From Nitrosarchaeum sp. (GTDB lineage Archaea; Thermoproteota; Nitrososphaeria; Nitrososphaerales; Nitrosopumilaceae), in assembly GCA_023265135.1 (NCBI GenBank), contig JAHFUM010000001.1:516960-580959 (forward strand): a DNA stretch of 64,000 nucleotides. Reading direction: 5' to 3'. Both the position numbers and the translations under genes were made by a program. Shown piece after piece: positions 1 to 64,000 of this stretch (the first letter of the stretch is position 1; each line of letters opens with the position of its first letter). Below the pieces are notes generated by a model. It did no database searches. It saw only the letters and a list, made by a program, of their open reading frames with translations, and was not told the DNA's origin.

Positions 1-35
1 TGATCAAAGAAGGTATTATGAAAATTGAGCGATAA
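1..35 (+). CDS. C-terminal end of a W-repeat protein (partial)
   Basis: The frame beginning at base 3 reads IKEGIMKIER and then stops at 33-35. This matches the last residues of the W-rich C-terminal repeat seen in the next two large genes (compare LIKEKIIKIP in the protein at 306-1871). The gene therefore enters the window from the left, and only about 10 codons are visible. It suggests that at least three neighbouring genes carry the same C-terminal module. Nothing can be said about its N-terminal part. Confidence 0.6.
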   Translation, partial: IKEGIMKIER

Positions 36-61
36 TTTTAGTAATCACTAAGTGATATAAT

Positions 62-268
62 ATGAAAGACATTAACGATATTCTTCCAAAAGTGCCTAAC
101 ATGAAATGGGGGGCTTTAATGAACAAAGCACCCACTAATAAAAAAGTAGACGAAATGAATAAAATTTTTCCTCACAATGGCAAATGGCATACTGTCTTTG
201 AAGAAAAAGATCAAATAACTATTGATGGCAAACAAATCTGGAAAAAAGATCCAAACAAATGGACCTGA
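62..268 (+). CDS. Small conserved-looking protein of unknown function
   Basis: A 68-residue protein with an ATG start and a TTTTA-type box about 26 bases upstream, which fits a leaderless transcript. It is rich in Lys, Asn and Trp (MKWGALMNK near residue 14; GKQIWKKDPNKW at the end), with no signal peptide or membrane segment. I do not recognise the family. It lies between the tail of one W-repeat protein and the start of another and could be co-expressed with them. It is probably a soluble cytoplasmic protein. Confidence 0.6.
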   Translation: MKDINDILPKVPNMKWGALMNKAPTNKKVDEMNKIFPHNGKWHTVFEEKDQITIDGKQIWKKDPNKWT

Positions 269-305
269 TCGTTACTTTCTTTATCAATAATGAGAAACAA
301 TTAAA

Positions 306-1871
306 ATGTTAATACATAAAAAATCTGTAATTTTATTATCATTTTCTATTCTTCTTCCATTAACAATTGTAAATGTTTATGGCCACGGTGTAGGAAGTGA
401 AATATTTCCACCTGTTGATCTGTATGGAAAACAAGTTAGTTTAGAAGTTTCATCAACTCCTAATAATCCAGATAAAAATAATGATCAACAAATATCTATT
501 TCATTGATTGATTTTAATTCAAAAATCACACTTAGAGATGTCACATTTTTGATAAAATCTAGCCGTGGCGAACAATTTCTTTTTGAAAAAGAATTTCAAA
601 GTCATAATGGAATAATTATGTTTAATTTTATATCAGAAAATACTGACACAATTCAAGTTCAAGAAGAGAACAAGCAGGATTTTCTTGGTTCATTAATTGG
701 ATTAGAAAATAAAATAATCAATGTAAAGGGACCAAAACTAAGTGAAGGAGGACTTTACAAGTTTGACATTCATATACTTTCAGCTGATGGATATTCCAAA
801 AAATTAAACGTACCACTAACTTTCAATGCAGGAATTTCAATCGCACAAACATCTAAACACAAAATTAATCATCCAGATTTTGGCTCTCAAATCATTAATG
901 TTGTTACATATTATGATGAAATAAAGAATTTTCAATATAATATTGACTCCAAAGAGATCACTTTTTCAATGCCTTTTGAATGGAGTGTCAATAATATCAA
1001 TCAAACATCTGTAGTACATGAAGAATTAAGAATTCCAAAAACATTTGGAGATCTACTAGTATCTGGATTTTCTATATATGTAAATGGAATCAAATTATCT
1101 GATGATGTTGCTACAATTGATGATTTTTTTTCTGATGGAAGGATAGTTCATTTTATTATTAGTCAAAAAGAATTATGGAATGTTTACAAACATGATCCAA
1201 ATCAAAATGGAATGAGTTTTCTTATCAAGCCAAATTCAGATGATGTTCAATTAAGTTCCGTAACTGAAAATGGACAATTTAAAATTTTTGTATCATGGGA
1301 ACCAAAAAATTTGCAATCAAATTCTAAAGCAACAATCTATTTTGATATCACTGATATATTTTTAAAAAATAAACCGATAGCAGTGAATTATAATTTTTCA
1401 ATCACTCAAAATGATAAAATAATTTTTGAACAAACTGGACTTAGCAGTGATTCCAAAGAAAAACATAACATATCAGAATTTATGATACCTGATGATGTAA
1501 CTGGAATTATACAACTTAATTTCCGAAACCTAGGAGATAACGATCTTGCAAAAACATCTATACCAATTATTATTCATAATATAAAACATGAAAATAATGA
1601 TATTTCAATACCTAAATGGATTAAAAACAATGCTGGATGGTGGGCAGATGGCTCAATTGATGATAACTCTTTTGTTCAGGGAATACAATATTTGATCAAA
1701 GAAAAAATAATCAAGATTCCAAAAACTTCCCAAGATGAAGGAACATTTAGTAATGAAATTCCATCCTGGATTAAAAACAATGTAAAGTGGTGGTCTGATG
1801 GACAAATAGATGATGAAACTTTTGTTAAAGGATTACAGTTTTTAATAGAAAATAGAATTCTTCATGTCTAG
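306..1871 (+). CDS. Exported protein with two C-terminal W-rich repeats
   Basis: A 521-residue protein. Residues 1-27 form a signal peptide (Lys-rich start, hydrophobic core, then VYGHG). The middle (about 30-430) looks like a set of beta-sandwich segments. The C-terminus carries two copies of a roughly 38-residue module: IPKWIKNNAGWWADGSIDD near residue 436 and IPSWIKNNVKWWSDGQIDD near 482, each followed by a helix of the type F-x-x-G-(I/L)-Q-(Y/F)-L-I. This module is common on exported thaumarchaeal proteins, and its function is not established as far as I know. The protein probably sits at the cell surface, where the module might attach it to the envelope. The next gene has the same architecture. 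Confidence 0.75.
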   Translation: MLIHKKSVILLSFSILLPLTIVNVYGHGVGSEIFPPVDLYGKQVSLEVSSTPNNPDKNNDQQISISLIDFNSKITLRDVTFLIKSSRGEQFLFEKEFQSHNGIIMFNFISENTDTIQVQEENKQDFLGSLIGLENKIINVKGPKLSEGGLYKFDIHILSADGYSKKLNVPLTFNAGISIAQTSKHKINHPDFGSQIINVVTYYDEIKNFQYNIDSKEITFSMPFEWSVNNINQTSVVHEELRIPKTFGDLLVSGFSIYVNGIKLSDDVATIDDFFSDGRIVHFIISQKELWNVYKHDPNQNGMSFLIKPNSDDVQLSSVTENGQFKIFVSWEPKNLQSNSKATIYFDITDIFLKNKPIAVNYNFSITQNDKIIFEQTGLSSDSKEKHNISEFMIPDDVTGIIQLNFRNLGDNDLAKTSIPIIIHNIKHENNDISIPKWIKNNAGWWADGSIDDNSFVQGIQYLIKEKIIKIPKTSQDEGTFSNEIPSWIKNNVKWWSDGQIDDETFVKGLQFLIENRILHV

Positions 1872-1948
1872 TCTTAAACATGAACTATTCTGATTAAATC
1901 TATAAAATACATATTGTACTAAAACAAGAGAAATAATAGATCAGTTAA

Positions 1949-3247
1949 TTGAAAGTTATAACCCGAATAGATTTGAAAAACAAAAATCTTGATTCAAAAA
2001 CATTATCTACTTATTCTACTCTGTTACAATCAAAAATAATATTTTTTCTAGTTGGATTCATATTTACTTCGTTATTAATTTCTCAATTTGCATTTGCTCA
2101 GGTTTTCATACCCACTCAAGAATATATCGGATATTTTGATTATGAAGGCGTATATACAGTGGGAGGAAATGTAAAAAACCAAAATGATTATGCAGTAATC
2201 CCCACCATTTCTATTTCTGTAATTGACGGAAAAAATACATTTACTAATATTATATCGCATGTTCCAATTCCGCCAAAAACAGATATCCCATTTAAAACAA
2301 AATTCCCTGAAGTTACAGGAGATTTTCCTATCTTACTTAAAGCTGAACTCAAATTTGTAAAAACAAAAAAAGATCCAATATCAATTGAAGTTCTTTATGA
2401 TAAAACATTAATCAAACATAATGACGGTCATGTTACAGGTAGAATTCATAATAATGGAAATCAAACCATCTTCAATCCAAAAATTCTTGCAATAGCTCAT
2501 GGTAATGGAACAATTCTTGATGTTGTTCACAATATTGAATATATTGAAAAAATAGACCCTGACGAAATTCTAAATTTTTCAATGTATCCTGATCCTTCGA
2601 TAACTGATAATATCGTTTTCTACAGCTGCTTTGCTCCAGTAGATACTACTGTTATTCCAGTCACAACAAAGAAAAATGGAGGCGATTTTGATTTTAGATA
2701 TGATTCAGGTGCTTGGTATTATGATGCTAAATTTAATGAAGAAGGAACAACTCTTACAATACGTGGATACAATAGTTACCCACTTGAAACTTATGCAAAC
2801 TTTGAATTTCCACAAATTTCAGGTAATGAAAAATTCAATGTTACTCTAAACGATAAACCTATAAAATTTATTCAAAGTGTAGATGAAAATAAATTTTGGC
2901 ATGTTGCATTTAATGTAGAACCAACCTCACAGGGAATTTTAAAGATTACTGGTTTTGAAAAAGGTTTACCTCTTGAAACCTCTAAAATTCCAAAATGGAT
3001 AAAAACAAATGCAAATTGGTGGTTCACAAATCAAATACCTGATTCTAAATTTCTTGAAGGGATAGATTTCTTGTTTCAAAAAGGAATTGTTGTAGTACCG
3101 TCTAAAGAAATGACTGCAAAATCAAATTGGAAACTTCCCACATGGATCAAAACAACAGCAGGTTGGTGGTCAGAAGATAAAATTTCTGATGATGATTTTC
3201 TAAACATGATTGAAAATCTTGTTCAACGAAAAATAATTATAATTTAA
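1949..3247 (+). CDS. Exported protein with two C-terminal W-rich repeats
   Basis: A 432-residue protein starting with TTG. A hydrophobic segment at about residues 31-50 (FFLVGFIFTSLLISQFAFAQ) is a signal peptide or anchor preceded by a long charged N-terminus, so the true start may be further downstream. The central part has beta-rich repeats with a VxGxVxN pattern like extracellular Ig-like domains. The C-terminus has two diverged copies of the W-rich module (IPKWIKTNANWWFTNQIPD, then LPTWIKTTAGWWSEDKISD). It lies 77 bases after a paralogous gene, pointing to tandem duplication and divergence. Its exact role is unknown. Confidence 0.7.
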   Translation: MKVITRIDLKNKNLDSKTLSTYSTLLQSKIIFFLVGFIFTSLLISQFAFAQVFIPTQEYIGYFDYEGVYTVGGNVKNQNDYAVIPTISISVIDGKNTFTNIISHVPIPPKTDIPFKTKFPEVTGDFPILLKAELKFVKTKKDPISIEVLYDKTLIKHNDGHVTGRIHNNGNQTIFNPKILAIAHGNGTILDVVHNIEYIEKIDPDEILNFSMYPDPSITDNIVFYSCFAPVDTTVIPVTTKKNGGDFDFRYDSGAWYYDAKFNEEGTTLTIRGYNSYPLETYANFEFPQISGNEKFNVTLNDKPIKFIQSVDENKFWHVAFNVEPTSQGILKITGFEKGLPLETSKIPKWIKTNANWWFTNQIPDSKFLEGIDFLFQKGIVVVPSKEMTAKSNWKLPTWIKTTAGWWSEDKISDDDFLNMIENLVQRKIIII

Positions 3248-3301
3248 TTTACTTGATCTGATAAATCTTATTATACAAACTTTCATTAGTCTTAATATCT
3301 A

Positions 3302-4075
3302 ATGTTACCACTACGAGATGAAAATCCTCATCCTCCAGGATACAAACCAACAATAACTTATGCACTAATTGCAATTAATGTTATAGTATTTTTTATTGAA
3401 GTTGCATATACTGGACAATTTATAGAATTTACAAATAACAATGCGTACAATTTACTTTACCATTGGGGTGCAATACCAAATTGTGTTACTGGTGGAACTG
3501 TATCAAACATAGATTTTGGGAAAGGCCCACTTCAAGTAACATGTCCTGATTCACCATACATCTCTCTTCTAAGCTCTATTTTCTTGCATGGTGGCGCAAT
3601 GCATCTTGGTGGTAACATGTTGTTTTTGTGGATATTTGGCGATAATATTGAACTAAAATTTGGGAAAATAAAATATCTGGCAATTTATCTAATGTGGGGA
3701 ATAAGTTCAGGCTTGATCCACATACTTGGAGATACTTCAAGTGTGATCCCTGCAGTAGGTGCATCAGGTGCAATATCTGGAGTACTCGGTGCATATCTTG
3801 TAATTTTCCCAAGAGCTAAAATTCAGACGGTTATGATGATGGGATTTTTTATGAGAATGATATATGTTCAAGCAAGATGGTTCTTGCCATTTTGGCTTGT
3901 ATTTCAAAACTTACTTCCTTTTTTCATAGGAGGATTTGGTGTTGCAGGTGGTGGTGTTGCTTATCTTGCTCATATTGGTGGATTTGTGGTGGGACTTGCT
4001 ACAGGTTATCTATACAAGAAAACACATAGTTCTGAATTTACTTATGGAACAAGATATGGGTATAGGCGAGACTAG
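3302..4075 (+). CDS. Rhomboid-family intramembrane serine protease
   Basis: A 257-residue polytopic membrane protein. Rhomboid signatures are visible: HGGAMHLGGNMLFLWIFGDN around residues 95-115, the catalytic-serine motif GASGAISG near 155, and the catalytic histidine in AHIGGF near 224. Six or so hydrophobic segments follow the usual rhomboid order. Rhomboids cleave transmembrane segments of other membrane proteins; the substrate cannot be predicted here. The loop between TM1 and TM2 (about 50 residues with two Cys, CVTGG and VTCPD) is longer than in the simplest members. The gene starts with ATG 54 bases after the preceding W-repeat protein. Confidence 0.93.
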   Translation: MLPLRDENPHPPGYKPTITYALIAINVIVFFIEVAYTGQFIEFTNNNAYNLLYHWGAIPNCVTGGTVSNIDFGKGPLQVTCPDSPYISLLSSIFLHGGAMHLGGNMLFLWIFGDNIELKFGKIKYLAIYLMWGISSGLIHILGDTSSVIPAVGASGAISGVLGAYLVIFPRAKIQTVMMMGFFMRMIYVQARWFLPFWLVFQNLLPFFIGGFGVAGGGVAYLAHIGGFVVGLATGYLYKKTHSSEFTYGTRYGYRRD

Positions 4076-4120
4076 TTAAAACTCTAAAGAATAAATCAAT
4101 GAAACTTTTCTAAACTATTC

Positions 4121-4297
4121 ATGCCGTTGATTACTGTATCAATGTATCCAGGAAGATCTCAACAACAAAAAGACGAATATGCTAAAGCAATCACAAAATC
4201 GGCAGTAGAGATTCTTAAAACAAAAGAAGATCACGTCATTGTAGTTTTTGAGGATAATCCAAAAGAAAATTGGTTTCTAGCAGGAAGCCAACTTTAA
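4121..4297 (+). CDS. 4-oxalocrotonate tautomerase-family small protein
   Basis: A 58-residue ORF starting MPLITVSMYPGRS. The tautomerase superfamily is recognised by its tiny size and by Pro directly after Met, which becomes the catalytic N-terminal proline once Met is removed. The helix QQKDEYAKAITKSAVEIL and the strand HVIVVFEDNPKENW also fit the 4-OT beta-alpha-beta fold. Members catalyse keto-enol tautomerisation and usually assemble as hexamers. The physiological substrate is unknown. The gene lies 45 bases after the rhomboid gene on the same strand and is easily missed because of its length. Confidence 0.85.
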   Translation: MPLITVSMYPGRSQQQKDEYAKAITKSAVEILKTKEDHVIVVFEDNPKENWFLAGSQL

Positions 4298-4461
4298 TAT
4301 TTTTTAAAAATAATAACTGGAATAATTTCTTACAGTTAAAGTATCAAACATATGTACATTATGGTAAGTTACATAGATTATAATTTATTTACATAATGAC
4401 AATGTGAACATTAAATATTTGTACACCTACCCTTTTATTCTCATGAATAATTATAAATTTT

Positions 4462-5268
4462 ATGAAAGTTGCAGTTGTACAATTCAAAGCTTCTATTCAA
4501 AAAGAGATTAATCTAAAAAAAATCATCGAGTATATCATTCAAGCAGCAGAAAATAATGCAACGTTAATTGCTTTTCCAGAATTTATGATGTTTTATACAA
4601 ATTCATCACAAACATCAAGACAACTTGCAAATTTGGCTGAAAAAATTAACGGAAATTTTGTAAATACTATTGCAAAGATAGCCAAAGAAAATCGCATTCA
4701 AGTTGTAGGTTCGTTTTATGAAAAAAGTACAAAAAGAAATCGAGTTTATGATACTTCTTTTGTAATTGATAAATCAGGCAAAGTGATCTCCACATATAGA
4801 AAAATTCATCTTTATGATGCCTTAGGCTTCAAAGAATCAAATAAAATGATAAGAGGATCAAAGATTGCAAAACCTGTAAAGACTACAATTGGAAAAATAG
4901 GAATGTTGATTTGTTATGATCTGAGATTTCCAGAAATGTCAAGAACATTAGCTGCTGCAGGTTCAGAAATTTTGATTGCACCATCAGCATGGGTAAAAGG
5001 TAACATGAAAGAAGAACATTGGATAACAATTAACAAAACTAGAGCAATTGAAAATGGTTGCTATGTAATAGCACCAGATCAAGTGGGAAATATTTACTGT
5101 GGAAGAAGTATCGTGATTGATCCTTATGGAAAAATTTTACTTGATATGAAAAAGAAACAAGGGATTGGATATGTTGACATTAAATTAAAAAATATAAAAC
5201 AAATTCGTAAAGTTTTGCCATTGCTAAAAAACAGACGAACTGATATCTATCCTACTTTGAAGGTATAG
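4462..5268 (+). CDS. Carbon-nitrogen hydrolase (nitrilase superfamily, Nit/omega-amidase-like)
   Basis: A 268-residue cytoplasmic enzyme with the complete catalytic triad of the family: Glu40 in FPEF, Lys114 in YRKIHLYDA and Cys151 in ICYDLRFPE. Length and motif spacing match Nit1/Nit2-type amidases, which hydrolyse small amides such as omega-amides or deaminated glutathione; the actual substrate is not determined by sequence. A TTTTATT box about 26 bases before the ATG suggests a leaderless transcript. Its 3' end overlaps that of the convergent zinc-ribbon gene by 17 bases. Confidence 0.9.
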   Translation: MKVAVVQFKASIQKEINLKKIIEYIIQAAENNATLIAFPEFMMFYTNSSQTSRQLANLAEKINGNFVNTIAKIAKENRIQVVGSFYEKSTKRNRVYDTSFVIDKSGKVISTYRKIHLYDALGFKESNKMIRGSKIAKPVKTTIGKIGMLICYDLRFPEMSRTLAAAGSEILIAPSAWVKGNMKEEHWITINKTRAIENGCYVIAPDQVGNIYCGRSIVIDPYGKILLDMKKKQGIGYVDIKLKNIKQIRKVLPLLKNRRTDIYPTLKV

Positions 5269-5707
5269 GTTTTCTGCTGTTACAGTTAAAATTTGAACAC
5301 TGTTTTGTCCATTTCTGTTTTCTTGAATAACGAAATATCACCATTGGCCATTTACATATATCACATGACATTTTTGTTGCTCTAAGTTTTGCTTTTTGTA
5401 AAAGTGGTGATGATGCCTTACACCCTCCATAAAAATTTGAACAGCCCATGAATCTCTTTCTAGTAGTTCTAGATCTAATTACCATTAACTGACCTAGTTT
5501 ACATTCTGGACATTCTACTAGTCCAGTTTTTGGTGAATTTGTCCCAAGAATCATGTATTTTCTTTCTTTTGATGACCAAGATAGATATCCGTTAATGTCT
5601 AAATACTGTATGATCTCTTTTTTGAAAATATCTGTTTTTGACTTTGTGGTTTTTACAACATGTCTTGCTGTTTGTATAATTTGATGATCTATTTTCTTTG
5701 GGGGCAT
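5252..5707 (-). CDS. Topoisomerase-type zinc-ribbon protein
   Basis: A 151-residue protein from the ATG at 5707 (MPPKKIDHQ). Longer in-frame starts up to 5800 would run into the divergent thiolase gene and its promoter, so I reject them. The N-terminal half is helical. The C-terminal half has two C4-like fingers: CPECKLGQLMVIRSRTTRK.FMGCSNFYGGC and CDICKWPMVIFRY followed by CSNFNC. The first matches the small zinc fingers at the C-terminus of bacterial topoisomerase I. It is probably a nucleic-acid-binding protein; its partner and target are unknown. Confidence 0.75.
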   Translation of the reverse strand: MPPKKIDHQIIQTARHVVKTTKSKTDIFKKEIIQYLDINGYLSWSSKERKYMILGTNSPKTGLVECPECKLGQLMVIRSRTTRKRFMGCSNFYGGCKASSPLLQKAKLRATKMSCDICKWPMVIFRYSRKQKWTKQCSNFNCNSRKPIPSK

Positions 5708-5763
5708 TTTTCTTAATGAATTTACTAAAACAATTTTTATAGGGAATCTGGTCAGTGACATTA
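5708..5763. promoter_or_regulatory. Shared divergent promoter region of the zinc-ribbon and thiolase genes
   Basis: A short AT-rich intergenic segment between two divergent genes. On the plus strand a TATA-like TTTTTATA lies at about 5734-5741. Archaeal spacing places the transcription start near 5763, closer to the in-frame GTG at 5764 than to the GTG at 5755, so the thiolase may be leaderless from 5764. No separate box is obvious for the minus-strand gene. Confidence 0.4.
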
Positions 5764-6918
5764 GTGGAAAAGGTTTGTGTTCTTGGTGCAGGTAGCACAA
5801 AATATGGAAAATTAGCCGACAGTATAGCCGATCTTACTACTCAGGCATCTGTTGCTGCTATAGAAAGTGCTGGAATTGATCCTAAAGATATCAAAGCAGG
5901 GTACATTTCAAACGTCTTTGGTGTTGCTGACAAACAGGTACATCTTGGACCGGTCTTGATGAGCAACTTGGGAATTTCGGATAAACCTTCATTATCAATA
6001 GAGTCAGCCTGCGGAAGTGGCTCTGTATCATTTAGAGAAGCCTTTGCAAATGTTGCAGCCGGTTTTTATGATTGTCTTGTAGTAACAGGAGTTGAAAAAG
6101 TAACTCATACTGGAACAGAATGGACAACAACTTATTTTTCATATTGCTCAGATTTCTTCTATGAAGGACAAGCCGGTGCATCATTTCCTGGATTATTTGC
6201 ATCAATGGCAAGAGCATACTTGACAGAATTTAATGCAACAGAAGAAGACTTTGCTAGAGTTGCAGTGAAGAATCATGACAATGGGCTTTTAAATCCAAAA
6301 GCTCATTTGCAAAGAAAGATCACAATTGATGATGTAATGAATTCACCGGTTGTTGCAAGTCCGCTAAAACTTTATGATTGTTGTCCCTTCTCTGACGGTG
6401 CAAGTTCTGTAATTCTATGCTCTGAAAAATTTGCAAAAGAAAATGGCAATGATTACATTGAAGTTATTGGTTCTGGAAGAGGTGGTTCACCTGCTGCATT
6501 ACAAGGTCGTGAACGTATGACTACAATTCCAAGTACCAAGATTGCGGCTGAAAGTGCTTACAAAATGGCAGGAATTTCTGCAAAAGATATTGATTTTGCA
6601 GAAGTACATGATTGTTTTACAATTGCAGAAATTGTTGATACTGAAGATTTAGGATTTTTTGAAAAAGGGAAAGGAGTTCAAGCTGTTCGTGAAGGAAGAA
6701 CAAAATTAAATTCAGACATTTCAATTAATCCTTCAGGTGGTCTTAAATCAAAAGGACATCCAATTGGAGCTACAGGCGTTGGACAAGTAGTAGAAGTATT
6801 TGATCAATTAACTGGTAGAGCTGGAGCCCGAACTGTCAAAGATGCCAAAATTGGTTTGACTCATAACTTTGGTGCAACTGGAGCCAGTTGTGCTGTTCAC
6901 GTTTTCAAAAGTGTATGA
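5755..6918 (+). CDS. Acetyl-CoA/acetoacetyl-CoA thiolase, archaeal SCP2-type
   Basis: A 387-residue thiolase. The nucleophilic Cys lies in ESACGSGSVSFREAF (near residue 87). Further catalytic elements are HDCF near 287 and GHPIGATG near 337. The C-terminal Cys motif of classical thiolases is replaced by HNFGATG, as in archaeal acetoacetyl-CoA thiolases that work with a DUF35 protein. Reaction: condensation of two acetyl-CoA, or the reverse cleavage used in the 3-hydroxypropionate/4-hydroxybutyrate cycle. The partner DUF35 gene follows one base after the stop codon. The start is GTG at 5755 or 5764. Confidence 0.92.
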   Translation: MTLVEKVCVLGAGSTKYGKLADSIADLTTQASVAAIESAGIDPKDIKAGYISNVFGVADKQVHLGPVLMSNLGISDKPSLSIESACGSGSVSFREAFANVAAGFYDCLVVTGVEKVTHTGTEWTTTYFSYCSDFFYEGQAGASFPGLFASMARAYLTEFNATEEDFARVAVKNHDNGLLNPKAHLQRKITIDDVMNSPVVASPLKLYDCCPFSDGASSVILCSEKFAKENGNDYIEVIGSGRGGSPAALQGRERMTTIPSTKIAAESAYKMAGISAKDIDFAEVHDCFTIAEIVDTEDLGFFEKGKGVQAVREGRTKLNSDISINPSGGLKSKGHPIGATGVGQVVEVFDQLTGRAGARTVKDAKIGLTHNFGATGASCAVHVFKSV

Positions 6919-6919
6919 A

Positions 6920-7285
6920 ATGTCTGTAAAAGAACAACTTATCCAAAAAGCAAAAGAAGGCAAAGTACTCACTCATAAATGCACAAAATGTGGTCATCTG
7001 CATTTCTCTAATGTCTATTATTGCGAAAATTGCGGTAGCAAAGGATTTCAAGATGAGGTTTTGGATGGTATAGGCTCAGTTGCCACCTATACAATAATCA
7101 CAGTACCGCCTGCTGGATTTGAAAAATACACTCCATATGCCTTTGTCGTCCTACAACTGGATAATACTATTTTACGAATTTCTGGATTTATGGCTGGAAT
7201 AGCCACTCCTAAAGATCTTCCAGTTGGAACTAGAGCAAAAATCACTGGTTTTGATGAACGTGGAATTATCATGGAAAAACAGTAA
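6920..7285 (+). CDS. DUF35 zinc-ribbon/OB-fold protein (thiolase partner)
   Basis: A 121-residue protein from the ATG at 6920, one base after the thiolase stop. It has an N-terminal zinc ribbon (CTKCGHLHFSNVYYCENCG, residues about 18-36) followed by an OB fold with GIGSVATYTIITVPPAGFEKYTPYAFVVLQL. In archaea this family forms a complex with acetoacetyl-CoA thiolase and HMG-CoA synthase and channels acetoacetyl-CoA. The tight spacing supports a two-gene operon. No HMG-CoA synthase is present in this window. Confidence 0.9.
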   Translation: MSVKEQLIQKAKEGKVLTHKCTKCGHLHFSNVYYCENCGSKGFQDEVLDGIGSVATYTIITVPPAGFEKYTPYAFVVLQLDNTILRISGFMAGIATPKDLPVGTRAKITGFDERGIIMEKQ

Positions 7286-7298
7286 AATTATTTGTTTG

Positions 7299-7335
7299 AA
7301 TTATTAAAAAAAATCATAATCATTTCTTAATAATT
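7299..7335 (+). terminator. Inverted repeat after the thiolase operon
   Basis: AATTATTAA at 7299-7307 and its perfect complement TTAATAATT at 7327-7335 flank a 19-base loop, followed by TTTTG. It sits 13 bases after the DUF35 stop. It could be a transcript 3'-end hairpin, but such AT-only repeats arise easily by chance here. Confidence 0.3.
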
Positions 7336-7355
7336 TTGTAAAGATGATCATTTTG

Positions 7356-7517
7356 ATGTCTGTAGAAATTACATGTGGTAAATGTGGAGAAAAGATCGCT
7401 AATATGAAAATGCTAAAAGCCTTAAAAGATGTAATGAATCCATATAATGGAAAGTGTCCATCATGTGGACAAAAATTATCAACATCTGAATTTTCTCTGG
7501 ATGTACAAGAAAACTGA
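7356..7517 (+). CDS. Small two-CxxC zinc-ribbon protein
   Basis: A 53-residue ORF (MSVEITCGKCGEKIANMK). CGKCG near residue 7 and CPSCG near residue 36 make a complete C4 zinc ribbon separated by a short helix. The start is ATG 7356; an in-frame ATG at 7344 would add MIIL. It is likely a nucleic-acid- or protein-binding zinc ribbon of unknown role. It is the only gene between the DUF35 gene and the HTH/ATP-cone gene. Confidence 0.65.
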   Translation: MSVEITCGKCGEKIANMKMLKALKDVMNPYNGKCPSCGQKLSTSEFSLDVQEN

Positions 7518-7622
7518 TCTAAGAATATCTAAAAATTTTTACATATTTTTATTTTTATAATACTACAATAACATCTTAATTTTTGTTTCAATAAAAAAAT
7601 ATTCGGAAAAGATCTAAAAACG

Positions 7623-7634
7623 ATCTAGTCATAA
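7623..7634 (+). promoter_or_regulatory. 12-nt element shared in inverted orientation with the nrdJ leader
   Basis: ATCTAGTCATAA occurs here, immediately upstream of a TATA-like CTTATTTA (about 7637-7644) that itself lies some 26 bases before the ATG at 7667. The exact reverse complement occurs at 10170-10181 in the leader of nrdJ. The position next to the promoter fits an operator. The link to a specific regulator is inference. Confidence 0.35.
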
Positions 7635-7666
7635 GTCTTATTTACTCCTTTTTTTAGTAAAATAGT

Positions 7667-9760
7667 ATGGAATTAGATGAAGAACTAGAAGAGCCAAAGC
7701 GAAGTGGAATTCTTCAATCTACATCAAAGCGTGTAAGAATGATCTTTTCTGTAATGGCAAGTCCAAACAGAATCGATATTTTAAGAATTTTAAATTCAAA
7801 GGGTCCATTGACCTATTCTGAATTAAAATCACTAGCAGGTTTCAAATCCAAAAAAGAGAGTGGCAAATTTGCATATCACCTTAGAAAATTATTGAGACAA
7901 TCTCTTGTAGCACTAAACAAATCTGAAAGACGTTATACAATTACAAATCTTGGAAAACTTGTCTTGAGCTTGGCAAGACAAATTGAAGAACGATCAATTA
8001 TTGAAAGTGGAAAGATGTATGTTAGAACATCGCATGAATCAATCGAAGAATTCAATTCTCATAAAATTATTCAATCACTCGTACGTGAAGGTAGTCTTCC
8101 ATTAGAATTAGCACAAAAAATCACTGAAGAAGTTGAAAACAGAATTTACAAATATCAGACAACCTATCTTACGGGATCTCTTATCAGAGAAATGGTAAAT
8201 TCTGTTCTTTTAGAACATGGTCATGAGGAATATCGCAATAAACTAGCACGCCTAGGCTTACCTGTATATGAAGTTCAAGAGATGCTCACAAATCTGGATA
8301 ATGTAGATAATGGTGCGGAAGGCCTACTTTTCAATACTGGTCAGAAAGTGTTTGCAGAACATTTACTCACCAATGTATTACCAAAAGACGTTGCTGATTC
8401 GCATCTTTCTGGCGACATGCACATTTCAAATCCAGGAATTTGGTCGATGATACCTGATACTATATTTGTTAATGTAAAGGAGCTGATTGAAGATGGAGTT
8501 ATTCTGGGTGGAAAATATCTTGATGTATCAAGAATTACATCATCGAAATCAATTGATGATCTTACATCTTCCTTATCAATAATCATATCATTACTTTCTA
8601 AAGAAGCTTCACAAGAAATTGTACTTGATGGATTGATTCCACTATTTACAAAACACTTAAAGAATATTCCAGAACTTGAACAAAAACTAACAGATGCATT
8701 TGCTACTGCATCTACTACATCAAAATACAATAGACGAGCTACTAATGTTTCAATTAGACTTCAGTTGGGTTCTGATCTAAAAATTGTCAATGCAATAATT
8801 AACGCATACAAGAACTATACAAAGATAACACCAATTCCAAAGATTGGCTTGATTGTAGATTTCGATAAAGGAAAAGTTACTGATGTTTCCGAAGTATTAG
8901 CAGAAATAATTTCAATTGGTGGCAAAGTTATGTTTGCAAAAGGTGAGGTATCTAGTTATGGTATTACAAATGGCACAACTAAAAATTCTGGTCCACTTGC
9001 AATAACATTACAATCAGTTTCAATCAATCTTCCAAGACTTGCATTTGAATCTAATAAAGATGAAACATACTTTAGAGCAAGACTTGCATTACTTATGAAA
9101 CCTGCCTTGTCTTCTATGGCATTAAGAAAGAAAGATATCTCTGATCTTACCAGAAGAGGACTAAATCCAATTCTTGCAAAAAATACACAATACATGCAAA
9201 GAAGTTCTGTATCCCTTATTGTTAATCTAGTAGGTCTCAAAGAATCTGTTTTTAATATTCTTGGATTCCAAGATAATAAGGAAGGAAGAGACATACTCAA
9301 TAAAGTAATAGAAACTGCAGTTGATGTTGCAGCTAAAAAAGGCAAGGAACTTGGTGATATTGTGGCTATATCCATGACTGAAACTGAGGGTTCTGCCAGA
9401 TTTGCAAATCTAGATGGTGAAAAATATGGTAAAAATTCTGCTCTTAGTTCTATTGATAGTGATTCTTACTCACAAGGAATAGTCCTTAATGCCTCTGAAA
9501 TAGGCGATTATACAAATAAAACCGAGATTATATCTGAATGTGCCAAACTATCTAAATTACTCAATGGTGGCTTACTAGTTAAGCTCAATATTGATCAGAA
9601 CGCTACTCTAGCTGATATCAAAAAATCAATCGAGAAAGCAGCAGAGTTAACATCTTCATTCAAGCCTATAAAGAAAGTAGCACTATGTGGTGAATGTGGA
9701 TTCAAAGATGAACCCTTTGTAGACAAATGTCCCAAGTGTAAATCTTCATACGTAATCTGA
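7667..9760 (+). CDS. Winged-helix/ATP-cone/NrdD-like fusion protein, putative RNR regulator
   Basis: A 697-residue protein. Residues 25-115 form an ArsR-like winged helix (SVMASPNRIDILRILNSKG; FAYHLRKLLRQSLV). Residues about 120-205 are an ATP-cone (VRTSHESIEEFNSHKI; TGSLIREMVNSVLLEHG). The remainder resembles anaerobic ribonucleotide reductase NrdD (AEHLLTNVLPKDVADSHLSGDMHIS), ending in a zinc ribbon (CGECG and CPKCK). No glycyl-radical motif (RxxGY) is present, so reductase activity is unlikely. ATP-cones sense ATP/dATP, and NrdR pairs one with a DNA-binding domain, so a nucleotide-responsive transcription factor is plausible. The next gene is nrdJ. Confidence 0.75.
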   Translation: MELDEELEEPKRSGILQSTSKRVRMIFSVMASPNRIDILRILNSKGPLTYSELKSLAGFKSKKESGKFAYHLRKLLRQSLVALNKSERRYTITNLGKLVLSLARQIEERSIIESGKMYVRTSHESIEEFNSHKIIQSLVREGSLPLELAQKITEEVENRIYKYQTTYLTGSLIREMVNSVLLEHGHEEYRNKLARLGLPVYEVQEMLTNLDNVDNGAEGLLFNTGQKVFAEHLLTNVLPKDVADSHLSGDMHISNPGIWSMIPDTIFVNVKELIEDGVILGGKYLDVSRITSSKSIDDLTSSLSIIISLLSKEASQEIVLDGLIPLFTKHLKNIPELEQKLTDAFATASTTSKYNRRATNVSIRLQLGSDLKIVNAIINAYKNYTKITPIPKIGLIVDFDKGKVTDVSEVLAEIISIGGKVMFAKGEVSSYGITNGTTKNSGPLAITLQSVSINLPRLAFESNKDETYFRARLALLMKPALSSMALRKKDISDLTRRGLNPILAKNTQYMQRSSVSLIVNLVGLKESVFNILGFQDNKEGRDILNKVIETAVDVAAKKGKELGDIVAISMTETEGSARFANLDGEKYGKNSALSSIDSDSYSQGIVLNASEIGDYTNKTEIISECAKLSKLLNGGLLVKLNIDQNATLADIKKSIEKAAELTSSFKPIKKVALCGECGFKDEPFVDKCPKCKSSYVI

Positions 9761-10302
9761 AATTCGTAAATCTAAACCTAATTCCGATCATTTTAGAAAG
9801 AACTCTGAACTATTTTACAGACGATCTTTGTGTACTACCAATGTTACGCCTATATGAATTTCATAATAGTGGTGTTAAAAAAAATTGACTCATGAAAGGG
9901 ACAAGATCAAAATCTTTCGAGCACACAAGTTATAACCACATCATTCTTACTTCTTATAGAGAACAAATAATATTTAATTTGTAACGTAAACAATCACCAT
10001 GGTAGATTAAGACAAACACAAAGGTGTAAACAAATTGTAATTGTGACCTAACGGTTCTCTACTAAGTTAATGATTATATTAACTTCTTTAAGTGTCTATG
10101 TACATTCAAGATCATAAAAATTCACACACTTGTTATGCTGTATATCTTTAATGCGATCATCGTATGAATTTATGACTAGATAAGAAAATCCATTCCAACA
10201 TCGATTGTACCGTTGTCAATATTATTGAACTGAAATTTTAGAAAAAACTGCCAAATCATTTATACCATCATTATTTCTTACCTCTTACGGAGAGATTATA
10301 AT
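9761..10302 (+). promoter_or_regulatory. Long leader upstream of nrdJ
   Basis: 542 bases without a convincing ORF on either strand, unusually long for this gene-dense region. It holds the reverse complement of the 12-nt element (10170-10181), a TATA-like ATTTATACC at about 10257-10265, and a GGAGAG purine stretch at 10289-10294, about nine bases before the TTG start. The last could be a Shine-Dalgarno sequence. I found no strong helix, tRNA or C/D box in it. Confidence 0.4.
10170..10181 (-). promoter_or_regulatory. Second copy of the 12-nt element in the nrdJ leader
   Basis: TTATGACTAGAT on the plus strand is the exact reverse complement of the element at 7623-7634. It lies about 120 bases before the nrdJ start and about 80 before the nearest TATA-like sequence. 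It could be an operator for the neighbouring HTH/ATP-cone protein; this is inference. Confidence 0.3.
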
Positions 10303-12954
10303 TTGGATAAATCACAAATAGAAAGTACTATCAATGAGATCCGTAAGCGCAGTGGTGCTGTAACGGTTTTCAATCAAGATAAAATTTCAAACGCTATATT
10401 CAAAGCGTTGGCAGCCACCTCTAAAGCCGACCGTGTGCTAGCCGATCAACTTGCAAATAAGGTTGTACAAAAATTAGTCGAACAGGGATTCACAAGTTCT
10501 AGAACTCCAAGCGTTGAGGATATTCAGGATATTGTAGAATCAACTTTGATTGATTGTGGTAACAGCGACATTGCAAAAGCATACATCGTTTACAGACATG
10601 AACGAAGAAAATTAAGAGATGAAAAAATGAAAGTCTTAAATGTAAAATCTTTAGATACTGTCTCAAAGAATTTTGATCTAAATTGCCTACGAGTATTGGC
10701 ATCTAGATATCTTTTCAGAAATAATAAAAATGAAATCATTGAATCACCAACCCAAATGTTTGAAAGAGTAGCAATTCTAGTTGGAGTCGGTGATATTTTA
10801 TATGATGCCCAAGTATTTGATAAATCTGGAAATATAACCCAAAATATTGAAGAAGCACGCACATATCTTGAGAAGCTAGACAATTTTGATTATAAATTCA
10901 AGATTGGAGAATATTTCCTAAACAAGTGGCACTTTAGATCTTTAATAAACCACTATGTGACACTCGCACAAAAAGGTCAAATGAAAATCAGCTTTAAAGA
11001 TCTTTTAACATTACTTGCAGCCAAAAAATTCGATAACTATGCAGACAAGATCACAGAATACCTTGAATTAATGACTGCGCAAGACTTCCTGCCAAATTCA
11101 CCAACAATGATGAATGCTGGTGGTAGACTTGGTCAGCTTTCAGCATGCTTTGTTCTTGGCATGCCTGATGACATGGAACAAATCATGAAATCAACTTCTG
11201 ACGCAGCACTAATTTTCAAATCTGGAGGTGGAGTTGGAATTAACTATTCTGATCTTCGTGAAGAAGGCGATATTGTTGCATCAACATCTGGTGTGGCATC
11301 AGGTCCTGTATCTTTTATGAACATCATCAATACCGTAACAGAAGTTGTAAAGCAAGGCGGAAAGAGAAGAGGAGCTAACATGGGAATCATTGAAGCTTGG
11401 CATCCTGATGTTGAAAAATTCATTACAAATAAAACCGAACCTGGAGTACTGGAGAACTTTAATGTCAGTGTAGGTATATGGGAAGACTTTTGGAACGCAC
11501 TTGTCAACACAGATGATGGTAAGTATATGTTACGTAGTCCACGTGACAGAAAACCAATAAGAGAAATCAATGCACATCAATTAATTGATTTGATAGCTTT
11601 GTCTGCATGGAAAAGTGCAGAGCCTGGATTGATCTTCTTTGATCAAATAAACAAATACAATGTATTTGCTAAAGCAAGACAAGCTCCATTAAGAGCTACA
11701 AATCCATGTGGCGAACAGAGTCTATATCCATACGAATCATGCAACCTAGGTTCAATCAATTTAGTAAATCTTGTAAAAAGAAAGGCTGATGGAGAATATG
11801 AGTTTGATTGGCAAAGATACGAAGAAACAATCAGAAAGACTACAAGATTCCTAGATAACATCATTGATGTAAATCACTATCCTGTAAAAGAAATTGACGT
11901 TGCATCAAAAGATTCTAGAAGAATTGGATTGGGTGTCATGGGAGTTGCAGATCTCTTATACAAATTGAAAATCCCATACAATTCCAAAGAAGGATATGAA
12001 CTACAATCAAAACTGTCTGAAGCATTGACTTATTATTCCATGGAAGAAAGTGTTGCACTTGCAAAATCTAGAGGTGAATTCCCACTTTGTTCAAAGACAG
12101 AATATCCAGAAGGAAAGATTCCCATCGCAGGATATTATGAGAAACCAAAAGAATCTCACTGCTATGAATGGGATGCACTAATTGAAAAAATTAAGAAACA
12201 TGGAATAAGAAACGTCTTGACTACCACAGTAGCTCCAACAGGAACATTATCTATGATTGCAGATTGTTCAAACGGAATGGAACCAGCATTTGCTCTAGTG
12301 TTTGAAAAGAGAGTAACTGTAGGGAGATTTTTCTATACCAACAAAATTGTTGAAGAAGTACTCAAAGAATATGGACTATACAGCGATGAATTACTTGCAA
12401 AGATTGCAGACAACTATGGTTCTCTAAAAGGAATTCCTGAAGTTCCACAATGGATGCAAGATGTCTATGTTACTGCAATGGATATTCACTGGGCAGATCA
12501 CCTAATGGCTCAAGGTGTATGGCAAGATTGGATAGGAAACGCAATTGCCAAGACAATAAACATGCCATACGATGTAACTGCAGAAGATGTAAAATCTGCA
12601 TATCTGTTGGCTCATGAATTGGGATTAAAAGGAATCACAGTATATCGTGATGGTTCTAGACACAAGCAAGTACTTCACATGACTAGCGAAAATGCACAAA
12701 AAACATTTGATGTTACACCAAGTGAACATGTCACTAGATATGTAACAACTATGATTTCAAATCCATACATCAAATCTCAAGTACATAACGCACTTGAACT
12801 TAAAGTTCATGCTGAAGAAATTACATCTGAACCTATGAGACAAGAAGAAGTATCTGAAGATCGTCTATGTCCAACATGCAAAAACAATCTCGTATTTGTA
12901 GAAGGATGTAGTATCTGCATAGAATGTGGATTCAGTGGCTGTACTTCAGGATAG
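10303..12954 (+). CDS. nrdJ: Adenosylcobalamin-dependent ribonucleotide reductase (class II)
   Basis: An 883-residue enzyme reducing ribonucleotides to deoxyribonucleotides with a B12-generated thiyl radical. Residues about 14-105 are an ATP-cone (allosteric site). The catalytic barrel shows LSACFVLGMPDD, KSGGGVGINYS, NPCGEQ with CNLGSINL, and APTGTLSMIADCSNGMEP, all typical of RNR. The C-terminus has a CPTC...CSICIECG cluster, the shuttle-cysteine/zinc region of NrdJ. The start is TTG, with GGAGAG about nine bases upstream. Its B12 requirement fits the cobalamin genes at 39.9-44.1 kb. Confidence 0.95.
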   Translation: MDKSQIESTINEIRKRSGAVTVFNQDKISNAIFKALAATSKADRVLADQLANKVVQKLVEQGFTSSRTPSVEDIQDIVESTLIDCGNSDIAKAYIVYRHERRKLRDEKMKVLNVKSLDTVSKNFDLNCLRVLASRYLFRNNKNEIIESPTQMFERVAILVGVGDILYDAQVFDKSGNITQNIEEARTYLEKLDNFDYKFKIGEYFLNKWHFRSLINHYVTLAQKGQMKISFKDLLTLLAAKKFDNYADKITEYLELMTAQDFLPNSPTMMNAGGRLGQLSACFVLGMPDDMEQIMKSTSDAALIFKSGGGVGINYSDLREEGDIVASTSGVASGPVSFMNIINTVTEVVKQGGKRRGANMGIIEAWHPDVEKFITNKTEPGVLENFNVSVGIWEDFWNALVNTDDGKYMLRSPRDRKPIREINAHQLIDLIALSAWKSAEPGLIFFDQINKYNVFAKARQAPLRATNPCGEQSLYPYESCNLGSINLVNLVKRKADGEYEFDWQRYEETIRKTTRFLDNIIDVNHYPVKEIDVASKDSRRIGLGVMGVADLLYKLKIPYNSKEGYELQSKLSEALTYYSMEESVALAKSRGEFPLCSKTEYPEGKIPIAGYYEKPKESHCYEWDALIEKIKKHGIRNVLTTTVAPTGTLSMIADCSNGMEPAFALVFEKRVTVGRFFYTNKIVEEVLKEYGLYSDELLAKIADNYGSLKGIPEVPQWMQDVYVTAMDIHWADHLMAQGVWQDWIGNAIAKTINMPYDVTAEDVKSAYLLAHELGLKGITVYRDGSRHKQVLHMTSENAQKTFDVTPSEHVTRYVTTMISNPYIKSQVHNALELKVHAEEITSEPMRQEEVSEDRLCPTCKNNLVFVEGCSICIECGFSGCTSG

Positions 12955-13000
12955 ATAAGAGAATCACAACTTTTTTACTTCCTTTTATCTTTCATCTAGT

Positions 13001-14119
13001 ATGGATAAGAAGATTTTAGGAATATCTATTGGTGTTGCAGCCGTAGTTGCTATAATTGCAGTAATACTGTTAATACCAAACTTAGAATCAATTCCTCTTC
13101 AAAAACATAAGGAAAAAATTGGTCTTGTAATTAACACACCAAATCCATCCATATCATTAAAAGATTTGAAGCAAATTTACTCTGACGCATCTTCCACAGG
13201 AATAGGAAGAAGCAACGTGTATCTATTTTGGAATATTATAGAACCTATAAAGGGTGAATTTGATTGGAAACAATCGGATATTTTGATGGGTCTTGATAAA
13301 AAAAATGATCTTAAAGTAACACTGTATTTCTCTGTGATTAATGGAGAAACACTAGGACCTTTTCCAAACTGGATTGGAAAACCTTCTCTTAATGCAATTG
13401 GAGAAGACAGACTAGTTAATGTTCTTGATGCAATCTTGTCTCGTTACGATGCTATAGATACAGTTGTTATTGCCGGTGAAACAGAATCACAATTTCGTTA
13501 TAATGAGCAAAATATTCCTGCGTATAAAGAACTTTTCAACGGAGTATATACCAAATTAAAAGAGAAACATCCTGATGTCAAGATAGGAAACGCTTTTGCC
13601 TTACATAGCGTACTAAATAAAAACTTGGAACATATTGTAACTGACTTGGCACTTGGCGATTTTGTTGCTTTCTCATATTCTCCAATTAACAGCTTGAATG
13701 ATATTATTAAAACTCCACAAGAAGCTAAAGAGGATTTACAAAAAATACTTGAAATAATACCTGATAAAAAAATTGGGCTTTTTGAAATTAGTTGGAGCAC
13801 ATCTGATTTTGTAGGAGGAAATACTACTTCTCAGAAGATGTTTGTAGAAAAATCATTTGAATTTTATAAAGAAAATGAATCTAAAATAGAATTTTTTACA
13901 TGGTATAGACAATATGATAGACCTGATGGTACATGTACTGCAAAACCAGACATAGGTAATCAAACTATTAGTGTAGGCGGAGGTTCTAGTTTAGGAAGTA
14001 GCGAACATGTGATTGAACGCTTATCTCATTACATTTGCAGTTCTGGATTATTAGATAATAATGGAATTCCAAAACCTGGTTGGAATGAATTTAAAAATCA
14101 AATAGAAATGATCAACTAA
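13001..14119 (+). CDS. Membrane-anchored glycosidase-like (TIM-barrel) protein
   Basis: A 372-residue protein with an N-terminal membrane anchor (residues 5-25). The rest reads like a clan-A glycoside hydrolase barrel: YLFWNIIEPIKGEFDW near 74-89 resembles the substrate-cleft strand of GH5/GH42 enzymes. Glu160/Glu162 in AGETES and Glu262 in LFEISWS sit where the acid/base and nucleophile would be. The sequence is too diverged for me to name a family or substrate. It is probably extracytoplasmic. The nep1 gene starts at the base after its stop codon, so they may be co-transcribed despite unrelated functions. Confidence 0.65.
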   Translation: MDKKILGISIGVAAVVAIIAVILLIPNLESIPLQKHKEKIGLVINTPNPSISLKDLKQIYSDASSTGIGRSNVYLFWNIIEPIKGEFDWKQSDILMGLDKKNDLKVTLYFSVINGETLGPFPNWIGKPSLNAIGEDRLVNVLDAILSRYDAIDTVVIAGETESQFRYNEQNIPAYKELFNGVYTKLKEKHPDVKIGNAFALHSVLNKNLEHIVTDLALGDFVAFSYSPINSLNDIIKTPQEAKEDLQKILEIIPDKKIGLFEISWSTSDFVGGNTTSQKMFVEKSFEFYKENESKIEFFTWYRQYDRPDGTCTAKPDIGNQTISVGGGSSLGSSEHVIERLSHYICSSGLLDNNGIPKPGWNEFKNQIEMIN

Positions 14120-14788
14120 ATGATCTCTCTAGTTTTAGCAGAATCTGCATTAGAACTTGTCCCTTTAGAACTACAAGATCATCCTTCAATATTATCACAT
14201 GCACAAAAACTAGGAAAAAATCCATCTGAAATATTACTTGATAATTCTTGGCATTTTGCTGCAATGAAAGGGATGAATAATGAAATTAAACGAGGAAGGC
14301 CAGATTTAGTTCATTTTTCAATATTAGAGGCAACAACAATTCCATTATATTTTCAAAATAAAATTAAAATCTATATTCACACAATTGATAATAAAGTAAT
14401 TTACATTGGAGAAAATATTCGTATTCCAAAATCATATCATAGATTTGAAGGTTTGTTCGAAAAATTATTTTCAGAACAAATCATACGATCTGATGATAAC
14501 ATATTATTAGAAATCAAAGAAAAATCATTTTCTGAATTAATTAATGAAATAATGCCATCAGAAATTATTGGTTTTTCAACTAAAGGAAAACTTGGTTCAT
14601 TTGAAAAAATCAGTTCTAAAATCTCAGATAACACATGCATAGTTATTGGTGGATTTCAAAAAGGTCATTTTTCTGAATTAACAAAAAGTAAAATAAATCA
14701 CTTATTTTCCGTTGGCGACTTGTCTTATGAGGCACACGTAGTAATTGCACGAATCCTCTACGAGTATGAAAAAACCGTTTTTATGTAG
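14120..14788 (+). CDS. nep1: Nep1/Emg1 rRNA pseudouridine N1-methyltransferase
   Basis: A 222-residue SPOUT-class methyltransferase that N1-methylates a pseudouridine in the small-subunit rRNA and assists 30S assembly. Family markers are LLDNSWHFAAMKGM, RGRPDLVHFSILEAT, the strand YIHTIDNKVIYIGENIRIPKSYHRFEGLFEKL, and the C-terminal knot with VIGGFQKGHFSE followed by HLFSVGDLSYEAHVV. The ATG directly follows the stop of the upstream gene. A tRNA gene, rnp4 and rps19e follow, making a translation-related neighbourhood. Confidence 0.93.
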   Translation: MISLVLAESALELVPLELQDHPSILSHAQKLGKNPSEILLDNSWHFAAMKGMNNEIKRGRPDLVHFSILEATTIPLYFQNKIKIYIHTIDNKVIYIGENIRIPKSYHRFEGLFEKLFSEQIIRSDDNILLEIKEKSFSELINEIMPSEIIGFSTKGKLGSFEKISSKISDNTCIVIGGFQKGHFSELTKSKINHLFSVGDLSYEAHVVIARILYEYEKTVFM

Positions 14789-14810
14789 GAAATTAAGTTT
14801 GTTTTCTTGT

Positions 14811-14884
14811 GCAGTCATAGTATAGCCTGGTTAGTATTCGGGGTTTCCAACCCTGTGACGCGGGTTCGAATCCCGCTGACTGCA
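14811..14884 (+). tRNA. tRNA-Gly (anticodon UCC)
   Basis: A 74-nt cloverleaf. Acceptor stem GCAGTCA/TGACTGC with discriminator A. D-stem GTAT/GTAT with G-U ends and GG in the loop. Anticodon stem CGGGG/CCCTG with loop TTTCCAA, so the anticodon is TCC. T-arm GCGGG-TTCGAAT-CCCGC. CCA is not encoded, and no intron is present. A CTTTTTAA tract directly after the gene probably ends transcription. Confidence 0.95.
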
Positions 14885-14934
14885 CTTTTTAATCTAAAGA
14901 GAACCAATTTTTAGGTGCGTTATGATTAATCATT

Positions 14935-15237
14935 ATGAAGCCAGCTCTTAGAAAAATTGCATTAGAAAGAATGCAGATTCTAATTGATAGTGCAATTTCT
15001 AATGCAAAAATGAATCCAGAACTTTCTAAACGACAAGCATCACTTGCACGAAAAATTAGCATGAGGCACAAAATCCATATGCCATATGAGTTAAGAATTG
15101 TTTTTTGTAAAAAATGTAAGTCATTTATTGCACCAGGAATAAATTCCAGAATTCGTCTGGGTAGAACATCAGTAAAGTCGATCAGAATTACATGTAACCT
15201 ATGTGGGCATACTTATCGTAAAATAATACCTCAATGA
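14935..15237 (+). CDS. rnp4: Ribonuclease P protein component 4 (Rpp21/Rpr2)
   Basis: A 100-residue protein. The N-terminal half is a pair of basic helices (ALERMQILIDSAISNAK; RQASLARKISMRHKIHMP). The C-terminal zinc ribbon uses FCKKCKSF and TCNLCGHTYR, with the basic IRLGRTSVKSIRI between them, as in Rpp21/Rpr2. It supports tRNA 5'-end maturation by RNase P. It lies just after tRNA-Gly and 31 bases before rps19e. Confidence 0.93.
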   Translation: MKPALRKIALERMQILIDSAISNAKMNPELSKRQASLARKISMRHKIHMPYELRIVFCKKCKSFIAPGINSRIRLGRTSVKSIRITCNLCGHTYRKIIPQ

Positions 15238-15268
15238 TTTATAAGACGATTCCCAAATTTTTTACTTT

Positions 15269-15721
15269 ATGGCAAAGGTATACGATGTACCATCTGATGT
15301 ATTGATTAGTAGATTAGCAGCTGTTCTAAAAAATGAAGATATTCCTGCTCCTTCTTGGGTTCCATTTGTAAAAACTGGTGCGCATGCAGATAAACCGCCT
15401 CAAGATAGAGAATGGTGGCATACAAGATGTGCATCATTAATGAGAAAAATTTACCTTCATGGTCCACTTGGAATTAATGAATTAAGAAAAATTTATGGTG
15501 GTGGAAGACCATCTGGATATGGTGCTGCTCATCATAAAGATGCTGGCGGTGCAATAATTCGTACCGCAATTCAAGGATTAGAAAAACTTGGATATGTAGA
15601 GAAAGTTGAGAAAAAGGGCCGTATTATTTCAAAACAAGGAATGCAAAAACTAGATAGACTTTCAACAGAAATTCTAAATGAACTTATCACTGAAAATCCT
15701 CAGCTGAAAGTATACTCTTAG
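15269..15721 (+). CDS. rps19e: 30S ribosomal protein S19e
   Basis: A 150-residue protein of the archaeal/eukaryotic S19e family. Visible signatures are VPFVKTGAHADKPPQDREWWHTRCASLMRKIYLHGPLGI and the glycine-rich KIYGGGRPSGYGAAHHKDAGGAIIRTAIQGLEKLGYVEK. It is required for late small-subunit maturation. ATG start, with the PDCD5 gene eight bases after the stop, a conserved archaeal gene pair. Confidence 0.97.
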   Translation: MAKVYDVPSDVLISRLAAVLKNEDIPAPSWVPFVKTGAHADKPPQDREWWHTRCASLMRKIYLHGPLGINELRKIYGGGRPSGYGAAHHKDAGGAIIRTAIQGLEKLGYVEKVEKKGRIISKQGMQKLDRLSTEILNELITENPQLKVYS

Positions 15722-15728
15722 ATTTAAA

Positions 15729-16007
15729 ATGAGTTTTCCTGATTCACCTGATCCTCACGATAAACAAAATCATGACATTATCGCACAAAAAGAACAAATT
15801 CTTAAACAGATACTTTCACCAGAAGCAAGAATGCGATTAAATAACATCAAAATGGTCAAACCGGAACTATCTGACCTTGTAGAGCAGTATCTCATTGGAA
15901 TGGCCACACAAGGAAAAATAAATTCTAAAATTAATGATAACCAACTCAAGCAAATTTTGCTATCTATTCAACAACCAAAACGTGATTTTAAGATCAATAG
16001 GATATAA
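15729..16007 (+). CDS. PDCD5-family DNA-binding protein
   Basis: A 92-residue helical protein homologous to human PDCD5/TFAR19. The core EQILKQILSPEARMRLNNIKMVKPELSDLVEQYLIGMATQGKI and DNQLKQILLSIQQPKRDF are clearly of this family. Archaeal members bind nucleic acid or chaperonin-type partners, but the role remains unclear. It is linked to rps19e, eight bases downstream. Confidence 0.92.
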   Translation: MSFPDSPDPHDKQNHDIIAQKEQILKQILSPEARMRLNNIKMVKPELSDLVEQYLIGMATQGKINSKINDNQLKQILLSIQQPKRDFKINRI

Positions 16008-16046
16008 TCGAGAAAATATAATTAGGGGTTAGACTCGAAATTATTC

Positions 16047-17126
16047 ATGAAAGGCGTTGTTTATGAAGAATATGCACCTGATGATAATTTTGCAAAAATT
16101 TTAAAAGTAAAAGAAATACCTGATCCAAAACCTAAAGCTGATGAAGTAGTTTTCAAGGTTAGATCTGCCGCTCTAAATTATAATGATATTTGGGGAATGA
16201 GAGGAGCTCCAGTACCAGTTCCACTTCCGCACATTTCTGGTTCTGATGCAGCTGGAGATGTTATTGCAGTTGGTGAAGATGTAAAAAATATCAAAGTTGG
16301 CGATAAAGTAGTTTCACATTCTAACATGTCATGTAGAGTGTGTAAAGCATGTACTGATGGTAGAGAATTTGATTGTGTTAATAGAATAATTTGGGGATTT
16401 CAAACCGGTCCAAACTGGGGTGCATTCTCTGAAATCACACATCTTCCAGAAGTTAATATCTCAAAAATTCCTCAAGGCGTAAGCTATGATGAAGCAGCAG
16501 CTGCCTCTATGACTCTTTTAACATCTTGGCATATGCTAGTTGGAAGAGCAAAGATTAGACCAGGACAAACTGTCTTGATTATGGGTGGAGGTTCTGGAGT
16601 TGGAAGTTTTGGAATTCAAATTGCAAAGTTATACAATTGTGATGTAATTGCAACTGCCAGTCCTGATAAATTAGATAAATGTCTAGAACTAGGAGCAGAT
16701 TTTGCAGTAGACCATAGAAAAGAAGATTGGTATAAAGAAGTAAGAGCAATTTCAAAAGAATTAGCAAAGAAAAAAGATGAAGCACCAGGAATTGATGTAT
16801 CTTTTGATCACATTGGTCAAACTCACTGGAATCAACAACTAACATTACTCAAATATGGTGCAACATTGGTATCATGTGGTGCAACAACTGGATATGATGC
16901 AAAAACTGATCTTAGACATGTATTCTTTAAAGGGACAAACATTCTTGGTTCAACACAAGGAACCAAAGCAGAATTAGATCAAGGTCTGTATTGGATGGGC
17001 CAAGGTAAAATTAAAGCCGCAATAGACTCTGTTTATTCATTTGAGCAAGCAGCAGAAGCTCATACTAAGATGTTAACTGGAAAAGGACTCTTTGGCAAAA
17101 TCTTAATGAAGCCAGAAGGCGTCTAG
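16047..17126 (+). CDS. Zinc-type medium-chain dehydrogenase/reductase (first of two paralogues)
   Basis: A 359-residue MDR-family oxidoreductase. The structural zinc site is present (SCRVCKACTDGREFDC, four Cys at about 97-112), and the Rossmann motif GGGSGVGSFGIQIAK lies near residue 178. The usual catalytic-zinc Cys is replaced by Asn in LNYNDIWGMRG, so it resembles quinone oxidoreductases and acryloyl/crotonyl-CoA reductases rather than true alcohol dehydrogenases. It is closely similar along its whole length to the protein at 59054-60124. One speculative role is the acryloyl-CoA reductase step of the 3HP/4HB cycle. A CitE-like gene follows seven bases later. Confidence 0.85.
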   Translation: MKGVVYEEYAPDDNFAKILKVKEIPDPKPKADEVVFKVRSAALNYNDIWGMRGAPVPVPLPHISGSDAAGDVIAVGEDVKNIKVGDKVVSHSNMSCRVCKACTDGREFDCVNRIIWGFQTGPNWGAFSEITHLPEVNISKIPQGVSYDEAAAASMTLLTSWHMLVGRAKIRPGQTVLIMGGGSGVGSFGIQIAKLYNCDVIATASPDKLDKCLELGADFAVDHRKEDWYKEVRAISKELAKKKDEAPGIDVSFDHIGQTHWNQQLTLLKYGATLVSCGATTGYDAKTDLRHVFFKGTNILGSTQGTKAELDQGLYWMGQGKIKAAIDSVYSFEQAAEAHTKMLTGKGLFGKILMKPEGV

Positions 17127-17133
17127 TCATTTA

Positions 17134-18003
17134 ATGGCACAGCTTTTCCGTAGTCTTATTTTTGTTCCAGGAAATAATTCTAGATTTTTAGAAAAAGCAA
17201 AAAAACTTCAAGCTGATATAGTATGTTTTGATCTAGAAGATTCAGTACCAGATGAGGAAAAAAAAAATGCTAGAAAGTTAATTCAAACTGCACTAAAATC
17301 ACACTCATCTTATCTTGCTTCTGTTTTTGTTCGCACAAATTCTCCAAAATCTGGAAAAATTCAAGATGATCTCAAAGAAATAATTCAAAAAGGAATTATT
17401 GGAATTGTAGTTCCTAAAGTAAACAATGTCAATGAAATAAAGAAAATTGAAAAAAATCTTTTATTATTAGAAAAAAACCGTAAACTAAAACCAATCCAAA
17501 TTATTCCTTCTATAGAATCAGCAGAAGGCGTAGTCAATACATACAATATTGCATCTTGTAGTGAACGAATACCTGCAGTAATTTTTGGAGTTTTTGATCT
17601 CTTAAATGATTTAGGAATTGAATACACAAAAAATCCTGAAGGTGGAAAATATTCTAGAGCAAAAATTCCTATAGATGCAAAAGCAGCAGGAATATCTGCC
17701 ATTGATGCTATTTGGCAGGATCTCAATGACATCAAAGGATTTGAAAAAGATTGTGAAACAGGAAAAAGTCTGGGTTATGTGGGAAAAAGTATCATACATC
17801 CTGATCAAATTCAAATAACCCATAAAATTTTCTATCCTAATAAAACAGAAATTCAATGGGCAGAAAAAGTCTGTAAATATTATTTAGAATCCACACAAAA
17901 AGGAAGAGGTGCAACAACTATAGATGGAAAAATGATTGATGAGGTTCATTTCAAACAAGCTAAGGCGCTGCTTGAAATTATAAAAAATAATCCCTTAATT
18001 TAG
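17134..18003 (+). CDS. HpcH/HpaI aldolase family, CitE-like acyl-CoA lyase
   Basis: A 289-residue TIM-barrel protein of the citrate-lyase beta/malyl-CoA-lyase group. Signatures are RSLIFVPGNNSRFLEKA, ADIVCFDLEDSVPDEEK (acidic metal ligands), VFVRTNSP, IIPSIESAEGVVN, and GKSIIHPDQI near the C-terminus. Reactions in the family are C-C cleavages of malyl-CoA, citramalyl-CoA or 3-hydroxyacyl-CoA. The adjacent CoA-reductase-like gene suggests a CoA-thioester role, but the substrate is unknown. Confidence 0.88.
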   Translation: MAQLFRSLIFVPGNNSRFLEKAKKLQADIVCFDLEDSVPDEEKKNARKLIQTALKSHSSYLASVFVRTNSPKSGKIQDDLKEIIQKGIIGIVVPKVNNVNEIKKIEKNLLLLEKNRKLKPIQIIPSIESAEGVVNTYNIASCSERIPAVIFGVFDLLNDLGIEYTKNPEGGKYSRAKIPIDAKAAGISAIDAIWQDLNDIKGFEKDCETGKSLGYVGKSIIHPDQIQITHKIFYPNKTEIQWAEKVCKYYLESTQKGRGATTIDGKMIDEVHFKQAKALLEIIKNNPLI

Positions 18004-18125
18004 TAGATTAAAACATTTCTACTTTTAAGACATTTCATATAATGATATATTCTAATCACTATGTTTTATTGTATTGGTGAACCAAACTGATTAACTTACT
18101 TGATCCAACTGTCATAATTACTCGA

Positions 18126-18794
18126 ATGTTTGAATCTGAAAAATTTAATGATATGTTAAATTATTGTACAAAATTATTAGAAAAGAATCCTGATGATATG
18201 GTAGGCTTACAAAACTCTGCATTGGCATTGTTACATTTAGAAAAATTTGAAGAATCAATTATTTACTGTGATAAAGTTTTAAAAATAAAAAATTTTGACA
18301 TTTATGCATTAAAAAATAAAATCTATTCACTTGAAAAGTTGAAGAAATATGATGATGTTATAACATGCTGTAAAATAATTCTTGATATTGATAGTAATGA
18401 TATATGGACTCTCAATAGTATGGGTTTATCATTAAATGAATTGGATAGACATAAAGAAGCTATGGACTTCTATGATAAAACACTAAAACTTGATGACAAA
18501 GACATTACAGCATTGATGAATAAGGCCATCTCCTTAAATCATTTAAGAAATTATCGAGAATCTATAGAATACTATGATAAGGCACAAATGATAGACTCTA
18601 GTTTACGTGAAGCATCAATTGCTAAATCTAAAGCATTTGAAAAATTAGGTATGGAAGATGAAGCATTTTTAGCTGCTCAGGGAGTTTTGGTTAAGGATAT
18701 GGAACAAATTAAAATTGATGCCAAAACTAACAAATGTTCTATTTTTCACCAATATTGTCAAAATGAATTTGAAGAATTAAAAGATAAAAAATAA
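18126..18794 (+). CDS. TPR-repeat protein
   Basis: A 222-residue protein of about five tetratricopeptide repeats (NPDDMVGLQNSALALLHLEKFEESIIYCDKVL, then LNSMGLSLNELDRHKEAMDFYDKTLKLD, and so on) with the usual A/G-A-P pattern and a 34-residue period. It is a protein-protein interaction scaffold of unknown partner. The ORF begins mid-repeat at the ATG with no in-frame upstream start. A second TPR gene lies directly after the second ADH paralogue (60138-60740). Confidence 0.85.
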   Translation: MFESEKFNDMLNYCTKLLEKNPDDMVGLQNSALALLHLEKFEESIIYCDKVLKIKNFDIYALKNKIYSLEKLKKYDDVITCCKIILDIDSNDIWTLNSMGLSLNELDRHKEAMDFYDKTLKLDDKDITALMNKAISLNHLRNYRESIEYYDKAQMIDSSLREASIAKSKAFEKLGMEDEAFLAAQGVLVKDMEQIKIDAKTNKCSIFHQYCQNEFEELKDKK

Positions 18795-18847
18795 AGCTTA
18801 TGATAATAAGAAAATCAATTTATACAAAGAAATTCACATAATAAATA

Positions 18848-19432
18848 ATGTTTACAGGAATAGTTGAAGGGATTGGAAAAATTGAGAAAATTTCGAAAAA
18901 CACTAAAAATAGAAGTGCAATTCAAATGACTGTAAATTTAGGAAAGCATGCAAAAGGTTTGAAAATTGGACAAAGTGTAGCTTTGAATGGAGTTTGTCTT
19001 ACTGCTACAAAATTTTCTAAATCTAACTGTATTTTTGAAATGATAGAAGAAACTACTCGTAAAACTGATCTAGGAAATCTCAAACCGGGTGACATTGTTA
19101 ACATTGAGCGAAGTCTAAAAACTGGTGACAGATTAGAGGGACATTTTGTTTTAGGCCATGTAGATGGAGTTGGTATCATCAAAAAAATACAAAATAAACC
19201 CAAAGAAGTACAAGTTTGGTTTGAAGTTCCCAAAAAATTATCAAAATATATTGTAAAAAAAGGCTCGATTGCAGTTGATGGAATTAGTCTGACAGTGGTA
19301 GATGTCAAAAATAATCTTGCTTCTGTATGTTTGATTCCTCATACTATTGAAATAACTAATTTCAAAATGAAGAATGTCGGTGATAAGATTAACATCGAGA
19401 CTGATATTCTTGGAAAATATATTTTAAAATAA
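18848..19432 (+). CDS. ribE: Riboflavin synthase, alpha-chain type
   Basis: A 194-residue protein made of two duplicated lumazine-binding beta-barrels: MFTGIVEGIGKIEKI to about residue 90, then GHFVLGHVDGVGII to the end. Motifs are SVALNGVCLT and GSIAVDGISLTVV. It dismutates two 6,7-dimethyl-8-ribityllumazines to riboflavin. This is the bacterial/eukaryotic trimeric type, not the RibC type of methanogens, so a replacement by transfer in the lineage is plausible. First gene of the riboflavin cluster. Confidence 0.96.
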   Translation: MFTGIVEGIGKIEKISKNTKNRSAIQMTVNLGKHAKGLKIGQSVALNGVCLTATKFSKSNCIFEMIEETTRKTDLGNLKPGDIVNIERSLKTGDRLEGHFVLGHVDGVGIIKKIQNKPKEVQVWFEVPKKLSKYIVKKGSIAVDGISLTVVDVKNNLASVCLIPHTIEITNFKMKNVGDKINIETDILGKYILK

Positions 19433-19512
19433 AGACAATATTCTACCACTTTTTTGGTAATTACCAATTTTATAGTAAACTTTATAATTAGTTTACGAAT
19501 GATTTTTTATAC

Positions 19513-20178
19513 ATGTCACTTGAATCAGGACTTGAATCACTAAAACGAGGCGAGTTTGTACTGCTATTTGATTCAGCAGGAAGAGAAAATGAAATAGATA
19601 TGGTAGTTGCTGCTGAATTTGTAACACCTGAACATGTTGCAAGAATGCGTCAACACGCAGGAGGCCTTTTATGCATTGCAATTGATTATAATTTTGCAAA
19701 TTCGTTAGAATTAAAATACATGCATGAAATTTTGGCAGAATCCACAATTTCAAATAAAGAAATGATTATGGGACTTGCTCCATATGGTGATCATCCCACA
19801 TTTTCAATTTCTGTTAATCATTATCAAACTTATACAGGAATAACAGATAAAGACAGATCACTAACCATTAGAGAGATGGCAAATATTTTCACTGTTGAGA
19901 ACAAAAAGAAAAAATTTGTTTCTTCTTTCAAAACCCCTGGTCATGTTCCATTATTAATTGCATCAAAAGGTCTATTAGCAAAAAGACAAGGTCATACTGA
20001 AATGTCTGTTTATCTTACTCAAATTGCAGGTTTAACCCCTGTTACTGCAATTTGTGAAATGATGGATGCTGAAACTTATACTGCATTATCTATTGATAAA
20101 GCAGAAAAATATGCAAAACAAAATGCAATCCCATTAATAGATGGTAAAGAACTAATAGAATTCGCTAAGGTGCATTAG
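19513..20178 (+). CDS. ribB: 3,4-dihydroxy-2-butanone-4-phosphate synthase
   Basis: A 221-residue enzyme converting ribulose 5-phosphate to the four-carbon unit of riboflavin. Signatures are RGEFVLLFDSAGRENEIDMVVAAEF, ARMRQHAGGLLCIAI, SVNHYQTYTGITDKDRSLTI, and GHVPLLIASKGLLAKRQGHTEMSVYL. No GTP cyclohydrolase II domain is fused; that role is filled by arfA two genes downstream. Two bases separate it from ribH. Confidence 0.96.
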   Translation: MSLESGLESLKRGEFVLLFDSAGRENEIDMVVAAEFVTPEHVARMRQHAGGLLCIAIDYNFANSLELKYMHEILAESTISNKEMIMGLAPYGDHPTFSISVNHYQTYTGITDKDRSLTIREMANIFTVENKKKKFVSSFKTPGHVPLLIASKGLLAKRQGHTEMSVYLTQIAGLTPVTAICEMMDAETYTALSIDKAEKYAKQNAIPLIDGKELIEFAKVH

Positions 20179-20180
20179 TT

Positions 20181-20597
20181 TTGAATATTGCTATAGTGAT
20201 TTCAGAATTTAATGAAGAAGTGACATCTAGGATGCTCTTAGTAGCTGAAGAAAAAGCAAAAATTCTCAAGTTGAAAATAAATTACATTTGTAGGGTTCCA
20301 GGAGCATATGATATGCCAATCATTGTTGATGCATTATTACAAAAACAAGATGTAGATGGAGTAGTTACTCTTGGTGCAATAATCAAAGGCCAAACAAAAC
20401 ATGATGAAGTAATTGCTCATTCTACAGCATATGCATTAACTAAACTATCAACTAAATATCAAAAACCAGTCTCCTTGGGAATAACTGGACCCGGAATGCA
20501 AGAAAGACACGCATATGCTAGAATACGACCTGTAGCAGAACGTGCAGTTGAATCAATAGTAAAAATCTTCAACGAGCTACAAAGGATTCAGAAATGA
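20181..20597 (+). CDS. ribH: 6,7-dimethyl-8-ribityllumazine synthase
   Basis: A 138-residue enzyme with a TTG start two bases after ribB. Motifs: ISEFNEEVTSRML, VPGAYDMPIIVDALL, GVVTLGAIIKGQTKHDEVIA (catalytic His) and PVSLGITGPG. It condenses the ribB product with 5-amino-6-ribitylaminouracil to make lumazine, probably as an icosahedral or pentameric assembly. It overlaps arfA by four bases, so the genes are translationally coupled. Confidence 0.96.
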   Translation: MNIAIVISEFNEEVTSRMLLVAEEKAKILKLKINYICRVPGAYDMPIIVDALLQKQDVDGVVTLGAIIKGQTKHDEVIAHSTAYALTKLSTKYQKPVSLGITGPGMQERHAYARIRPVAERAVESIVKIFNELQRIQK

Positions 20598-21346
20598 TTC
20601 AATTAAGTATTTTAAAAATAAATGGCTATGGACCTTGGACTCTAACACTAGGTAGTGATAGAGAACACGCGCTTCAAATGCTTCAAGCATCATTATACAA
20701 AGAGATTCAAAAACTATTCTCAGAAAAAAATTGTCTTGTTTTTTTAAATAGATCAGATGAATTTTTTGTAGTTTCTAATGGATTAACATTAGAAGATCAT
20801 ATTGAGATTCAAAAAAATCTTGAGAAATCTTTTGACATTAGATTATCAATGTCAATCGGTTATGCTGATTCTCCATTTGAAGCAAATCTCAAAGCATATG
20901 AAGGAAAGAAAAATGAGATTTTTCTAAGTAAAGAATATGCTATTTATGGTTTTATCAACGCTAAATCTGAACAAAATGTTTCAATAATACACTTTGATGT
21001 AGATAATCTTACTTCTAGACGAAAAATAAATTCCCCATATGAAATCACGTCAACAATTTTTAATTTATATGCAAAAATGTCAAAATTTTTTCTAAAAAAA
21101 AATTCTCTTGCATTTTTTATGGGTGGCGATAATTTCATGATAGTTGCTGATAATGATGCAAAAAATTCTGTAAAAGATTTCATTAAATTAATTCAAAAAG
21201 AAGACAACATTACTTTGAATTGTGGAATAGGTAATGCAAAAACTTCTAGAGAGGCTGTAATGCTCGCAACTAAATCACTTGATACAATAAGAGAACTTAG
21301 AGATTCGGGTAAAGAAAAACTAAATGTTTATGAATTATCATGCTAA
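20594..21346 (+). CDS. arfA: GTP cyclohydrolase III/IIa, archaeal riboflavin entry enzyme
   Basis: A 250-residue protein of the archaeal ArfA (MJ0145) family: LKINGYGPWTLTLGSDREHALQMLQ at the start, then two GGDEF-like halves, the second with HFDVDNLT and FFMGGDNFMIV. It hydrolyses GTP to the formylated pyrimidine nucleotide, the first step of archaeal flavin (and F420 chromophore) synthesis. It overlaps ribH upstream and the amidohydrolase downstream. Confidence 0.93.
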   Translation: MIQLSILKINGYGPWTLTLGSDREHALQMLQASLYKEIQKLFSEKNCLVFLNRSDEFFVVSNGLTLEDHIEIQKNLEKSFDIRLSMSIGYADSPFEANLKAYEGKKNEIFLSKEYAIYGFINAKSEQNVSIIHFDVDNLTSRRKINSPYEITSTIFNLYAKMSKFFLKKNSLAFFMGGDNFMIVADNDAKNSVKDFIKLIQKEDNITLNCGIGNAKTSREAVMLATKSLDTIRELRDSGKEKLNVYELSC

Positions 21347-22530
21347 TTAAAAATGCAAGTATTTTACTAGGTAAAGAATTAGACTTTATTCCAAACACTA
21401 ACATAAAAATTCATGATCAAAGATTCACACGAATTCAACCCAACATAGGAGCTAGTGCCCAAGAAGAATCAATAGATTGTGAAGGATTATTATTAATTCC
21501 AGGATTTGTAAATTGTCATACCCACATAGGAGATTCTATTGCTAAAGATGTTACAATAAATAGTTCAGTTGATCAACGAATTCATCCAGTATCTGGTCTT
21601 AAACCCATAATTCTAAAAAATACCGATAAAAAATATCTCGCAAGTTTTATGAAAAACTCTTGTTATTCCATGTTAAATAAAGGAATTACCACTTTTGTAG
21701 ATTTTAGAGAGGGAGGAATTGAAGGAGTTTTACTACTAAAACAAGTTCTATCTGAATTGCCTCTACGTTCAATTATTCTTGGAAGGTTAGAATACTATCA
21801 AGGTTCAATTGAAATTAAAAAAAACATTCCTTTACCTAGAAATAAAATCGACGAACTTACTGAATTACTAAAGAAATGTGATGGTATTGGAATAAGTGGA
21901 GCAAATGAAAATAGTTCTTCAGTATTGAGTTATTATTCTGGAACACCTAAAATTCGAGCTATTCATTCATCTGAGACAAAACATAGTGTCTCTATGTCAA
22001 AAAATATTACTGGAAAATCTGAAGCCATCCGCGCATTAAATATGAAACCACATTTTTTGGTACACATGACTCATGCTTCATCAGGTGATATACATGCTGC
22101 AACAAAAAGAACTCGTGGGATAGTGATTTGTCCTAGAGCAAATGCTGTACTTGCCGAAGGAATTCCTGACATTGAATTGATGAGCAAAGCTGGTTGCACA
22201 ATAGCATTAGGTACAGATAATGTAATGATAAATTCTCCAGATATGTTTAGAGAAATGGATTATCTATGGAAAGTCACAATGGGAATTCATAAAAAAAGAA
22301 TCAATCCAAAAGAAATCTTAAAAATGGCAACTGTAAATGGTGGAAAAATTTTGAGAAAAGATATTGGAGTAATTGAAAATGGAAAATTTGCAGATTGCAT
22401 TTTCATAGATAAACATGCATTAGATTTAGAACCAATGCATAATCCACATGCATCTATAGTACATAGAGCATCAGAATCCGTTATAAGAGCTGTAATGATT
22501 GGAGGTAAAATAGTTCATGGTAAAATCTAG
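21340..22530 (+). CDS. Amidohydrolase-superfamily enzyme inside the riboflavin operon
   Basis: A 396-residue metal-dependent hydrolase of the cytosine/MTA-SAH deaminase type. The metal ligands are in place: HxH in NCHTHIGD (near residue 61), His in AIHSSETKH, His in VHMTHAS and Asp in LGTDNVM. Its start overlaps arfA by seven bases and its end overlaps arfC by fourteen, so it belongs to the flavin operon. The archaeal pathway needs a deformylase (ArfB in methanogens is creatininase-like) and a pyrimidine deaminase not named in the operon. This enzyme could catalyse either; that is inference. Confidence 0.85.
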   Translation: MLIKNASILLGKELDFIPNTNIKIHDQRFTRIQPNIGASAQEESIDCEGLLLIPGFVNCHTHIGDSIAKDVTINSSVDQRIHPVSGLKPIILKNTDKKYLASFMKNSCYSMLNKGITTFVDFREGGIEGVLLLKQVLSELPLRSIILGRLEYYQGSIEIKKNIPLPRNKIDELTELLKKCDGIGISGANENSSSVLSYYSGTPKIRAIHSSETKHSVSMSKNITGKSEAIRALNMKPHFLVHMTHASSGDIHAATKRTRGIVICPRANAVLAEGIPDIELMSKAGCTIALGTDNVMINSPDMFREMDYLWKVTMGIHKKRINPKEILKMATVNGGKILRKDIGVIENGKFADCIFIDKHALDLEPMHNPHASIVHRASESVIRAVMIGGKIVHGKI

Positions 22531-23173
22531 ACCACATGTAATTCTAAGTGCAGCAATTTCAATAGATGGGAAAATTGCTACACGTTTAGGTGACTCAAAA
22601 CTATCTTCTAAAAAAGACAGAATTAGACTACATAAACTTCGTTCAAAAGTTGATGCGATATTAGTAGGAAAAAATACAATACTTAGAGATGATCCTTTAC
22701 TTACTGTAAGATACACAAAAGGAAAAAATCCTACAAGAATAATTTTAGATTCTTTAGGAACAATATCTGTCAATTCAAAAATTTTGCGAACATCTAATGA
22801 AATCCCTACTATTATTGCAGTTTCTAAAAAAATTAGTAAATTAAATTTACAAAAATTAAAAAAATTTCCCGTTGAAATAATAATGAATGGTGAAAACTCA
22901 GTCAACATAAAATCACTAATGAATAATCTCCATAAAAGAAAATTTAATACCATTCTAGTAGAAGGTGGAGGAATCATTAATTGGCAATTTATTCAAAATA
23001 ATTTGTTTGATGAAATTTTGATAACTATTGCCCCATTTATCATTGGGGGGACTGAGGCAATAACATTTGTTCAAGGAAAAGGTTTTGATAAAATCATAAA
23101 ATCTCCAAGACTCAGATTAAATTCAATAAAAAGACTGGAAAATCACCTTATTTTACATTATACAAAAGTGTAA
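22517..23173 (+). CDS. arfC: 2,5-diamino-6-ribosylamino-4(3H)-pyrimidinone 5'-phosphate reductase
   Basis: A 218-residue NAD(P)H-dependent reductase of the RibD C-terminal/RIB7 family. Motifs are HVILSAAISIDGKIATRLGDSKLSS, VDAILVGKNTILRDDPLLTVR, PTRIILDS, TILVEGGGIINW and FIIGGTEAITF. It reduces the ribose side chain to ribityl. No deaminase domain is fused, matching the archaeal/fungal order in which reduction precedes deamination. Last gene of the cluster, overlapping the amidohydrolase. Confidence 0.94.
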   Translation: MVKSRPHVILSAAISIDGKIATRLGDSKLSSKKDRIRLHKLRSKVDAILVGKNTILRDDPLLTVRYTKGKNPTRIILDSLGTISVNSKILRTSNEIPTIIAVSKKISKLNLQKLKKFPVEIIMNGENSVNIKSLMNNLHKRKFNTILVEGGGIINWQFIQNNLFDEILITIAPFIIGGTEAITFVQGKGFDKIIKSPRLRLNSIKRLENHLILHYTKV

Positions 23174-23206
23174 GTTATTATACTTAATTTAAGATATAAC
23201 AAGAAA

Positions 23207-23440
23207 TTGGCAGCAAAAAAGAAAGCTACAACAAAAAGCACTAGTAAAAAATCAAAGACTAAAGCTAAGTCACCAAGTAAACCGAAATCTGGAAAACCAG
23301 CATTTGGTGGTTATGCTATTAATTTTGCAGGTCGTCAAGAAACTGTAGAACAAGTTTTTGGTAACAAACCTATTGCACCAAGTGAAATGACAAAAAAGAT
23401 TTGGGCATTTGTTAAAGCAAAAAGCCTTTCTAATCGTTAA
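23207..23440 (+). CDS. Lys-rich small protein with SWIB-like C-terminal segment
   Basis: A 77-residue protein starting with TTG. Residues 1-30 are a Lys/Ser/Thr/Pro-rich tail like histone H1 tails. The remainder (FGGYAINFAGRQETVEQVFGNKPIAPSEMTKKIWAFVKAKSL) loosely resembles the first part of a SWIB domain (xSRxEVxKKxWxYIKxxxLQ), but the second half of that domain is missing. A DNA-associated protein is plausible. The SWIB link is a weak pattern match. Confidence 0.6.
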   Translation: MAAKKKATTKSTSKKSKTKAKSPSKPKSGKPAFGGYAINFAGRQETVEQVFGNKPIAPSEMTKKIWAFVKAKSLSNR

Positions 23441-23452
23441 AGACACAAAATT

Positions 23453-23473
23453 GTTAGCGAGTTACTCGTTAAC
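23453..23473 (+). terminator. Hairpin after the Lys-rich protein gene
   Basis: A nine-base-pair stem with one G-U pair (GTTAGCGAG / CTCGTTAAC) and a TTA loop, thirteen bases after the stop codon, followed by a pyrimidine-rich CTATCTTTTAATTT. This looks like a transcript 3'-end or terminator hairpin. It precedes the hemerythrin gene. Confidence 0.45.
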
Positions 23474-23539
23474 TAATTTCCTATCTTTTAATTTAAAAAT
23501 TTGAATAAGATATAGATATTGGATTTCATTTGTAAGTAC

Positions 23540-24097
23540 ATGTCAACTGCATCTTTAAGACGAGATCATGATCTAATAGAAAAAGTCATCAAAGCAATGG
23601 AATCTACAATTCAGCTTCTAAATGATGGAAAACAAATTCCTGAATCTATATTACTACCTGTTATTGACTTCTCAAAAAATTTTACTGATGTTTGTCATCA
23701 TAGCAAAGAAGAAAATTCACTATTTCCTGCTTTAGAACAAGCAGGAATGCCTCGTAATATGGGTCCAATTGCAATGATGTTAATGGATCATGAACGTACA
23801 AGAGAAATTGGAAAAGAAATGGAAAATTCTGCAAAGGATTACATCTTTTCTGGTAATTCTAAAAAATTGATTAGTGATATGCAACAATATGTAGAACATA
23901 TAACAGAACATTTGTGGAAAGAAAATAATAGATTATTTATGATGGCTGAAGCACGTTTACAATATGTTTCAAAAAAGGTCGATAACGAGCTAAATGAAAT
24001 TGAGGAATTAAAACTCAAAGAAACTGGAAAAACTAGAAAACACTATGAACAATTAGCTGAAACCCTAACTAGAGATGTTAATCATCACGAAAATTAA
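23540..24097 (+). CDS. Hemerythrin HHE-domain protein
   Basis: 185 residues from the ATG at 23540 (MSTASLRRDHDLIEKVIKAM); the in-frame TTG at 23519 would add seven residues. It is a four-helix bundle with hemerythrin-like metal ligands: H in RRDHD, HHSKEEN near residue 60, MDHERTRE near 91, and YVEHITEHLWKENNRLF near 120. It binds a di-iron centre, presumably for O2/NO sensing or iron and redox stress. The partner is unknown. The next gene starts two bases after its stop, so they may form an operon. Confidence 0.88.
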   Translation: MSTASLRRDHDLIEKVIKAMESTIQLLNDGKQIPESILLPVIDFSKNFTDVCHHSKEENSLFPALEQAGMPRNMGPIAMMLMDHERTREIGKEMENSAKDYIFSGNSKKLISDMQQYVEHITEHLWKENNRLFMMAEARLQYVSKKVDNELNEIEELKLKETGKTRKHYEQLAETLTRDVNHHEN

Positions 24098-24099
24098 AT

Positions 24100-24369
24100 T
24101 TGTCTTACAGTATATTTGGTCAAGTGGTTGGAGTCAGAAAGTATTCTAATGGAGATATTGAAATAGATTTCTATCATCAAGATGAAATTACTGAATACAA
24201 ATACTCTTCAAATTCTAAGATATCTGATAACTTCCCTAAAGAATTAGCTGAAACTTTAGCCTCAACTTTGGCATCTGATATCTGTATTGAAATTTACTTT
24301 AATGAGAATGGAAATCCAACTCATATTGAGTTAGAAGAATGTGATTATGACAATGATGAAGAAAATTGA
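24100..24369 (+). CDS. Small acidic protein of unknown function
   Basis: An 89-residue protein with a TTG start two bases after the hemerythrin stop. It is beta-rich at the start (SIFGQVVGVRKYSNGDIEIDFY) and strongly acidic at the end (ELEECDYDNDEEN). I do not recognise the family. The operon-like spacing suggests co-expression with the hemerythrin. Its stop codon directly abuts the P1 helix of the candidate ncRNA. Confidence 0.6.
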   Translation: MSYSIFGQVVGVRKYSNGDIEIDFYHQDEITEYKYSSNSKISDNFPKELAETLASTLASDICIEIYFNENGNPTHIELEECDYDNDEEN

Positions 24370-24480
24370 CGAGGACTTTAGCGGGAATCATGGACTTTGA
24401 TTATACCTCAAAGCTCAAGGCGTTCCCAAGAACACATTCGTCTTCACTCAAAACATAGTCAATGAGTGTCCTCGCCACCC
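24369..24480. ncRNA. Candidate structured RNA with four nested helices
   Basis: A visibly more GC-rich block between convergent genes. P1: CGAGGAC 24370-24376 with GTCCTCG 24468-24474. P2: GGGAA 24383-24387 with TTCCC 24423-24427. P3: 24391-24400 with 24408-24417 (TGGaCTTTGA/TCAAAGcTCA, one A-C mismatch, 7-nt loop). P4: CACTCA 24445-24450 with TGAGTG 24463-24468, sharing one base with P1. P2/P3 and P4 form two arms closed by P1. The minus strand is favoured: a TATA-like element at 24499-24506 puts a start near 24476, just before P1, and a T-rich stretch follows P1 on that strand. It matches no RNA class that I recognise. Confidence 0.6.
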
Positions 24481-24536
24481 ATCTATACGTCGAAATCATA
24501 CTTAAGGTAATCTCTAATTCTCATGATTGAGGGAAC

Positions 24537-25868
24537 TTACTCCACGTAATGATGATGGCTTAGATTATCATAAAATCTAACTGACTTAATGTTGACAAAT
24601 TCAAGAATTCCATATCTTGATAATTCCCTTCCAAATCCACTATGTTTTATTCCACCAAATGGAATCCTTGGATCAGAAATCACTACATTATTGACACTGA
24701 CTATTCCAGATTCTATTCGTCTAGATATTTTTTCAGCTTTTGCAAGATCTTTAGTCCAAATACTTGCACCCAATCCAAATTCTGTATTATTTGCTAATCT
24801 TACAGCTTCACTCTCATTTTCAACAATTGTAATAGGAGCAACTGGACCAAATGTCTCTTCTTTTGCAATTCTCATATTTGGCTTGATATTTGTAAGAATT
24901 GTGGGCTGATAGAAATAACCCTTTCCGTCAATTTTTGAACCGCCTAAAAGAATTTCAGCACCCTTTTCTTTTGCATCTTCTACAATTCCTGAAATTGTTT
25001 CTAAGCTACTTTTACTTGATAGAGGTCCCATATCTGTTTCAATTAAAGTTGGATCTCCAACTTTTAATTGTGATGCTTTTTTGATAAATAATTCAATGAA
25101 ATCTTTAGCAATATTTTTGCCAACAAAGAATCTTTTTGATGCGACACAACTTTGACCACAATTAATGAATCTGCCTTTCACTGCTCCTTCTGCAGCTTTA
25201 TCAATAATTGCATCATCTAGAACGATAAATGGATCACTTCCTCCAAGCTCCAAAACACATTTCTTTAAATTCATTGCAGCCCTTTGACCAACCTTGGCAC
25301 CTGCATCTGTGCTACCAGTAAATGTCACCGCATTAACATCAGAATCTATGAGATGATTAGCAGATTCTACACTTCCTACTACTGTTTGAAATATTCCGTC
25401 TGGCATACCAGATTCAGTAAATGCTTTTTCAATCTCAATACCTGATTGCGTGGTTACTCTTGATGGTTTCATTACTATGACATTGCCTGCCATTAAACTT
25501 GGTGCAGCAAATCTTAGTGCTTGCCAATAAGGAAAATTCCAAGGCATAATTGAACCAATTACGCCAAGTGGTTCAAAAGTAAGAAAACTTTTTCTTGCAT
25601 CTGTATTTAATACTTCATCAGAAAGAAAACTATCTCCATTATCTGCATAAAACTCCAATGCCCATGCACATTTTTCAACTTCACCAATTGATTCTTTGAT
25701 TGATTTTCCCATTTCAGATGTTGCAACTTTTGCCAATTCCATTTTGTTCTTTTTTAAATATTCAACTAAATTGTAGATGTAACTTCTACGTTTTTCATAA
25801 TCTTTTTTCCATTCTGGAAAAGCTCTTTTTGCCTTTACAACTAACTGGAATACTTGCTCTTTACTCAT
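24537..25868 (-). CDS. Aldehyde dehydrogenase (succinate-semialdehyde dehydrogenase-like)
   Basis: 443 residues from the first canonical start. NAD(P)-dependent ALDH motifs: PWNFPYWQALRFAAPSLMAGN, FTGSTDAGAKV, ELGGSDPFIVLDD (general base Glu), NCGQSCVASKR (nucleophilic Cys) and FGGIKHSGFGRELSRYG. Similarity is greatest to succinate-semialdehyde dehydrogenases. The frame stays open upstream to 25952 and encodes a typical family N-terminus (EITTTNPATGEEIAKYTT), yet no ATG/GTG/TTG lies there. The true start is therefore probably non-canonical, or a base is wrong. Its 3' end faces the candidate ncRNA. Confidence 0.93.
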   Translation of the reverse strand: MSKEQVFQLVVKAKRAFPEWKKDYEKRRSYIYNLVEYLKKNKMELAKVATSEMGKSIKESIGEVEKCAWALEFYADNGDSFLSDEVLNTDARKSFLTFEPLGVIGSIMPWNFPYWQALRFAAPSLMAGNVIVMKPSRVTTQSGIEIEKAFTESGMPDGIFQTVVGSVESANHLIDSDVNAVTFTGSTDAGAKVGQRAAMNLKKCVLELGGSDPFIVLDDAIIDKAAEGAVKGRFINCGQSCVASKRFFVGKNIAKDFIELFIKKASQLKVGDPTLIETDMGPLSSKSSLETISGIVEDAKEKGAEILLGGSKIDGKGYFYQPTILTNIKPNMRIAKEETFGPVAPITIVENESEAVRLANNTEFGLGASIWTKDLAKAEKISRRIESGIVSVNNVVISDPRIPFGGIKHSGFGRELSRYGILEFVNIKSVRFYDNLSHHHYVE

Positions 25869-26082
25869 AGTTGTATACTTTGCAATTTCTTCACCAGTTG
25901 CTGGATTTGTTGTAGTTATTTCGTTCAGGATTTTACCACTAAATTCTCCTATTTAATTTAGTGACATTATTTTCATTATTTTTGACGCTCTGAAAGTATT
26001 TTTGTATATAACTTAATGATGATATGAGTTAGTTCTTAAATCATTCATTATAATTAATATTTTTTCTAAATATTATGTAATT

Positions 26083-26598
26083 CTAGAATGTTTGTTGCAT
26101 ATCTTTTTTAATTTCATCGATTTTTTTCGAGTATGCTTTTTTTGATTTATCATTCTTTTTTAAATTCAAAACATTTCCACACGATGGACACTTGAACATT
26201 CCTTCTAATGCATTCTCAAAGGTAACTCTGTGACAATCTTCATTTCCACAATGATAAAAATCTGAATAATTCTCATAATCAAATCTCTGTTGTAACCTTT
26301 CTGTGATTTTCTTTTTTTGATTTTCTATAAAGTGTTCTACTTCTTCTCTACGTGTTCTCCACCTGTAAACAAACCATCCTTTACGTTCATCTTTGACTCT
26401 AATTCCAGTTATGAGAGATTTTCCAAATAAATCGTATAATACTTTTCTGACCATATTGATCCTCAATCCTGTAGAACTTGCAATTTCTTCATCTGTAGCA
26501 TCTTCAGCCTTCAAAAGGGATCTTGCGACCTTAAGATACTCATCTCCTCCTATCATGGATGCAATTCTAACAAAAGGGTCTTCGTATTTGTCTACCAA
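26083..26598 (-). CDS. tfe: Transcription initiation factor E, alpha subunit
   Basis: A 171-residue protein starting with TTG. The N-terminal extended winged helix (YLKVARSLLKAEDATDEEIASSTGLRINMVRKVLYDLFGKSLITGIRVKDERKGWFVYRWR) is followed by a coiled-coil linker and a zinc ribbon (HCGNEDCHRVTFENALEGMFKCPSCGNVL). TFE binds RNA polymerase and the TBP/TFB promoter complex and aids open-complex formation. The downstream plus-strand side (25953-26082) shows only AT-rich sequence. Confidence 0.95.
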   Translation of the reverse strand: MVDKYEDPFVRIASMIGGDEYLKVARSLLKAEDATDEEIASSTGLRINMVRKVLYDLFGKSLITGIRVKDERKGWFVYRWRTRREEVEHFIENQKKKITERLQQRFDYENYSDFYHCGNEDCHRVTFENALEGMFKCPSCGNVLNLKKNDKSKKAYSKKIDEIKKDMQQTF

Positions 26599-26624
26599 CT
26601 CTAATCACTACTGATTTTCTATTA

Positions 26625-27155
26625 TTAATCCCTTGTTTCGTTAACTAGTACATTTTTACCTTTTCTTGTAGGTATGATCTTTCTTTTAGCCCCTGGAAAA
26701 TTATTCTTAAACTGCTCTCCTTCTTGAATACGATCAAGAAATATGGCTAAAGCACTGATCTCTGAATGAGGCTGATTTCCTATTCCTACGTTGTAATCAG
26801 CAAGTTCATAGATTTCCCTAGGTACTTTTTCTGCACCTACTACTATCAGTAAATTTTTCTCTTTTCTAAGTTGTTCATCTACATCATTAATGTTTTCTCC
26901 ATACATGGTGAGATGGACTATTTTGTATTCTTCTTTTTTCTTTTTTACAATTGACTTCCAATTATCTATAAATTCAACAACAAAATTCCCGCCCCAAGTA
27001 TTATTGATTTTTTCTAGTGTATCTCTAATCTCTGGATTTACTTCAGTCATAAATATTTTGGTGCACCCAAAAGCTCTTGCAACTAGAGCTACATGAGTAG
27101 TTACTCTGTCATCTCTAACAAGGCGTTGTCCAATTCTTACAACCTCAATTACCAT
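26625..27155 (-). CDS. trm56: tRNA (cytidine-56-2'-O)-methyltransferase Trm56
   Basis: A 176-residue SPOUT methyltransferase from the ATG at 27155 ([30 protein letters not shown]). Other family features are [42 protein letters not shown] and the short basic C-terminus. It methylates C56 in the T-loop of archaeal tRNAs. It overlaps the 3' end of hflX by eleven bases; the longer in-frame ORF to 27230 lies wholly within hflX and is rejected. Confidence 0.94.
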
Positions 27156-28296
27156 ATGTATTGTCAAACCCCTTCGGAGTCTCTTTTTTAAATTCTGGTG
27201 ATTTTTGACTTTGAATAATATCTTTGACAAGATCTTTTAATTCATTGACATTATATCCTGTTTTAGCTGATACAGCAATCCTTTTTTTGTTATCTTTTAA
27301 ATTAAGAATCTCAATTTTTTCTTCAATTTCATTAGCTGTAAGTAAATCTGATTTATTTAAAGCAAAAATTATTCTATCTATCTCAACTCCCAATTCACTT
27401 AATGTTCGCATACAGCTTGCAAATTTCTTTCTCAAATCAAATAACGAATCACTAATATCAACTACAACTATTATGACATCAGTATGAATCAATTCCTCTA
27501 GAGTAGATTTGAATGCATCAATCATATATGCAGGTAATTTACTGATAAATCCTACGGTATCTGCAATTAAAAATGGTTCATGATCAATAGAAAATCTTCT
27601 TGTAGTTGTAGAGAGAGTTGTGAATAGACTTTTACTTTGTTCTTTAGATTCTCCTGTAATTTTATTAAACAATGTAGTTTTTCCAGACGAAGTATATCCT
27701 GCAAGAGATATAGTTTTGAATCCTAGTCTCTTTCTACCCTGTCGATGAAGCTCTCTTTGTTTTCCAGCTTTTTCAAGTTTTAATTTTATAGATTGCATTC
27801 TATGTTTGATATCATCATGATAAACATCGATCTCAAATTTTCCTATTCCCATAAACCCCGGCTGTTCTCCCATACTTGAGAGACGGACTTTTTCTTTAGC
27901 CCTAACTAGTTCATATCGTAATTGAGCCAATTTCACTTGCAATTTGGATTCAGCACTGGATGCCCTGCTTTCGAAAATTTCCAAAATTAATGCCTCTCTA
28001 TCTAAAACTTCTCTATGTAATACAGAAGCTAGATTATAATTTTGACTTGGCTTCAGTATTTCATCAAAAACAATAACGTCTGGTTTGAGTTTTTCTGCAA
28101 TCTCTTCTAATTTCTCTAAAACTCCCCCACTAATCCCATACTTTGGTTTTTTTAGAAAATGTTGTTTTATTGTATGTATAACTTGTATCCCTGCAGCATC
28201 ACATAGTCCTATAGCTTCAGTCACAGCATCTTCTTTATCATATGTAATTAGTATTGCTGAATTCATTTTATTTACAATCTTTCCATTATTGCTCAA
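27145..28296 (-). CDS. hflX: HflX-type ribosome-associated GTPase
   Basis: A 383-residue protein. The N-terminal HflX domain (residues about 12-110) is followed by a coiled coil ([21 protein letters not shown]) and then a GTPase domain with G1 [13 protein letters not shown]3 [10 protein letters not shown] and G4 NKSD. HflX binds 50S subunits and splits stalled ribosomes. It is co-oriented with trm56 and tfe downstream, a translation/transcription operon. Confidence 0.94.
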
Positions 28297-28297
28297 G

Positions 28298-28912
28298 TTA
28301 AAGCTTGACTAATTTTTTCATTACAAAAAAGAGCGCTTTTGGTAATGGTTTAAGCGTTCCATAATATACAGAATCTTTACTTTTCTTAATGTCAAAATCC
28401 ATCTCAAAATAATTCATTAATTCCTCTTTGTGAAATCTATGAGGTCCTTGATAGTCTGATAAGTTTTTTTCATTTTTACTCATACATTTCAAAAAAATTA
28501 TTCCCTCTTTCTTTAAAATTCGTTTTATTTGACTTAGATATGTTATTCTATCATCAACTGATAACACATGAAAACATCCCCTATCTAATATGTAATCAAA
28601 AGATTCAGTTTCAAACTTTGAATTAAGAATATTGTCTATCACAAAATTTACATTACTTGAAAGTAATTTGGCATTTTCAATTGCAGATGGAGATATATCA
28701 GAACCAGTTACTTTAAACCCCTTTTTAGCTAATTCTATTGCTTGTGTTCCTGGTCCAGTTCCAAGATCTAAAAACTCTCCTTTTTCCAAGAACTGAATTT
28801 CATCAACCATATCTAAATCCAAATTCTTTTCATACCATGGCATTGTTTCTACTTTATTTTGCTGATAGAATACATCCCAATCTGGAAATTCTTTTTTATT
28901 ATGCAAAGTCAT
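28298..28912 (-). CDS. Class I SAM-dependent methyltransferase
   Basis: 204 residues from the ATG at 28912 ([20 protein letters not shown]); a TTG at 28936 would add eight residues. The SAM motif I is [19 protein letters not shown], motif [20 protein letters not shown], and the post-motif segment [14 protein letters not shown] resembles the thiopurine/TehB-like group. The substrate is unknown. It lies between hflX and the PhoU-like gene on the same strand with almost no gaps. Confidence 0.88.
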
Positions 28913-28936
28913 TATGGCACCAATTTTCACGCACAA

Positions 28937-29980
28937 TCATGCTGTTTTCTTTAATGATTTTTCTATATTCATATTAAGAACAATTTCTGCTATGTCGCTA
29001 GCATATTCTGAAATTCTTCTGATATTTTCCGTCATTCTTCTAATTCTATAGATTTCTTCATCATCTTTGAGTGATTTTGATGCATCTCTTACCTTTTTCT
29101 CATATTTTACAATCTCATTTGTCTTCTCAATTGTTTTTTCAGCTTGTAGATAATCCTCTTTGAATAGTGCCAAACATGAATCATCTAAGACAGATAAAGA
29201 AAATTCGTTCATCTCTCGAATTTTTTCTATTATTTCTTTCTTTACTGGTTTTTTGAATTCCAATATGTCCTTTGCAATAAATGCCGCATGATCTCCTGTT
29301 CTTTCAATATTTTTTACAACTAATCTGTACCCCAGACAATCTCTGGCATTTCTGAACCCCATTTCTTTTAGCATATGTTCATTTTGAATTGCAATTTTTA
29401 ATTGTCGAATAATATAAAATCCAAATCTATCTACTTCATCATCTGTATTGATTACTTCTTGTGCAAGTTCCAAATTATTTTCACTCATTGCTAAAATTGC
29501 ATCATTTGACATTGATTTAGCTAGATGAATCATTCGCTTGAATGCACCATCCACAGAAAGTTCCAACAAATTGACAAGAACTTGAATTGTAATTCCACCA
29601 CTAGAATCTGAAATGATTTCAGACCCCATTAACATTCTTTTAACAGCTTCTTTAACCATATTTCTTTGGACTGGACTTAATCTCCCAGATTTTGGTTTGA
29701 TATTGATTGTTTTATAACCTAAAAAATACAAAGAAATTAACTTTCTTACAATTGATGATGTCTCTTCATCATCTATCTCAATAGTGGCATCTTCTTTCTT
29801 TTGAGATCTTGTTTCAAATTTTGGAGGATAAATTTCTAATGTTGATGAATTTTTTCTTACCATTCTAATTTGGTCACCTTGTTTTAACCCAAGATCCATA
29901 ACCCACTGTTTAGGTAATGAAACTATGTATGATGACTTGCCAGTAAACTGAATTTTTCTTGTTTCTTCTCTTTCTTCCAT
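28937..29980 (-). CDS. AbrB-PhoU fusion, phosphate-uptake regulator-like
   Basis: A 347-residue protein. Residues about 5-50 form a SpoVT/AbrB-type swapped-hairpin DNA-binding domain (RKIQFTGKSSYIVSLPKQWVMDLGLKQGDQIRMV). The rest is two PhoU-like three-helix bundles (MIHLAKSMSNDAILAMSENN; NIERTGDHAAFIAKDIL with the metal-binding E-x-x-x-D type motifs). This architecture is common in archaea and is thought to control phosphate transport genes. None of those genes are in the window. Confidence 0.9.
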   Translation of the reverse strand: MEEREETRKIQFTGKSSYIVSLPKQWVMDLGLKQGDQIRMVRKNSSTLEIYPPKFETRSQKKEDATIEIDDEETSSIVRKLISLYFLGYKTINIKPKSGRLSPVQRNMVKEAVKRMLMGSEIISDSSGGITIQVLVNLLELSVDGAFKRMIHLAKSMSNDAILAMSENNLELAQEVINTDDEVDRFGFYIIRQLKIAIQNEHMLKEMGFRNARDCLGYRLVVKNIERTGDHAAFIAKDILEFKKPVKKEIIEKIREMNEFSLSVLDDSCLALFKEDYLQAEKTIEKTNEIVKYEKKVRDASKSLKDDEEIYRIRRMTENIRRISEYASDIAEIVLNMNIEKSLKKTA

Positions 29981-30065
29981 AAACTACATTAAAAAATCTA
30001 ATCTATATAGTTTAGTTCTAATAATATATGCTAGCATTGGACTAATATTTAGAAAAGATCGTATT

Positions 30066-30545
30066 ATGTCTATGGACCAAGTTCTAAAATTAAAGTATAC
30101 ACTTGATGCATTATTTGGAGATGGTGTTTCCAAGCATTTACCTAAAAATATTGAAATGACTTTCTCAAGAAAAACTGGTAGAATTAGAAATGTAACACAT
30201 CAAGGAAAATTACTGTGTACCCTGAGAATTGATGGTGGTCTCGCTATTAGTCCGTATTTTGCTCAGATTTTATTAAAAAGTAAGAAATTCAAAGAAAATT
30301 GTTTAGAAATTAATCAAGACGCAGCACCGTTTGTTGAAGAAGGAAAATCTGTCTTCTGTAAACACGTTATATGGTGTGGTAAAAATATACGAATCGCATC
30401 TGATACTCCAATATTGTATAAAGATAAAGTGATTGCAGTTGGAAAAGCAGTTTTATCTTCTGAGATGATTTCTGACTTTAATAGGGGAATGGCCATTAGA
30501 GTCAGAAATAGTTTAAAAAGTCGAATTGGAGAACAATCATCATGA
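30066..30545 (+). CDS. PUA-domain RNA-binding protein
   Basis: A 159-residue protein. The N-terminal segment (LKLKYTLDALFGDGVSKHLPKNIEMTFSRKTGRIRNV) is followed by a PUA domain at about 75-150 (INQDAAPFVEEGKSVFCKHVIWCGKNIRIASDTPILYKDKVIAVGKAVLSSEM). This arrangement is found in archaeal relatives of the MCT-1/Tma20 and archaeosine-TGT C-terminal proteins. It probably binds tRNA or the ribosome. It overlaps nac by four bases. Confidence 0.88.
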   Translation: MSMDQVLKLKYTLDALFGDGVSKHLPKNIEMTFSRKTGRIRNVTHQGKLLCTLRIDGGLAISPYFAQILLKSKKFKENCLEINQDAAPFVEEGKSVFCKHVIWCGKNIRIASDTPILYKDKVIAVGKAVLSSEMISDFNRGMAIRVRNSLKSRIGEQSS

Positions 30546-30883
30546 TGCGTGGCGGAAATCGTGAAATGCGAAGAATGATGGATAAAATGGGACTTGATAT
30601 GAAAGAGATCCCAAACGTCCAAGAAGTGATTATCAAAACTGACAAAAAAGAGATCATTGTAACAAAACCATCCGTTACAGAGATGAAGGCAAAGGATAAT
30701 TCAATTTTCACAGTTACTGCAGATAGTTATGAGGAACGAGAACTAGAAGTTCCAATATTCTCTGATGAAGATATTCAGTTAGTTAGTCAACAAGCAGGTG
30801 TAGATGAGGAAAAGGCCAAAAATGCATTGGAAGAAGCTAAAGGCGATCTGGCAAGAGCAATTCTCCTTTTGACCTCTGGATAA
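30542..30883 (+). CDS. nac: Nascent polypeptide-associated complex protein (archaeal NAC)
   Basis: A 113-residue protein with a Met/Arg-rich N-terminus (MMRGGNREMRRMMDKMG), a NAC beta domain (EVIIKTDKKEIIVTKPSVTEMKAKDNSIFTVTADSYEE) and a C-terminal UBA domain (DIQLVSQQAGVDEEKAKNALEEAKGDLARAILLL). It contacts the ribosome exit site as a homodimer. It is coupled to the PUA gene by a four-base overlap. Confidence 0.96.
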   Translation: MMRGGNREMRRMMDKMGLDMKEIPNVQEVIIKTDKKEIIVTKPSVTEMKAKDNSIFTVTADSYEERELEVPIFSDEDIQLVSQQAGVDEEKAKNALEEAKGDLARAILLLTSG

Positions 30884-30960
30884 TTTTTGTTCTTATTTGT
30901 GCCTAAAAATACATCTAAAATGAATGATTTAAGTAATGGATTTGAAGAAAATGAGGTGTA

Positions 30961-31296
30961 ATGAGCTCTATGGCTGAGTCAAAAGTAACAGGAATTATTC
31001 AATCATTAAATGAATTAGAAAATAATCTTAATTCACTTAACAGCAAAGTTACAGACATGAAAAAACAACTATCTGTTAAGGCATTAAATGAAATTGATAA
31101 ACTTTCAGAAAAAACACGAGAAATGGCTACAAAAGAAGCTGAAGTAATCATAAATGCCTCTAAAACAAAAGCAACTTCAGAATCTGCAAAAATTGTCAAA
31201 GAAGGTGAATTGAAGCTATCTGAAATTAAATCTAATATTGACGCACATTTTGATGAAGCAGTAAAACATGTCGTGTCAACTGTTTTGAAAGTATAA
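30961..31296 (+). CDS. Coiled-coil protein, A/V-type ATPase subunit H-like
   Basis: A 111-residue, almost fully helical protein (LNELENNLNSLNSKVTDMKKQLSVKALNEIDKLSEKTREMATKEAEVIINASKTKA) resembling the peripheral-stalk subunit H/G of archaeal ATP synthases. No other ATPase subunits are nearby, so the assignment rests on coiled-coil character and length and is tentative. It could equally be an unrelated coiled-coil protein. Confidence 0.55.
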   Translation: MSSMAESKVTGIIQSLNELENNLNSLNSKVTDMKKQLSVKALNEIDKLSEKTREMATKEAEVIINASKTKATSESAKIVKEGELKLSEIKSNIDAHFDEAVKHVVSTVLKV

Positions 31297-31411
31297 ACCT
31301 AAATCCAATATACAGTTTCTCTAAAACATCGATCCATTACTTAATACTCGTATTGGAATTGCAACTACATATGGCAAACCTTACTACAGATTTTCAACTT
31401 CACTAAAGATT

Positions 31412-31978
31412 TTGAAACTATCTTATGATTCCATACTTCCTGAAGATATTCCAAATTATGATGGACAACTGATTTTAACCACAAGAAGTGAAGCTCCTAT
31501 AGAATGTAAAAAACCAATATTACATGAGGATATTTTAGAGCTACATCCTACTGTTATAAGGGGATTGATGATTCAAAAACTATCTTTAGGATATGAACAG
31601 GATCTAATCATTGGAGTTGATCCTGGACAAAGAATAGGTCTTTCTATATTTTATTTTGGACGAGAGATTGAAAGCTCATTTAATTCATCTGTTGAAGAAT
31701 TGGTATTCCATATTATCAGCATTTTAGGCGGGTTGAGAGCCAAACGTAAAATAGTCAAAATTGGAAATGGTGACATGAATATTGCAAAAGAAATAATGAA
31801 TATGCTCAATCTCAAATTTTGTTCTTCTTTTGAGTTGGAATTTGTTGATGAACGTAAAACTAGTGTCAAATTTAAAAATTTTAATCAGAGAGGAAAACGT
31901 GATATGCTTTCCGCAAAATATATTTCACAAAGAGAAGGTTATCGACATTTTATTTTACCACTCTCTATCACTGGATAA
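31412..31978 (+). CDS. RuvC/RNase H-fold protein of unknown function
   Basis: 188 residues from a TTG. The strand IIGVDPGQRIGLSIFYFG is the first strand and acidic residue of a RuvC/RNase H-type fold, and FVDERKTSVKF near the end could supply a second acidic residue. The reading frame is open upstream to 31325 and encodes protein-like sequence (TRIGIATTYGKPYYRFSTSLKIL) that contains no ATG/GTG/TTG, so the real start is probably non-canonical, perhaps ATT at 31352. It could be a nuclease or resolvase-like protein; I do not recognise the precise family. Confidence 0.65.
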   Translation: MKLSYDSILPEDIPNYDGQLILTTRSEAPIECKKPILHEDILELHPTVIRGLMIQKLSLGYEQDLIIGVDPGQRIGLSIFYFGREIESSFNSSVEELVFHIISILGGLRAKRKIVKIGNGDMNIAKEIMNMLNLKFCSSFELEFVDERKTSVKFKNFNQRGKRDMLSAKYISQREGYRHFILPLSITG

Positions 31979-32258
31979 TTTTCCTAATTTTTCAGAAATT
32001 TTTTGTATAATTAAATAAATTTTTCATGGATTTTTTGAAATTGACATTTACTAAATACAACAAATTTTTAATTAAACATTATATTTCTAATCAAATGAAA
32101 AGTCTCATAATTTTTAAATAAATATGTTTTAACCGTAAGCTATACATATTTATTGAAGATTTTGTATTTTTCTTGCAAACAAATCACATTGATCGTGTAT
32201 TAACATGAAATTATTTCAATGTTCTAGTTAAAATTTTGAATATTTCATCGATCCATCC

Positions 32259-32265
32259 TTATATA
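32259..32265 (+). promoter_or_regulatory. TATA box of the zinc-finger gene
   Basis: TTATATA, centred about 30 bases before the ATG at 32293, fits leaderless initiation. It lies downstream of the ATG at 32236, which argues against that longer start. The preceding stretch 31979-32258 is AT-rich and shows no gene or structure. Confidence 0.5.
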
Positions 32266-32292
32266 GTTATGAATTCTATAATAAATACTAAG

Positions 32293-32748
32293 ATGACTTG
32301 TAAAGGAATTTGCGTTAGATACAAGGCTCAAAAGCCTGTTGGAACTGGAAGGTATGCTTCTGGACAACGACGATGTCAAATTTGCGAAATATTCATCAAA
32401 TGGGAAGGTCTCTGGTGTCCGTGTTGTGGATATAGATTAAGAACAAAACCACGAAACTTGAAGTACAAAGCAAAATTACGTGCTAGAGTAGAAGCTGATT
32501 CTATTGAAGCAAAAGCAATTGCTGAAAATCAACCAGAAATTGAAGAGGTAATTACAGTTAAAGCAAAACCTAAAGCTAAAGCTGCTAAAACACCAAAAGC
32601 TGCTAAAACACCAAAAGCTGCTAAAACACCAAAAGCTGCTAAAACACCAAAAGCTGCTAAAACACCAAAAGCTGCTAAAACACCAAAAGCTGCTAAAATA
32701 AAAACAGAGTCTATCCCAGAAACTGAATCAATAGCAATAAAAGCATAA
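32293..32748 (+). CDS. Zinc-finger protein with KTPKAA-repeat tail
   Basis: 151 residues from the ATG at 32293. The N-terminal part (MTCKGICVRYKAQKPVGTGRYASGQRRCQICEIF, then GLWCPCCGYRLRTKPRN) is a basic zinc finger seen in many copies in thaumarchaeal genomes. The C-terminus is a low-complexity Lys/Ala/Pro tail with six exact copies of AAKTPK, resembling histone H1-like tails. It probably binds nucleic acid. The tail length may vary by replication slippage at the 18-bp DNA repeat. Confidence 0.8.
   Translation: MTCKGICVRYKAQKPVGTGRYASGQRRCQICEIFIKWEGLWCPCCGYRLRTKPRNLKYKAKLRARVEADSIEAKAIAENQPEIEEVITVKAKPKAKAAKTPKAAKTPKAAKTPKAAKTPKAAKTPKAAKTPKAAKIKTESIPETESIAIKA
32581..32697 (+). repeat. Tandem repeat of 18 bp, six perfect units plus a partial one
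   Basis: The unit GCTGCTAAAACACCAAAA starts at 32581, 32599, 32617, 32635, 32653 and 32671 with no mismatch, followed by a half unit at 32689. It lies in frame inside the zinc-finger gene and encodes AAKTPK. Perfect identity, including third positions, points to recent expansion. Confidence 0.97.
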
Positions 32749-32765
32749 GATTTGTTCATAGTGCA

Positions 32766-33104
32766 TTGAACTCTCCAAATGGGTTTTCACAGAAAACCAT
32801 TAGTTTGGAGAGTCGCAATTTTTCTTTAAAAATTCTTAAGTTTGATAATGGATATTTTGTTTCTATAACTGAGGGTTCTGATAATCTAGGATCAATGGTA
32901 GTTTCATTAGCTACTGGTCCAACACCAATAACTACAACTGTAATTCCATCCAGAACTGAATCTCTATTTCTAAAATTAACTGCAGAAAGAATTAGTACCA
33001 GAATGAGAGGCATCGCAGTCGTTTCATCATTTATTAAAAAAGAATTAGAACCAGATACTGCAAAAGCTATAATGATAGAAATTATGGAGATGATTCAGAG
33101 TTGA
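32766..33104 (+). CDS. Small protein resembling proteasome-assembly chaperones (PAC3/PAC4 fold)
   Basis: A 112-residue protein starting with TTG. Strand/loop order YFVSITEGSDNLGSMVVSLATG, PITTTVIPSR, LFLKLTAERISTRMRGIAVVSSFI and a C-terminal helix (AKAIMIEIMEMI) recall eukaryotic PSMG4/PSMG3 (..NLAVAM..PVSTSLLG..LAQRLARKTNKQVFVSYNL..). This is a pattern match made by eye. It overlaps the UbiD-family gene by four bases. No proteasome gene lies in the window. Confidence 0.5.
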   Translation: MNSPNGFSQKTISLESRNFSLKILKFDNGYFVSITEGSDNLGSMVVSLATGPTPITTTVIPSRTESLFLKLTAERISTRMRGIAVVSSFIKKELEPDTAKAIMIEIMEMIQS

Positions 33105-34432
33105 CTGATTTAAGAAACTATCTTTCACTAATAAGAAAAAGTGCTGATCTTAAAATTGTTAAAACAAAAGTTTCAACAAAATATGAAATTGCCGGAATTA
33201 CTGCAAAAGTCGATGGATCTACTGCACTTTTATTTGAGAACATTGCAGAAAGTGACTTTAATTTGGTATCTAATCTAGTTGGTACTAGGAAAAGATTTGC
33301 TCAAGCAATTGGAAGTACAGAAGAAAAAATCCATGAAAATATGATCTCTGCCATTAAAAGAGCAAAAAAACCTAAAGTTGTCTCCAATGGGAAATTTATG
33401 GAAAATAAATCCAGAGATATATCAATTATGCCTATTGTTACCCATTTTGAAAAAGAATCTGGGCCCTTCATAACGTCTTCAATTGTATATGTCAAAAATC
33501 CTGAAACTGGAGAACAAAATTCATCATTTCATAGGATGATGCCAATTGATAAAACTCATTTTTCAATTAGAATGGTTGAAGGAAGACATCTTCATCGGTG
33601 TTTTATTGATGCAAAAGAACACCGTGAAGATCTCAAAATTGCTATAACTATAGGTGTTCATCCTGCAATATCAATTGCAGGCGCATACCAAGCTGAATGG
33701 GGAAAAGATGAAATCAATATCGCAAATTCTCTTTTAGGATGTAAACTTACTTTAGCCAAACTTCCTTACACTGGGTTACATGTTCCTTCAGGAACTGAAA
33801 TTGTAATGGAAGGAAAGATTCTACAAGATAAAATTCATCCAGAGTGGATGGTTGAAATGCTTCAAACCTATGATCATCACAGATCACAACCAATTTTTGA
33901 GTTAGATTCTTTGTATTATAGAAATGATCCTATTTTTCATGATGTTCTTTCCGGATTTTCTGAACATCGATTGTTAATGGGGATGCCAATTGAATCAAAA
34001 CTAAATGGAGAACTGAAAAAAGCGTTTCCTCAAACTAAAAAAGTATCTATGACAAATGGTGGGTGTAATTGGTTACATGCAGTAGTACAAATAAAAAAGA
34101 AAACTGACTCTGATCCTAAAAAAATAATTAAAAAAACATTTGAATCACACCGTTCATTAAAACAAGTTACTGTTGTCGATGAAGATATTGATCCTAATAA
34201 TGCAGAATCTGTTGAATATGCAATGGCAACAAGATTTCAAGCAGACAAAGATTTGATAATAATAAAAAATGTACGAGGTTCCAGCCTAGATCCTTCAAGT
34301 GATCAAAAGAAATTAAAGACTGCAAAAATGGGTATAGATGCAACCCGATCTCTTTTAAAACGTCCAGAGGGATTTGAGTTAGCAAAAATTCCCAAAATAA
34401 ATAAAATTGAACTAAAAAATTATTTCAAATAA
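33101..34432 (+). CDS. UbiD-family decarboxylase
   Basis: A 443-residue protein of the UbiD/MenD-independent decarboxylase family, which uses prenylated FMN. Visible features: ALLFENIAESDFNLVSNLVGTRKR, IMPIVTHFEKESGPFITSSIVYVKNPETG, NSSFHRMMPIDKTHFSIRMVEGRHLHR and SGTEIVMEGKI. Archaeal members include the trans-anhydromevalonate-phosphate decarboxylase of the modified mevalonate pathway, a plausible role here. The start is TTG, overlapping the upstream stop by four bases. Confidence 0.92.
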   Translation: MTDLRNYLSLIRKSADLKIVKTKVSTKYEIAGITAKVDGSTALLFENIAESDFNLVSNLVGTRKRFAQAIGSTEEKIHENMISAIKRAKKPKVVSNGKFMENKSRDISIMPIVTHFEKESGPFITSSIVYVKNPETGEQNSSFHRMMPIDKTHFSIRMVEGRHLHRCFIDAKEHREDLKIAITIGVHPAISIAGAYQAEWGKDEINIANSLLGCKLTLAKLPYTGLHVPSGTEIVMEGKILQDKIHPEWMVEMLQTYDHHRSQPIFELDSLYYRNDPIFHDVLSGFSEHRLLMGMPIESKLNGELKKAFPQTKKVSMTNGGCNWLHAVVQIKKKTDSDPKKIIKKTFESHRSLKQVTVVDEDIDPNNAESVEYAMATRFQADKDLIIIKNVRGSSLDPSSDQKKLKTAKMGIDATRSLLKRPEGFELAKIPKINKIELKNYFK

Positions 34433-34489
34433 TGAAATTTCATATCTATAACTGCTTGAATTAAATTGGATGAATTATAAATTATCATA

Positions 34490-34993
34490 TTGCAAAATAA
34501 CTCCGAAAATTTCAATATTAGAGAAAAAAGCCCAGAAGAATCAAGCGCAGATGTAATAGTTAGAATGTTTCCATCTGACGCAAATCCAGCTGGAAATGTA
34601 TTTGGCGGAGAAATTCTAAAACATATTGATATGGTTGCAGGGATTGTTGCTCAGAGACACTCCCAATCAAATGCTGTTACTGTTAGTATGGATAGCGTAA
34701 ATTTCATAAAGCCTGTTTTTGTTGGTAATGTCTTAAAACTAAATGCAAGAATAAATTATGTACATAATTCATCAATGGAAATTGAAGTGAGAGCTGAAGC
34801 AGAAGATATTGTTACAGGAATTAAGACTATTACAGGAACAGCTTTTGTGACTTTTGTTGCATTGGATAAAAATGGAAAACCTACACAGGCACCGAAATTA
34901 TTACTTAAAACTGACGAAGATCGAATAAAATTCGCTGAAGGTAAAATCAGAATGGAAGAGAGGTTAAAACATCGTAAAAAATCTAATATTTGA
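34490..34993 (+). CDS. Acyl-CoA thioesterase, hotdog fold
   Basis: A 167-residue protein with a TTG start. The hotdog signature DANPAGNVFGGEILKHIDMVAGIVAQRHS (catalytic Asn/Asp region) and VTVSMDSVNFIKPVFVGNVLKLNARINYV match the YciA/BACH group of acyl-CoA hydrolases. It is probably cytoplasmic, hydrolysing medium or long acyl-CoA. The C-terminus is charged (RMEERLKHRKKSN). Confidence 0.9.
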   Translation: MQNNSENFNIREKSPEESSADVIVRMFPSDANPAGNVFGGEILKHIDMVAGIVAQRHSQSNAVTVSMDSVNFIKPVFVGNVLKLNARINYVHNSSMEIEVRAEAEDIVTGIKTITGTAFVTFVALDKNGKPTQAPKLLLKTDEDRIKFAEGKIRMEERLKHRKKSNI

Positions 34994-35036
34994 TTTTTAT
35001 GGAACAGTTTAAGAGTATCAAAAACTATTGTCAATT

Positions 35037-35450
35037 ATGACTTCAGAAGAAAAATCAAATGAATGGGATTCACTTTGGGGAGAATATTCTAAATCTCTTG
35101 AAAACTGGAAAACTATGTTTGAACAAATCCAAAATGCAACTAATGACATGCAAGTCAAATTTAATGAGGTATGGGAAAAAGCAACAAAAGAATCTAGTGT
35201 AGATACTATGAAACTATTTGGTGAAAATTGGCAAAAGTCTCTTAATGATGCTGGAATGAAATCATTTAAAGAATTTGGTGATGCATGGCAAAAATCGCTA
35301 AACGAAGCTAATGCGTCAACCTTCAAACAATTTGTAGATAATTGGCAAAAATCTCTAAATTCATCTGGGATGGAACATATGAAAGCTTATGGTGAAATGA
35401 TGAAAAAATTTGCAGACACATGGAATAACATGTGGCCTAAACTCAAATAA
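35037..35450 (+). CDS. Phasin-like helical W-repeat protein
   Basis: 137 residues from the ATG at 35037 (a TTG at 35028 would add three). It is composed of helical repeats with conserved Trp: ENWQKSLNDAGMKSFKEFG, DAWQKSLNEANASTFKQFV and DNWQKSLNSSGMEHMKAYG are three near-copies with a 19-20-residue period. The pattern resembles phasins, which coat polyhydroxyalkanoate granules. A related gene is at 36209-36682 on the other strand. The function is inferred only from the pattern. Confidence 0.7.
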   Translation: MTSEEKSNEWDSLWGEYSKSLENWKTMFEQIQNATNDMQVKFNEVWEKATKESSVDTMKLFGENWQKSLNDAGMKSFKEFGDAWQKSLNEANASTFKQFVDNWQKSLNSSGMEHMKAYGEMMKKFADTWNNMWPKLK

Positions 35451-35653
35451 ATCATCGATTTTAAGAAATACTCACTCTATTTATCAAAATACAATTACAG
35501 ACAAAATTTCCTTTCTATTTATTAAAAATTCAAACATGAACTTTATTCATCAAAAAATGACATGAATTAAAAAAATAATTTATATAATATAGATCAGGTT
35601 CAAACTGATTAATTTGTTTTAGAATGGACTTACACTCTTCAATTTCATTTTGA

Positions 35654-36034
35654 CTAATTATTATTTGCTGAATTAGTAGAAAATTTTGATTGCTTCTTTA
35701 AATTTTGTGCAAGCTCTTTGAAAATTTCATTTACACTAACATCAACAAGGTTTATTGTTGCATTTTCTCTTACTATTTGTTTTTCAAATTTTTCTTTTAT
35801 TGCAAAAGAAACTGATGACCAATGAAGTATTCCCTTTAACTGCTCTTCCACTGTAACATTTGTTGTTGGGAAATTAGCGGGGGAAAAGACAATTCCATCA
35901 GTCCATTGCATAGTTGGAATAGCACCTCCAGATGATCTTGTGCTGAATGCTATTTGTTTTACCCAATCATCAAATTTGTATTCGATAACTTCATGAATAA
36001 CTAATTTCTTCCAAGGTTCAATTGATATTTCCAT
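35654..36034 (-). CDS. Small protein of unknown function
   Basis: 126 residues from the ATG at 36034 (MEISIEPWKKLVIHEVIEYKF). It looks alpha/beta, with VDVSVNEIFKELAQNLKKQ near the end and a polar tail. I do not recognise the family. It lies between the two phasin-like genes. Confidence 0.6.
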   Translation of the reverse strand: MEISIEPWKKLVIHEVIEYKFDDWVKQIAFSTRSSGGAIPTMQWTDGIVFSPANFPTTNVTVEEQLKGILHWSSVSFAIKEKFEKQIVRENATINLVDVSVNEIFKELAQNLKKQSKFSTNSANNN

Positions 36035-36208
36035 ATGAAAATGAATTTTATACAACCAATTATGATCCTATTTTTTTATGACTAGTTAAATTCAAATAAT
36101 TCATTCGTGCTTCTTAAGTGAACTTTACACGTATTCCTAAATTTGAATCATAAAATGCTCTTTCAAATATGATGAATTTCAATTATACTAATTTAAAAAA
36201 TATTAAAA

Positions 36209-36682
36209 TTACTCATGACTTGTTTGCCAAGCTTGATTGAATTGCTTTATTGCTTCCTGATATGCCTTAATTGAATCGTCACCAGAAGTTTTTAAAAATT
36301 TTTCCCATTGTTCATTGAATTTCTTAATTGAATCTATGTTAGTTTCTTTAAAGATATTTTCTATCATTTTTGTTTGCTGTTTTATATATTCTGGACCTAT
36401 TTCTTGCCAAGTGTTTTCCCAACTTGAACTAACTTTTTTCAAAAGTTCTGCATCTGATTCTAAAGCTCTTTGACAAGCGTCATGATATGTCATCAATGTA
36501 TCATTAGTAGCTTTTTGCCATTGTGAAAGTGATTCTTTCCAAACTCCTAGAGCAGAATTATATTCTTTCCATGCCTTTTCAAATTCTGGCTTATTTGATG
36601 ATGGCTTTGTTGGTTTTATTGGTTTAGAAATTGATTTCTTTACTGAATTCTTTTTTGGACTAGTTTTTTTCTTTATAGCCAT
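36209..36682 (-). CDS. Phasin-like helical protein with Lys-rich N-terminus
   Basis: A 157-residue protein. Residues 1-30 are Lys/Ser/Pro-rich; the remainder is helical with regular Trp (AWKEYNSALGVWKESLSQWQKAT, SSWENTWQEIG, FNEQWEKFLKTSGDDSIKAYQEAIKQFNQAW). Comparable W-x(n)-SGxxxxKAY segments occur in the protein at 35037-35450, so the two are likely paralogues. The basic tail could bind DNA, as in PhaM/PhaF-type phasins. This is inference. Confidence 0.7.
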   Translation of the reverse strand: MAIKKKTSPKKNSVKKSISKPIKPTKPSSNKPEFEKAWKEYNSALGVWKESLSQWQKATNDTLMTYHDACQRALESDAELLKKVSSSWENTWQEIGPEYIKQQTKMIENIFKETNIDSIKKFNEQWEKFLKTSGDDSIKAYQEAIKQFNQAWQTSHE

Positions 36683-36749
36683 AAAATAGATTGAAAATAG
36701 TAGATGTTAAAGTTTTCAATCATTCCAGAATATGATATTTATTGATTAC

Positions 36750-36914
36750 CTATTTTTCTTTAAATTTTGATGCTTTGTTGAAACTTGGTTCATGTTTTTC
36801 TTCCTTATTATTAAATAAATTATAATGATATTCACATAGATTTCTAGTTTCTTTAAATCCTATTTTTACTGTCTCCTTGGCTTCAGTCTTACATTCTGAT
36901 ATACTGCATTTCAA
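36750..36914 (-). CDS. Short Cys/His-containing ORF (hypothetical)
   Basis: A 54-residue ORF starting with TTG (MKCSISECKTEAKETVKIGF, ending KASKFKEK). The pattern C-x4-C then C-x2-H (LCEYH) looks like a small zinc site, and the codon use is ordinary. It sits in a 393-base gap (36683-37075) that otherwise shows nothing but AT-rich sequence. An in-frame stop lies two codons upstream of the TTG. Confidence 0.45.
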   Translation of the reverse strand: MKCSISECKTEAKETVKIGFKETRNLCEYHYNLFNNKEEKHEPSFNKASKFKEK

Positions 36915-37075
36915 TACCTTTTATGAATTTTATCTACTAATAAAATTATAAATTATATAATTACCAACAATGAAAAAGTAATTTTGATTTATTATTAAAT
37001 GAGAAATCATTTTATTTGAATTATAATTGATGTTACTTCTGTTATCTTTTTATGATTGTAAACTATTAAAAAATT

Positions 37076-37285
37076 ATGTCAGAAGATGAAAAAGGAAAAC
37101 GATTTCTTGAATTAATTGATCAACAAAATACTGTTCAATGGAGTATTATTGCAAAATTAACTTTATTAGTTAAATCTAAATGGAATTCTTCTCAATTGCA
37201 AGCCGACATAGAATCCCTTGTAGATACACATTCAGAAATTACAAAAGAGCTAAACAGTCTAGATAAAAATGACAGTATTTTATAA
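37076..37285 (+). CDS. Small helical protein of unknown function
   Basis: A 69-residue protein (MSEDEKGKRFLELIDQQNTVQWSIIAKLTLLVKSKW), probably two or three helices and soluble. No family is recognised. The 3' end overlaps that of ctaB by six bases in convergent orientation. Confidence 0.55.
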   Translation: MSEDEKGKRFLELIDQQNTVQWSIIAKLTLLVKSKWNSSQLQADIESLVDTHSEITKELNSLDKNDSIL

Positions 37286-38209
37286 TGCAGAATCTACCAT
37301 TAAAGCTATAAATAAAACTGCCAAATAAGGACTAGAAAATTTGAACAATGTCCATGATGCTTTTTCCATGGGTTTGGCAATTACCCAAGCTGATAATATA
37401 ATCATTAAAGCTCCAGATACAATTGCAGTCCACAAATAAACTGAACCCACCATTGGTTCTCCATTATTAGTTGTTAAAAAGAACGGCGCAATTGAAAATA
37501 ACACCATTACAAAAGTTGAACCTGCAATTGCTCTTGCCGATGTTTTTTCAGATTGTACAGCTGTTAACATTGGAACATTTACTTTGTTGTAATCTTCTTT
37601 GAAATGTAAAGTTAGAGCCCAAATATGCATTGGAATCCAAATAAACACAAGTCCTGCCATTGCTAAACCCATAGTCCATAAATCTGTCGTAGTAACAGCT
37701 ACCCATCCTATCATTGGAGGAGAGCCTCCGCATAAACCTCCTAAAATTATGTTAGTTCTGGAATTTCGTTTTAACATATATGAATAAACAAGAATGTTAT
37801 TTAGTAAACCAAATGCAATTAATGCTGTTGCCCACATTCCTTGTTCTAAAGTAGTTGTAAATGAGATTCCAAATGCTAACACTAAAGAAATTCCAGCTAA
37901 TACAAGACCAAAATTTCTAGCTTTTTCTGCAGGATAGATTCTTTTTGATGGAAGTGGTCTATTTTTTGTTCTCTCCATTATTGCATCTATGTCTCTATCA
38001 TGATAATTAGTTAGAGTATTAGCTGCAGCAGATCCTGTTGCGACAGAGAATAGCATCAATATCCACGTGGCAGGAGAAATTTCAATATGATAAATATTTG
38101 ATGCAGTTAATGTTGCTCCAAATGCAGTAAAAACTAGTAAATACCAAATTTTTGGTTTTGTTAACTCGTAATATACCGCAACACGAGATTCAGATTTTTG
38201 TTTTTGCAA
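37280..38209 (-). CDS. ctaB: Protoheme IX farnesyltransferase (heme O synthase)
   Basis: A 309-residue integral membrane prenyltransferase of the UbiA superfamily. The Asp-rich active-site motif is NYHDRDIDAIMERTKNRPLPS near residue 68-88, and the second conserved loop is HIWALTLHFKEDYNKVNVPML near 200. About eight to nine membrane segments are visible. It attaches the farnesyl group to heme B, providing heme O (and A) for terminal oxidases. A two-base gap separates it from the upstream Lrp regulator on the same strand. Confidence 0.96.
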   Translation of the reverse strand: MQKQKSESRVAVYYELTKPKIWYLLVFTAFGATLTASNIYHIEISPATWILMLFSVATGSAAANTLTNYHDRDIDAIMERTKNRPLPSKRIYPAEKARNFGLVLAGISLVLAFGISFTTTLEQGMWATALIAFGLLNNILVYSYMLKRNSRTNIILGGLCGGSPPMIGWVAVTTTDLWTMGLAMAGLVFIWIPMHIWALTLHFKEDYNKVNVPMLTAVQSEKTSARAIAGSTFVMVLFSIAPFFLTTNNGEPMVGSVYLWTAIVSGALMIILSAWVIAKPMEKASWTLFKFSSPYLAVLFIALMVDSAL

Positions 38210-38211
38210 TA

Positions 38212-38655
38212 CTAGTCACTATCCTTTAATGACTTATATGGCATTGCTTTTGTACGAGACTTCATTTCAATAAATGACTCTGAAGATTGTATTCCTTCAA
38301 TTCGTCCAATTTTTTCTGATACCATTTTATGCATCTGATCTAAAGATTTTGCAAACATGGTTACTAAAATATCAAATCTTCCTGTAACTTCGGCAACTTC
38401 TCTTACTCCGTCTATTTTAAATAATTCTTCAATTATATGATCACGTTTTTTGGAATCCATGTTTATTCCTGTTAGTGCCTTCACATTGTAACCTAGCTCT
38501 GTATCATTTACAACAATTGTGAAACGTTCAATTAATTTTCGTTTTACTAGACGTTTAATTCTTGAATATACAACAGATGAATTTACATTTATTTTTTTAG
38601 ATAATCTTGGAACCGAAATTGATGCATCATTAGATAATTCTGATAAAATTTGCAA
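38212..38655 (-). CDS. Lrp/AsnC-family transcriptional regulator
   Basis: 147 residues from the first canonical start (TTG). The winged helix is SNDASISVPRLSKKINVNSSVVYSRIKRLVKRKLIERFTIVVN; the RAM effector domain is KALTGINMDSKKRDHIIEELFKIDGVREVAEVTGRFDILVTMFAKSLD. Upstream, the frame encodes TVKVDELD directly joined to QILSEL, the usual Lrp N-terminus, with no ATG/GTG/TTG before a TAA at 38680-38682. The true start is probably non-canonical (ACG 38679, GTA 38676 or GTT 38670). It precedes ctaB by two bases. Confidence 0.92.
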   Translation of the reverse strand: MQILSELSNDASISVPRLSKKINVNSSVVYSRIKRLVKRKLIERFTIVVNDTELGYNVKALTGINMDSKKRDHIIEELFKIDGVREVAEVTGRFDILVTMFAKSLDQMHKMVSEKIGRIEGIQSSESFIEMKSRTKAMPYKSLKDSD

Positions 38656-38750
38656 GTCTAACTCATCAACTTTTACCGTTTAAAACACCCAAAACAATCT
38701 AGATTTCTGGTTCTTATAAAGTTATTATTGTAAAAATTACAAAAAATAGT

Positions 38751-39833
38751 CTAAATTTTACCTTTTTTGTAAAGCATCTCTGCCAGTAAAACAGCACCTT
38801 TTGCTGATCCCATTTTTTTATTATGAGAGAATAACACATACTTTAAACCGTGATCAAATAATTGCTCTTTCTCTACTCTTCCTATAGTTGTCGTCATACC
38901 ATCACCAACACTACGTTCCATTCTTGGTTGAGGTCTTGTTGGATCTTCATGAAATGCATAATATTTCTCAGGAGATGATGGAAGACCACATACGGTACTT
39001 TCTCTGTTAGCATCATCATAGATCTGTTTTGCAATTTGTGGGTCAATATCTTTTTCAGTTTCTACAAAAACTGATTCTGTATGACCGTCAATTACAGGAA
39101 CTCTGGTACACGTACAACTTACTCTGATGTTCGCATCTTCAATTTTTCCATTCTTTAATTTACCAAGAATTTTTCTAGTTTCAATTCTTACTTTTTCCTC
39201 TTCTTTTGCAATATATGGAATGATGTTATCAGTAATATTCATTGCAGAAACACCTGGAGCTCTACCTGCACCAGATATTGCTTGCATTGAAGTCATCATT
39301 ACCTTTTTGGCACCATATTTTTCATAAAGTGGTTTTAAAGTAATTGCCAAACCCGTAGTAGTGCAATTTGGGAGTGGTGCAACCCAACCCTTCCAATTTC
39401 TATTTTTCTTTTGTATTTCTAATAATTCTGATTGTTCATCATTAATTCCAGGAATTAAAATAGGCACATCTTCTTCGTAACGATAAGCAGAACTAGTTGA
39501 AATTACTGGTAGTTCTGCTGCAATCTTGGTCTCAATATCTCTTGCTGCATTTGATTCAACTGCAGAGAATACTAAATCTAATTGCGATAAATCTAGCTCA
39601 TCGATATTTTTTACAGTCATCTCTTTAATGTACTCTGGAATTTGACCATCTACTTCCCAAGATATTATTCCACTATTGGGATCTTTAATAGCATCAAGAT
39701 ATTTTTTCCCAGCAGATCGCTCTGATGCTGCAATTTGTGTAACTTCAAACCAAGGATGATTATTCAATGACAGTACAAATTCCTGTCCTACAGAACCTGT
39801 AACTCCTACAATTGCAACTCGTTTCTTATTCAC
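38751..39833 (-). CDS. asd: Aspartate-semialdehyde dehydrogenase, archaeal type
   Basis: A 360-residue protein. The Rossmann motif is VAIVGVTGSVGQEF; the catalytic Cys lies in PLPNCTTTGLAI; other motifs are SAVESNAARDIE, AISGAGRAPGVSAMN and VPVIDGHTESVFVET. It reduces aspartyl phosphate to the semialdehyde for Lys/Thr/Met synthesis. The Sulfolobales malonyl-CoA reductase of the carbon-fixation cycle arose from this same family, so a CoA-reductase role cannot be excluded. Confidence 0.92.
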   Translation of the reverse strand: MNKKRVAIVGVTGSVGQEFVLSLNNHPWFEVTQIAASERSAGKKYLDAIKDPNSGIISWEVDGQIPEYIKEMTVKNIDELDLSQLDLVFSAVESNAARDIETKIAAELPVISTSSAYRYEEDVPILIPGINDEQSELLEIQKKNRNWKGWVAPLPNCTTTGLAITLKPLYEKYGAKKVMMTSMQAISGAGRAPGVSAMNITDNIIPYIAKEEEKVRIETRKILGKLKNGKIEDANIRVSCTCTRVPVIDGHTESVFVETEKDIDPQIAKQIYDDANRESTVCGLPSSPEKYYAFHEDPTRPQPRMERSVGDGMTTTIGRVEKEQLFDHGLKYVLFSHNKKMGSAKGAVLLAEMLYKKGKI

Positions 39834-39916
39834 GATCTAAAACCCCTTTATTCAATTAATAATCGTTTTCTGAATTTGACCAAAACATACTATATCAGCA
39901 CGGGTTATCTCAAACT

Positions 39917-40990
39917 ATGAGGGTAAATTCCAACATATTCACACATAAGCGAATTCACCATGGAGGACCTTTCTCAATAATGCATCCAAGTTCTGATATT
40001 TTGGATTTTAGCTCAAATATCAATCCGATTGGCACTTCTCCACTAATACGTAAAACCATCCAAAATCAATTAAACACAATTCAAATTTATCCTGATCCAG
40101 AATCTACTCAACTTAGAAAAAATCTTCAAAACTATACCAAAATACCATACTCTCAAATTGTAGTGGGAAACGGTGCCACAGAAATAATTTATAATTTCTG
40201 TCAAGCCTTTTTATCAAATAAAACTCCTGTTTTGATTCCAATTCCAACATTTGGTGAGTATGAATCCGCAGCAAAACTCAATGGTGCCAAAGTTTCATTT
40301 TTTAAAACGATGAATTTAGAAAAAGATATTGATGATTTTGTTTCCAAACTTCCAAACAGTGGATGCATTTTCATTTGTAATCCAAATAATCCAACTGGTA
40401 ATCTAATCTCAAAAAAAATTCTACAAAAAATAATAATATCAGCAAACAAAAAGAAAACGTTTGTTTTCATCGACGAATGCTTTATTGAATTAGTACCAGA
40501 TCATGATGAATCTATAATTAAATTAATTAAAAAATATGACAATTTGTTCATTTTACGTTCTCTAACAAAATCATTTGCTCTAGCTGGTTTACGAATTGGT
40601 TATGGTATAGGTTCAAAACAAATGATTTCTATTTTAAACAAAATCAAAATTCCATGGAATGTGTCAGGATTAGCACAACAAGCAGGAGTTGCTGCACTAT
40701 CGCATTCGTTTTATCTAGCAAATGCAAAAAAAATAATTAAAAAAGAATCTATTTATTTAATTAATCGTATTTCAAAAATAAAAGGATTTCAATGCAATGC
40801 CACTTCAACAAATTTTATTCTAATAAAAACAAAAATGAAATCAAAAACATTGCAAAAAAAATTACTCGAAAATAAAATACTAATTCGTGATTGTAGTACA
40901 ATTCATGGCTTAAATAATAATTACATTCGAATTGCTGTAAAGACAAGAAAAGAAAATGAAAAATTAATCAAATCTTTGGAGATGTTATGA
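39917..40990 (+). CDS. cobD: PLP-dependent threonine-phosphate decarboxylase-like aminotransferase
   Basis: A 357-residue fold-type I PLP enzyme. HHGGPFSIM and ILDFSSNINPIGTSP at the start are typical of CobD (L-threonine-O-3-phosphate decarboxylase), as opposed to HisC. The PLP-binding Lys is in RSLTKSFALAGLRIGYG. It makes aminopropanol phosphate for the cobalamin nucleotide loop. It heads a cluster with cobQ, cbiB, cobS and cobY, overlapping cobQ by four bases. Confidence 0.9.
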   Translation: MRVNSNIFTHKRIHHGGPFSIMHPSSDILDFSSNINPIGTSPLIRKTIQNQLNTIQIYPDPESTQLRKNLQNYTKIPYSQIVVGNGATEIIYNFCQAFLSNKTPVLIPIPTFGEYESAAKLNGAKVSFFKTMNLEKDIDDFVSKLPNSGCIFICNPNNPTGNLISKKILQKIIISANKKKTFVFIDECFIELVPDHDESIIKLIKKYDNLFILRSLTKSFALAGLRIGYGIGSKQMISILNKIKIPWNVSGLAQQAGVAALSHSFYLANAKKIIKKESIYLINRISKIKGFQCNATSTNFILIKTKMKSKTLQKKLLENKILIRDCSTIHGLNNNYIRIAVKTRKENEKLIKSLEML

Positions 40991-41826
40991 AATCATTAAT
41001 GATTCAAGGTACATCATCAGGTTCTGGTAAAACAACATTAGTGGCAGCACTATGTAGAATTTTTGTAGATAAGGGGTTTTCAGTAGCACCATTCAAATCT
41101 CAAAATATGTCAAATTATTCTTACAAAACAAAAAATTTTGAAATATCTAGGGCTCAAGCAATACAAGCAATAGCTGCTAGATGTGAAATCACGCCTGATC
41201 TAAATCCAATTCTTCTAAAACCCTTAGGCAATTACTATAGTAATGTATACCTAAATGGAAAAATGTTCAAGAAAATGCATGCTACTGAATACTATCAAAA
41301 ATTTGTACAAATTCAAGGATTGAATATTGCTACAAAATCTCTCAAATCTCTTCAGAAAAAATATGATCTCGTTATTTTAGAAGGGGCTGGCTCTCCTACT
41401 GAAATTAACTTAGAAAAATATGATATAGCAAATATGAAAATGGCAGAAATATCACATTCTTTAGTATTGTTAATTACGGATATTGATAGAGGAGGTTCAT
41501 TTGCTAGTATTGTTGGTACCATGTCACTTTTAGAAAAAAAACATAGAGCATTAATCAACGGTTTTGTTATTAATAAATTTCGAGGCGATATCAATATTCT
41601 TAAACCTGGTTTTAAGAAAATTATGGAGTTAACAAAACGTCCAATATTGGGTGTAATACCAATGATTGATTTGCATCTGCCTGAGGAAGATTCTTTGGGT
41701 GGTAACGCAAAGAATATCACTTGGAATAAGAAAAATCTAGATAAAATAGAAAATGAGATTGAGAAGCTTAGTAAATTAATAAATTCAAATTTGAATATAA
41801 AACAAATAGAGAGGATGATAAGTTGA
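40987..41826 (+). CDS. cobQ: Cobyric acid synthase lacking the glutaminase domain
   Basis: A 279-residue protein. It has the ATP-binding dethiobiotin-synthetase-like domain of CobQ (MIQGTSSGSGKTTLVAALCRIF; FKSQNMSNYSYKT; SRAQAIQAIAARCEITPDLNPILLKPLG; ILEGAGSPTEINL; LITDIDRGGSFASIVGT) but ends after about 45 further residues. The usual ~200-residue class I glutamine amidotransferase domain (Cys/His/Glu triad) is absent, and the next gene is cbiB. The enzyme may use free ammonia or an unlinked glutaminase. Its stop overlaps cbiB by four bases. Confidence 0.9.
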   Translation: MKSLMIQGTSSGSGKTTLVAALCRIFVDKGFSVAPFKSQNMSNYSYKTKNFEISRAQAIQAIAARCEITPDLNPILLKPLGNYYSNVYLNGKMFKKMHATEYYQKFVQIQGLNIATKSLKSLQKKYDLVILEGAGSPTEINLEKYDIANMKMAEISHSLVLLITDIDRGGSFASIVGTMSLLEKKHRALINGFVINKFRGDINILKPGFKKIMELTKRPILGVIPMIDLHLPEEDSLGGNAKNITWNKKNLDKIENEIEKLSKLINSNLNIKQIERMIS

Positions 41827-42794
41827 TAATTGAATCAATACTTGTAATATTTTTTGCATTTGTATTAGATTTTACATTTGGTGATCCTAAAAACAAATTT
41901 CATCCAACTGCTTGGTTAGGTTCTCTAATCGCAAAATTAACTCCTTACGCAAAAAACTCATCGGAAAATTTAGAAAAACTTGGAGGCATTTTCATCATTT
42001 TGGTTTCTAGCGGAATTGTTGTATCTTTGATGATATTTCTAAATATTGGAATTAAACTAATTACTGCGGATTATCTATACATAATAATTTCAGTAATTGG
42101 ATGTGGTATCTTGCTAAAAACAACTATAGCAATAAAAGGAATGGAAAGACATGCACTCGCTGTAGTAGATGCCTTGGAACAAAACGATATTTCATCTGCT
42201 AGAGACAATTTATCCATGATTGTAAAGAGAAATACCAAGAATCTTGACAAAAACCATGTGCTTTCAGGCGTACTAGAGAGTATTAGTGAAAATACTGTTG
42301 ATGGTATAACTGGACCTCTTTTTTACTATGCAATTTTTGGCTTATCAGGAGCATTCGTTTATCGAGTAATCAATACAGCAGATTCTATGATAGGCTACAA
42401 GACCGATATTTTCAAAAATGTTGGGTGGTTTGGAGCAAACTGTGACAAAATTCTGAATTACATTCCATCAAGATTAACCGGACTTATCATGATCCTTAGC
42501 GCTATGATTCTTGGCAATAATTGGAGAAAATCTTATGAAATAATGATTCGTGATGGAAGAAAAACTAAAAGTCCTAATGCTGGATATCCTATGGCAGCAA
42601 TTGCTGGAGCATTAGGAACAAAATTTGAAAAAATTGATCACTATTCACTCGGTGATGGAAATATTTCATTTACTAAGGATCATGTAAAATCAGCTATCTC
42701 AATTATGAAAGTTACATCAGTACTGTTTTGTGGTGTAATAGTCGTTCCAATTCTTTTACTTTTATCTTATTTGGGATGGTGGATTTATGCTTAA
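41823..42794 (+). CDS. cbiB: Adenosylcobinamide-phosphate synthase
   Basis: A 323-residue membrane protein. Family motifs: FTFGDPKNKFHPTAWLGSLIA, IVKRNTKNLDKNHVLSGVLESISENTVDGITGPLFYYAIFG, YRVINTADSMIGYKT and DGRKTKSPNAGYPMAAIAGAL. It attaches aminopropanol (phosphate) to cobyric acid. TTG start; it overlaps cobQ by four bases and cobS by eight. Confidence 0.95.
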   Translation: MIIESILVIFFAFVLDFTFGDPKNKFHPTAWLGSLIAKLTPYAKNSSENLEKLGGIFIILVSSGIVVSLMIFLNIGIKLITADYLYIIISVIGCGILLKTTIAIKGMERHALAVVDALEQNDISSARDNLSMIVKRNTKNLDKNHVLSGVLESISENTVDGITGPLFYYAIFGLSGAFVYRVINTADSMIGYKTDIFKNVGWFGANCDKILNYIPSRLTGLIMILSAMILGNNWRKSYEIMIRDGRKTKSPNAGYPMAAIAGALGTKFEKIDHYSLGDGNISFTKDHVKSAISIMKVTSVLFCGVIVVPILLLLSYLGWWIYA

Positions 42795-43512
42795 AGAAAT
42801 TGGTTCAGTTTTTTCATTTTTGACTATTATTCCAACAAGTAATTCAAATCTTGAAACAATTGCAAAATACATGTATATTTTTCCCATCGTAGGAATTGCA
42901 ATTGGATTAATTGTTGGCTTGATAGGATTTGGACTTTCATTAATTTTAGATCCCTTGATAGTAAGTTTGTTGGTTGTTGCTTCACTTGCAATAATCACTG
43001 GTATACATCACACTGATGGTCTAGCAGATTTTGCTGATGGTTTGATGGTAAAGGGAACAAAAGAAAAAAAACTTGCAGCAATGAAAGATCTTTCTACAGG
43101 TTCTGCAGGAACAGTTGCAATAGTTTTGTATATTGCAGGATTGATAATAGCAATCTCACTATCTACAGGATATCAATTATTTCTGGCAATTTTACTTAGT
43201 GAAATATTTGCTAAATTTTCAATGGTTTTGATGGCGAGTATTGGAAAATCTGCATCTTTAGGCTCAAATTCTCCATTTGTTGAGCTGATGAAAAACAAAA
43301 AGAAGTTGATATTGGCAACTATCATTACTCTAATCCCATTGATTGTTCTTGGTGGTGTCACAGGATTACTCTTATTTGGAGTCGGCATTGCATTAACCTT
43401 ATTCTTAGTTGTCTTAACTGCTCGTAGCTTTGGAGGAATTACAGGAGATGTATTGGGCGCTACAAACGAATTGACTCGATTAGCATCTCTTCTAATCTTT
43501 GTTTCAGCATGA
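42787..43512 (+). CDS. cobS: Cobalamin (5'-phosphate) synthase
   Basis: A 241-residue polytopic membrane protein. Signatures are FSFLTIIPTSN, GIHHTDGLADFADGLMVKGTKEKKLAAMKDLSTGSAG (the Asp-containing active site) and SFGGITGDVLGATNELTRL at the C-terminus. It joins adenosylcobinamide-GDP with the alpha-ribazole base. It overlaps cobY by four bases. Confidence 0.95.
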   Translation: MLKEIGSVFSFLTIIPTSNSNLETIAKYMYIFPIVGIAIGLIVGLIGFGLSLILDPLIVSLLVVASLAIITGIHHTDGLADFADGLMVKGTKEKKLAAMKDLSTGSAGTVAIVLYIAGLIIAISLSTGYQLFLAILLSEIFAKFSMVLMASIGKSASLGSNSPFVELMKNKKKLILATIITLIPLIVLGGVTGLLLFGVGIALTLFLVVLTARSFGGITGDVLGATNELTRLASLLIFVSA

Positions 43513-44093
43513 TAGGCATTGTAATGGCTGGTGGCAAAGGAAGCCGAATGAACTTAGCTGGAGAAAAACTACTTTTAAAATATAAAAAACCTGTGGTACT
43601 TCATGTTATTGATGCCCTGGTAAATTCTAAATGCTTTTCAAAAATATTTGCAATTACAAGTTCTAATTCACCAAAAACAAAAAAACTATTAGAAGAAAAT
43701 AATGTCGATCTTTTTAATACTCCGGGTAATGGCTATGTAGAAGATCTTAATTTGGTTCTTAAATCATTAAATGATTTTGTTTTGATCACATCTGCCGATT
43801 TACCATTTTTAGATGGAGATATTATCAAAAATATTGTTAGTCATTGTGAGTTAGAAAATATTTGGACTACAGTTCTTGTTACAAAAAAATTCATGGAATC
43901 ATTACATCTATCTTCAAATTATTGGCTTAATTTTGAGAATCGACAATGTTGCTATACAGGAATATCATTAGTAAACACAAAAAATATTTCAGAACTAGAA
44001 AACATATCTGAAAAATTTATAATAATTGATGATAAAAGAATCGCTTTCAATATAAACACAAAACAAGACTATGATTTACTCGGCACTGCCTGA
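43509..44093 (+). CDS. cobY: GTP:adenosylcobinamide-phosphate guanylyltransferase
   Basis: A 194-residue MobA-like nucleotidyltransferase: MIGIVMAGGKGSRMNLAGEKLLLKYKKPVVLHVIDAL binds GTP, and VLITSADLPFLDGDII carries the metal-binding Asp. CobY is the archaeal replacement for bacterial CobU. It completes the cobD-cobQ-cbiB-cobS-cobY cluster. Its 3' end overlaps that of convergent rps27e by eighteen bases. Confidence 0.92.
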   Translation: MIGIVMAGGKGSRMNLAGEKLLLKYKKPVVLHVIDALVNSKCFSKIFAITSSNSPKTKKLLEENNVDLFNTPGNGYVEDLNLVLKSLNDFVLITSADLPFLDGDIIKNIVSHCELENIWTTVLVTKKFMESLHLSSNYWLNFENRQCCYTGISLVNTKNISELENISEKFIIIDDKRIAFNINTKQDYDLLGTA

Positions 44094-44273
44094 GATTTTT
44101 CCATTAATCTTTGCTTTAGATCCAGTTGGTTCTGCAATATTGTTACCACAAGAATTACATACAACAGCCTGTGACGCATGAGAATACACTACTTGTAACT
44201 CGCCACATTCATTACAATTAACTTTCTGGAACTTGCTTGAAGGCTTTGGGATTTCAATATGATCTTTTTTCAT
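44076..44273 (-). CDS. rps27e: 30S ribosomal protein S27e
   Basis: A 65-residue zinc-ribbon ribosomal protein (HIEIPKPSSKFQKVNCNECGELQVVYSHASQAVVCNSCG), with four Cys as C-x2-C-x14-C-x2-C. Present only in archaea and eukaryotes. It overlaps the upstream rpl44e by four bases, the usual L44e-S27e operon. Confidence 0.97.
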   Translation of the reverse strand: MKKDHIEIPKPSSKFQKVNCNECGELQVVYSHASQAVVCNSCGNNIAEPTGSKAKINGKISGSAE

Positions 44274-44551
44274 GCTGCCACCAACTCAAATTTCCTAATT
44301 CTAATGCCTATTTTGTTATATTTCTTTTTACATACTGTACATGTCATAATTGGAGTAACTTTCTTTGTAGTTTTTGCAGGTTTTGCAAGTTTTGGAAATT
44401 TCTGTCCACCATACCCTCGTTTACGTTCTGCATGTCTACGTTCTCCTCTAGCAGAACCTCTCCTTTTTCCTGCTTTGTATATCGATACCTTTTGTTCAGT
44501 ATGCGTTTTACACTTGGCACAATACTTGCGGATGACCTTGGGTATGTTCAT
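44270..44551 (-). CDS. rpl44e: 50S ribosomal protein L44e
   Basis: A 93-residue protein: MNIPKVIRKYCAKCKTHTEQKVSIYKAGKRRG, basic middle, and CTVCKKKYNKIGIRIRKFELV at the end, with four zinc Cys. It lies at the large-subunit E site. It is divergent from ade, with 118 bases between the start codons. Confidence 0.97.
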   Translation of the reverse strand: MNIPKVIRKYCAKCKTHTEQKVSIYKAGKRRGSARGERRHAERKRGYGGQKFPKLAKPAKTTKKVTPIMTCTVCKKKYNKIGIRIRKFELVAA

Positions 44552-44669
44552 ATGAAAAAAAACCGCTTCAACGGTAATTTAAGCATTGAATCTATAATAG
44601 GTGCAAAAAACAAGATAATTTGTGACTTCGAGCCTAGCAAATTCGATTTCTTCATTAAATTCAGTAGCA

Positions 44670-46385
44670 ATGGGTGACAAAAAAGCAGATCTAATCCTCA
44701 AAAACTGTTCCTTGGTATCTGTTTACACTAGAGAAATCATTCCGAAAATTCAGATTGCAATAATTAATGATAGAATTGCATATGTTGGTCCAGACGCAGG
44801 ACATACAATTGGAACAAAAACAACTATTATTGATGTTAAGGAAAAATATGTATGTCCTGGATTTGCTGATCCTCATTTACACATTGATCAATTTGTCTTA
44901 CCATCAGAATTTGCAAAAAAGTCTCTTTTATGTGGAGTAACATCACTTTTCTCAGATCCTATAGATATTGTCAGTGTATCTGGTTACAAAGGATTTCAAG
45001 AATTTCTAAAACTTGGTGAAGATTTACCGATTAGAATATTTCAAGTTGTTCCGGGAGGTCTTCCTGTCGATACAAAATTTAGTCATAGCAAAACTTTATC
45101 ATTATTACAAGAAAAATTAGCAATCAAACATCCACATGTTTTAGGACTAGGTGAAGTTTTTTCATGGACCAAAGTTACACTTCGTGATCCTAAAACAATG
45201 AAGTCCCTATCTGCTATGCTAGAAAGGGATTGCATAATTAATGGACATACAGCAGGAGCTAGTGAAAAAAAACTTAACGCATATGTCGCATCAGGAATTT
45301 TATCATGTCATGAACCTATCAATTTTGATCAAGTCTTAGAAAGATTGCGTTTAGGGATGTGGATTATGATGAGAGAAGGATCAATTAGGCGTGACTTGAA
45401 AGAAATAATTCCACATGTATTATCTCAGGGAATAAGTCTTGACCGATTGATGTTTTGTTCTGATGGACTTGATCCCACCGATATTGTAAAGTACGGTCAT
45501 ATTGATCACTGTATCAGGGAATCAATTAAACTTGGTCTAAATCCAATTGATGCTATTTCAATGGCTTCAAAAAACTGCTTTGATTATTACAATATGAGTA
45601 AAGATTTGGGTGGTATTGCACCTGGAAAACTCGCAGACATTTTAATTTTTGATGACCTAACATCCGTTAAACCCAACAAAGTTTTTGTAGGTGGAAAACT
45701 CGTTGCATCAAATGGAAGCATCGTTACCTCTATAAAGAAAAAAACAATTTCTTCATGGATAAAAAAGACAGTCAAACTAAAAAAACTCTCTCCAAAAGAC
45801 TTTGTTATTCCATCAAAAAAGAAAAGTATTCTTGCAAATACTATTTTTATGCAAACTGAAATTATTACGAACATTGGTTCAACTGAACTATTGACTAAAG
45901 AAGGAAATGTTATGACTTCTTTAGATAAGGATGTATGGAAAGTAGCAGCCTTTGATAGAATTAATGGAACTAACAAACATGCTATTGGGTTTCTTGAAAA
46001 TTTTGGAGCAGACATTGATGCATTTGCATCAACTTGGAGTTTTCATGAAAATGATCTAATTGTAATAGGCTCTAATGATTCTGATATGGCAATTGCTGCT
46101 AATAATCTTATAAAAAATCAGGGAGGTTTAGCTGTGGTAAAATCTGGTAAAATTATTGCATCATTACCATTAAAACTAGCAGGAATTGTTTCTACTGATT
46201 CATTTGAAAAAGTCTTATCTAATTTTGAACAAGTTAATAATTCAATTGTAGATTCTGGTTGCAAATTTTCAAGACCACATCTTATTCCCCTTTTCTTACC
46301 TTTTCTTGCACTGCCATCAATTCGTATACTTTCCGGAGGAATTGTAGATGTTAAGAGACGATCTTACATTAATCCAATCAGCTAA
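44670..46385 (+). CDS. ade: Adenine deaminase
   Basis: 571 residues from the ATG at 44670 (MGDKKADLILKNCSLVSVYT); a TTG at 44622 would add a Ser-rich leader. Amidohydrolase ligands are GFADPHLHID, the Glu in GLGEVFSW, INGHTAGAS, LSCHEPI and FCSDGLDP. The C-terminal adenine-deaminase domain (GNVMTSLDKDVWKVAAFDRINGTNKHAIGFLENFG) distinguishes it from other superfamily members. It converts adenine to hypoxanthine for purine salvage, feeding IMP to guaB and guaA at 51.8-57 kb. Confidence 0.94.
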   Translation: MGDKKADLILKNCSLVSVYTREIIPKIQIAIINDRIAYVGPDAGHTIGTKTTIIDVKEKYVCPGFADPHLHIDQFVLPSEFAKKSLLCGVTSLFSDPIDIVSVSGYKGFQEFLKLGEDLPIRIFQVVPGGLPVDTKFSHSKTLSLLQEKLAIKHPHVLGLGEVFSWTKVTLRDPKTMKSLSAMLERDCIINGHTAGASEKKLNAYVASGILSCHEPINFDQVLERLRLGMWIMMREGSIRRDLKEIIPHVLSQGISLDRLMFCSDGLDPTDIVKYGHIDHCIRESIKLGLNPIDAISMASKNCFDYYNMSKDLGGIAPGKLADILIFDDLTSVKPNKVFVGGKLVASNGSIVTSIKKKTISSWIKKTVKLKKLSPKDFVIPSKKKSILANTIFMQTEIITNIGSTELLTKEGNVMTSLDKDVWKVAAFDRINGTNKHAIGFLENFGADIDAFASTWSFHENDLIVIGSNDSDMAIAANNLIKNQGGLAVVKSGKIIASLPLKLAGIVSTDSFEKVLSNFEQVNNSIVDSGCKFSRPHLIPLFLPFLALPSIRILSGGIVDVKRRSYINPIS

Positions 46386-46428
46386 GTAATGTTAAAAAGG
46401 GGGATATCAAAGATTGTATCTTATCTAA

Positions 46429-48024
46429 ATGGCATCAATTCAACAAACACCAAATGGACCTGTTTTAGTTCTAAAAGAGAGCGCATTTCAACAAAAAGGT
46501 AAAGATGCTCAACACAATAACATAGCTGCTGCCAAACTAGTCGCTGAATTAGTTAGAAGCAGTCTAGGTCCAAGAGGTTTAGATAAAATGTTAGTTGATT
46601 CCTTAGGCGATGTTACTATTACAAATGATGGTGCAACAATCTTAAAAGAAATCGATGTTCAACACCCAGCAGCAAAAATGATGGTTGAAATTTCAAAAAC
46701 AGTGGATAATGAGGTAGGAGATGGTACTACATCATCTGTAGTTTTTGGAGGGGCTCTTTTAGCTAGAGCAGAAGATCTTCTCAAAAAAGACGTTCATCCA
46801 TCAGTAATTATTGAAGGCTATCAAGCAGCAGCTGAAAAAACACTGGAAATTTACGCTGAAATGGCAAAAAAGATTAAACCTGATGATAAAGAAACACTTC
46901 TAAAGATTGCCACAACTAGTATGCAATCAAAATTAATCTCTGAAGATAGTGATGTGCTTTCTAAAGTTGTAGTTGATGCAATCTTGAAAGTTGCTACAAA
47001 AAAGGGAGAGATATATTCTGTAGATCTTGAAAATATCAAAGTTGAAAAGAAAGCAGGTGGCGCTATTACAGATACCCAAATTATCAAGGGTATTGTTTTA
47101 GATAAAGAAGTTGTTCATAGTGGTATGCCAACTAAAATTGAATCAGCAAAGATTGCCCTTTTAAACTCCGCACTAGAAATAGAAAAAACTGAGATGAGTT
47201 CAGAAATAAGAATTACTGATCCTACACAAATGCAAATGTTTTTGGAAGAAGAAAATAGAATGCTCAAAACAATGGTTGACAAACTTCACAATGTTGGTGT
47301 TAATGTATTAATTTGTCAAAAAGGAATTGATGATATTGCACAACACTATCTAGCAAAATATGGTATTATGGCAGTTAGACGTGTTAAAGAAAGTGATATG
47401 ATTAAACTTGGTAAAGCTACAGGAGGACGTGTTATTTCCAATCTTGATGATCTTACAGAAAAAGATCTTGGTACTGCGGACTTGGCTCATCAAAAGAAAG
47501 TTGAATCTGATAAATGGGTATTCATTGAAGGTTGTAAACATCCACAATCTGTAACTTTACTTATTCGAGGTGGCTCACAAAGAGTCATTGATGAAGTTGA
47601 TCGTTCAATTCATGATTCTCTAATGGTGGTAAAAGATGTAATTGAAAAACCAGAAATTGTTGCAGGAGGTGGGGCTCCTGAAGCATATGCCGCATCTAAA
47701 CTAAAAGACTGGGCAGATAGCTTTGATGGCAGAGAACAACTTGCAATTAAAAAATACGCTGAGGCGTTGGAGGTTATTCCTCTTACAATAGCAGAAAATG
47801 CTGGAATGGATCCCATTGATACAATGGCTACACTAAGAGCAAAACATAACCAAGGTCGTAAATGGACAGGAATTGATGCAAGAAATACAAAAATTGCAGA
47901 CATGTTATCTATTGATGTTGTCGAGCCTCTTGTAGTCAAAGAACAGATAATCAAATCTGCAACCGAAGCAGCCTGCATGATTCTTAGAATTGATGATGTA
48001 ATTTCCATTTCTGGTGGACGATAA
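46429..48024 (+). CDS. ths: Thermosome subunit (group II chaperonin)
   Basis: A 531-residue CCT-type chaperonin: [71 protein letters not shown] is the ATPase core, [16 protein letters not shown] and [15 protein letters not shown] are conserved further on. It ends at [10 protein letters not shown], without the flexible GGM tail common in other thermosomes. It folds proteins in an ATP-driven double ring. Other subunits are presumably elsewhere. Confidence 0.98.
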
Positions 48025-48076
48025 ATACCTTCAATATAATTAGCTAAACTTAAGCAATCCTTTTTTCATTAAATTA

Positions 48077-48943
48077 TTGTTGTATAAACTAGGAATAGAT
48101 CTTGGTGGAACTAAAATCGAAGCAATTCTACTAGATGAAAATCTTAACACAATTCAAAGAAAAAGAATTCCAACCCCACAAAATGATTATCATAAAATAC
48201 TAAATGCAATTAATTCATTGGTTGTAAATATTTTAGAAAACGTTGACGATTATTCAGTAGGAATTTGTACTCCTGGTGCAATTTCAAAAAAGACTGGTTT
48301 AATAAAAAATAGTAACACTCAATGTCTTATAGGACAATCACTCAAAGAGGATTTAGAAAATAAACTAGATAAAAAAATCTCCATGGAAAATGATGCAAAT
48401 TGTTTTGCAATAGCTGAATCTGTAATTGGTGCTGCAAAAGAATTTGATGTTGTTTTTGGAGTCATTATAGGCACTGGTGTAGGAGGAGGCATAGTAATTA
48501 ATGGAAAAATTCATCTTGGAAGAACCAACATTGCTGGAGAATGGGGTCATCATACATTACATCAAAATGGAAATAATTGTTATTGTGGAAAACAAGGTTG
48601 TGTTGAGACATACATTAGCGGTCCCGCATTAGAAAAACGATGGAAAGAGTTGACTGGAAAATCACAAAATATGCCTGAGATTATCCAAAATCTTGAAAAT
48701 TCCAAATCAAAACAATGGAAGAATGAATTTTTGGAAAACTTTGGATTTGGATTGGCAAACGTGATTGATATTTTAGATCCAGATGTAATAGTTTTAGGAG
48801 GAGGCTTATCTAATATTGATTTTTTATACACAGAAGGGAAAGAGTCAGTTTATCATAAAGTTTTTTCTGATTTAGTTGATACTCCAATTCTAAAAAACCA
48901 ATTAGGTGATTCTGCTGGAGTGTTTGGGGCAGCACTGTTGTAA
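48077..48943 (+). CDS. ROK-family sugar kinase
   Basis: A 288-residue protein with a TTG start. Motifs: GIDLGGTKIEAILLDE (ATP phosphate 1), SMENDANCFAIAE (catalytic Asp), IIGTGVGGGIVING, GEWGHHTLHQNGNNCYCGKQGCVETYISGPAL (zinc-binding Cys/His of ROK) and DPDVIVLGGGLS. It probably phosphorylates glucose, N-acetylglucosamine or a related sugar. Confidence 0.93.
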   Translation: MLYKLGIDLGGTKIEAILLDENLNTIQRKRIPTPQNDYHKILNAINSLVVNILENVDDYSVGICTPGAISKKTGLIKNSNTQCLIGQSLKEDLENKLDKKISMENDANCFAIAESVIGAAKEFDVVFGVIIGTGVGGGIVINGKIHLGRTNIAGEWGHHTLHQNGNNCYCGKQGCVETYISGPALEKRWKELTGKSQNMPEIIQNLENSKSKQWKNEFLENFGFGLANVIDILDPDVIVLGGGLSNIDFLYTEGKESVYHKVFSDLVDTPILKNQLGDSAGVFGAALL

Positions 48944-49007
48944 AATCTAGTTAAACTGTTTGTCTAAATTTAGAATTTTGTGAACGTGTAATATGTTTAA
49001 AATATTT

Positions 49008-49508
49008 TTAAATTAAATTATATTCTTTCACAATCTTCCATTTTTCAACATCTGGAAAAAATTTTTGTATTGCAAGATTGTTAACCAAAAATTCACTTTT
49101 AATATCTAGGTTGTTTATTATTTTTAATTTTTCTTCTACTGGTAAATTTTTATAAATCAGACTTATATGAGGATTAAATTCATATTTTGAAATTTTTTCA
49201 AAATGTTTTCTAAGATTTTTATACATCAATTTTAACTGATCATTTGCTTTTAATTCTAAGTATACTGTCTTCCATAATTCTTTAGATTGCAAAATTTCTG
49301 ATTTTTCAACAAAAAATGAATTGCAATCAAATACTACTCTTTTTGCAATATCATCAATCAAACTCAATTTAGAATCTACCAATCCATAAACTGTGATATG
49401 TGGTTCAAATTTTGGTGCATGATATTTTTCTGAAATTTCATCGATAATCTTCTTTAGGTATTCCCTATCATTTTTAGAAAAAGTAAGCCAAATCGCATGC
49501 ATGATCAT
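49008..49508 (-). CDS. 2H phosphoesterase/cyclic phosphodiesterase-like protein
   Basis: A 166-residue protein with the two hallmark H-x-T/S motifs: FEPHITVYGLV near residue 36 and FNPHISLIYKN near 113. These act on 2',3'-cyclic nucleotides or in RNA end processing. The resemblance is to plant/yeast cyclic phosphodiesterases as much as to the bacterial/archaeal ligT group. Two adjacent ATG codons (49508, 49502) are equally possible starts. The DUF2024 gene precedes it on the same strand. Confidence 0.85.
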   Translation of the reverse strand: MIMHAIWLTFSKNDREYLKKIIDEISEKYHAPKFEPHITVYGLVDSKLSLIDDIAKRVVFDCNSFFVEKSEILQSKELWKTVYLELKANDQLKLMYKNLRKHFEKISKYEFNPHISLIYKNLPVEEKLKIINNLDIKSEFLVNNLAIQKFFPDVEKWKIVKEYNLI

Positions 49509-49515
49509 TCAAATT

Positions 49516-49776
49516 TTATTGTGGACAACCTTCCATTTTTGCAATAAAATAACCATTTGTCATTATCTCGATTTCAATTTCTTCTGATACAGATTGAGTA
49601 TGACAAAACCTGCATTCTTCCGTAGTCACTTTGATGTCTTTCTCTCCGATACTTTTTAACCAATCTTTTGCAAATGCAATTGCTTTTTCTGTGTCATTTT
49701 TGTCAGTAATCACATCAAAATGCATAACATGACCATTTTTTGATTTGACATATGTATCAAATATATGAAAACCCAT
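49516..49776 (-). CDS. DUF2024-family protein
   Basis: An 86-residue protein: MGFHIFDTYVKSKNGHVMHFDVITDKNDTEKAIAFAKDWLKSIGE, then TTEECRFCHTQSVSEEIEIEIMTNGYFIAKMEGCPQ. The pattern, including the ECRFCH motif, fits the DUF2024 family, a small alpha/beta protein of unknown function. It is probably in an operon with the adjacent 2H phosphoesterase. Confidence 0.88.
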   Translation of the reverse strand: MGFHIFDTYVKSKNGHVMHFDVITDKNDTEKAIAFAKDWLKSIGEKDIKVTTEECRFCHTQSVSEEIEIEIMTNGYFIAKMEGCPQ

Positions 49777-49808
49777 AATCTTCTCAAAAAAATTTGAATA
49801 TTAATGGA

Positions 49809-50279
49809 TTACTTTTGAAATAAACTTGTAGAATCAATGTCTGATCCAATGCACATATCACTAAATTCTTCTGGATTTAATGAATAGCACACTTTAGGTT
49901 CAAAACGTATGACTTGAACTTCTTTTTTCTCACTGAGTTTTTTTATTTTCTCTGATGAACTTTTTTCTAATGTTATTTTAATAATTAATTCTTTTATTTT
50001 TGATTTTATGGATTCGTCTGTTACAAAACTCACAATTCCTCGAAATTGAAATCCTTTTAAATCATCTTTGTTAAAAACAGAAATAGTAACCCATGGGTTT
50101 GCTTGAATATTTTTGTAAGATTTGTGTTTAAAAAAATCCAGCCAAAATATTCCATCTTCATCAACACTGAAGAAAATTCTTGGTGACACATTTGGCAAAT
50201 TATTTGTTCCAATTGTTCCTACTGCAAAAACCCCTTGTTTCTCAATGAATTCTTTTATCTCATTTGGAATTTTTACCAT
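49809..50279 (-). CDS. Pyridoxamine-5'-phosphate-oxidase-like split-barrel protein
   Basis: A 156-residue protein of the FMN-binding split-barrel fold: EFIEKQGVFAVGTIGTNNLPNVSPRIFFSVDEDGIFWLDFFKHKSYKNIQANPWVTISVFN. The C-terminus (FEPKVCYSLNPEEF) is typical of small family members. It may bind FMN or F420 and reduce an unknown substrate. Confidence 0.85.
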   Translation of the reverse strand: MVKIPNEIKEFIEKQGVFAVGTIGTNNLPNVSPRIFFSVDEDGIFWLDFFKHKSYKNIQANPWVTISVFNKDDLKGFQFRGIVSFVTDESIKSKIKELIIKITLEKSSSEKIKKLSEKKEVQVIRFEPKVCYSLNPEEFSDMCIGSDIDSTSLFQK

Positions 50280-50327
50280 GCTCTAATTATGTTTAATTTG
50301 TATTAAAGTAGTCTTTTAAACATCAAA

Positions 50328-50357
50328 CTTGAGAATAATTTTTATGAATTATTCAAG
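50328..50357 (+). repeat. Inverted repeat in the 339-base gap before the malic enzyme gene
   Basis: CTTGA(G)AATAATT 50328-50340 and AATTATTCAAG 50347-50357 form an eleven-pair stem with one bulged G and a six-base loop. A second, shorter one (ATTAAAC/GTTTAAT, 50474-50494) follows. The rest of 50280-50618 shows no gene. Both repeats lie between divergent promoters and could be operators or an RNA hairpin. Confidence 0.4.
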
Positions 50358-50618
50358 TATTTCCTGTCATAAGACAATAGATGTGAACTCAAATCATGTG
50401 GATTTAACTTCTTGAATTTGCTCTCAAAAGATTCGATCAGAATTTGCTAGATATTTTACCTTAGTTCTTCAAAATTAAACTTCTCTTGTTTAATCACAGA
50501 TTTAATTTTTTATTCAGTAAATCAATATAAAAAAATCCCTAATCTTTTTCTGTTACTATCTTTGTGCATAATACTATATTTCTCATTACTTTATAATTGG
50601 CCTTATAAAAATGGATGA

Positions 50619-51770
50619 ATGGTACAAAATTCACTATCATTACATAAAAAATTAAGAGGAAAAATTTCTATAACTAGCAAAATATCTCCACTAAAATTAA
50701 ATGATATAAAATTAATCTATACCCCTGGAGTTGCTGAAGTATGTAAACAGATTCAACATAACAATGCTCTCAAGTATTTGTTTACATCAAAAGGAAATAA
50801 TGTTGCAATAATAACTGATGGGACAAGAAATCTTGGATTAGGAAATACTGGTCCTGATGCTGCTTTGCCAGTTATGGAAGGAAAATCAGCAATATATAGT
50901 GAATTTGGAAAAATTAATGCATTTCCAATTTGTCTTAATACAACAGATAAAAATGAAATAATTCAAACAATAAAATCAATAGAGCCCGTATTTGGCGCAA
51001 TTAATCTTGAAGACATAGAATCTCCCAAGGTATTAGATATTGCACACGAATTAGAAAAAATTTTAAAAATTCCAATATTTCATGATGATCAACATGGAAC
51101 TGCAGTCGTTGTATTGGCTGCTCTGCTAAATTCATTAATAATTGTTAATAAAGAAATGAAAAATATAAAAATTGTAATAGTTGGTTCTGGCTCGGCAGGT
51201 TACGGCATAGTAAAATTACTTCATTATTCGGGATGTAAAAATATCGTTGTGCTTGATTCACAAGGAACTATTCATAAAGGACGCAAAGGACATATGAACA
51301 AATACAAAAAAGAGATTACAAAATTCACAAATCCTAAAGAAAAAGGTTTACTTTCTCAAGTTATTGTTAATTCAGATGTGTTTATTGGTGTATCTGGAGT
51401 TAAAAATATCTTAAAAACATCCATGATTAAAAAAATGAGTAAAAATTCAATTGTTTTTGCTCTTACAAATCCTGAACCTGAAGTAATTCCATCAGTTGCA
51501 AAAAAGGCTGGTGTAAAGATTATTGCAACGGGCAGTTTCAAATATCATAACAAAGTTAACAATGCAATTGTTTTCCCATACCTTATGCGAGTAATTCTTG
51601 ATTTGAAAATAAAAAAAATCACCATGAAGATTCTTTATGACACTGCATATGCAATTGCAAATACAGTCAACAAAAATAAACTATCTATAAATTACATCAT
51701 ACCTGAATTAGGGGATAATCTAATACAAAAGAAAATAATGAAATCTCTTTGTAGCACAAAATTAGCATAG
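50619..51770 (+). CDS. Malic enzyme-like NAD(P)-dependent dehydrogenase
   Basis: A 383-residue protein. Motifs: KLIYTPGVAEVCKQI, VAIITDGTRNLGLGNTGPDAALPVMEGKSAIYSEFG, INLEDIESP and IPIFHDDQHGTAVVVLAAL (metal site), and a Rossmann IVIVGSGSAGYGIVK. It would decarboxylate malate to pyruvate. The usual ATGRSDYPNQVNN near the C-terminus reads ATGSFKYHNKVNN here, so catalysis or substrate range may differ. ATG start; the TTTATAATT box about 26 bases upstream suggests a leaderless transcript. Confidence 0.88.
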   Translation: MVQNSLSLHKKLRGKISITSKISPLKLNDIKLIYTPGVAEVCKQIQHNNALKYLFTSKGNNVAIITDGTRNLGLGNTGPDAALPVMEGKSAIYSEFGKINAFPICLNTTDKNEIIQTIKSIEPVFGAINLEDIESPKVLDIAHELEKILKIPIFHDDQHGTAVVVLAALLNSLIIVNKEMKNIKIVIVGSGSAGYGIVKLLHYSGCKNIVVLDSQGTIHKGRKGHMNKYKKEITKFTNPKEKGLLSQVIVNSDVFIGVSGVKNILKTSMIKKMSKNSIVFALTNPEPEVIPSVAKKAGVKIIATGSFKYHNKVNNAIVFPYLMRVILDLKIKKITMKILYDTAYAIANTVNKNKLSINYIIPELGDNLIQKKIMKSLCSTKLA

Positions 51771-51852
51771 TTAAAAGAAGATTTAATAAATCATTTCCAG
51801 ACATATCTTCAAATTATTTATCTGTTGAAGGAAATATTCGGATATTCCCTTT

Positions 51853-53376
51853 TTATTGTGGTTCAATTGTTGCTGGAGGTTTACTAGAAATTGCATATGT
51901 TACCCACGTTACATCTTCTACCTCATTTGTAATTCTGTTACTTATTTTCTCTAGTAATTCATGTGATAATCTAGTCCAATCTGCTGTCATTGCATCGATA
52001 GAATCTACTACTCTAATCATTACAATATTACCATATTTTCTTTCATCACCTACTACTCCAACTGCTTTATCATCACCCACTGCAGCATACGCTTGCCATA
52101 CTTTTCCATAAAGACCAGCTGCAAACAATTCATCCTCTACAATCTTACTTGCTACTTTTGATATCTGAAGTTTTTTTGGAGTCACTTCGCCGATAATTCT
52201 TACAGCCAATCCTGGTCCTGGAAATGGATGGCGCATGTAAAGTTTTTCTGGAACACCTAAAATTTTAGCTATTTTTCTTACCTCATCTTTGTATAGATCA
52301 CGTAATGGTTCTAATATTTTCAAATCAAACCGATCTGGAAGTCCACCAACATTATGATGTGATTTTATTACTGCAGCTGGACCTTTTGAAACTCCACTCT
52401 CTATTACATCTGGATATAATGTTCCCTGTGCAAGCCATTTGAAAGGCCCGTTCTTTTCTGCAAATTCAGTAAAAACGTGGATAAACTCCTCACCTACAAT
52501 CATTCTTTTTTTCTCAGGATCTTCTACACCTTTTAATTTGTTCAGAAAAACTTTGGAGGCATCGACTGATGTAAAATTTACATTAAAGTTATTTTTGAAC
52601 ATCTCTTCGATTTCGTTTTCTTCATTTAATCGCAAAAGACCATTATTTACAAAAACACATTTTTGTCTATTGCCAATTGCTTTATGAATAAGCAAAGCTA
52701 CTACAGTAGAATCTATTCCTCCACTTACACCACATAAGACATTTCCCTCAATTTTTGAAATTTTTTCTACCGTTACATCGATAAATCCTTCCATAGTCCA
52801 ATCTTGTTTAGCACCACAAACTTTCAAAACAAAATTCTTGAGAATTTCTGTTCCTTGTTCTGTATGAACAACCTCCGGATGAAACTGAATTCCATAAATT
52901 GATTTTTCTTTTGATGCAATTGCTGCCGCCTTTGCACTTTCAGTATGTCCTATGACTTTGAATCCAGGTGGAATTTGTTCTGCTTCATCACCATGACTCA
53001 TCCATGCCCTAACTGATTTACCAACACCACTTAGAAGATTCTCATCACTATCAATAGTTAATACAGATGACCCATATTCTTTGTTGGCTCTTTTTACTTT
53101 ACCGCCAAATTTATTCACAATTAATTGATGCCCATAACAAATTCCAAGCAACGGTAAATTCATGTCAAAAATTTTATTCTCTGGAACAGGAGCATCTGAA
53201 TTATACACACTTGATGGACCTCCAGAAAAAATTATTCCTTTGGGATTGAGTTTTTGTAATTCCTCAGAACTAATATCGAAAGGAACCAGCTCTGCATATA
53301 CAGAAAATTCTCTAATTCTTCTACAAATCAAATGACTATACTGCGATCCAAAATCTAAAACTACAATCTTGTCCAT
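51853..53376 (-). CDS. guaA: GMP synthase (glutamine-hydrolysing)
   Basis: 507 residues from the ATG at 53376 (MDKIVVLDFGSQYSHLICRRIREF); twelve further upstream codons overlap the neighbouring gene and are unlikely. The glutaminase domain has GICYGHQ and FHPEVVHT; the ATP-pyrophosphatase has GVSGGIDSTVVALL. The C-terminal dimerisation domain is complete, so this is the one-chain bacterial type. It converts XMP to GMP. guaB is nearby at 55.7 kb. Confidence 0.97.
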   Translation of the reverse strand: MDKIVVLDFGSQYSHLICRRIREFSVYAELVPFDISSEELQKLNPKGIIFSGGPSSVYNSDAPVPENKIFDMNLPLLGICYGHQLIVNKFGGKVKRANKEYGSSVLTIDSDENLLSGVGKSVRAWMSHGDEAEQIPPGFKVIGHTESAKAAAIASKEKSIYGIQFHPEVVHTEQGTEILKNFVLKVCGAKQDWTMEGFIDVTVEKISKIEGNVLCGVSGGIDSTVVALLIHKAIGNRQKCVFVNNGLLRLNEENEIEEMFKNNFNVNFTSVDASKVFLNKLKGVEDPEKKRMIVGEEFIHVFTEFAEKNGPFKWLAQGTLYPDVIESGVSKGPAAVIKSHHNVGGLPDRFDLKILEPLRDLYKDEVRKIAKILGVPEKLYMRHPFPGPGLAVRIIGEVTPKKLQISKVASKIVEDELFAAGLYGKVWQAYAAVGDDKAVGVVGDERKYGNIVMIRVVDSIDAMTADWTRLSHELLEKISNRITNEVEDVTWVTYAISSKPPATIEPQ

Positions 53377-53380
53377 AAAA

Positions 53381-53974
53381 TCACTTTTTGAGGTTTTCAA
53401 GCATACGTGCAAGTGACCATCCGGCAGTGTTAATTATTTCATTTACTCTCTCTTTTTGCCTATAATTTTTGATAATTATTTCTCTTATATCTGAACCATT
53501 TTTGTTGATTATATAATCAATGACTGATTCCTTTTGGATTTTTCCGTTTTCTGCTTCTGCAGAATCTTTTCGTTTCATCTCTCCGATAATTCTATCAATA
53601 AAAAATGATTTGAAGGGCGGGGTATCTGCATTTATCTCCATATTCTCTTCTAAAACTATTGAGACTTGATCAGGTGTAATGTATGCATTTGCTATAATTT
53701 TACCATCATTACCGCTTGTTATGGGAATTGAGTTTTTTTCAGATTTTTCGGCAGATACAGTTAAAATTTTTGTAGATAATTCTAAAGTTTTTGTTGCACC
53801 CAGCGCCGAAGCTTTTGTAAAACTGGATTCTTTTAACACTAAATCTAAAATTGTCAGATTTTTTTCTAATAATTCAATGGCATTTTGATGCTTATCAATT
53901 TGTTTCACCAAACTATCTCTCATGGCAACAATGTCCTGTATTTGCTCCTCTGAGAATTTCATAATTTCTTTCAT
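53381..53974 (-). CDS. Coiled-coil protein of unknown function
   Basis: A 197-residue protein. Residues 1-55 form a coiled coil (EEQIQDIVAMRDSLVKQIDKHQNAIELLEKNLTILDLVLKE). The middle is beta-rich (GNDGKIIANAYITPDQVSIVLEENMEINADTPPFKSFFIDRIIGEM), and the C-terminus has a helix EIINTAGWSLARMLENLKK. I do not recognise the family. It lies between mptE and guaA on the same strand. Confidence 0.75.
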   Translation of the reverse strand: MKEIMKFSEEQIQDIVAMRDSLVKQIDKHQNAIELLEKNLTILDLVLKESSFTKASALGATKTLELSTKILTVSAEKSEKNSIPITSGNDGKIIANAYITPDQVSIVLEENMEINADTPPFKSFFIDRIIGEMKRKDSAEAENGKIQKESVIDYIINKNGSDIREIIIKNYRQKERVNEIINTAGWSLARMLENLKK

Positions 53975-53998
53975 ACGGATATGGGTATTAAATGCATT

Positions 53999-54736
53999 CT
54001 AGGTAATTATAATATCGAGTTCACTATAAGATAACTTTTCAAATCCTATGATTGGGCTTGATGTGGTAAATAACTGCGATCTTGATTTTTTTGATAACCA
54101 TTCCAAGAGAAATTTGCTTTTTCTTAATTTCTTTAATTTAATTTTTCTCTCTGATATTTTTGTCTGAGAGTATTTTCCTATTTTTTTTCCAAAATCCATT
54201 CCAAATAAAATAATTTTCTTTGCATCAAAATAACTTGCAAGAAAAACTGCTCTATCTCCATCAGTAAAACCTCCGAAATTTTGTATGTTTTTAAATGGTT
54301 TTGATTGAGTAGTACCAATACAGTTTTTAAAATTTTCTACAAGACATAATTTAGCAATATTGTCTCCATGTGCATGAACAACAAAAATTGAATTTGTCTT
54401 TCCAACTTTTATTAATGAATCTTTATCTCCATCTAAATCTGTAACAACAATGTCTGGCATGATTCCATTTTCAACTAATGGCTTTACTGCACTGTCTGCC
54501 ACAATTTTTATTGTTTTTTTGAATTTCTTCAATGCTGGTATGGCTAAAGATAACGATGGACCTGCACCTACCACAAATATTACTTTTCCTTTTATCTGTG
54601 CATTGATTTTTTTAATGGGTACAGTTTTTCTTAAAATCGAATCTAAAATAATTGCTGACTCTGTATCTTCTTTTTCATTATATTTGAATTCATGAAGAAT
54701 CTCTGAATATCTTTTATTCCAACCTGAAATCATCAT
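53999..54736 (-). CDS. mptE: 6-hydroxymethyl-7,8-dihydropterin pyrophosphokinase, MptE-type
   Basis: 245 residues from the ATG at 54736 (54733 and a TTG at 54745 are alternatives). The MptE/DUF115 signature: GKVIFVVGAGPSLSLAIPALKK, IKIVADSAVKPLVENGIMPDIVVTDLDGDKDSL, VHAHGDN, and GGFTDGDRAVFLASYFDAKKIILFGMDFG. It pyrophosphorylates hydroxymethyl dihydropterin for archaeal pterin or folate-type cofactors. Its start is divergent from folP, with only a few bases between the two, and the products act in consecutive steps. Confidence 0.9.
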   Translation of the reverse strand: MMISGWNKRYSEILHEFKYNEKEDTESAIILDSILRKTVPIKKINAQIKGKVIFVVGAGPSLSLAIPALKKFKKTIKIVADSAVKPLVENGIMPDIVVTDLDGDKDSLIKVGKTNSIFVVHAHGDNIAKLCLVENFKNCIGTTQSKPFKNIQNFGGFTDGDRAVFLASYFDAKKIILFGMDFGKKIGKYSQTKISERKIKLKKLRKSKFLLEWLSKKSRSQLFTTSSPIIGFEKLSYSELDIIIT

Positions 54737-54758
54737 ATGACTCAAATTGGTATGGTTT

Positions 54759-55634
54759 ATGATAAATCATGTGAATAAGCTTGGAAATGTAGGCGTGGGA
54801 GGCAAAAACCCAGTTAGAGTAATGGGCATTTTAAACACCAGTCCTGAATCATTTTACAAAAAATCAATTAAAACAACAAAGCAGCAAATTACAACTACAA
54901 TAAAACAAATGGAAATTGATGGGGCAGATTTTATTGATGTTGGTGGAATGTCCACTGCTCCATATCTGTCAACAATAGTATCTGAAAAAATAGAATTGCA
55001 AAGAATTCTAAATGCAGTTAAGATTATTCAAAATGTGTCCAATCTTCCAATATCTGTTGATACCTGTAGGGCAAATGTTGCAAAATCTGCTTTAGAACAT
55101 GGGGTTAAAATAATCAATGATATTTCTGGATTAAAATATGATACTAAAATGATTGATGTCATTAGAGAATATGGACCATCACTTATTTTATGTGCTTATG
55201 ATTCAAAGACAGTAGTCGGTAATACACAATCAACTAAAAATCTTCTCAAAGACAGTCTAAAAATTGCAAAAACTGCCGGAATTTCACCAAGTAAGATTGT
55301 TTTGGATCCTGCCATTGGCTTTTTTAGAAAATCTGGAAAGGGATATTTTTTTACAAAAATTAAATCTGATTGGTTAGAAAGAGATCTATCTATTATTCAA
55401 AATTTAAAATCAATCAAACAACAATACCCAATTTTGATCTCTGTTTCAAATAAATCCTTTATTGGAAAACTATTAGAAAAGGAAAATCCATCCGATCGAT
55501 TATTTGGATCTCTTGCTGCCGAGGTTGTATCTGTTCTTAACGGTGCCGATATAATTCGTACTCATAATGTAGCAGAAACAAGAGATGCTGTAATAGTTGC
55601 AGAAAAACTATCTAGAAGACACAAAGGCTTATAA
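54759..55634 (+). CDS. folP: Dihydropteroate synthase-like protein
   Basis: 291 residues from the ATG at 54759; a TTG at 54747 would add four. DHPS motifs: VMGILNTSPESFYKKS, GADFIDVGGMSTAP, PISVDTCRANVAKSALEHGVKIINDISG, IVLDPAIGFFR and SDRLFGSLAAEVVSVLNGADIIRTHNVAETRDAV. It condenses the pterin diphosphate with an aryl amine, p-aminobenzoate or an archaeal analogue. It pairs with divergent mptE. Confidence 0.93.
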   Translation: MINHVNKLGNVGVGGKNPVRVMGILNTSPESFYKKSIKTTKQQITTTIKQMEIDGADFIDVGGMSTAPYLSTIVSEKIELQRILNAVKIIQNVSNLPISVDTCRANVAKSALEHGVKIINDISGLKYDTKMIDVIREYGPSLILCAYDSKTVVGNTQSTKNLLKDSLKIAKTAGISPSKIVLDPAIGFFRKSGKGYFFTKIKSDWLERDLSIIQNLKSIKQQYPILISVSNKSFIGKLLEKENPSDRLFGSLAAEVVSVLNGADIIRTHNVAETRDAVIVAEKLSRRHKGL

Positions 55635-55664
55635 TCCATCTTTGACCATCTTTACAAGGTTTAA

Positions 55665-57098
55665 TTGGAATTCAAAGAAGGATTAACTTTTGATGATGTT
55701 CTTCTCGTACCCAAATATTCTGATATTACTAGCAGATCTCAAACTAATCTAAGCACAAAATTATCACGTAACATCTCAATTAACATTCCATTTGTTAGCG
55801 CAAACATGGATACCGTTACTGAATCTGCAATGGCAGTAGCTATGGCCCGAGCTGGAGGAATAGGAATTATTCACAGATTTTTGACAATTAAAGAACAAGC
55901 AAATGAAGTTCTCAAAGTCAAAAGATCTGGAAGTGTGATGATTGAAAATCCATATGTTATTCATCATGATAAAACTGTTCAAGATGCAATAAATTATGCT
56001 GAAGAAAAAGAAATTTCAGGTCTTTTAGTTATTGATTCTAATTCTAAATTGGTTGGAATAGTTACTGACAGAGATTTGTTATTTGAAACTGATACCACTC
56101 ATCTTATCAAAGATGTTATGACTAAAAATGTTGTAACCGGTAAACCTGGTGTGAGTTTGGATGAAGCCAAGAAAATTTTACATCAACACAGAATTGAAAA
56201 ACTACCTATTGTTGATGAATCTGGTCTTATTAAAGGTCTGATTACAAGCAAAGACATTACAAATATTGAAGATTATCCTTCTGCATCAAAAGATAAGAAA
56301 GGAAGACCTCTTGTTGGAGCCGCTGTAGGTGTAAAGGGAGATTTTATGGAAAGAACAGAATCTTTGTTAGAAGCAGGTGCTGATGTGCTAGTTGTCGATA
56401 TAGCTCATGGTCATAGTGAAAATGCCATTAACACGATTCGAAATATCAAAAAAGCATTTCCTAAATGTGAATTAATTGCTGGAAATATTGCAACTGCACA
56501 AGGTGCTGAGGATCTAATCAAAGCAGGAGTAGACGCAGTTAAGGTTGGTGTAGGTTCTGGATCAATTTGTATTACTAGAGTAATTACTGGTTCTGGAGTA
56601 CCACAACTATCTGCAGTAATGGACTGTGCCAAGATTGGAAAAGATTACGGTATTCCAATTATTTCTGATGGTGGGACTAGAACTTCTGGTGATGCAACTA
56701 AAGCATTGGCTGCTGGTGCATCTTCTGTAATGATAGGTAGCATGCTTGGAGGAACAGACGAATCGCCAGGAACAGTATTGACAAAAAATGGTAAGCGTTT
56801 TAAGATATATCGTGGAATGGCCTCACTTGGAGCATCTTTAGGAAGAAAATCAAAAGAAACAGGAACTATTTCGTTTGATGAAGATCTTAATGATTATGTT
56901 GCAGAAGGTGTAGAAGCAATGGTTCCATACAAAGGAACAGTAACTGATATTCTAAAACAATTGACTGGTGGTGTGCGTTCAGGATTGAGTTATTGTGGTG
57001 CACATACAATTCCACAAATGCAAGCAAATGCAGAATTTATCAAAATGTCTAGGGCTGGATTTGCTGAAAGTCAACCACATGACGTCTCTTTAATGTAG
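55665..57098 (+). CDS. guaB: IMP dehydrogenase
   Basis: A 477-residue protein with a TTG start ([21 protein letters not shown]). The TIM barrel contains two CBS domains (about residues 95-205: [66 protein letters not shown]) and the catalytic loop [20 protein letters not shown]. The flap is [13 protein letters not shown]. It oxidises IMP to XMP, the step before guaA. Confidence 0.97.
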
Positions 57099-57133
57099 TT
57101 AATTTTTTAAGCAGTATACTAAATCATTCTTTT

Positions 57134-57598
57134 GTGTTATCAAAGACAACTGTTATTGGAATTATTGTAGGTAGTGCTCTTATTGGAATTGGAGCATATT
57201 CTCTGATTTCTGACATTGGGTTACATACAAGACAAGTAGATGAAACATTTGCTGTAGGAGAATCTACCTCATATCAAATTTCTGCAAGTGAACATGCAAA
57301 ACAGTATATGAAGATCACAGGAGAGAAATTTGATCTTAAATTATCCAGTCCTGGTGAACTTCAAATACCAAAAACATCCTATACCAAAGAAGTCATTTTG
57401 GAGTGGACTCATCTAAAAGATGGAATTACTGTAATAAATCTTCAAAACACAGGTCCTTCTGAATTAAAAGTAGATGCAACATTGGAACTATCAGTTGATC
57501 CTATTTCATCCACACATCATGTGATACTAGTCATTTCGGGTATGGTAATTATTGGATTTAGTATGGGTTTTACTTTACGAAAGCCAAAAGGATTCTAG
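57134..57598 (+). CDS. Small membrane-anchored protein, two hydrophobic segments
   Basis: A 154-residue protein with a GTG start. It has an N-terminal hydrophobic segment (residues 7-25) and a C-terminal one (HVILVISGMVIIGFSMGFTL); the domain between them is about 90 residues and beta-rich, probably facing outward. No family is recognised. Its TAG stop sits in a CTAG shared with the stop of convergent pheA. Confidence 0.65.
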   Translation: MLSKTTVIGIIVGSALIGIGAYSLISDIGLHTRQVDETFAVGESTSYQISASEHAKQYMKITGEKFDLKLSSPGELQIPKTSYTKEVILEWTHLKDGITVINLQNTGPSELKVDATLELSVDPISSTHHVILVISGMVIIGFSMGFTLRKPKGF

Positions 57599-58410
57599 TT
57601 TAGTTTTGCTGAAGGATAAGAACCTAGAATTTTCATAAATAATGTTTCATGATTAATTTTCTCTAACATCTCTGAAATTCTTGGATTTTTTGCATGACCT
57701 TCAAAATCCACATAGAAATTATACTCCCACGTATTCGTCTTTGTTGGCCGTGACTCAATTTTAGTCAAATTTACATTGTAATTATGAAAATTTTCTATTA
57801 TTCTGTGAAGAGAACCAGGTTCATGCTTTATGGAAAAAATTATTGATGTTTTATCCTTTCCAGTTTCTTCTTTTTTACTTTTTGATAATATCAAAAATCT
57901 AGTGTAGTTATTCAAATTATTTGCAATGCCTTCTACTATTATAGGCACATTGTAAATCTCTGATGCATCCTTGCTGGCAATGGATGCTATGTTTTTTTTG
58001 TTTAACTCTTTGATAATTTTTACACTTCCTGCTGTATCATATGTGGGAACTGTTTTCATGTTATGTTTTTGAATAAAATCTCTACATTGTCCTAACGCTT
58101 GTGGATGAGAATATACTGTATCTGTCTCTTCTAAAGTTCCATTTCCTATCAAACAATGTTCTATTCTATGATAAATCTCACCTACTGCATTTAGTGATGT
58201 TGAATACAACAAATCGTAACTTTCTCCAACACTACCTTCCAATGAATTTTCTACTGGCAAAATAGAATACTCTGTCTTGTCCTGCGTAGTATTTTCTAAA
58301 ACTTCTGCAAAGGTTGGAAGAGGAACAGTTTGAATTTCAATGTTAAAAAATGCTCTAGATGCTCCTTCACTATATGCCCCTCGTTCACCTTGGAACGAAA
58401 CACGTGTCAT
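57595..58410 (-). CDS. pheA: Prephenate dehydratase
   Basis: A 271-residue protein. The dehydratase domain (FQGERGAYSEGASRAFF; ILPVENSLEGSVGESYDLL; TVYSHPQALGQCRDFI; TYDTAGSVKIIKE; NNYTRFLIL) spans residues 1-175, followed by an ACT regulatory domain (TSIIFSIKHEPGSLHRIIENFHNYNVNLTKIESRP). No chorismate mutase is fused. It makes phenylpyruvate for Phe, presumably inhibited by Phe through the ACT domain. Confidence 0.95.
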   Translation of the reverse strand: MTRVSFQGERGAYSEGASRAFFNIEIQTVPLPTFAEVLENTTQDKTEYSILPVENSLEGSVGESYDLLYSTSLNAVGEIYHRIEHCLIGNGTLEETDTVYSHPQALGQCRDFIQKHNMKTVPTYDTAGSVKIIKELNKKNIASIASKDASEIYNVPIIVEGIANNLNNYTRFLILSKSKKEETGKDKTSIIFSIKHEPGSLHRIIENFHNYNVNLTKIESRPTKTNTWEYNFYVDFEGHAKNPRISEMLEKINHETLFMKILGSYPSAKLN

Positions 58411-58413
58411 TTC

Positions 58414-58965
58414 TTACTCTCTCAGCTTTACGAAATCACTGTTACCATAATTTATTGAAAGTTTTCTTTCATCAATCCAAGCACATTCTGTACATTTTAT
58501 GGCATCGCGCATTTGGACTATTTTTCCTCCACACTTTCTACATTTTGTAAATAATACGCCTAAATGTGGTTCCTCAATTGATGCATGAATTGTACCATTT
58601 AGGTGATTTAGGATCTTTAATGTAACGATATCGTTTACCAAAGCCACATTCTTTTTTCGAAGATTTCTTGTTGAACATACACATTCAACTTTTGATGTTG
58701 TTGGTTTACCGTTAATGTAATCAATTGACACTGCTATCATAGAAGACATAACTGCAGCTACCGTTCCTATTATGACATCTCCGACTTTAGGAATAGATAT
58801 CATCTTTGGATGTTTTATGTTTGCAACCCGTGATTCCTTATCAAGATCTGTTCTACCCACTGCTGCTGCACGAACCATGTCTCCATCGTCAAAAGCATTG
58901 TATCCTGCTTCATATTCTTCGATTGATGCTATTTTATCTCCAGGCAATGCAGCAATTTCAGACAT
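58414..58965 (-). CDS. csl4: Exosome RNA-binding subunit Csl4
   Basis: A 183-residue protein: an N-terminal domain (LPGDKIASIEEYEAGYNAFDDGDMVRAAAVGRTDLD), an S1 domain (VGDVIIGTVAAVMSSMIAVSIDYING) and a zinc ribbon (CRKCGGKIVQMRDAIKCTECAW). Csl4 caps the archaeal exosome ring and helps substrate binding. It is upstream of pheA by three bases on the minus strand. Confidence 0.95.
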   Translation of the reverse strand: MSEIAALPGDKIASIEEYEAGYNAFDDGDMVRAAAVGRTDLDKESRVANIKHPKMISIPKVGDVIIGTVAAVMSSMIAVSIDYINGKPTTSKVECVCSTRNLRKKNVALVNDIVTLKILNHLNGTIHASIEEPHLGVLFTKCRKCGGKIVQMRDAIKCTECAWIDERKLSINYGNSDFVKLRE

Positions 58966-59053
58966 GCTGTGTTTTTTGGTGTTATGATTATAATTGTTTG
59001 TGGTTTAATACGCCCTTGACAAATCATATAACCACAAAAAATTCAAAACAATC

Positions 59054-60124
59054 ATGAGAGCACTGGTATATGATAAATATACTACAGATGATGATTTTTC
59101 TAAAATTTTAAAAATTAAAGATATTCCTGAACCTGAACCAAAACATGATGAAATTATTTTCAAAGTAAAAAGTGCGTCTCTAAACTATGATGATATTTGG
59201 GGAATGAGAGGAAAACCTCTAGCTGTGCCCTTACCTCACATATCGGGTACAGATGCTGCAGGTGAAGTTATCGCAATAGGTGAAGATGTTAAAAATATCA
59301 AAATTGGTGATAGAATTGTCTCTCATGGAAACATGTCATGTAGAATCTGTAAATCATGCACTAGTGGAAAAGAATATGATTGCAGACAAAGAAAAATTTG
59401 GGGGTTTGAAACTGGTCCACTTTGGGGAGGATACTGTGAAGTCACACATTTACCAGAAGTTAATGTTGTAAAAATTCCTGATAACGTTACGTATGATTCT
59501 GCAGCAGCCGCTTCAATGACTTTGCTGACATCATGGCATATGTTAGTTGGAAGAGCACAGATTCAACCAGGACAACTAGTTTTGATAATGGGTGGAGGTT
59601 CGGGTGTTGGAAATTTTGGAATTCAAATAGCTAAATTATTTGGATGCACTGTAATTGCCACAGCTAGTCCCGATAAATTAGATAAATTATTGGAATTAGG
59701 TGCTGATTATGCAATAGATCATAGAAAGGAAGACTGGCACAAAGAAGTTCGGGATATATCTAAAAAAATAATCAAGCCTTTTGGTGATGTAACTGGTGTC
59801 GATGTAATTTTTGAGCATATTGGTGGCTCACATTGGAATAAAGAATTGACTTTGTTAAAGTATGGTGCAACAATTGTTACAACTGGAGCTACAACTGGTT
59901 ATGATGCTAAAACAGATTTACGCCATATTTTTTTCAAAGGTATCAATATTTTAGGTTCAACTCAAGGAACTAGATCTGAATTAGAACAAGCTTTATACTG
60001 GATGTCTCGTGGCAAAATTAAATCAGTCATTGATTCTATCTATTCACTTGAGCAGGCAGCAGAAGCTCATACAAAAATGTTAACTGGAAAAGGACTATTT
60101 GGAAAAATCTTAATGAAACCTTGA
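59054..60124 (+). CDS. Zinc-type medium-chain dehydrogenase/reductase (second paralogue)
   Basis: A 356-residue protein closely similar over its whole length to that at 16047-17126, with the same MDR motifs: LNYDDIWGMRGKP, SCRICKSCTSGKEYDC (four structural-zinc Cys) and GGGSGVGNFGIQIAK. The catalytic-zinc Cys is again replaced (by Asp, in LNYDD), suggesting a quinone- or enoyl-CoA-reductase-like reaction. ATG start. As with the first copy, a TPR gene lies downstream, here only 13 bases away. Substrate unknown. Confidence 0.87.
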   Translation: MRALVYDKYTTDDDFSKILKIKDIPEPEPKHDEIIFKVKSASLNYDDIWGMRGKPLAVPLPHISGTDAAGEVIAIGEDVKNIKIGDRIVSHGNMSCRICKSCTSGKEYDCRQRKIWGFETGPLWGGYCEVTHLPEVNVVKIPDNVTYDSAAAASMTLLTSWHMLVGRAQIQPGQLVLIMGGGSGVGNFGIQIAKLFGCTVIATASPDKLDKLLELGADYAIDHRKEDWHKEVRDISKKIIKPFGDVTGVDVIFEHIGGSHWNKELTLLKYGATIVTTGATTGYDAKTDLRHIFFKGINILGSTQGTRSELEQALYWMSRGKIKSVIDSIYSLEQAAEAHTKMLTGKGLFGKILMKP

Positions 60125-60137
60125 TGTAAAATTAATC

Positions 60138-60740
60138 ATGTCTGGAAATCCCAAAATTGATTCTATTCTTGATGAAGCAAATAGATTATTTTTGAAAGGT
60201 AAACTAAGAGAAGCAATTATCTATTATGATGAAATTCTTCATGAAAATCCTACTCATATTGGTTCTCTTAACAACAAGGGATACGCACTAAATAAATTGA
60301 AAGATTATGATGGAGCAATACAATGTTACAACAGTGCTCTAAAATTAGATTCTAAAGATCTTTCCGTTTTAGTAAACAAAATATCGTCTTTGAGAAAAAA
60401 AGGTGAATTTACTGAGGCATTAAATTATTGCAATGCTATTTTGGAAAATAATTCAAAATATAACATTGTATTATATCATAAAGAAAGAATCTTGTTTTCA
60501 ATGGGAAAATTTGAAGACTCTATATCTTGTTGCAATAAAATTCTAGAAGATTATCCATGTAATGGAGATGTTCTTTTTGATAAATCTTGTAATCTTGCAT
60601 TACTTTCAAGAATAGACGAGACACTTGCCGTACTTGAAAATGCAATTTCTCAAGGCATCCAATATAAAATCAAAGCAAAAAATAACAAATCTTTTGAAAA
60701 ATTAGCAGTAAATGAAAAATTCCAAAATCTAATATCTTAA
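60138..60740 (+). CDS. TPR-repeat protein
   Basis: A 200-residue protein of about five tetratricopeptide repeats (LREAIIYYDEILHENPTHIGSLNNKGYALNKLKDYDGAIQCYNSALKLD). Probably cytoplasmic. It directly follows the second MDR paralogue, echoing the MDR-CitE-TPR order at 16-18.8 kb. The interaction partner is unknown. Confidence 0.87.
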   Translation: MSGNPKIDSILDEANRLFLKGKLREAIIYYDEILHENPTHIGSLNNKGYALNKLKDYDGAIQCYNSALKLDSKDLSVLVNKISSLRKKGEFTEALNYCNAILENNSKYNIVLYHKERILFSMGKFEDSISCCNKILEDYPCNGDVLFDKSCNLALLSRIDETLAVLENAISQGIQYKIKAKNNKSFEKLAVNEKFQNLIS

Positions 60741-60742
60741 TT

Positions 60743-61744
60743 TTAAAGCCAATGAGGAATTTCTAGGTATCCTTCTATACTCTCATGTCTTAAAATTTTT
60801 AAAAGTGCATTTGCCTGAGGTGAAGAAAGAACAGGTTTGTCAAATTGATTGTCAGTAGAAATTCTTGGGCATGCAACTTGAATAAATGCATCAATTCCTT
60901 TCAGATTCTTTAATCTCTCATTTGTAATGTCGGTAAGTGCAAATAATTGAACTGTCTTTCCTTCTCTTTCCAATTCTTTTTTAAATTTTAAAGCAAATAC
61001 TTTGGATAGCTGTCCTTCTTTGAGTCCAATAATTATTCCAAATGACTGAGCATCAGCTGCCTTGTAAATTGCAAGAATAGCTTTCTTTTTTAATTTTTGC
61101 GCAAATTCTGTTACTTCTCTTACCTCATTGAAATAAGGATCTAAAACATATGTCGGCATGTTAGTTGAGAGTGCAATTCCTGCTGCATGAAAATTACTTT
61201 GTCCTAAAAAGACATATGCATCAACTTTGTCTTTAAGTTCTGTTGCTGGATAAAACTCACAACCGAACACTTGACCGTCATTTAGCTGACCTTTTCCCTT
61301 TCCGATTTTTACTTCAATTCCACCATTAGTTAAAATCTCATTTACTTTATCCATCTGATGTAAGTGTTGACTATCTGTAACTAGCGATATTTTCTTCCCC
61401 TTAAGAATATCTACACACTTTTTTGCGACACTATCAAATTCTATATCATCATAGGCATTAATTAAAATTAAATTTTTCTCAAATGCTTCAATGTTAATAG
61501 TATGTCCTATGTTAAATTGAATTTCAGCTCCTAATACTTTGGCACCATTTGAATTTAGATCACAGGTTCCCCAAGTGGTATCTGCTAAAACATATGCTGG
61601 AATCCCAAATCTTTTCGTAATATTCATAGCAGTTTCTTGAACTTGCGGTAAGATTCCGTCAGGACCATTTAGAGACACTGATGCAGGTTTTTTAGATTCA
61701 ATCTCTTTGAAGATACGCTCTTCATCTATTACTATCAATTCCAT
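60743..61744 (-). CDS. dph2: Diphthamide biosynthesis enzyme Dph2
   Basis: A 333-residue protein. The three Cys binding the non-canonical radical-SAM 4Fe-4S cluster are visible: TTWGTCDLNS near residue 60, QVFGCEFYP near 163 and VACPRIS near 296. It transfers the aminocarboxypropyl group from SAM to a His of elongation factor 2. Family members act as homodimers in archaea. The gene converges with the TPR gene, with a two-base gap. Confidence 0.95.
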   Translation of the reverse strand: MELIVIDEERIFKEIESKKPASVSLNGPDGILPQVQETAMNITKRFGIPAYVLADTTWGTCDLNSNGAKVLGAEIQFNIGHTINIEAFEKNLILINAYDDIEFDSVAKKCVDILKGKKISLVTDSQHLHQMDKVNEILTNGGIEVKIGKGKGQLNDGQVFGCEFYPATELKDKVDAYVFLGQSNFHAAGIALSTNMPTYVLDPYFNEVREVTEFAQKLKKKAILAIYKAADAQSFGIIIGLKEGQLSKVFALKFKKELEREGKTVQLFALTDITNERLKNLKGIDAFIQVACPRISTDNQFDKPVLSSPQANALLKILRHESIEGYLEIPHWL

Positions 61745-61822
61745 CTAATAATATGGCGTTATTAATTTAAATCAACTGTGCTATACAACAACTAAAAATG
61801 TCTGAAATTATATAATTCACTT

Positions 61823-63151
61823 ATGACTGGTACGCACATACTGAATATTGGTTTTGATGATACAGATTCCATAAAAGGAATGTGTACAACTTTTCTTGCT
61901 TACAAAATTGTTGATTTGCTAAAAAAACAGGAGACTGAATTTCTTGATTTTCCCAAATTAATTAGATTTAATCCTAATATTCCTTGGAAAACCAGAGGCA
62001 ATGGGGCTGTCTCTTTGCGAATAAGGACAAAAAACCCATCAAAAATAAAAAAACAAATCAAAAATCTTGTTGAAAAATACTCTGATATAAAAAACGGTGC
62101 AAATCCTGGACTGGTTTTTTACGAGAGTGAAGAAATTCCAGAACGCTTTACTAAGTTCAGCAAACTAGCTTTATGGCAGCTAATAAATAGAAATGACGCA
62201 AAAAAATTTGCGATAAAAAATAACATTGAATTTTTTTGCCAAGGAAACGGTCAAGGTCTTGTGGGTGCAATAGGTGCAATAGGTTATGATTTTAAAGATC
62301 ATACATTGGAGCTATTAAGTTATAGAAAAAATTCTAAATTTGGAAAACAAAGAATACTCTCTTCTGAAAGTGTAAAAACAATGCAGGAAAAAACATTGCC
62401 TTTTACCTTTAACAGCTTTGATGACAAAAAAGAAAGAGTCTTGATCACTCCACATGGTCCTGATCCTGTTTTTTATGGTGTACGTGGTGAAAATGTAGAC
62501 TCGTTACTTCATGCAACAAAAATCTTGAAAACCGACGAGAAGTTAGCAGGTCACATGATATTCAAATCTAATCAAGGCACAGGGGATCACTTAAAAAACG
62601 AATTTGATATTACGAATATTCGGCCATATGCTTCCGGAAAAATTACTGGAATTATATCTGATGAACCAAAAATTGTAAAGGGCGGTCATGTTTTCTTCTC
62701 GATTATTTCACATGGACATGAATTACGATGTGCTGTTTACAAACCAACTGGTATGTCTTCTGTAGCACTAAGTTTGATTAAAGGAGACAAAGTTTGCATT
62801 GGAGGTGGTATTAGAAAATCCTCAAAAAACCATCCTAGAATTCTAAATCTTGAGTTTCTTGACGTTATTCATCTTGAAAAAAATCTGATAGACTCTAATC
62901 CAATCTGTAAAAAATGTGACAAAAAAATGAAATCAAAAGGCAAGAATCAAGGATATCAATGTATAAAATGCGGAAAAAAGTCAGCAAATAAAATCATCTT
63001 AGAAATTCCCAGGAAAATCAAAAAACAATTGTACATCCCTAACGTTTCTGCTCACAGGCATCTTAGTAGACCGCTACAAAGAATTGGAAGAATTAACAAG
63101 GAATCTAAATTTAATGAATCCGCTTCTTGGTTTTGCGTATATGAAAAGTAG
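61823..63151 (+). CDS. tiaS: tRNA(Ile2) 2-agmatinylcytidine synthetase TiaS
   Basis: A 442-residue protein. ILNIGFDDTDSIKGMCTTFLAYKI and the ATP-hydrolysing N-terminal domain are followed by an OB-fold (YASGKITGIISDEPKIVKGGHVFFSII) and a zinc ribbon (NPICKKCDKKMKSKGKNQGYQCIKCGKKSANKI). It converts C34 of tRNA-Ile(CAU) to agmatidine so that AUA is read. Its TAG stop (63149-63151) overlaps the 3' end of the convergent initiator tRNA gene. Confidence 0.96.
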   Translation: MTGTHILNIGFDDTDSIKGMCTTFLAYKIVDLLKKQETEFLDFPKLIRFNPNIPWKTRGNGAVSLRIRTKNPSKIKKQIKNLVEKYSDIKNGANPGLVFYESEEIPERFTKFSKLALWQLINRNDAKKFAIKNNIEFFCQGNGQGLVGAIGAIGYDFKDHTLELLSYRKNSKFGKQRILSSESVKTMQEKTLPFTFNSFDDKKERVLITPHGPDPVFYGVRGENVDSLLHATKILKTDEKLAGHMIFKSNQGTGDHLKNEFDITNIRPYASGKITGIISDEPKIVKGGHVFFSIISHGHELRCAVYKPTGMSSVALSLIKGDKVCIGGGIRKSSKNHPRILNLEFLDVIHLEKNLIDSNPICKKCDKKMKSKGKNQGYQCIKCGKKSANKIILEIPRKIKKQLYIPNVSAHRHLSRPLQRIGRINKESKFNESASWFCVYEK

Positions 63152-63238
63152 CGGGGAGTAGATTTGAACTACTGAACTGCGGGTTATGAGCCCGCCGGGA
63201 TGACTTAGCCCTAAAGAGTCTGGCTTCCCCACCCCGCT
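63149..63238 (-). tRNA. Initiator tRNA-Met (CAU) with D-loop intron
   Basis: Minus strand. Acceptor AGCGGGG/CCCCGCT plus discriminator A; A1-U72 and three G-C pairs in the anticodon stem (GCGGG-CTCATAA-CCCGC) mark an initiator. T-arm AGTAG-TTCAAAT-CTACT. The D-stem GGGA/TCCC encloses a 25-base D-loop. Removing 15 bases restores a standard loop AGCCAGGTCA with GG at 18-19. CCA is not encoded. The precursor is 90 nt and mature 75 nt. Confidence 0.93.
63205..63219 (-). other. 15-nt intron in the initiator tRNA D-loop
   Basis: Intron ACTCTTTAGGGCTAA on the minus strand. A bulge-helix-bulge fits: exon AGCC pairs with intron GGCT (4 bp), the bulge AG^A carries the 5' splice site and AA^G the 3' site. 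A small CT/AG stem closes the intron loop. Both cut sites agree with the boundaries set independently by the mature D-loop. Probably removed by the archaeal splicing endonuclease. Confidence 0.85.
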
Positions 63239-63320
63239 GATTCATAAATGAGTATGAGCCTATATACGCTTTATCAAATTCTTGAAAGTAATTAATATGA
63301 TTTGAAATGATTCATTTCTT

Positions 63321-64000
63321 GTGGACAAAAAACTAAGGATTGCAGGAATTGTTGCTGCATTAGCATTTTCAATATTTATTTTGACATCACCTTCTCATCC
63401 TTTACCAATTCCTGAACCACCTTCATCAAAACCTGAAAATAATTCTGTAGAAACTTTGGCAGAAAATCTCGATAAGCCTAGATCTATTGCAGTTTCAGAT
63501 AACAGAATTTTTGTAACCGAAAAAGATGGACTAATTAGAGTTGTTCAGGATAATGTTTTACTAGATGAACCGTTAGCCACATTACGTCCTGCAAATGTAT
63601 TTGATGGTGGATTATTAGGTATTGCACTTAATCCTAATTTTTCTAATAATCACCTCATGTATGTTTTTTTTACATATGAAGAAGATGGAAAACTTTGGAA
63701 TAAAATTATACAAATAACTGAATCTGAAAATAAATTAACAGATGCAAAAACCATTTTTGATAAAATACCTGGCTCTGTATTTACTAATGGTGGATTTTTA
63801 AAATTTGGTCCTGATAAAAAATTGTATGTGGGAACTGGCGCTGTTTCTGATTCCTCACATCTCTCCCAAGATCCTAATTCATTATCTGGAAAAATTTTAC
63901 GATTAAATGATGATGGTACTATTCCTGAAGATAATCCATTCCCAAATTCTCCGGTATACTCATCAGGATTTAGAAATCCACAAGGAATGACTTGGGATAA
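63321..64000 (+). CDS. PQQ-type sugar dehydrogenase homologue (partial, 3' end outside window)
   Basis: GTG start; 226 codons visible to the window edge, no stop. An N-terminal signal or anchor (residues 6-22) is followed by a Pro-rich linker and then a beta-propeller: LDKPRSIAVSDNRIFVTEKDGLIRVV, DGGLLGIALNPNFSNNHLMYVFFTYEE, GGFLKFGPDKKLYVGTGAVSDSSHLSQDPNSLSGKILRLNDDGTIPEDNPFPNSPVYSSGFRNPQGM. These motifs belong to the soluble aldose/glucose dehydrogenase (GSDH/sorbosone) family. It is probably extracytoplasmic, oxidising a sugar with PQQ. The cofactor is not established here. Confidence 0.88.
   Translation, partial: MDKKLRIAGIVAALAFSIFILTSPSHPLPIPEPPSSKPENNSVETLAENLDKPRSIAVSDNRIFVTEKDGLIRVVQDNVLLDEPLATLRPANVFDGGLLGIALNPNFSNNHLMYVFFTYEEDGKLWNKIIQITESENKLTDAKTIFDKIPGSVFTNGGFLKFGPDKKLYVGTGAVSDSSHLSQDPNSLSGKILRLNDDGTIPEDNPFPNSPVYSSGFRNPQGMTWD

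What the first reader, a model, noticed from the sequence alone, without database searches (positions are those of the whole stretch)
24369..24480. Four-helix structured RNA candidate between convergent genes
In a stretch with no ORF, four complementary segments nest into one fold: P1 24370-24376/24468-24474 (7 of 7), P2 24383-24387/24423-24427, P3 24391-24400/24408-24417 with one mismatch, and P4 24445-24450/24463-24468. The block is visibly more GC-rich than its surroundings. On the minus strand a TATA-like element at 24499-24506 places a start about two bases outside P1, and a T-rich run follows the other P1 arm. It is neither a tRNA nor an RNase P/SRP/5S RNA by length and motifs, so it may be an undescribed thaumarchaeal ncRNA.
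Basis: partly seen in the sequence, partly recalled or inferred. Interest (0 to 1): 0.75.

Follow-up and report, generated by a model that had tools for sequence, protein, structure and literature searches.

The report
New structured RNA in ammonia-oxidizing archaea
The spot holds a real, previously uncatalogued small RNA gene, read from the minus strand by its own promoter and folding into four stems, and it belongs to a set of look-alike RNAs that ammonia-oxidizing archaea appear to switch on with one shared promoter type.

Summary
The RNA is on the MINUS strand, about 24366-24477. Relatives in Nitrosarchaeum, Nitrosopumilus and two other Nitrosopumilaceae genera keep the fold: 96.8% of pair cells are standard, 16 of 37 pairs change on both sides, and there are 89 G-U against 7 A-C cells on this strand. 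A TATA element (TTTAAGTAT-like) starts 28-29 nt upstream of the RNA in all 24 strong copies, including those at unrelated sites. Rfam 15 has no match, and no paper was found in the open-access library.

The main new result is that a model built only from this RNA retrieves other ncRNAs. They share its extended promoter (TTAARTATnATTTTGACGT) and closing stem (ACGAGRA/UYCUCGU) but have different interiors. "Family B" (~103 nt, conserved UCUGCGUMGUAGA hairpin) is present in many Nitrosopumilus. In a 1,645,259-bp Nitrosopumilus genome (probably N. maritimus SCM1), these two promoters are the two best matches to this RNA's promoter profile.

The gene is non-essential: it was lost repeatedly, leaving empty sites and relics. 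The function is inferred, not shown: a trans-acting RNA-protein particle or regulator. No expression data were available.

The parts
24366..24477 (-). non-coding RNA gene (family A): span of covariance models R1/R2, four-way junction
   Evidence: cmsearch places it at G000:C21:541325-541436 minus, 115 bits (R1), 104 bits (R2); covariation
24487..24506 (-). extended promoter CTTAAGTATGATTTCGACGT; TATA box 24498-24506, 29 nt before the predicted start at about 24477
   Evidence: TATA box at -28/-29 in all 24 strong copies, also at unrelated loci; the same element precedes family B
24468..24477 (-). P1 5' arm (UGGCGAGGAC), near-invariant
24367..24376 (-). P1 3' arm (GUCCUCGUCA); 24367-24369 is also the TGA stop of the plus-strand ORF
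24446..24467 (-).
24428..24444 (-).
24383..24427 (-).
24100..24369 (+). 89-aa acidic ORF, no Pfam match, convergent; its stop codon overlaps P1
24537..25868 (-). aldehyde dehydrogenase gene upstream of the RNA on the same strand (neighbour, not part of the RNA)
   Evidence: Pfam Aldedh E 1.1e-141

Best explanation
This is an autonomous small non-coding RNA gene on the minus strand. Shown by comparison: a conserved TATA element lies about 29 nt before the outer end of P1, where transcription is predicted to start; the roughly 110-nt RNA folds into a four-way junction (P1-P4); and a near-invariant P1 and P4 internal loop are kept while loops and the P2/P3 region drift. Also shown by comparison: it is one family of a class of Nitrosopumilaceae ncRNAs that share an extended promoter and the ACGAGRA/UYCUCGU closing stem but have different interiors. 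Inferred: the shared promoter puts the class under one regulator (for example a particular TFB/TBP pair), the shared stem and the GGAA...UUCC hairpin are the docking site of a common protein, and the variable interiors give each RNA its own task, so that the RNA acts in trans as an RNA-protein particle or regulator. It is accessory: lineages lose it repeatedly.
For: DNA homologues at the same site in 4 further Nitrosarchaeum genomes and in Nitrosopumilus. CM hits in 24-25 of 400 genomes of the order, all Nitrosopumilaceae. Covariation: 16/37 pairs with two-sided change, 0/500 shuffles as good, slid controls 35-51% paired against 96.8%; repeated on an independent MAFFT alignment, 13/25 pairs. 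Strand: 89 G-U against 7 A-C cells, and the opposite strand scores about 100 bits lower. TATA box at -28/-29 in 24 of 24 strong copies, including copies next to a nirK-like gene, a UspA gene and elsewhere. The A-only model R3 finds family B and others. The A-only promoter profile ranks B's promoter 2nd of all positions in the 1,645,259-bp Nitrosopumilus genome, 21.0 bits against 15.4 for the next, and no tRNA promoter scores above 3.1. Family B's own P1 covaries, ACGAG/CUCGU to ACAAG/CUUGU. Empty sites lack TATA and RNA together. In-place relics, and at least 7 changes forced on the ALDH tree.
Against: No transcript was examined. The B match to R3 is weak in any single genome (E about 0.01), and the promoter contributes much of the score. 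The B-only profile ranks the A promoter only 7th. No protein partner or common neighbour gene was found. No long antisense target in the 1.65-Mb Nitrosopumilus genome. The trans-acting step is inference.
Confidence: 0.72

Rival explanations
1. It is a 3' untranslated element or processing/termination structure of the aldehyde dehydrogenase mRNA, or a bidirectional terminator between convergent genes.
For: It lies about 60 nt after the ALDH stop on the same strand, and a stable stem sits between convergent genes.
Against: Many relatives keep ALDH and the convergent ORF without the RNA. Copies at unrelated sites keep fold and TATA box. A multi-helix fold with invariant internal loop and promoter is not needed for termination.
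Confidence: 0.07
2. A trans-acting base-pairing sRNA that silences or activates particular mRNAs through exposed loops.
For: Independent small gene, accessory distribution; archaeal sRNAs of this size are known (general knowledge).
Against: The conserved letters are in stems and the P4 internal loop, while the loops are variable. No long complementary stretch in the Nitrosopumilus genome beyond chance. Short seeds were not tested.
Confidence: 0.25
3. A cis-acting riboswitch or leader of a downstream gene.
For: In L056 a copy lies about 130 nt upstream of a nirK-like gene on the same strand.
Against: At the main site the downstream gene is convergent; in L057 the nirK-like gene is divergent; no constant downstream gene.
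Confidence: 0.03
4. A small mobile or selfish cassette (MITE-like) that happens to fold.
For: Terminal inverted repeat (P1), patchy distribution, several genomic sites.
Against: One copy per genome as a rule, the same site across genera, a purifying pattern with compensatory changes, decay in place rather than excision and re-insertion. Target duplications were not seen but not systematically tested.
Confidence: 0.03

Closest known systems
Uncharacterised structured archaeal ncRNAs, e.g. Thalassoarchaea ncRNA 1 (Tan1, PMC5069720)
   Same: Orphan, lineage-specific structured RNA of marine archaea, found outside Rfam
   Different: Tan1 is 229 nt and from MG-II Euryarchaeota; sequences were not compared. 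The present RNA is 110 nt, from Nitrosopumilaceae, with a promoter-sharing class around it
Archaeal C/D box and H/ACA guide RNAs
   Same: Multi-family class of small RNAs with common ends and variable interiors, probably bound by shared proteins
   Different: No box C (RUGAUGA), box D (CUGA) or 3' ACA in the sequence, no Rfam match; the common element is a closing stem, not boxes
SRP RNA, RNase P RNA, 5S rRNA, tRNA
   Same: Small structured RNA with its own promoter
   Different: No covariance-model match, ARAGORN finds no tRNA here, length differs

Membership tests
any Rfam 15 family | covariance-model score at or above gathering | tested here: not met
   window scan finds only a tRNA at 14811; local E<=10 scan gives chance hits only; families B-E also unmatched
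tRNA | ARAGORN/Rfam cloverleaf | tested here: not met
C/D box sRNA | box C RUGAUGA and box D CUGA near the ends | tested here: not met
   neither motif in the RNA as written
H/ACA sRNA | ACA trinucleotide 3 nt from the 3' end and pseudouridylation pocket | tested here: not met
   3' end is ...UCCUCGUCAA; the exact 3' end is unknown
cis-regulatory RNA / riboswitch | constant downstream gene on the same strand | tested here: not met
   contexts differ; main site convergent
MITE-like mobile element | multiple dispersed copies per genome with target duplications | tested here: not met
   normally one copy per genome; target duplications not systematically tested
independent structured ncRNA gene | covarying helices | tested here: met
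independent structured ncRNA gene | own promoter at fixed distance | tested here: met
   24 of 24 strong copies
independent structured ncRNA gene | detected transcript | not testable with these tools
   no RNA-seq available
class with family B (shared promoter and closing stem) | promoter resemblance not explained by general ncRNA promoters | tested here: met
   A-only profile ranks B 2nd genome-wide; tRNA promoters score at most 3.1
class with family B (shared promoter and closing stem) | common binding protein or co-expression | not testable with these tools
   needs experiments

The most novel reading that the evidence does not exclude
Ammonia-oxidizing archaea carry an unrecognised RNA-based system: a set of paralogous structured RNAs (families A to E) transcribed from one dedicated extended promoter and capped by one closing stem that a common protein recognises, with interchangeable interiors that carry different functions, comparable in organisation (not homology) to guide-RNA or 6S/Y-RNA systems.
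Probability: 0.4. Interest if true: 0.88.

Novelty: new variant of a known kind. Interest (0 to 1): 0.74.

Why it matters
Nitrosopumilaceae are among the most abundant archaea in the ocean and drive nitrification, yet no lineage-specific regulatory RNA of theirs turned up in the searches made here. This gives a precise family with strand, predicted start, fold, promoter, paralogues, empty sites and decayed relics. It can be tested directly on RNA-seq from N. maritimus and other cultured strains. The shared extended promoter also gives a handle on the unexplained multiplicity of TFB factors in these archaea (from general knowledge).

Tried and rejected
Non-archaeal pattern hits in genome contigs (Streptomyces, Omnitrophota and others) and both viral hits: no CM support, chance. 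G519/L146 (E 0.008, no TATA box): rejected. Plus-strand transcription: rejected by the G-U count. Common tRNA-type promoter: rejected. Long antisense target: none. Common neighbouring protein gene for the class: none seen. Literature: eight searches of the open-access library and the Red Sea mdRNA-Seq paper gave no description of this RNA; subscription papers could not be searched.

Full report
What is there. The interval lies between a plus-strand hemerythrin gene plus an 89-aa acidic ORF (24100-24369) and a minus-strand aldehyde dehydrogenase gene (24537-25868). The genome is a Nitrosarchaeum-like thaumarchaeon: members of its genus group match Nitrosarchaeum records (G009 has the contig length of BGOU01000003.1, Nitrosarchaeum sp. 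BD3). Both strands fold better than dinucleotide shuffles, the minus strand more so: -35.2 kcal/mol, z -2.9, 1 of 200 shuffles as good. Rfam 15 gives nothing here.

Conservation. BLAST found the stretch in four other Nitrosarchaeum genomes and in two Nitrosopumilus genomes (76-87% identity), always between the same two genes. A covariance model from these seven sequences found 24 of 400 genomes of the order, all in Nitrosopumilaceae. A second model found 25. Neither found anything convincing elsewhere in the phylum. Named relatives include several Nitrosopumilus MAGs, Marine Group I SCGC AAA799-D11 and Nitrosarchaeum sp. BD3.

Structure. On 22 sequences (A5, fitted to the model) 96.8% of pair cells are standard. 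16 of 37 pairs show two-sided changes, the shuffled mean is 6.5, and no shuffle of 500 reached the observed value; sliding partners drops pairing to 35-51%. An independent MAFFT alignment of 18 sequences gives the same picture for P1 and P4: 13 of 25 pairs with two-sided change. Strand: 89 G-U cells against 7 A-C cells, so the RNA is read from the minus strand. The consensus is a four-way junction. In the most distant copies (L057, L058, L062) the P2/P3 region differs, while P1 and P4 persist. The conserved letters are P1 and the P4 internal loop AAC[G/U]CC[U/G]UG against CAUGAUU.

Promoter. A TTTAAGTAT-like box starts 28 or 29 nt before the first P1 position in all 24 strong copies (in L056 the script picked another site, and the box GTTAAGTAG at -29 was read by eye from its printed upstream sequence). 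This includes copies that lie elsewhere in the genome, beside nirK-like and UspA genes. The box travels with the RNA, so this is an autonomous transcription unit. The distance is that of an archaeal TATA box to its start site (general knowledge).

Gain and loss. In several Nitrosarchaeum genomes the ALDH stop is followed by a short spacer and then the acidic ORF, with TATA box and RNA missing together. In Nitrosopumilus many sites are empty, and a few (G285, G240, G375, G346, G320) hold decayed remains. On an ALDH tree of 80 loci the presence labels need 12 changes, at least 7 of them forced by well-supported branches. Because the same site is used in Nitrosarchaeum, Nitrosopumilus and a third genus (G030), repeated loss of an ancestral gene is the simplest reading. 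The tree counts changes and cannot prove direction. The relics favour loss.

A class of RNAs. A third model, built only from this family but including the promoter, gave the 24 strong loci plus about 100 weak ones in 250 genomes of the family. The 27 examined in detail include two decayed family-A relics (L210, L214). The other 25 have a TTAAATAT-like box, usually followed by ATTTTGACGTA, and then a hairpin-closed RNA with the same closing stem, ACGAGRA...UYCUCGU, but different interiors. Family B is a three-way junction of about 103 nt with a conserved UCUGCGUMGUAGA hairpin and UCAUGUUA. An exact pattern for it hits 50 of 212 genomes, most Nitrosopumilus among them. Its P1 covaries by itself, ACGAG/CUCGU to ACAAG/CUUGU. 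Other forms occur in Nitrosarchaeum (L221, L222, L230; L229, L236) and elsewhere (L211, L213, L215). None is a tRNA and those tested have no Rfam match. In the 1,645,259-bp Nitrosopumilus genome (the size of N. maritimus SCM1; 80 kb read N), a promoter profile from family A alone ranks the A copy first and the B copy second of all positions (24.5, 21.0, next 15.4). In the other direction, a B-only profile ranks the A copy 7th. The 34 tRNA genes found there do not carry the element. A third, shorter candidate with the same closing stem lies at 655,717-655,810 minus; it is weaker (27 bits) and its promoter ranks low.

Mechanism. The shared promoter and stem suggest one regulon and one binding protein. 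The conserved paired sequence and internal loop, with variable loops, point to protein recognition more than to base-pairing with mRNAs. No long complementarity to the Nitrosopumilus genome was found. So I favour a trans-acting RNA-protein particle; this step is inference. No RNA-seq could be examined.

Prior knowledge. Searches of the open-access library found no description of this RNA or class. Subscription papers were not searchable, so an earlier report, for instance among unnamed marine small RNAs, cannot be excluded.

Noticed in passing
24100-24369 (+): Acidic ORF without Pfam match that ends in the P1 arm; in Nitrosopumilus it reads about 9 codons through the RNA gene on the opposite strand (ends DEDFVPEES and variants), so RNA and protein tail overlap antisense.
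   Followed up: partly
L294:10618-10757 (-) and loci L346-L375: Family B: a second, widespread unlisted ncRNA family of Nitrosopumilaceae, about 103 nt, some genomes with two copies (G028, G258, G216).
   Followed up: partly
L295:15717-15810 (-): Short candidate RNA (about 58 nt) with GACGAGAG/CUCUCGUC closing stem about 50 nt upstream of an ABC-transporter permease-like gene in the 1.65-Mb Nitrosopumilus genome.
   Followed up: no
L211, L213, L215: Larger relatives (about 135 nt) with the same promoter and closing stem in genera g22 and g20; L215 is extremely stable (-60 kcal/mol).
   Followed up: no
L062 (G055:C81:24837-24949): Second family-A copy in one genome, with P1 changed on both sides (UUGCGAGG/CCUCGCAA).
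   Followed up: partly
L056, L057: Family-A copies sit in the intergenic region beside a nirK-like multicopper gene in two genera.
   Followed up: no
63148-63238 (-): ARAGORN reports a tRNA-like gene with an odd four-base anticodon call (aagt); not at Rfam gathering score.
   Followed up: no
L087 (G006 ALDH): The ALDH gene of G006 is interrupted by in-frame stops (1 TGA, 1 TAA within the matched 97 aa), assembly error or pseudogene.
   Followed up: no
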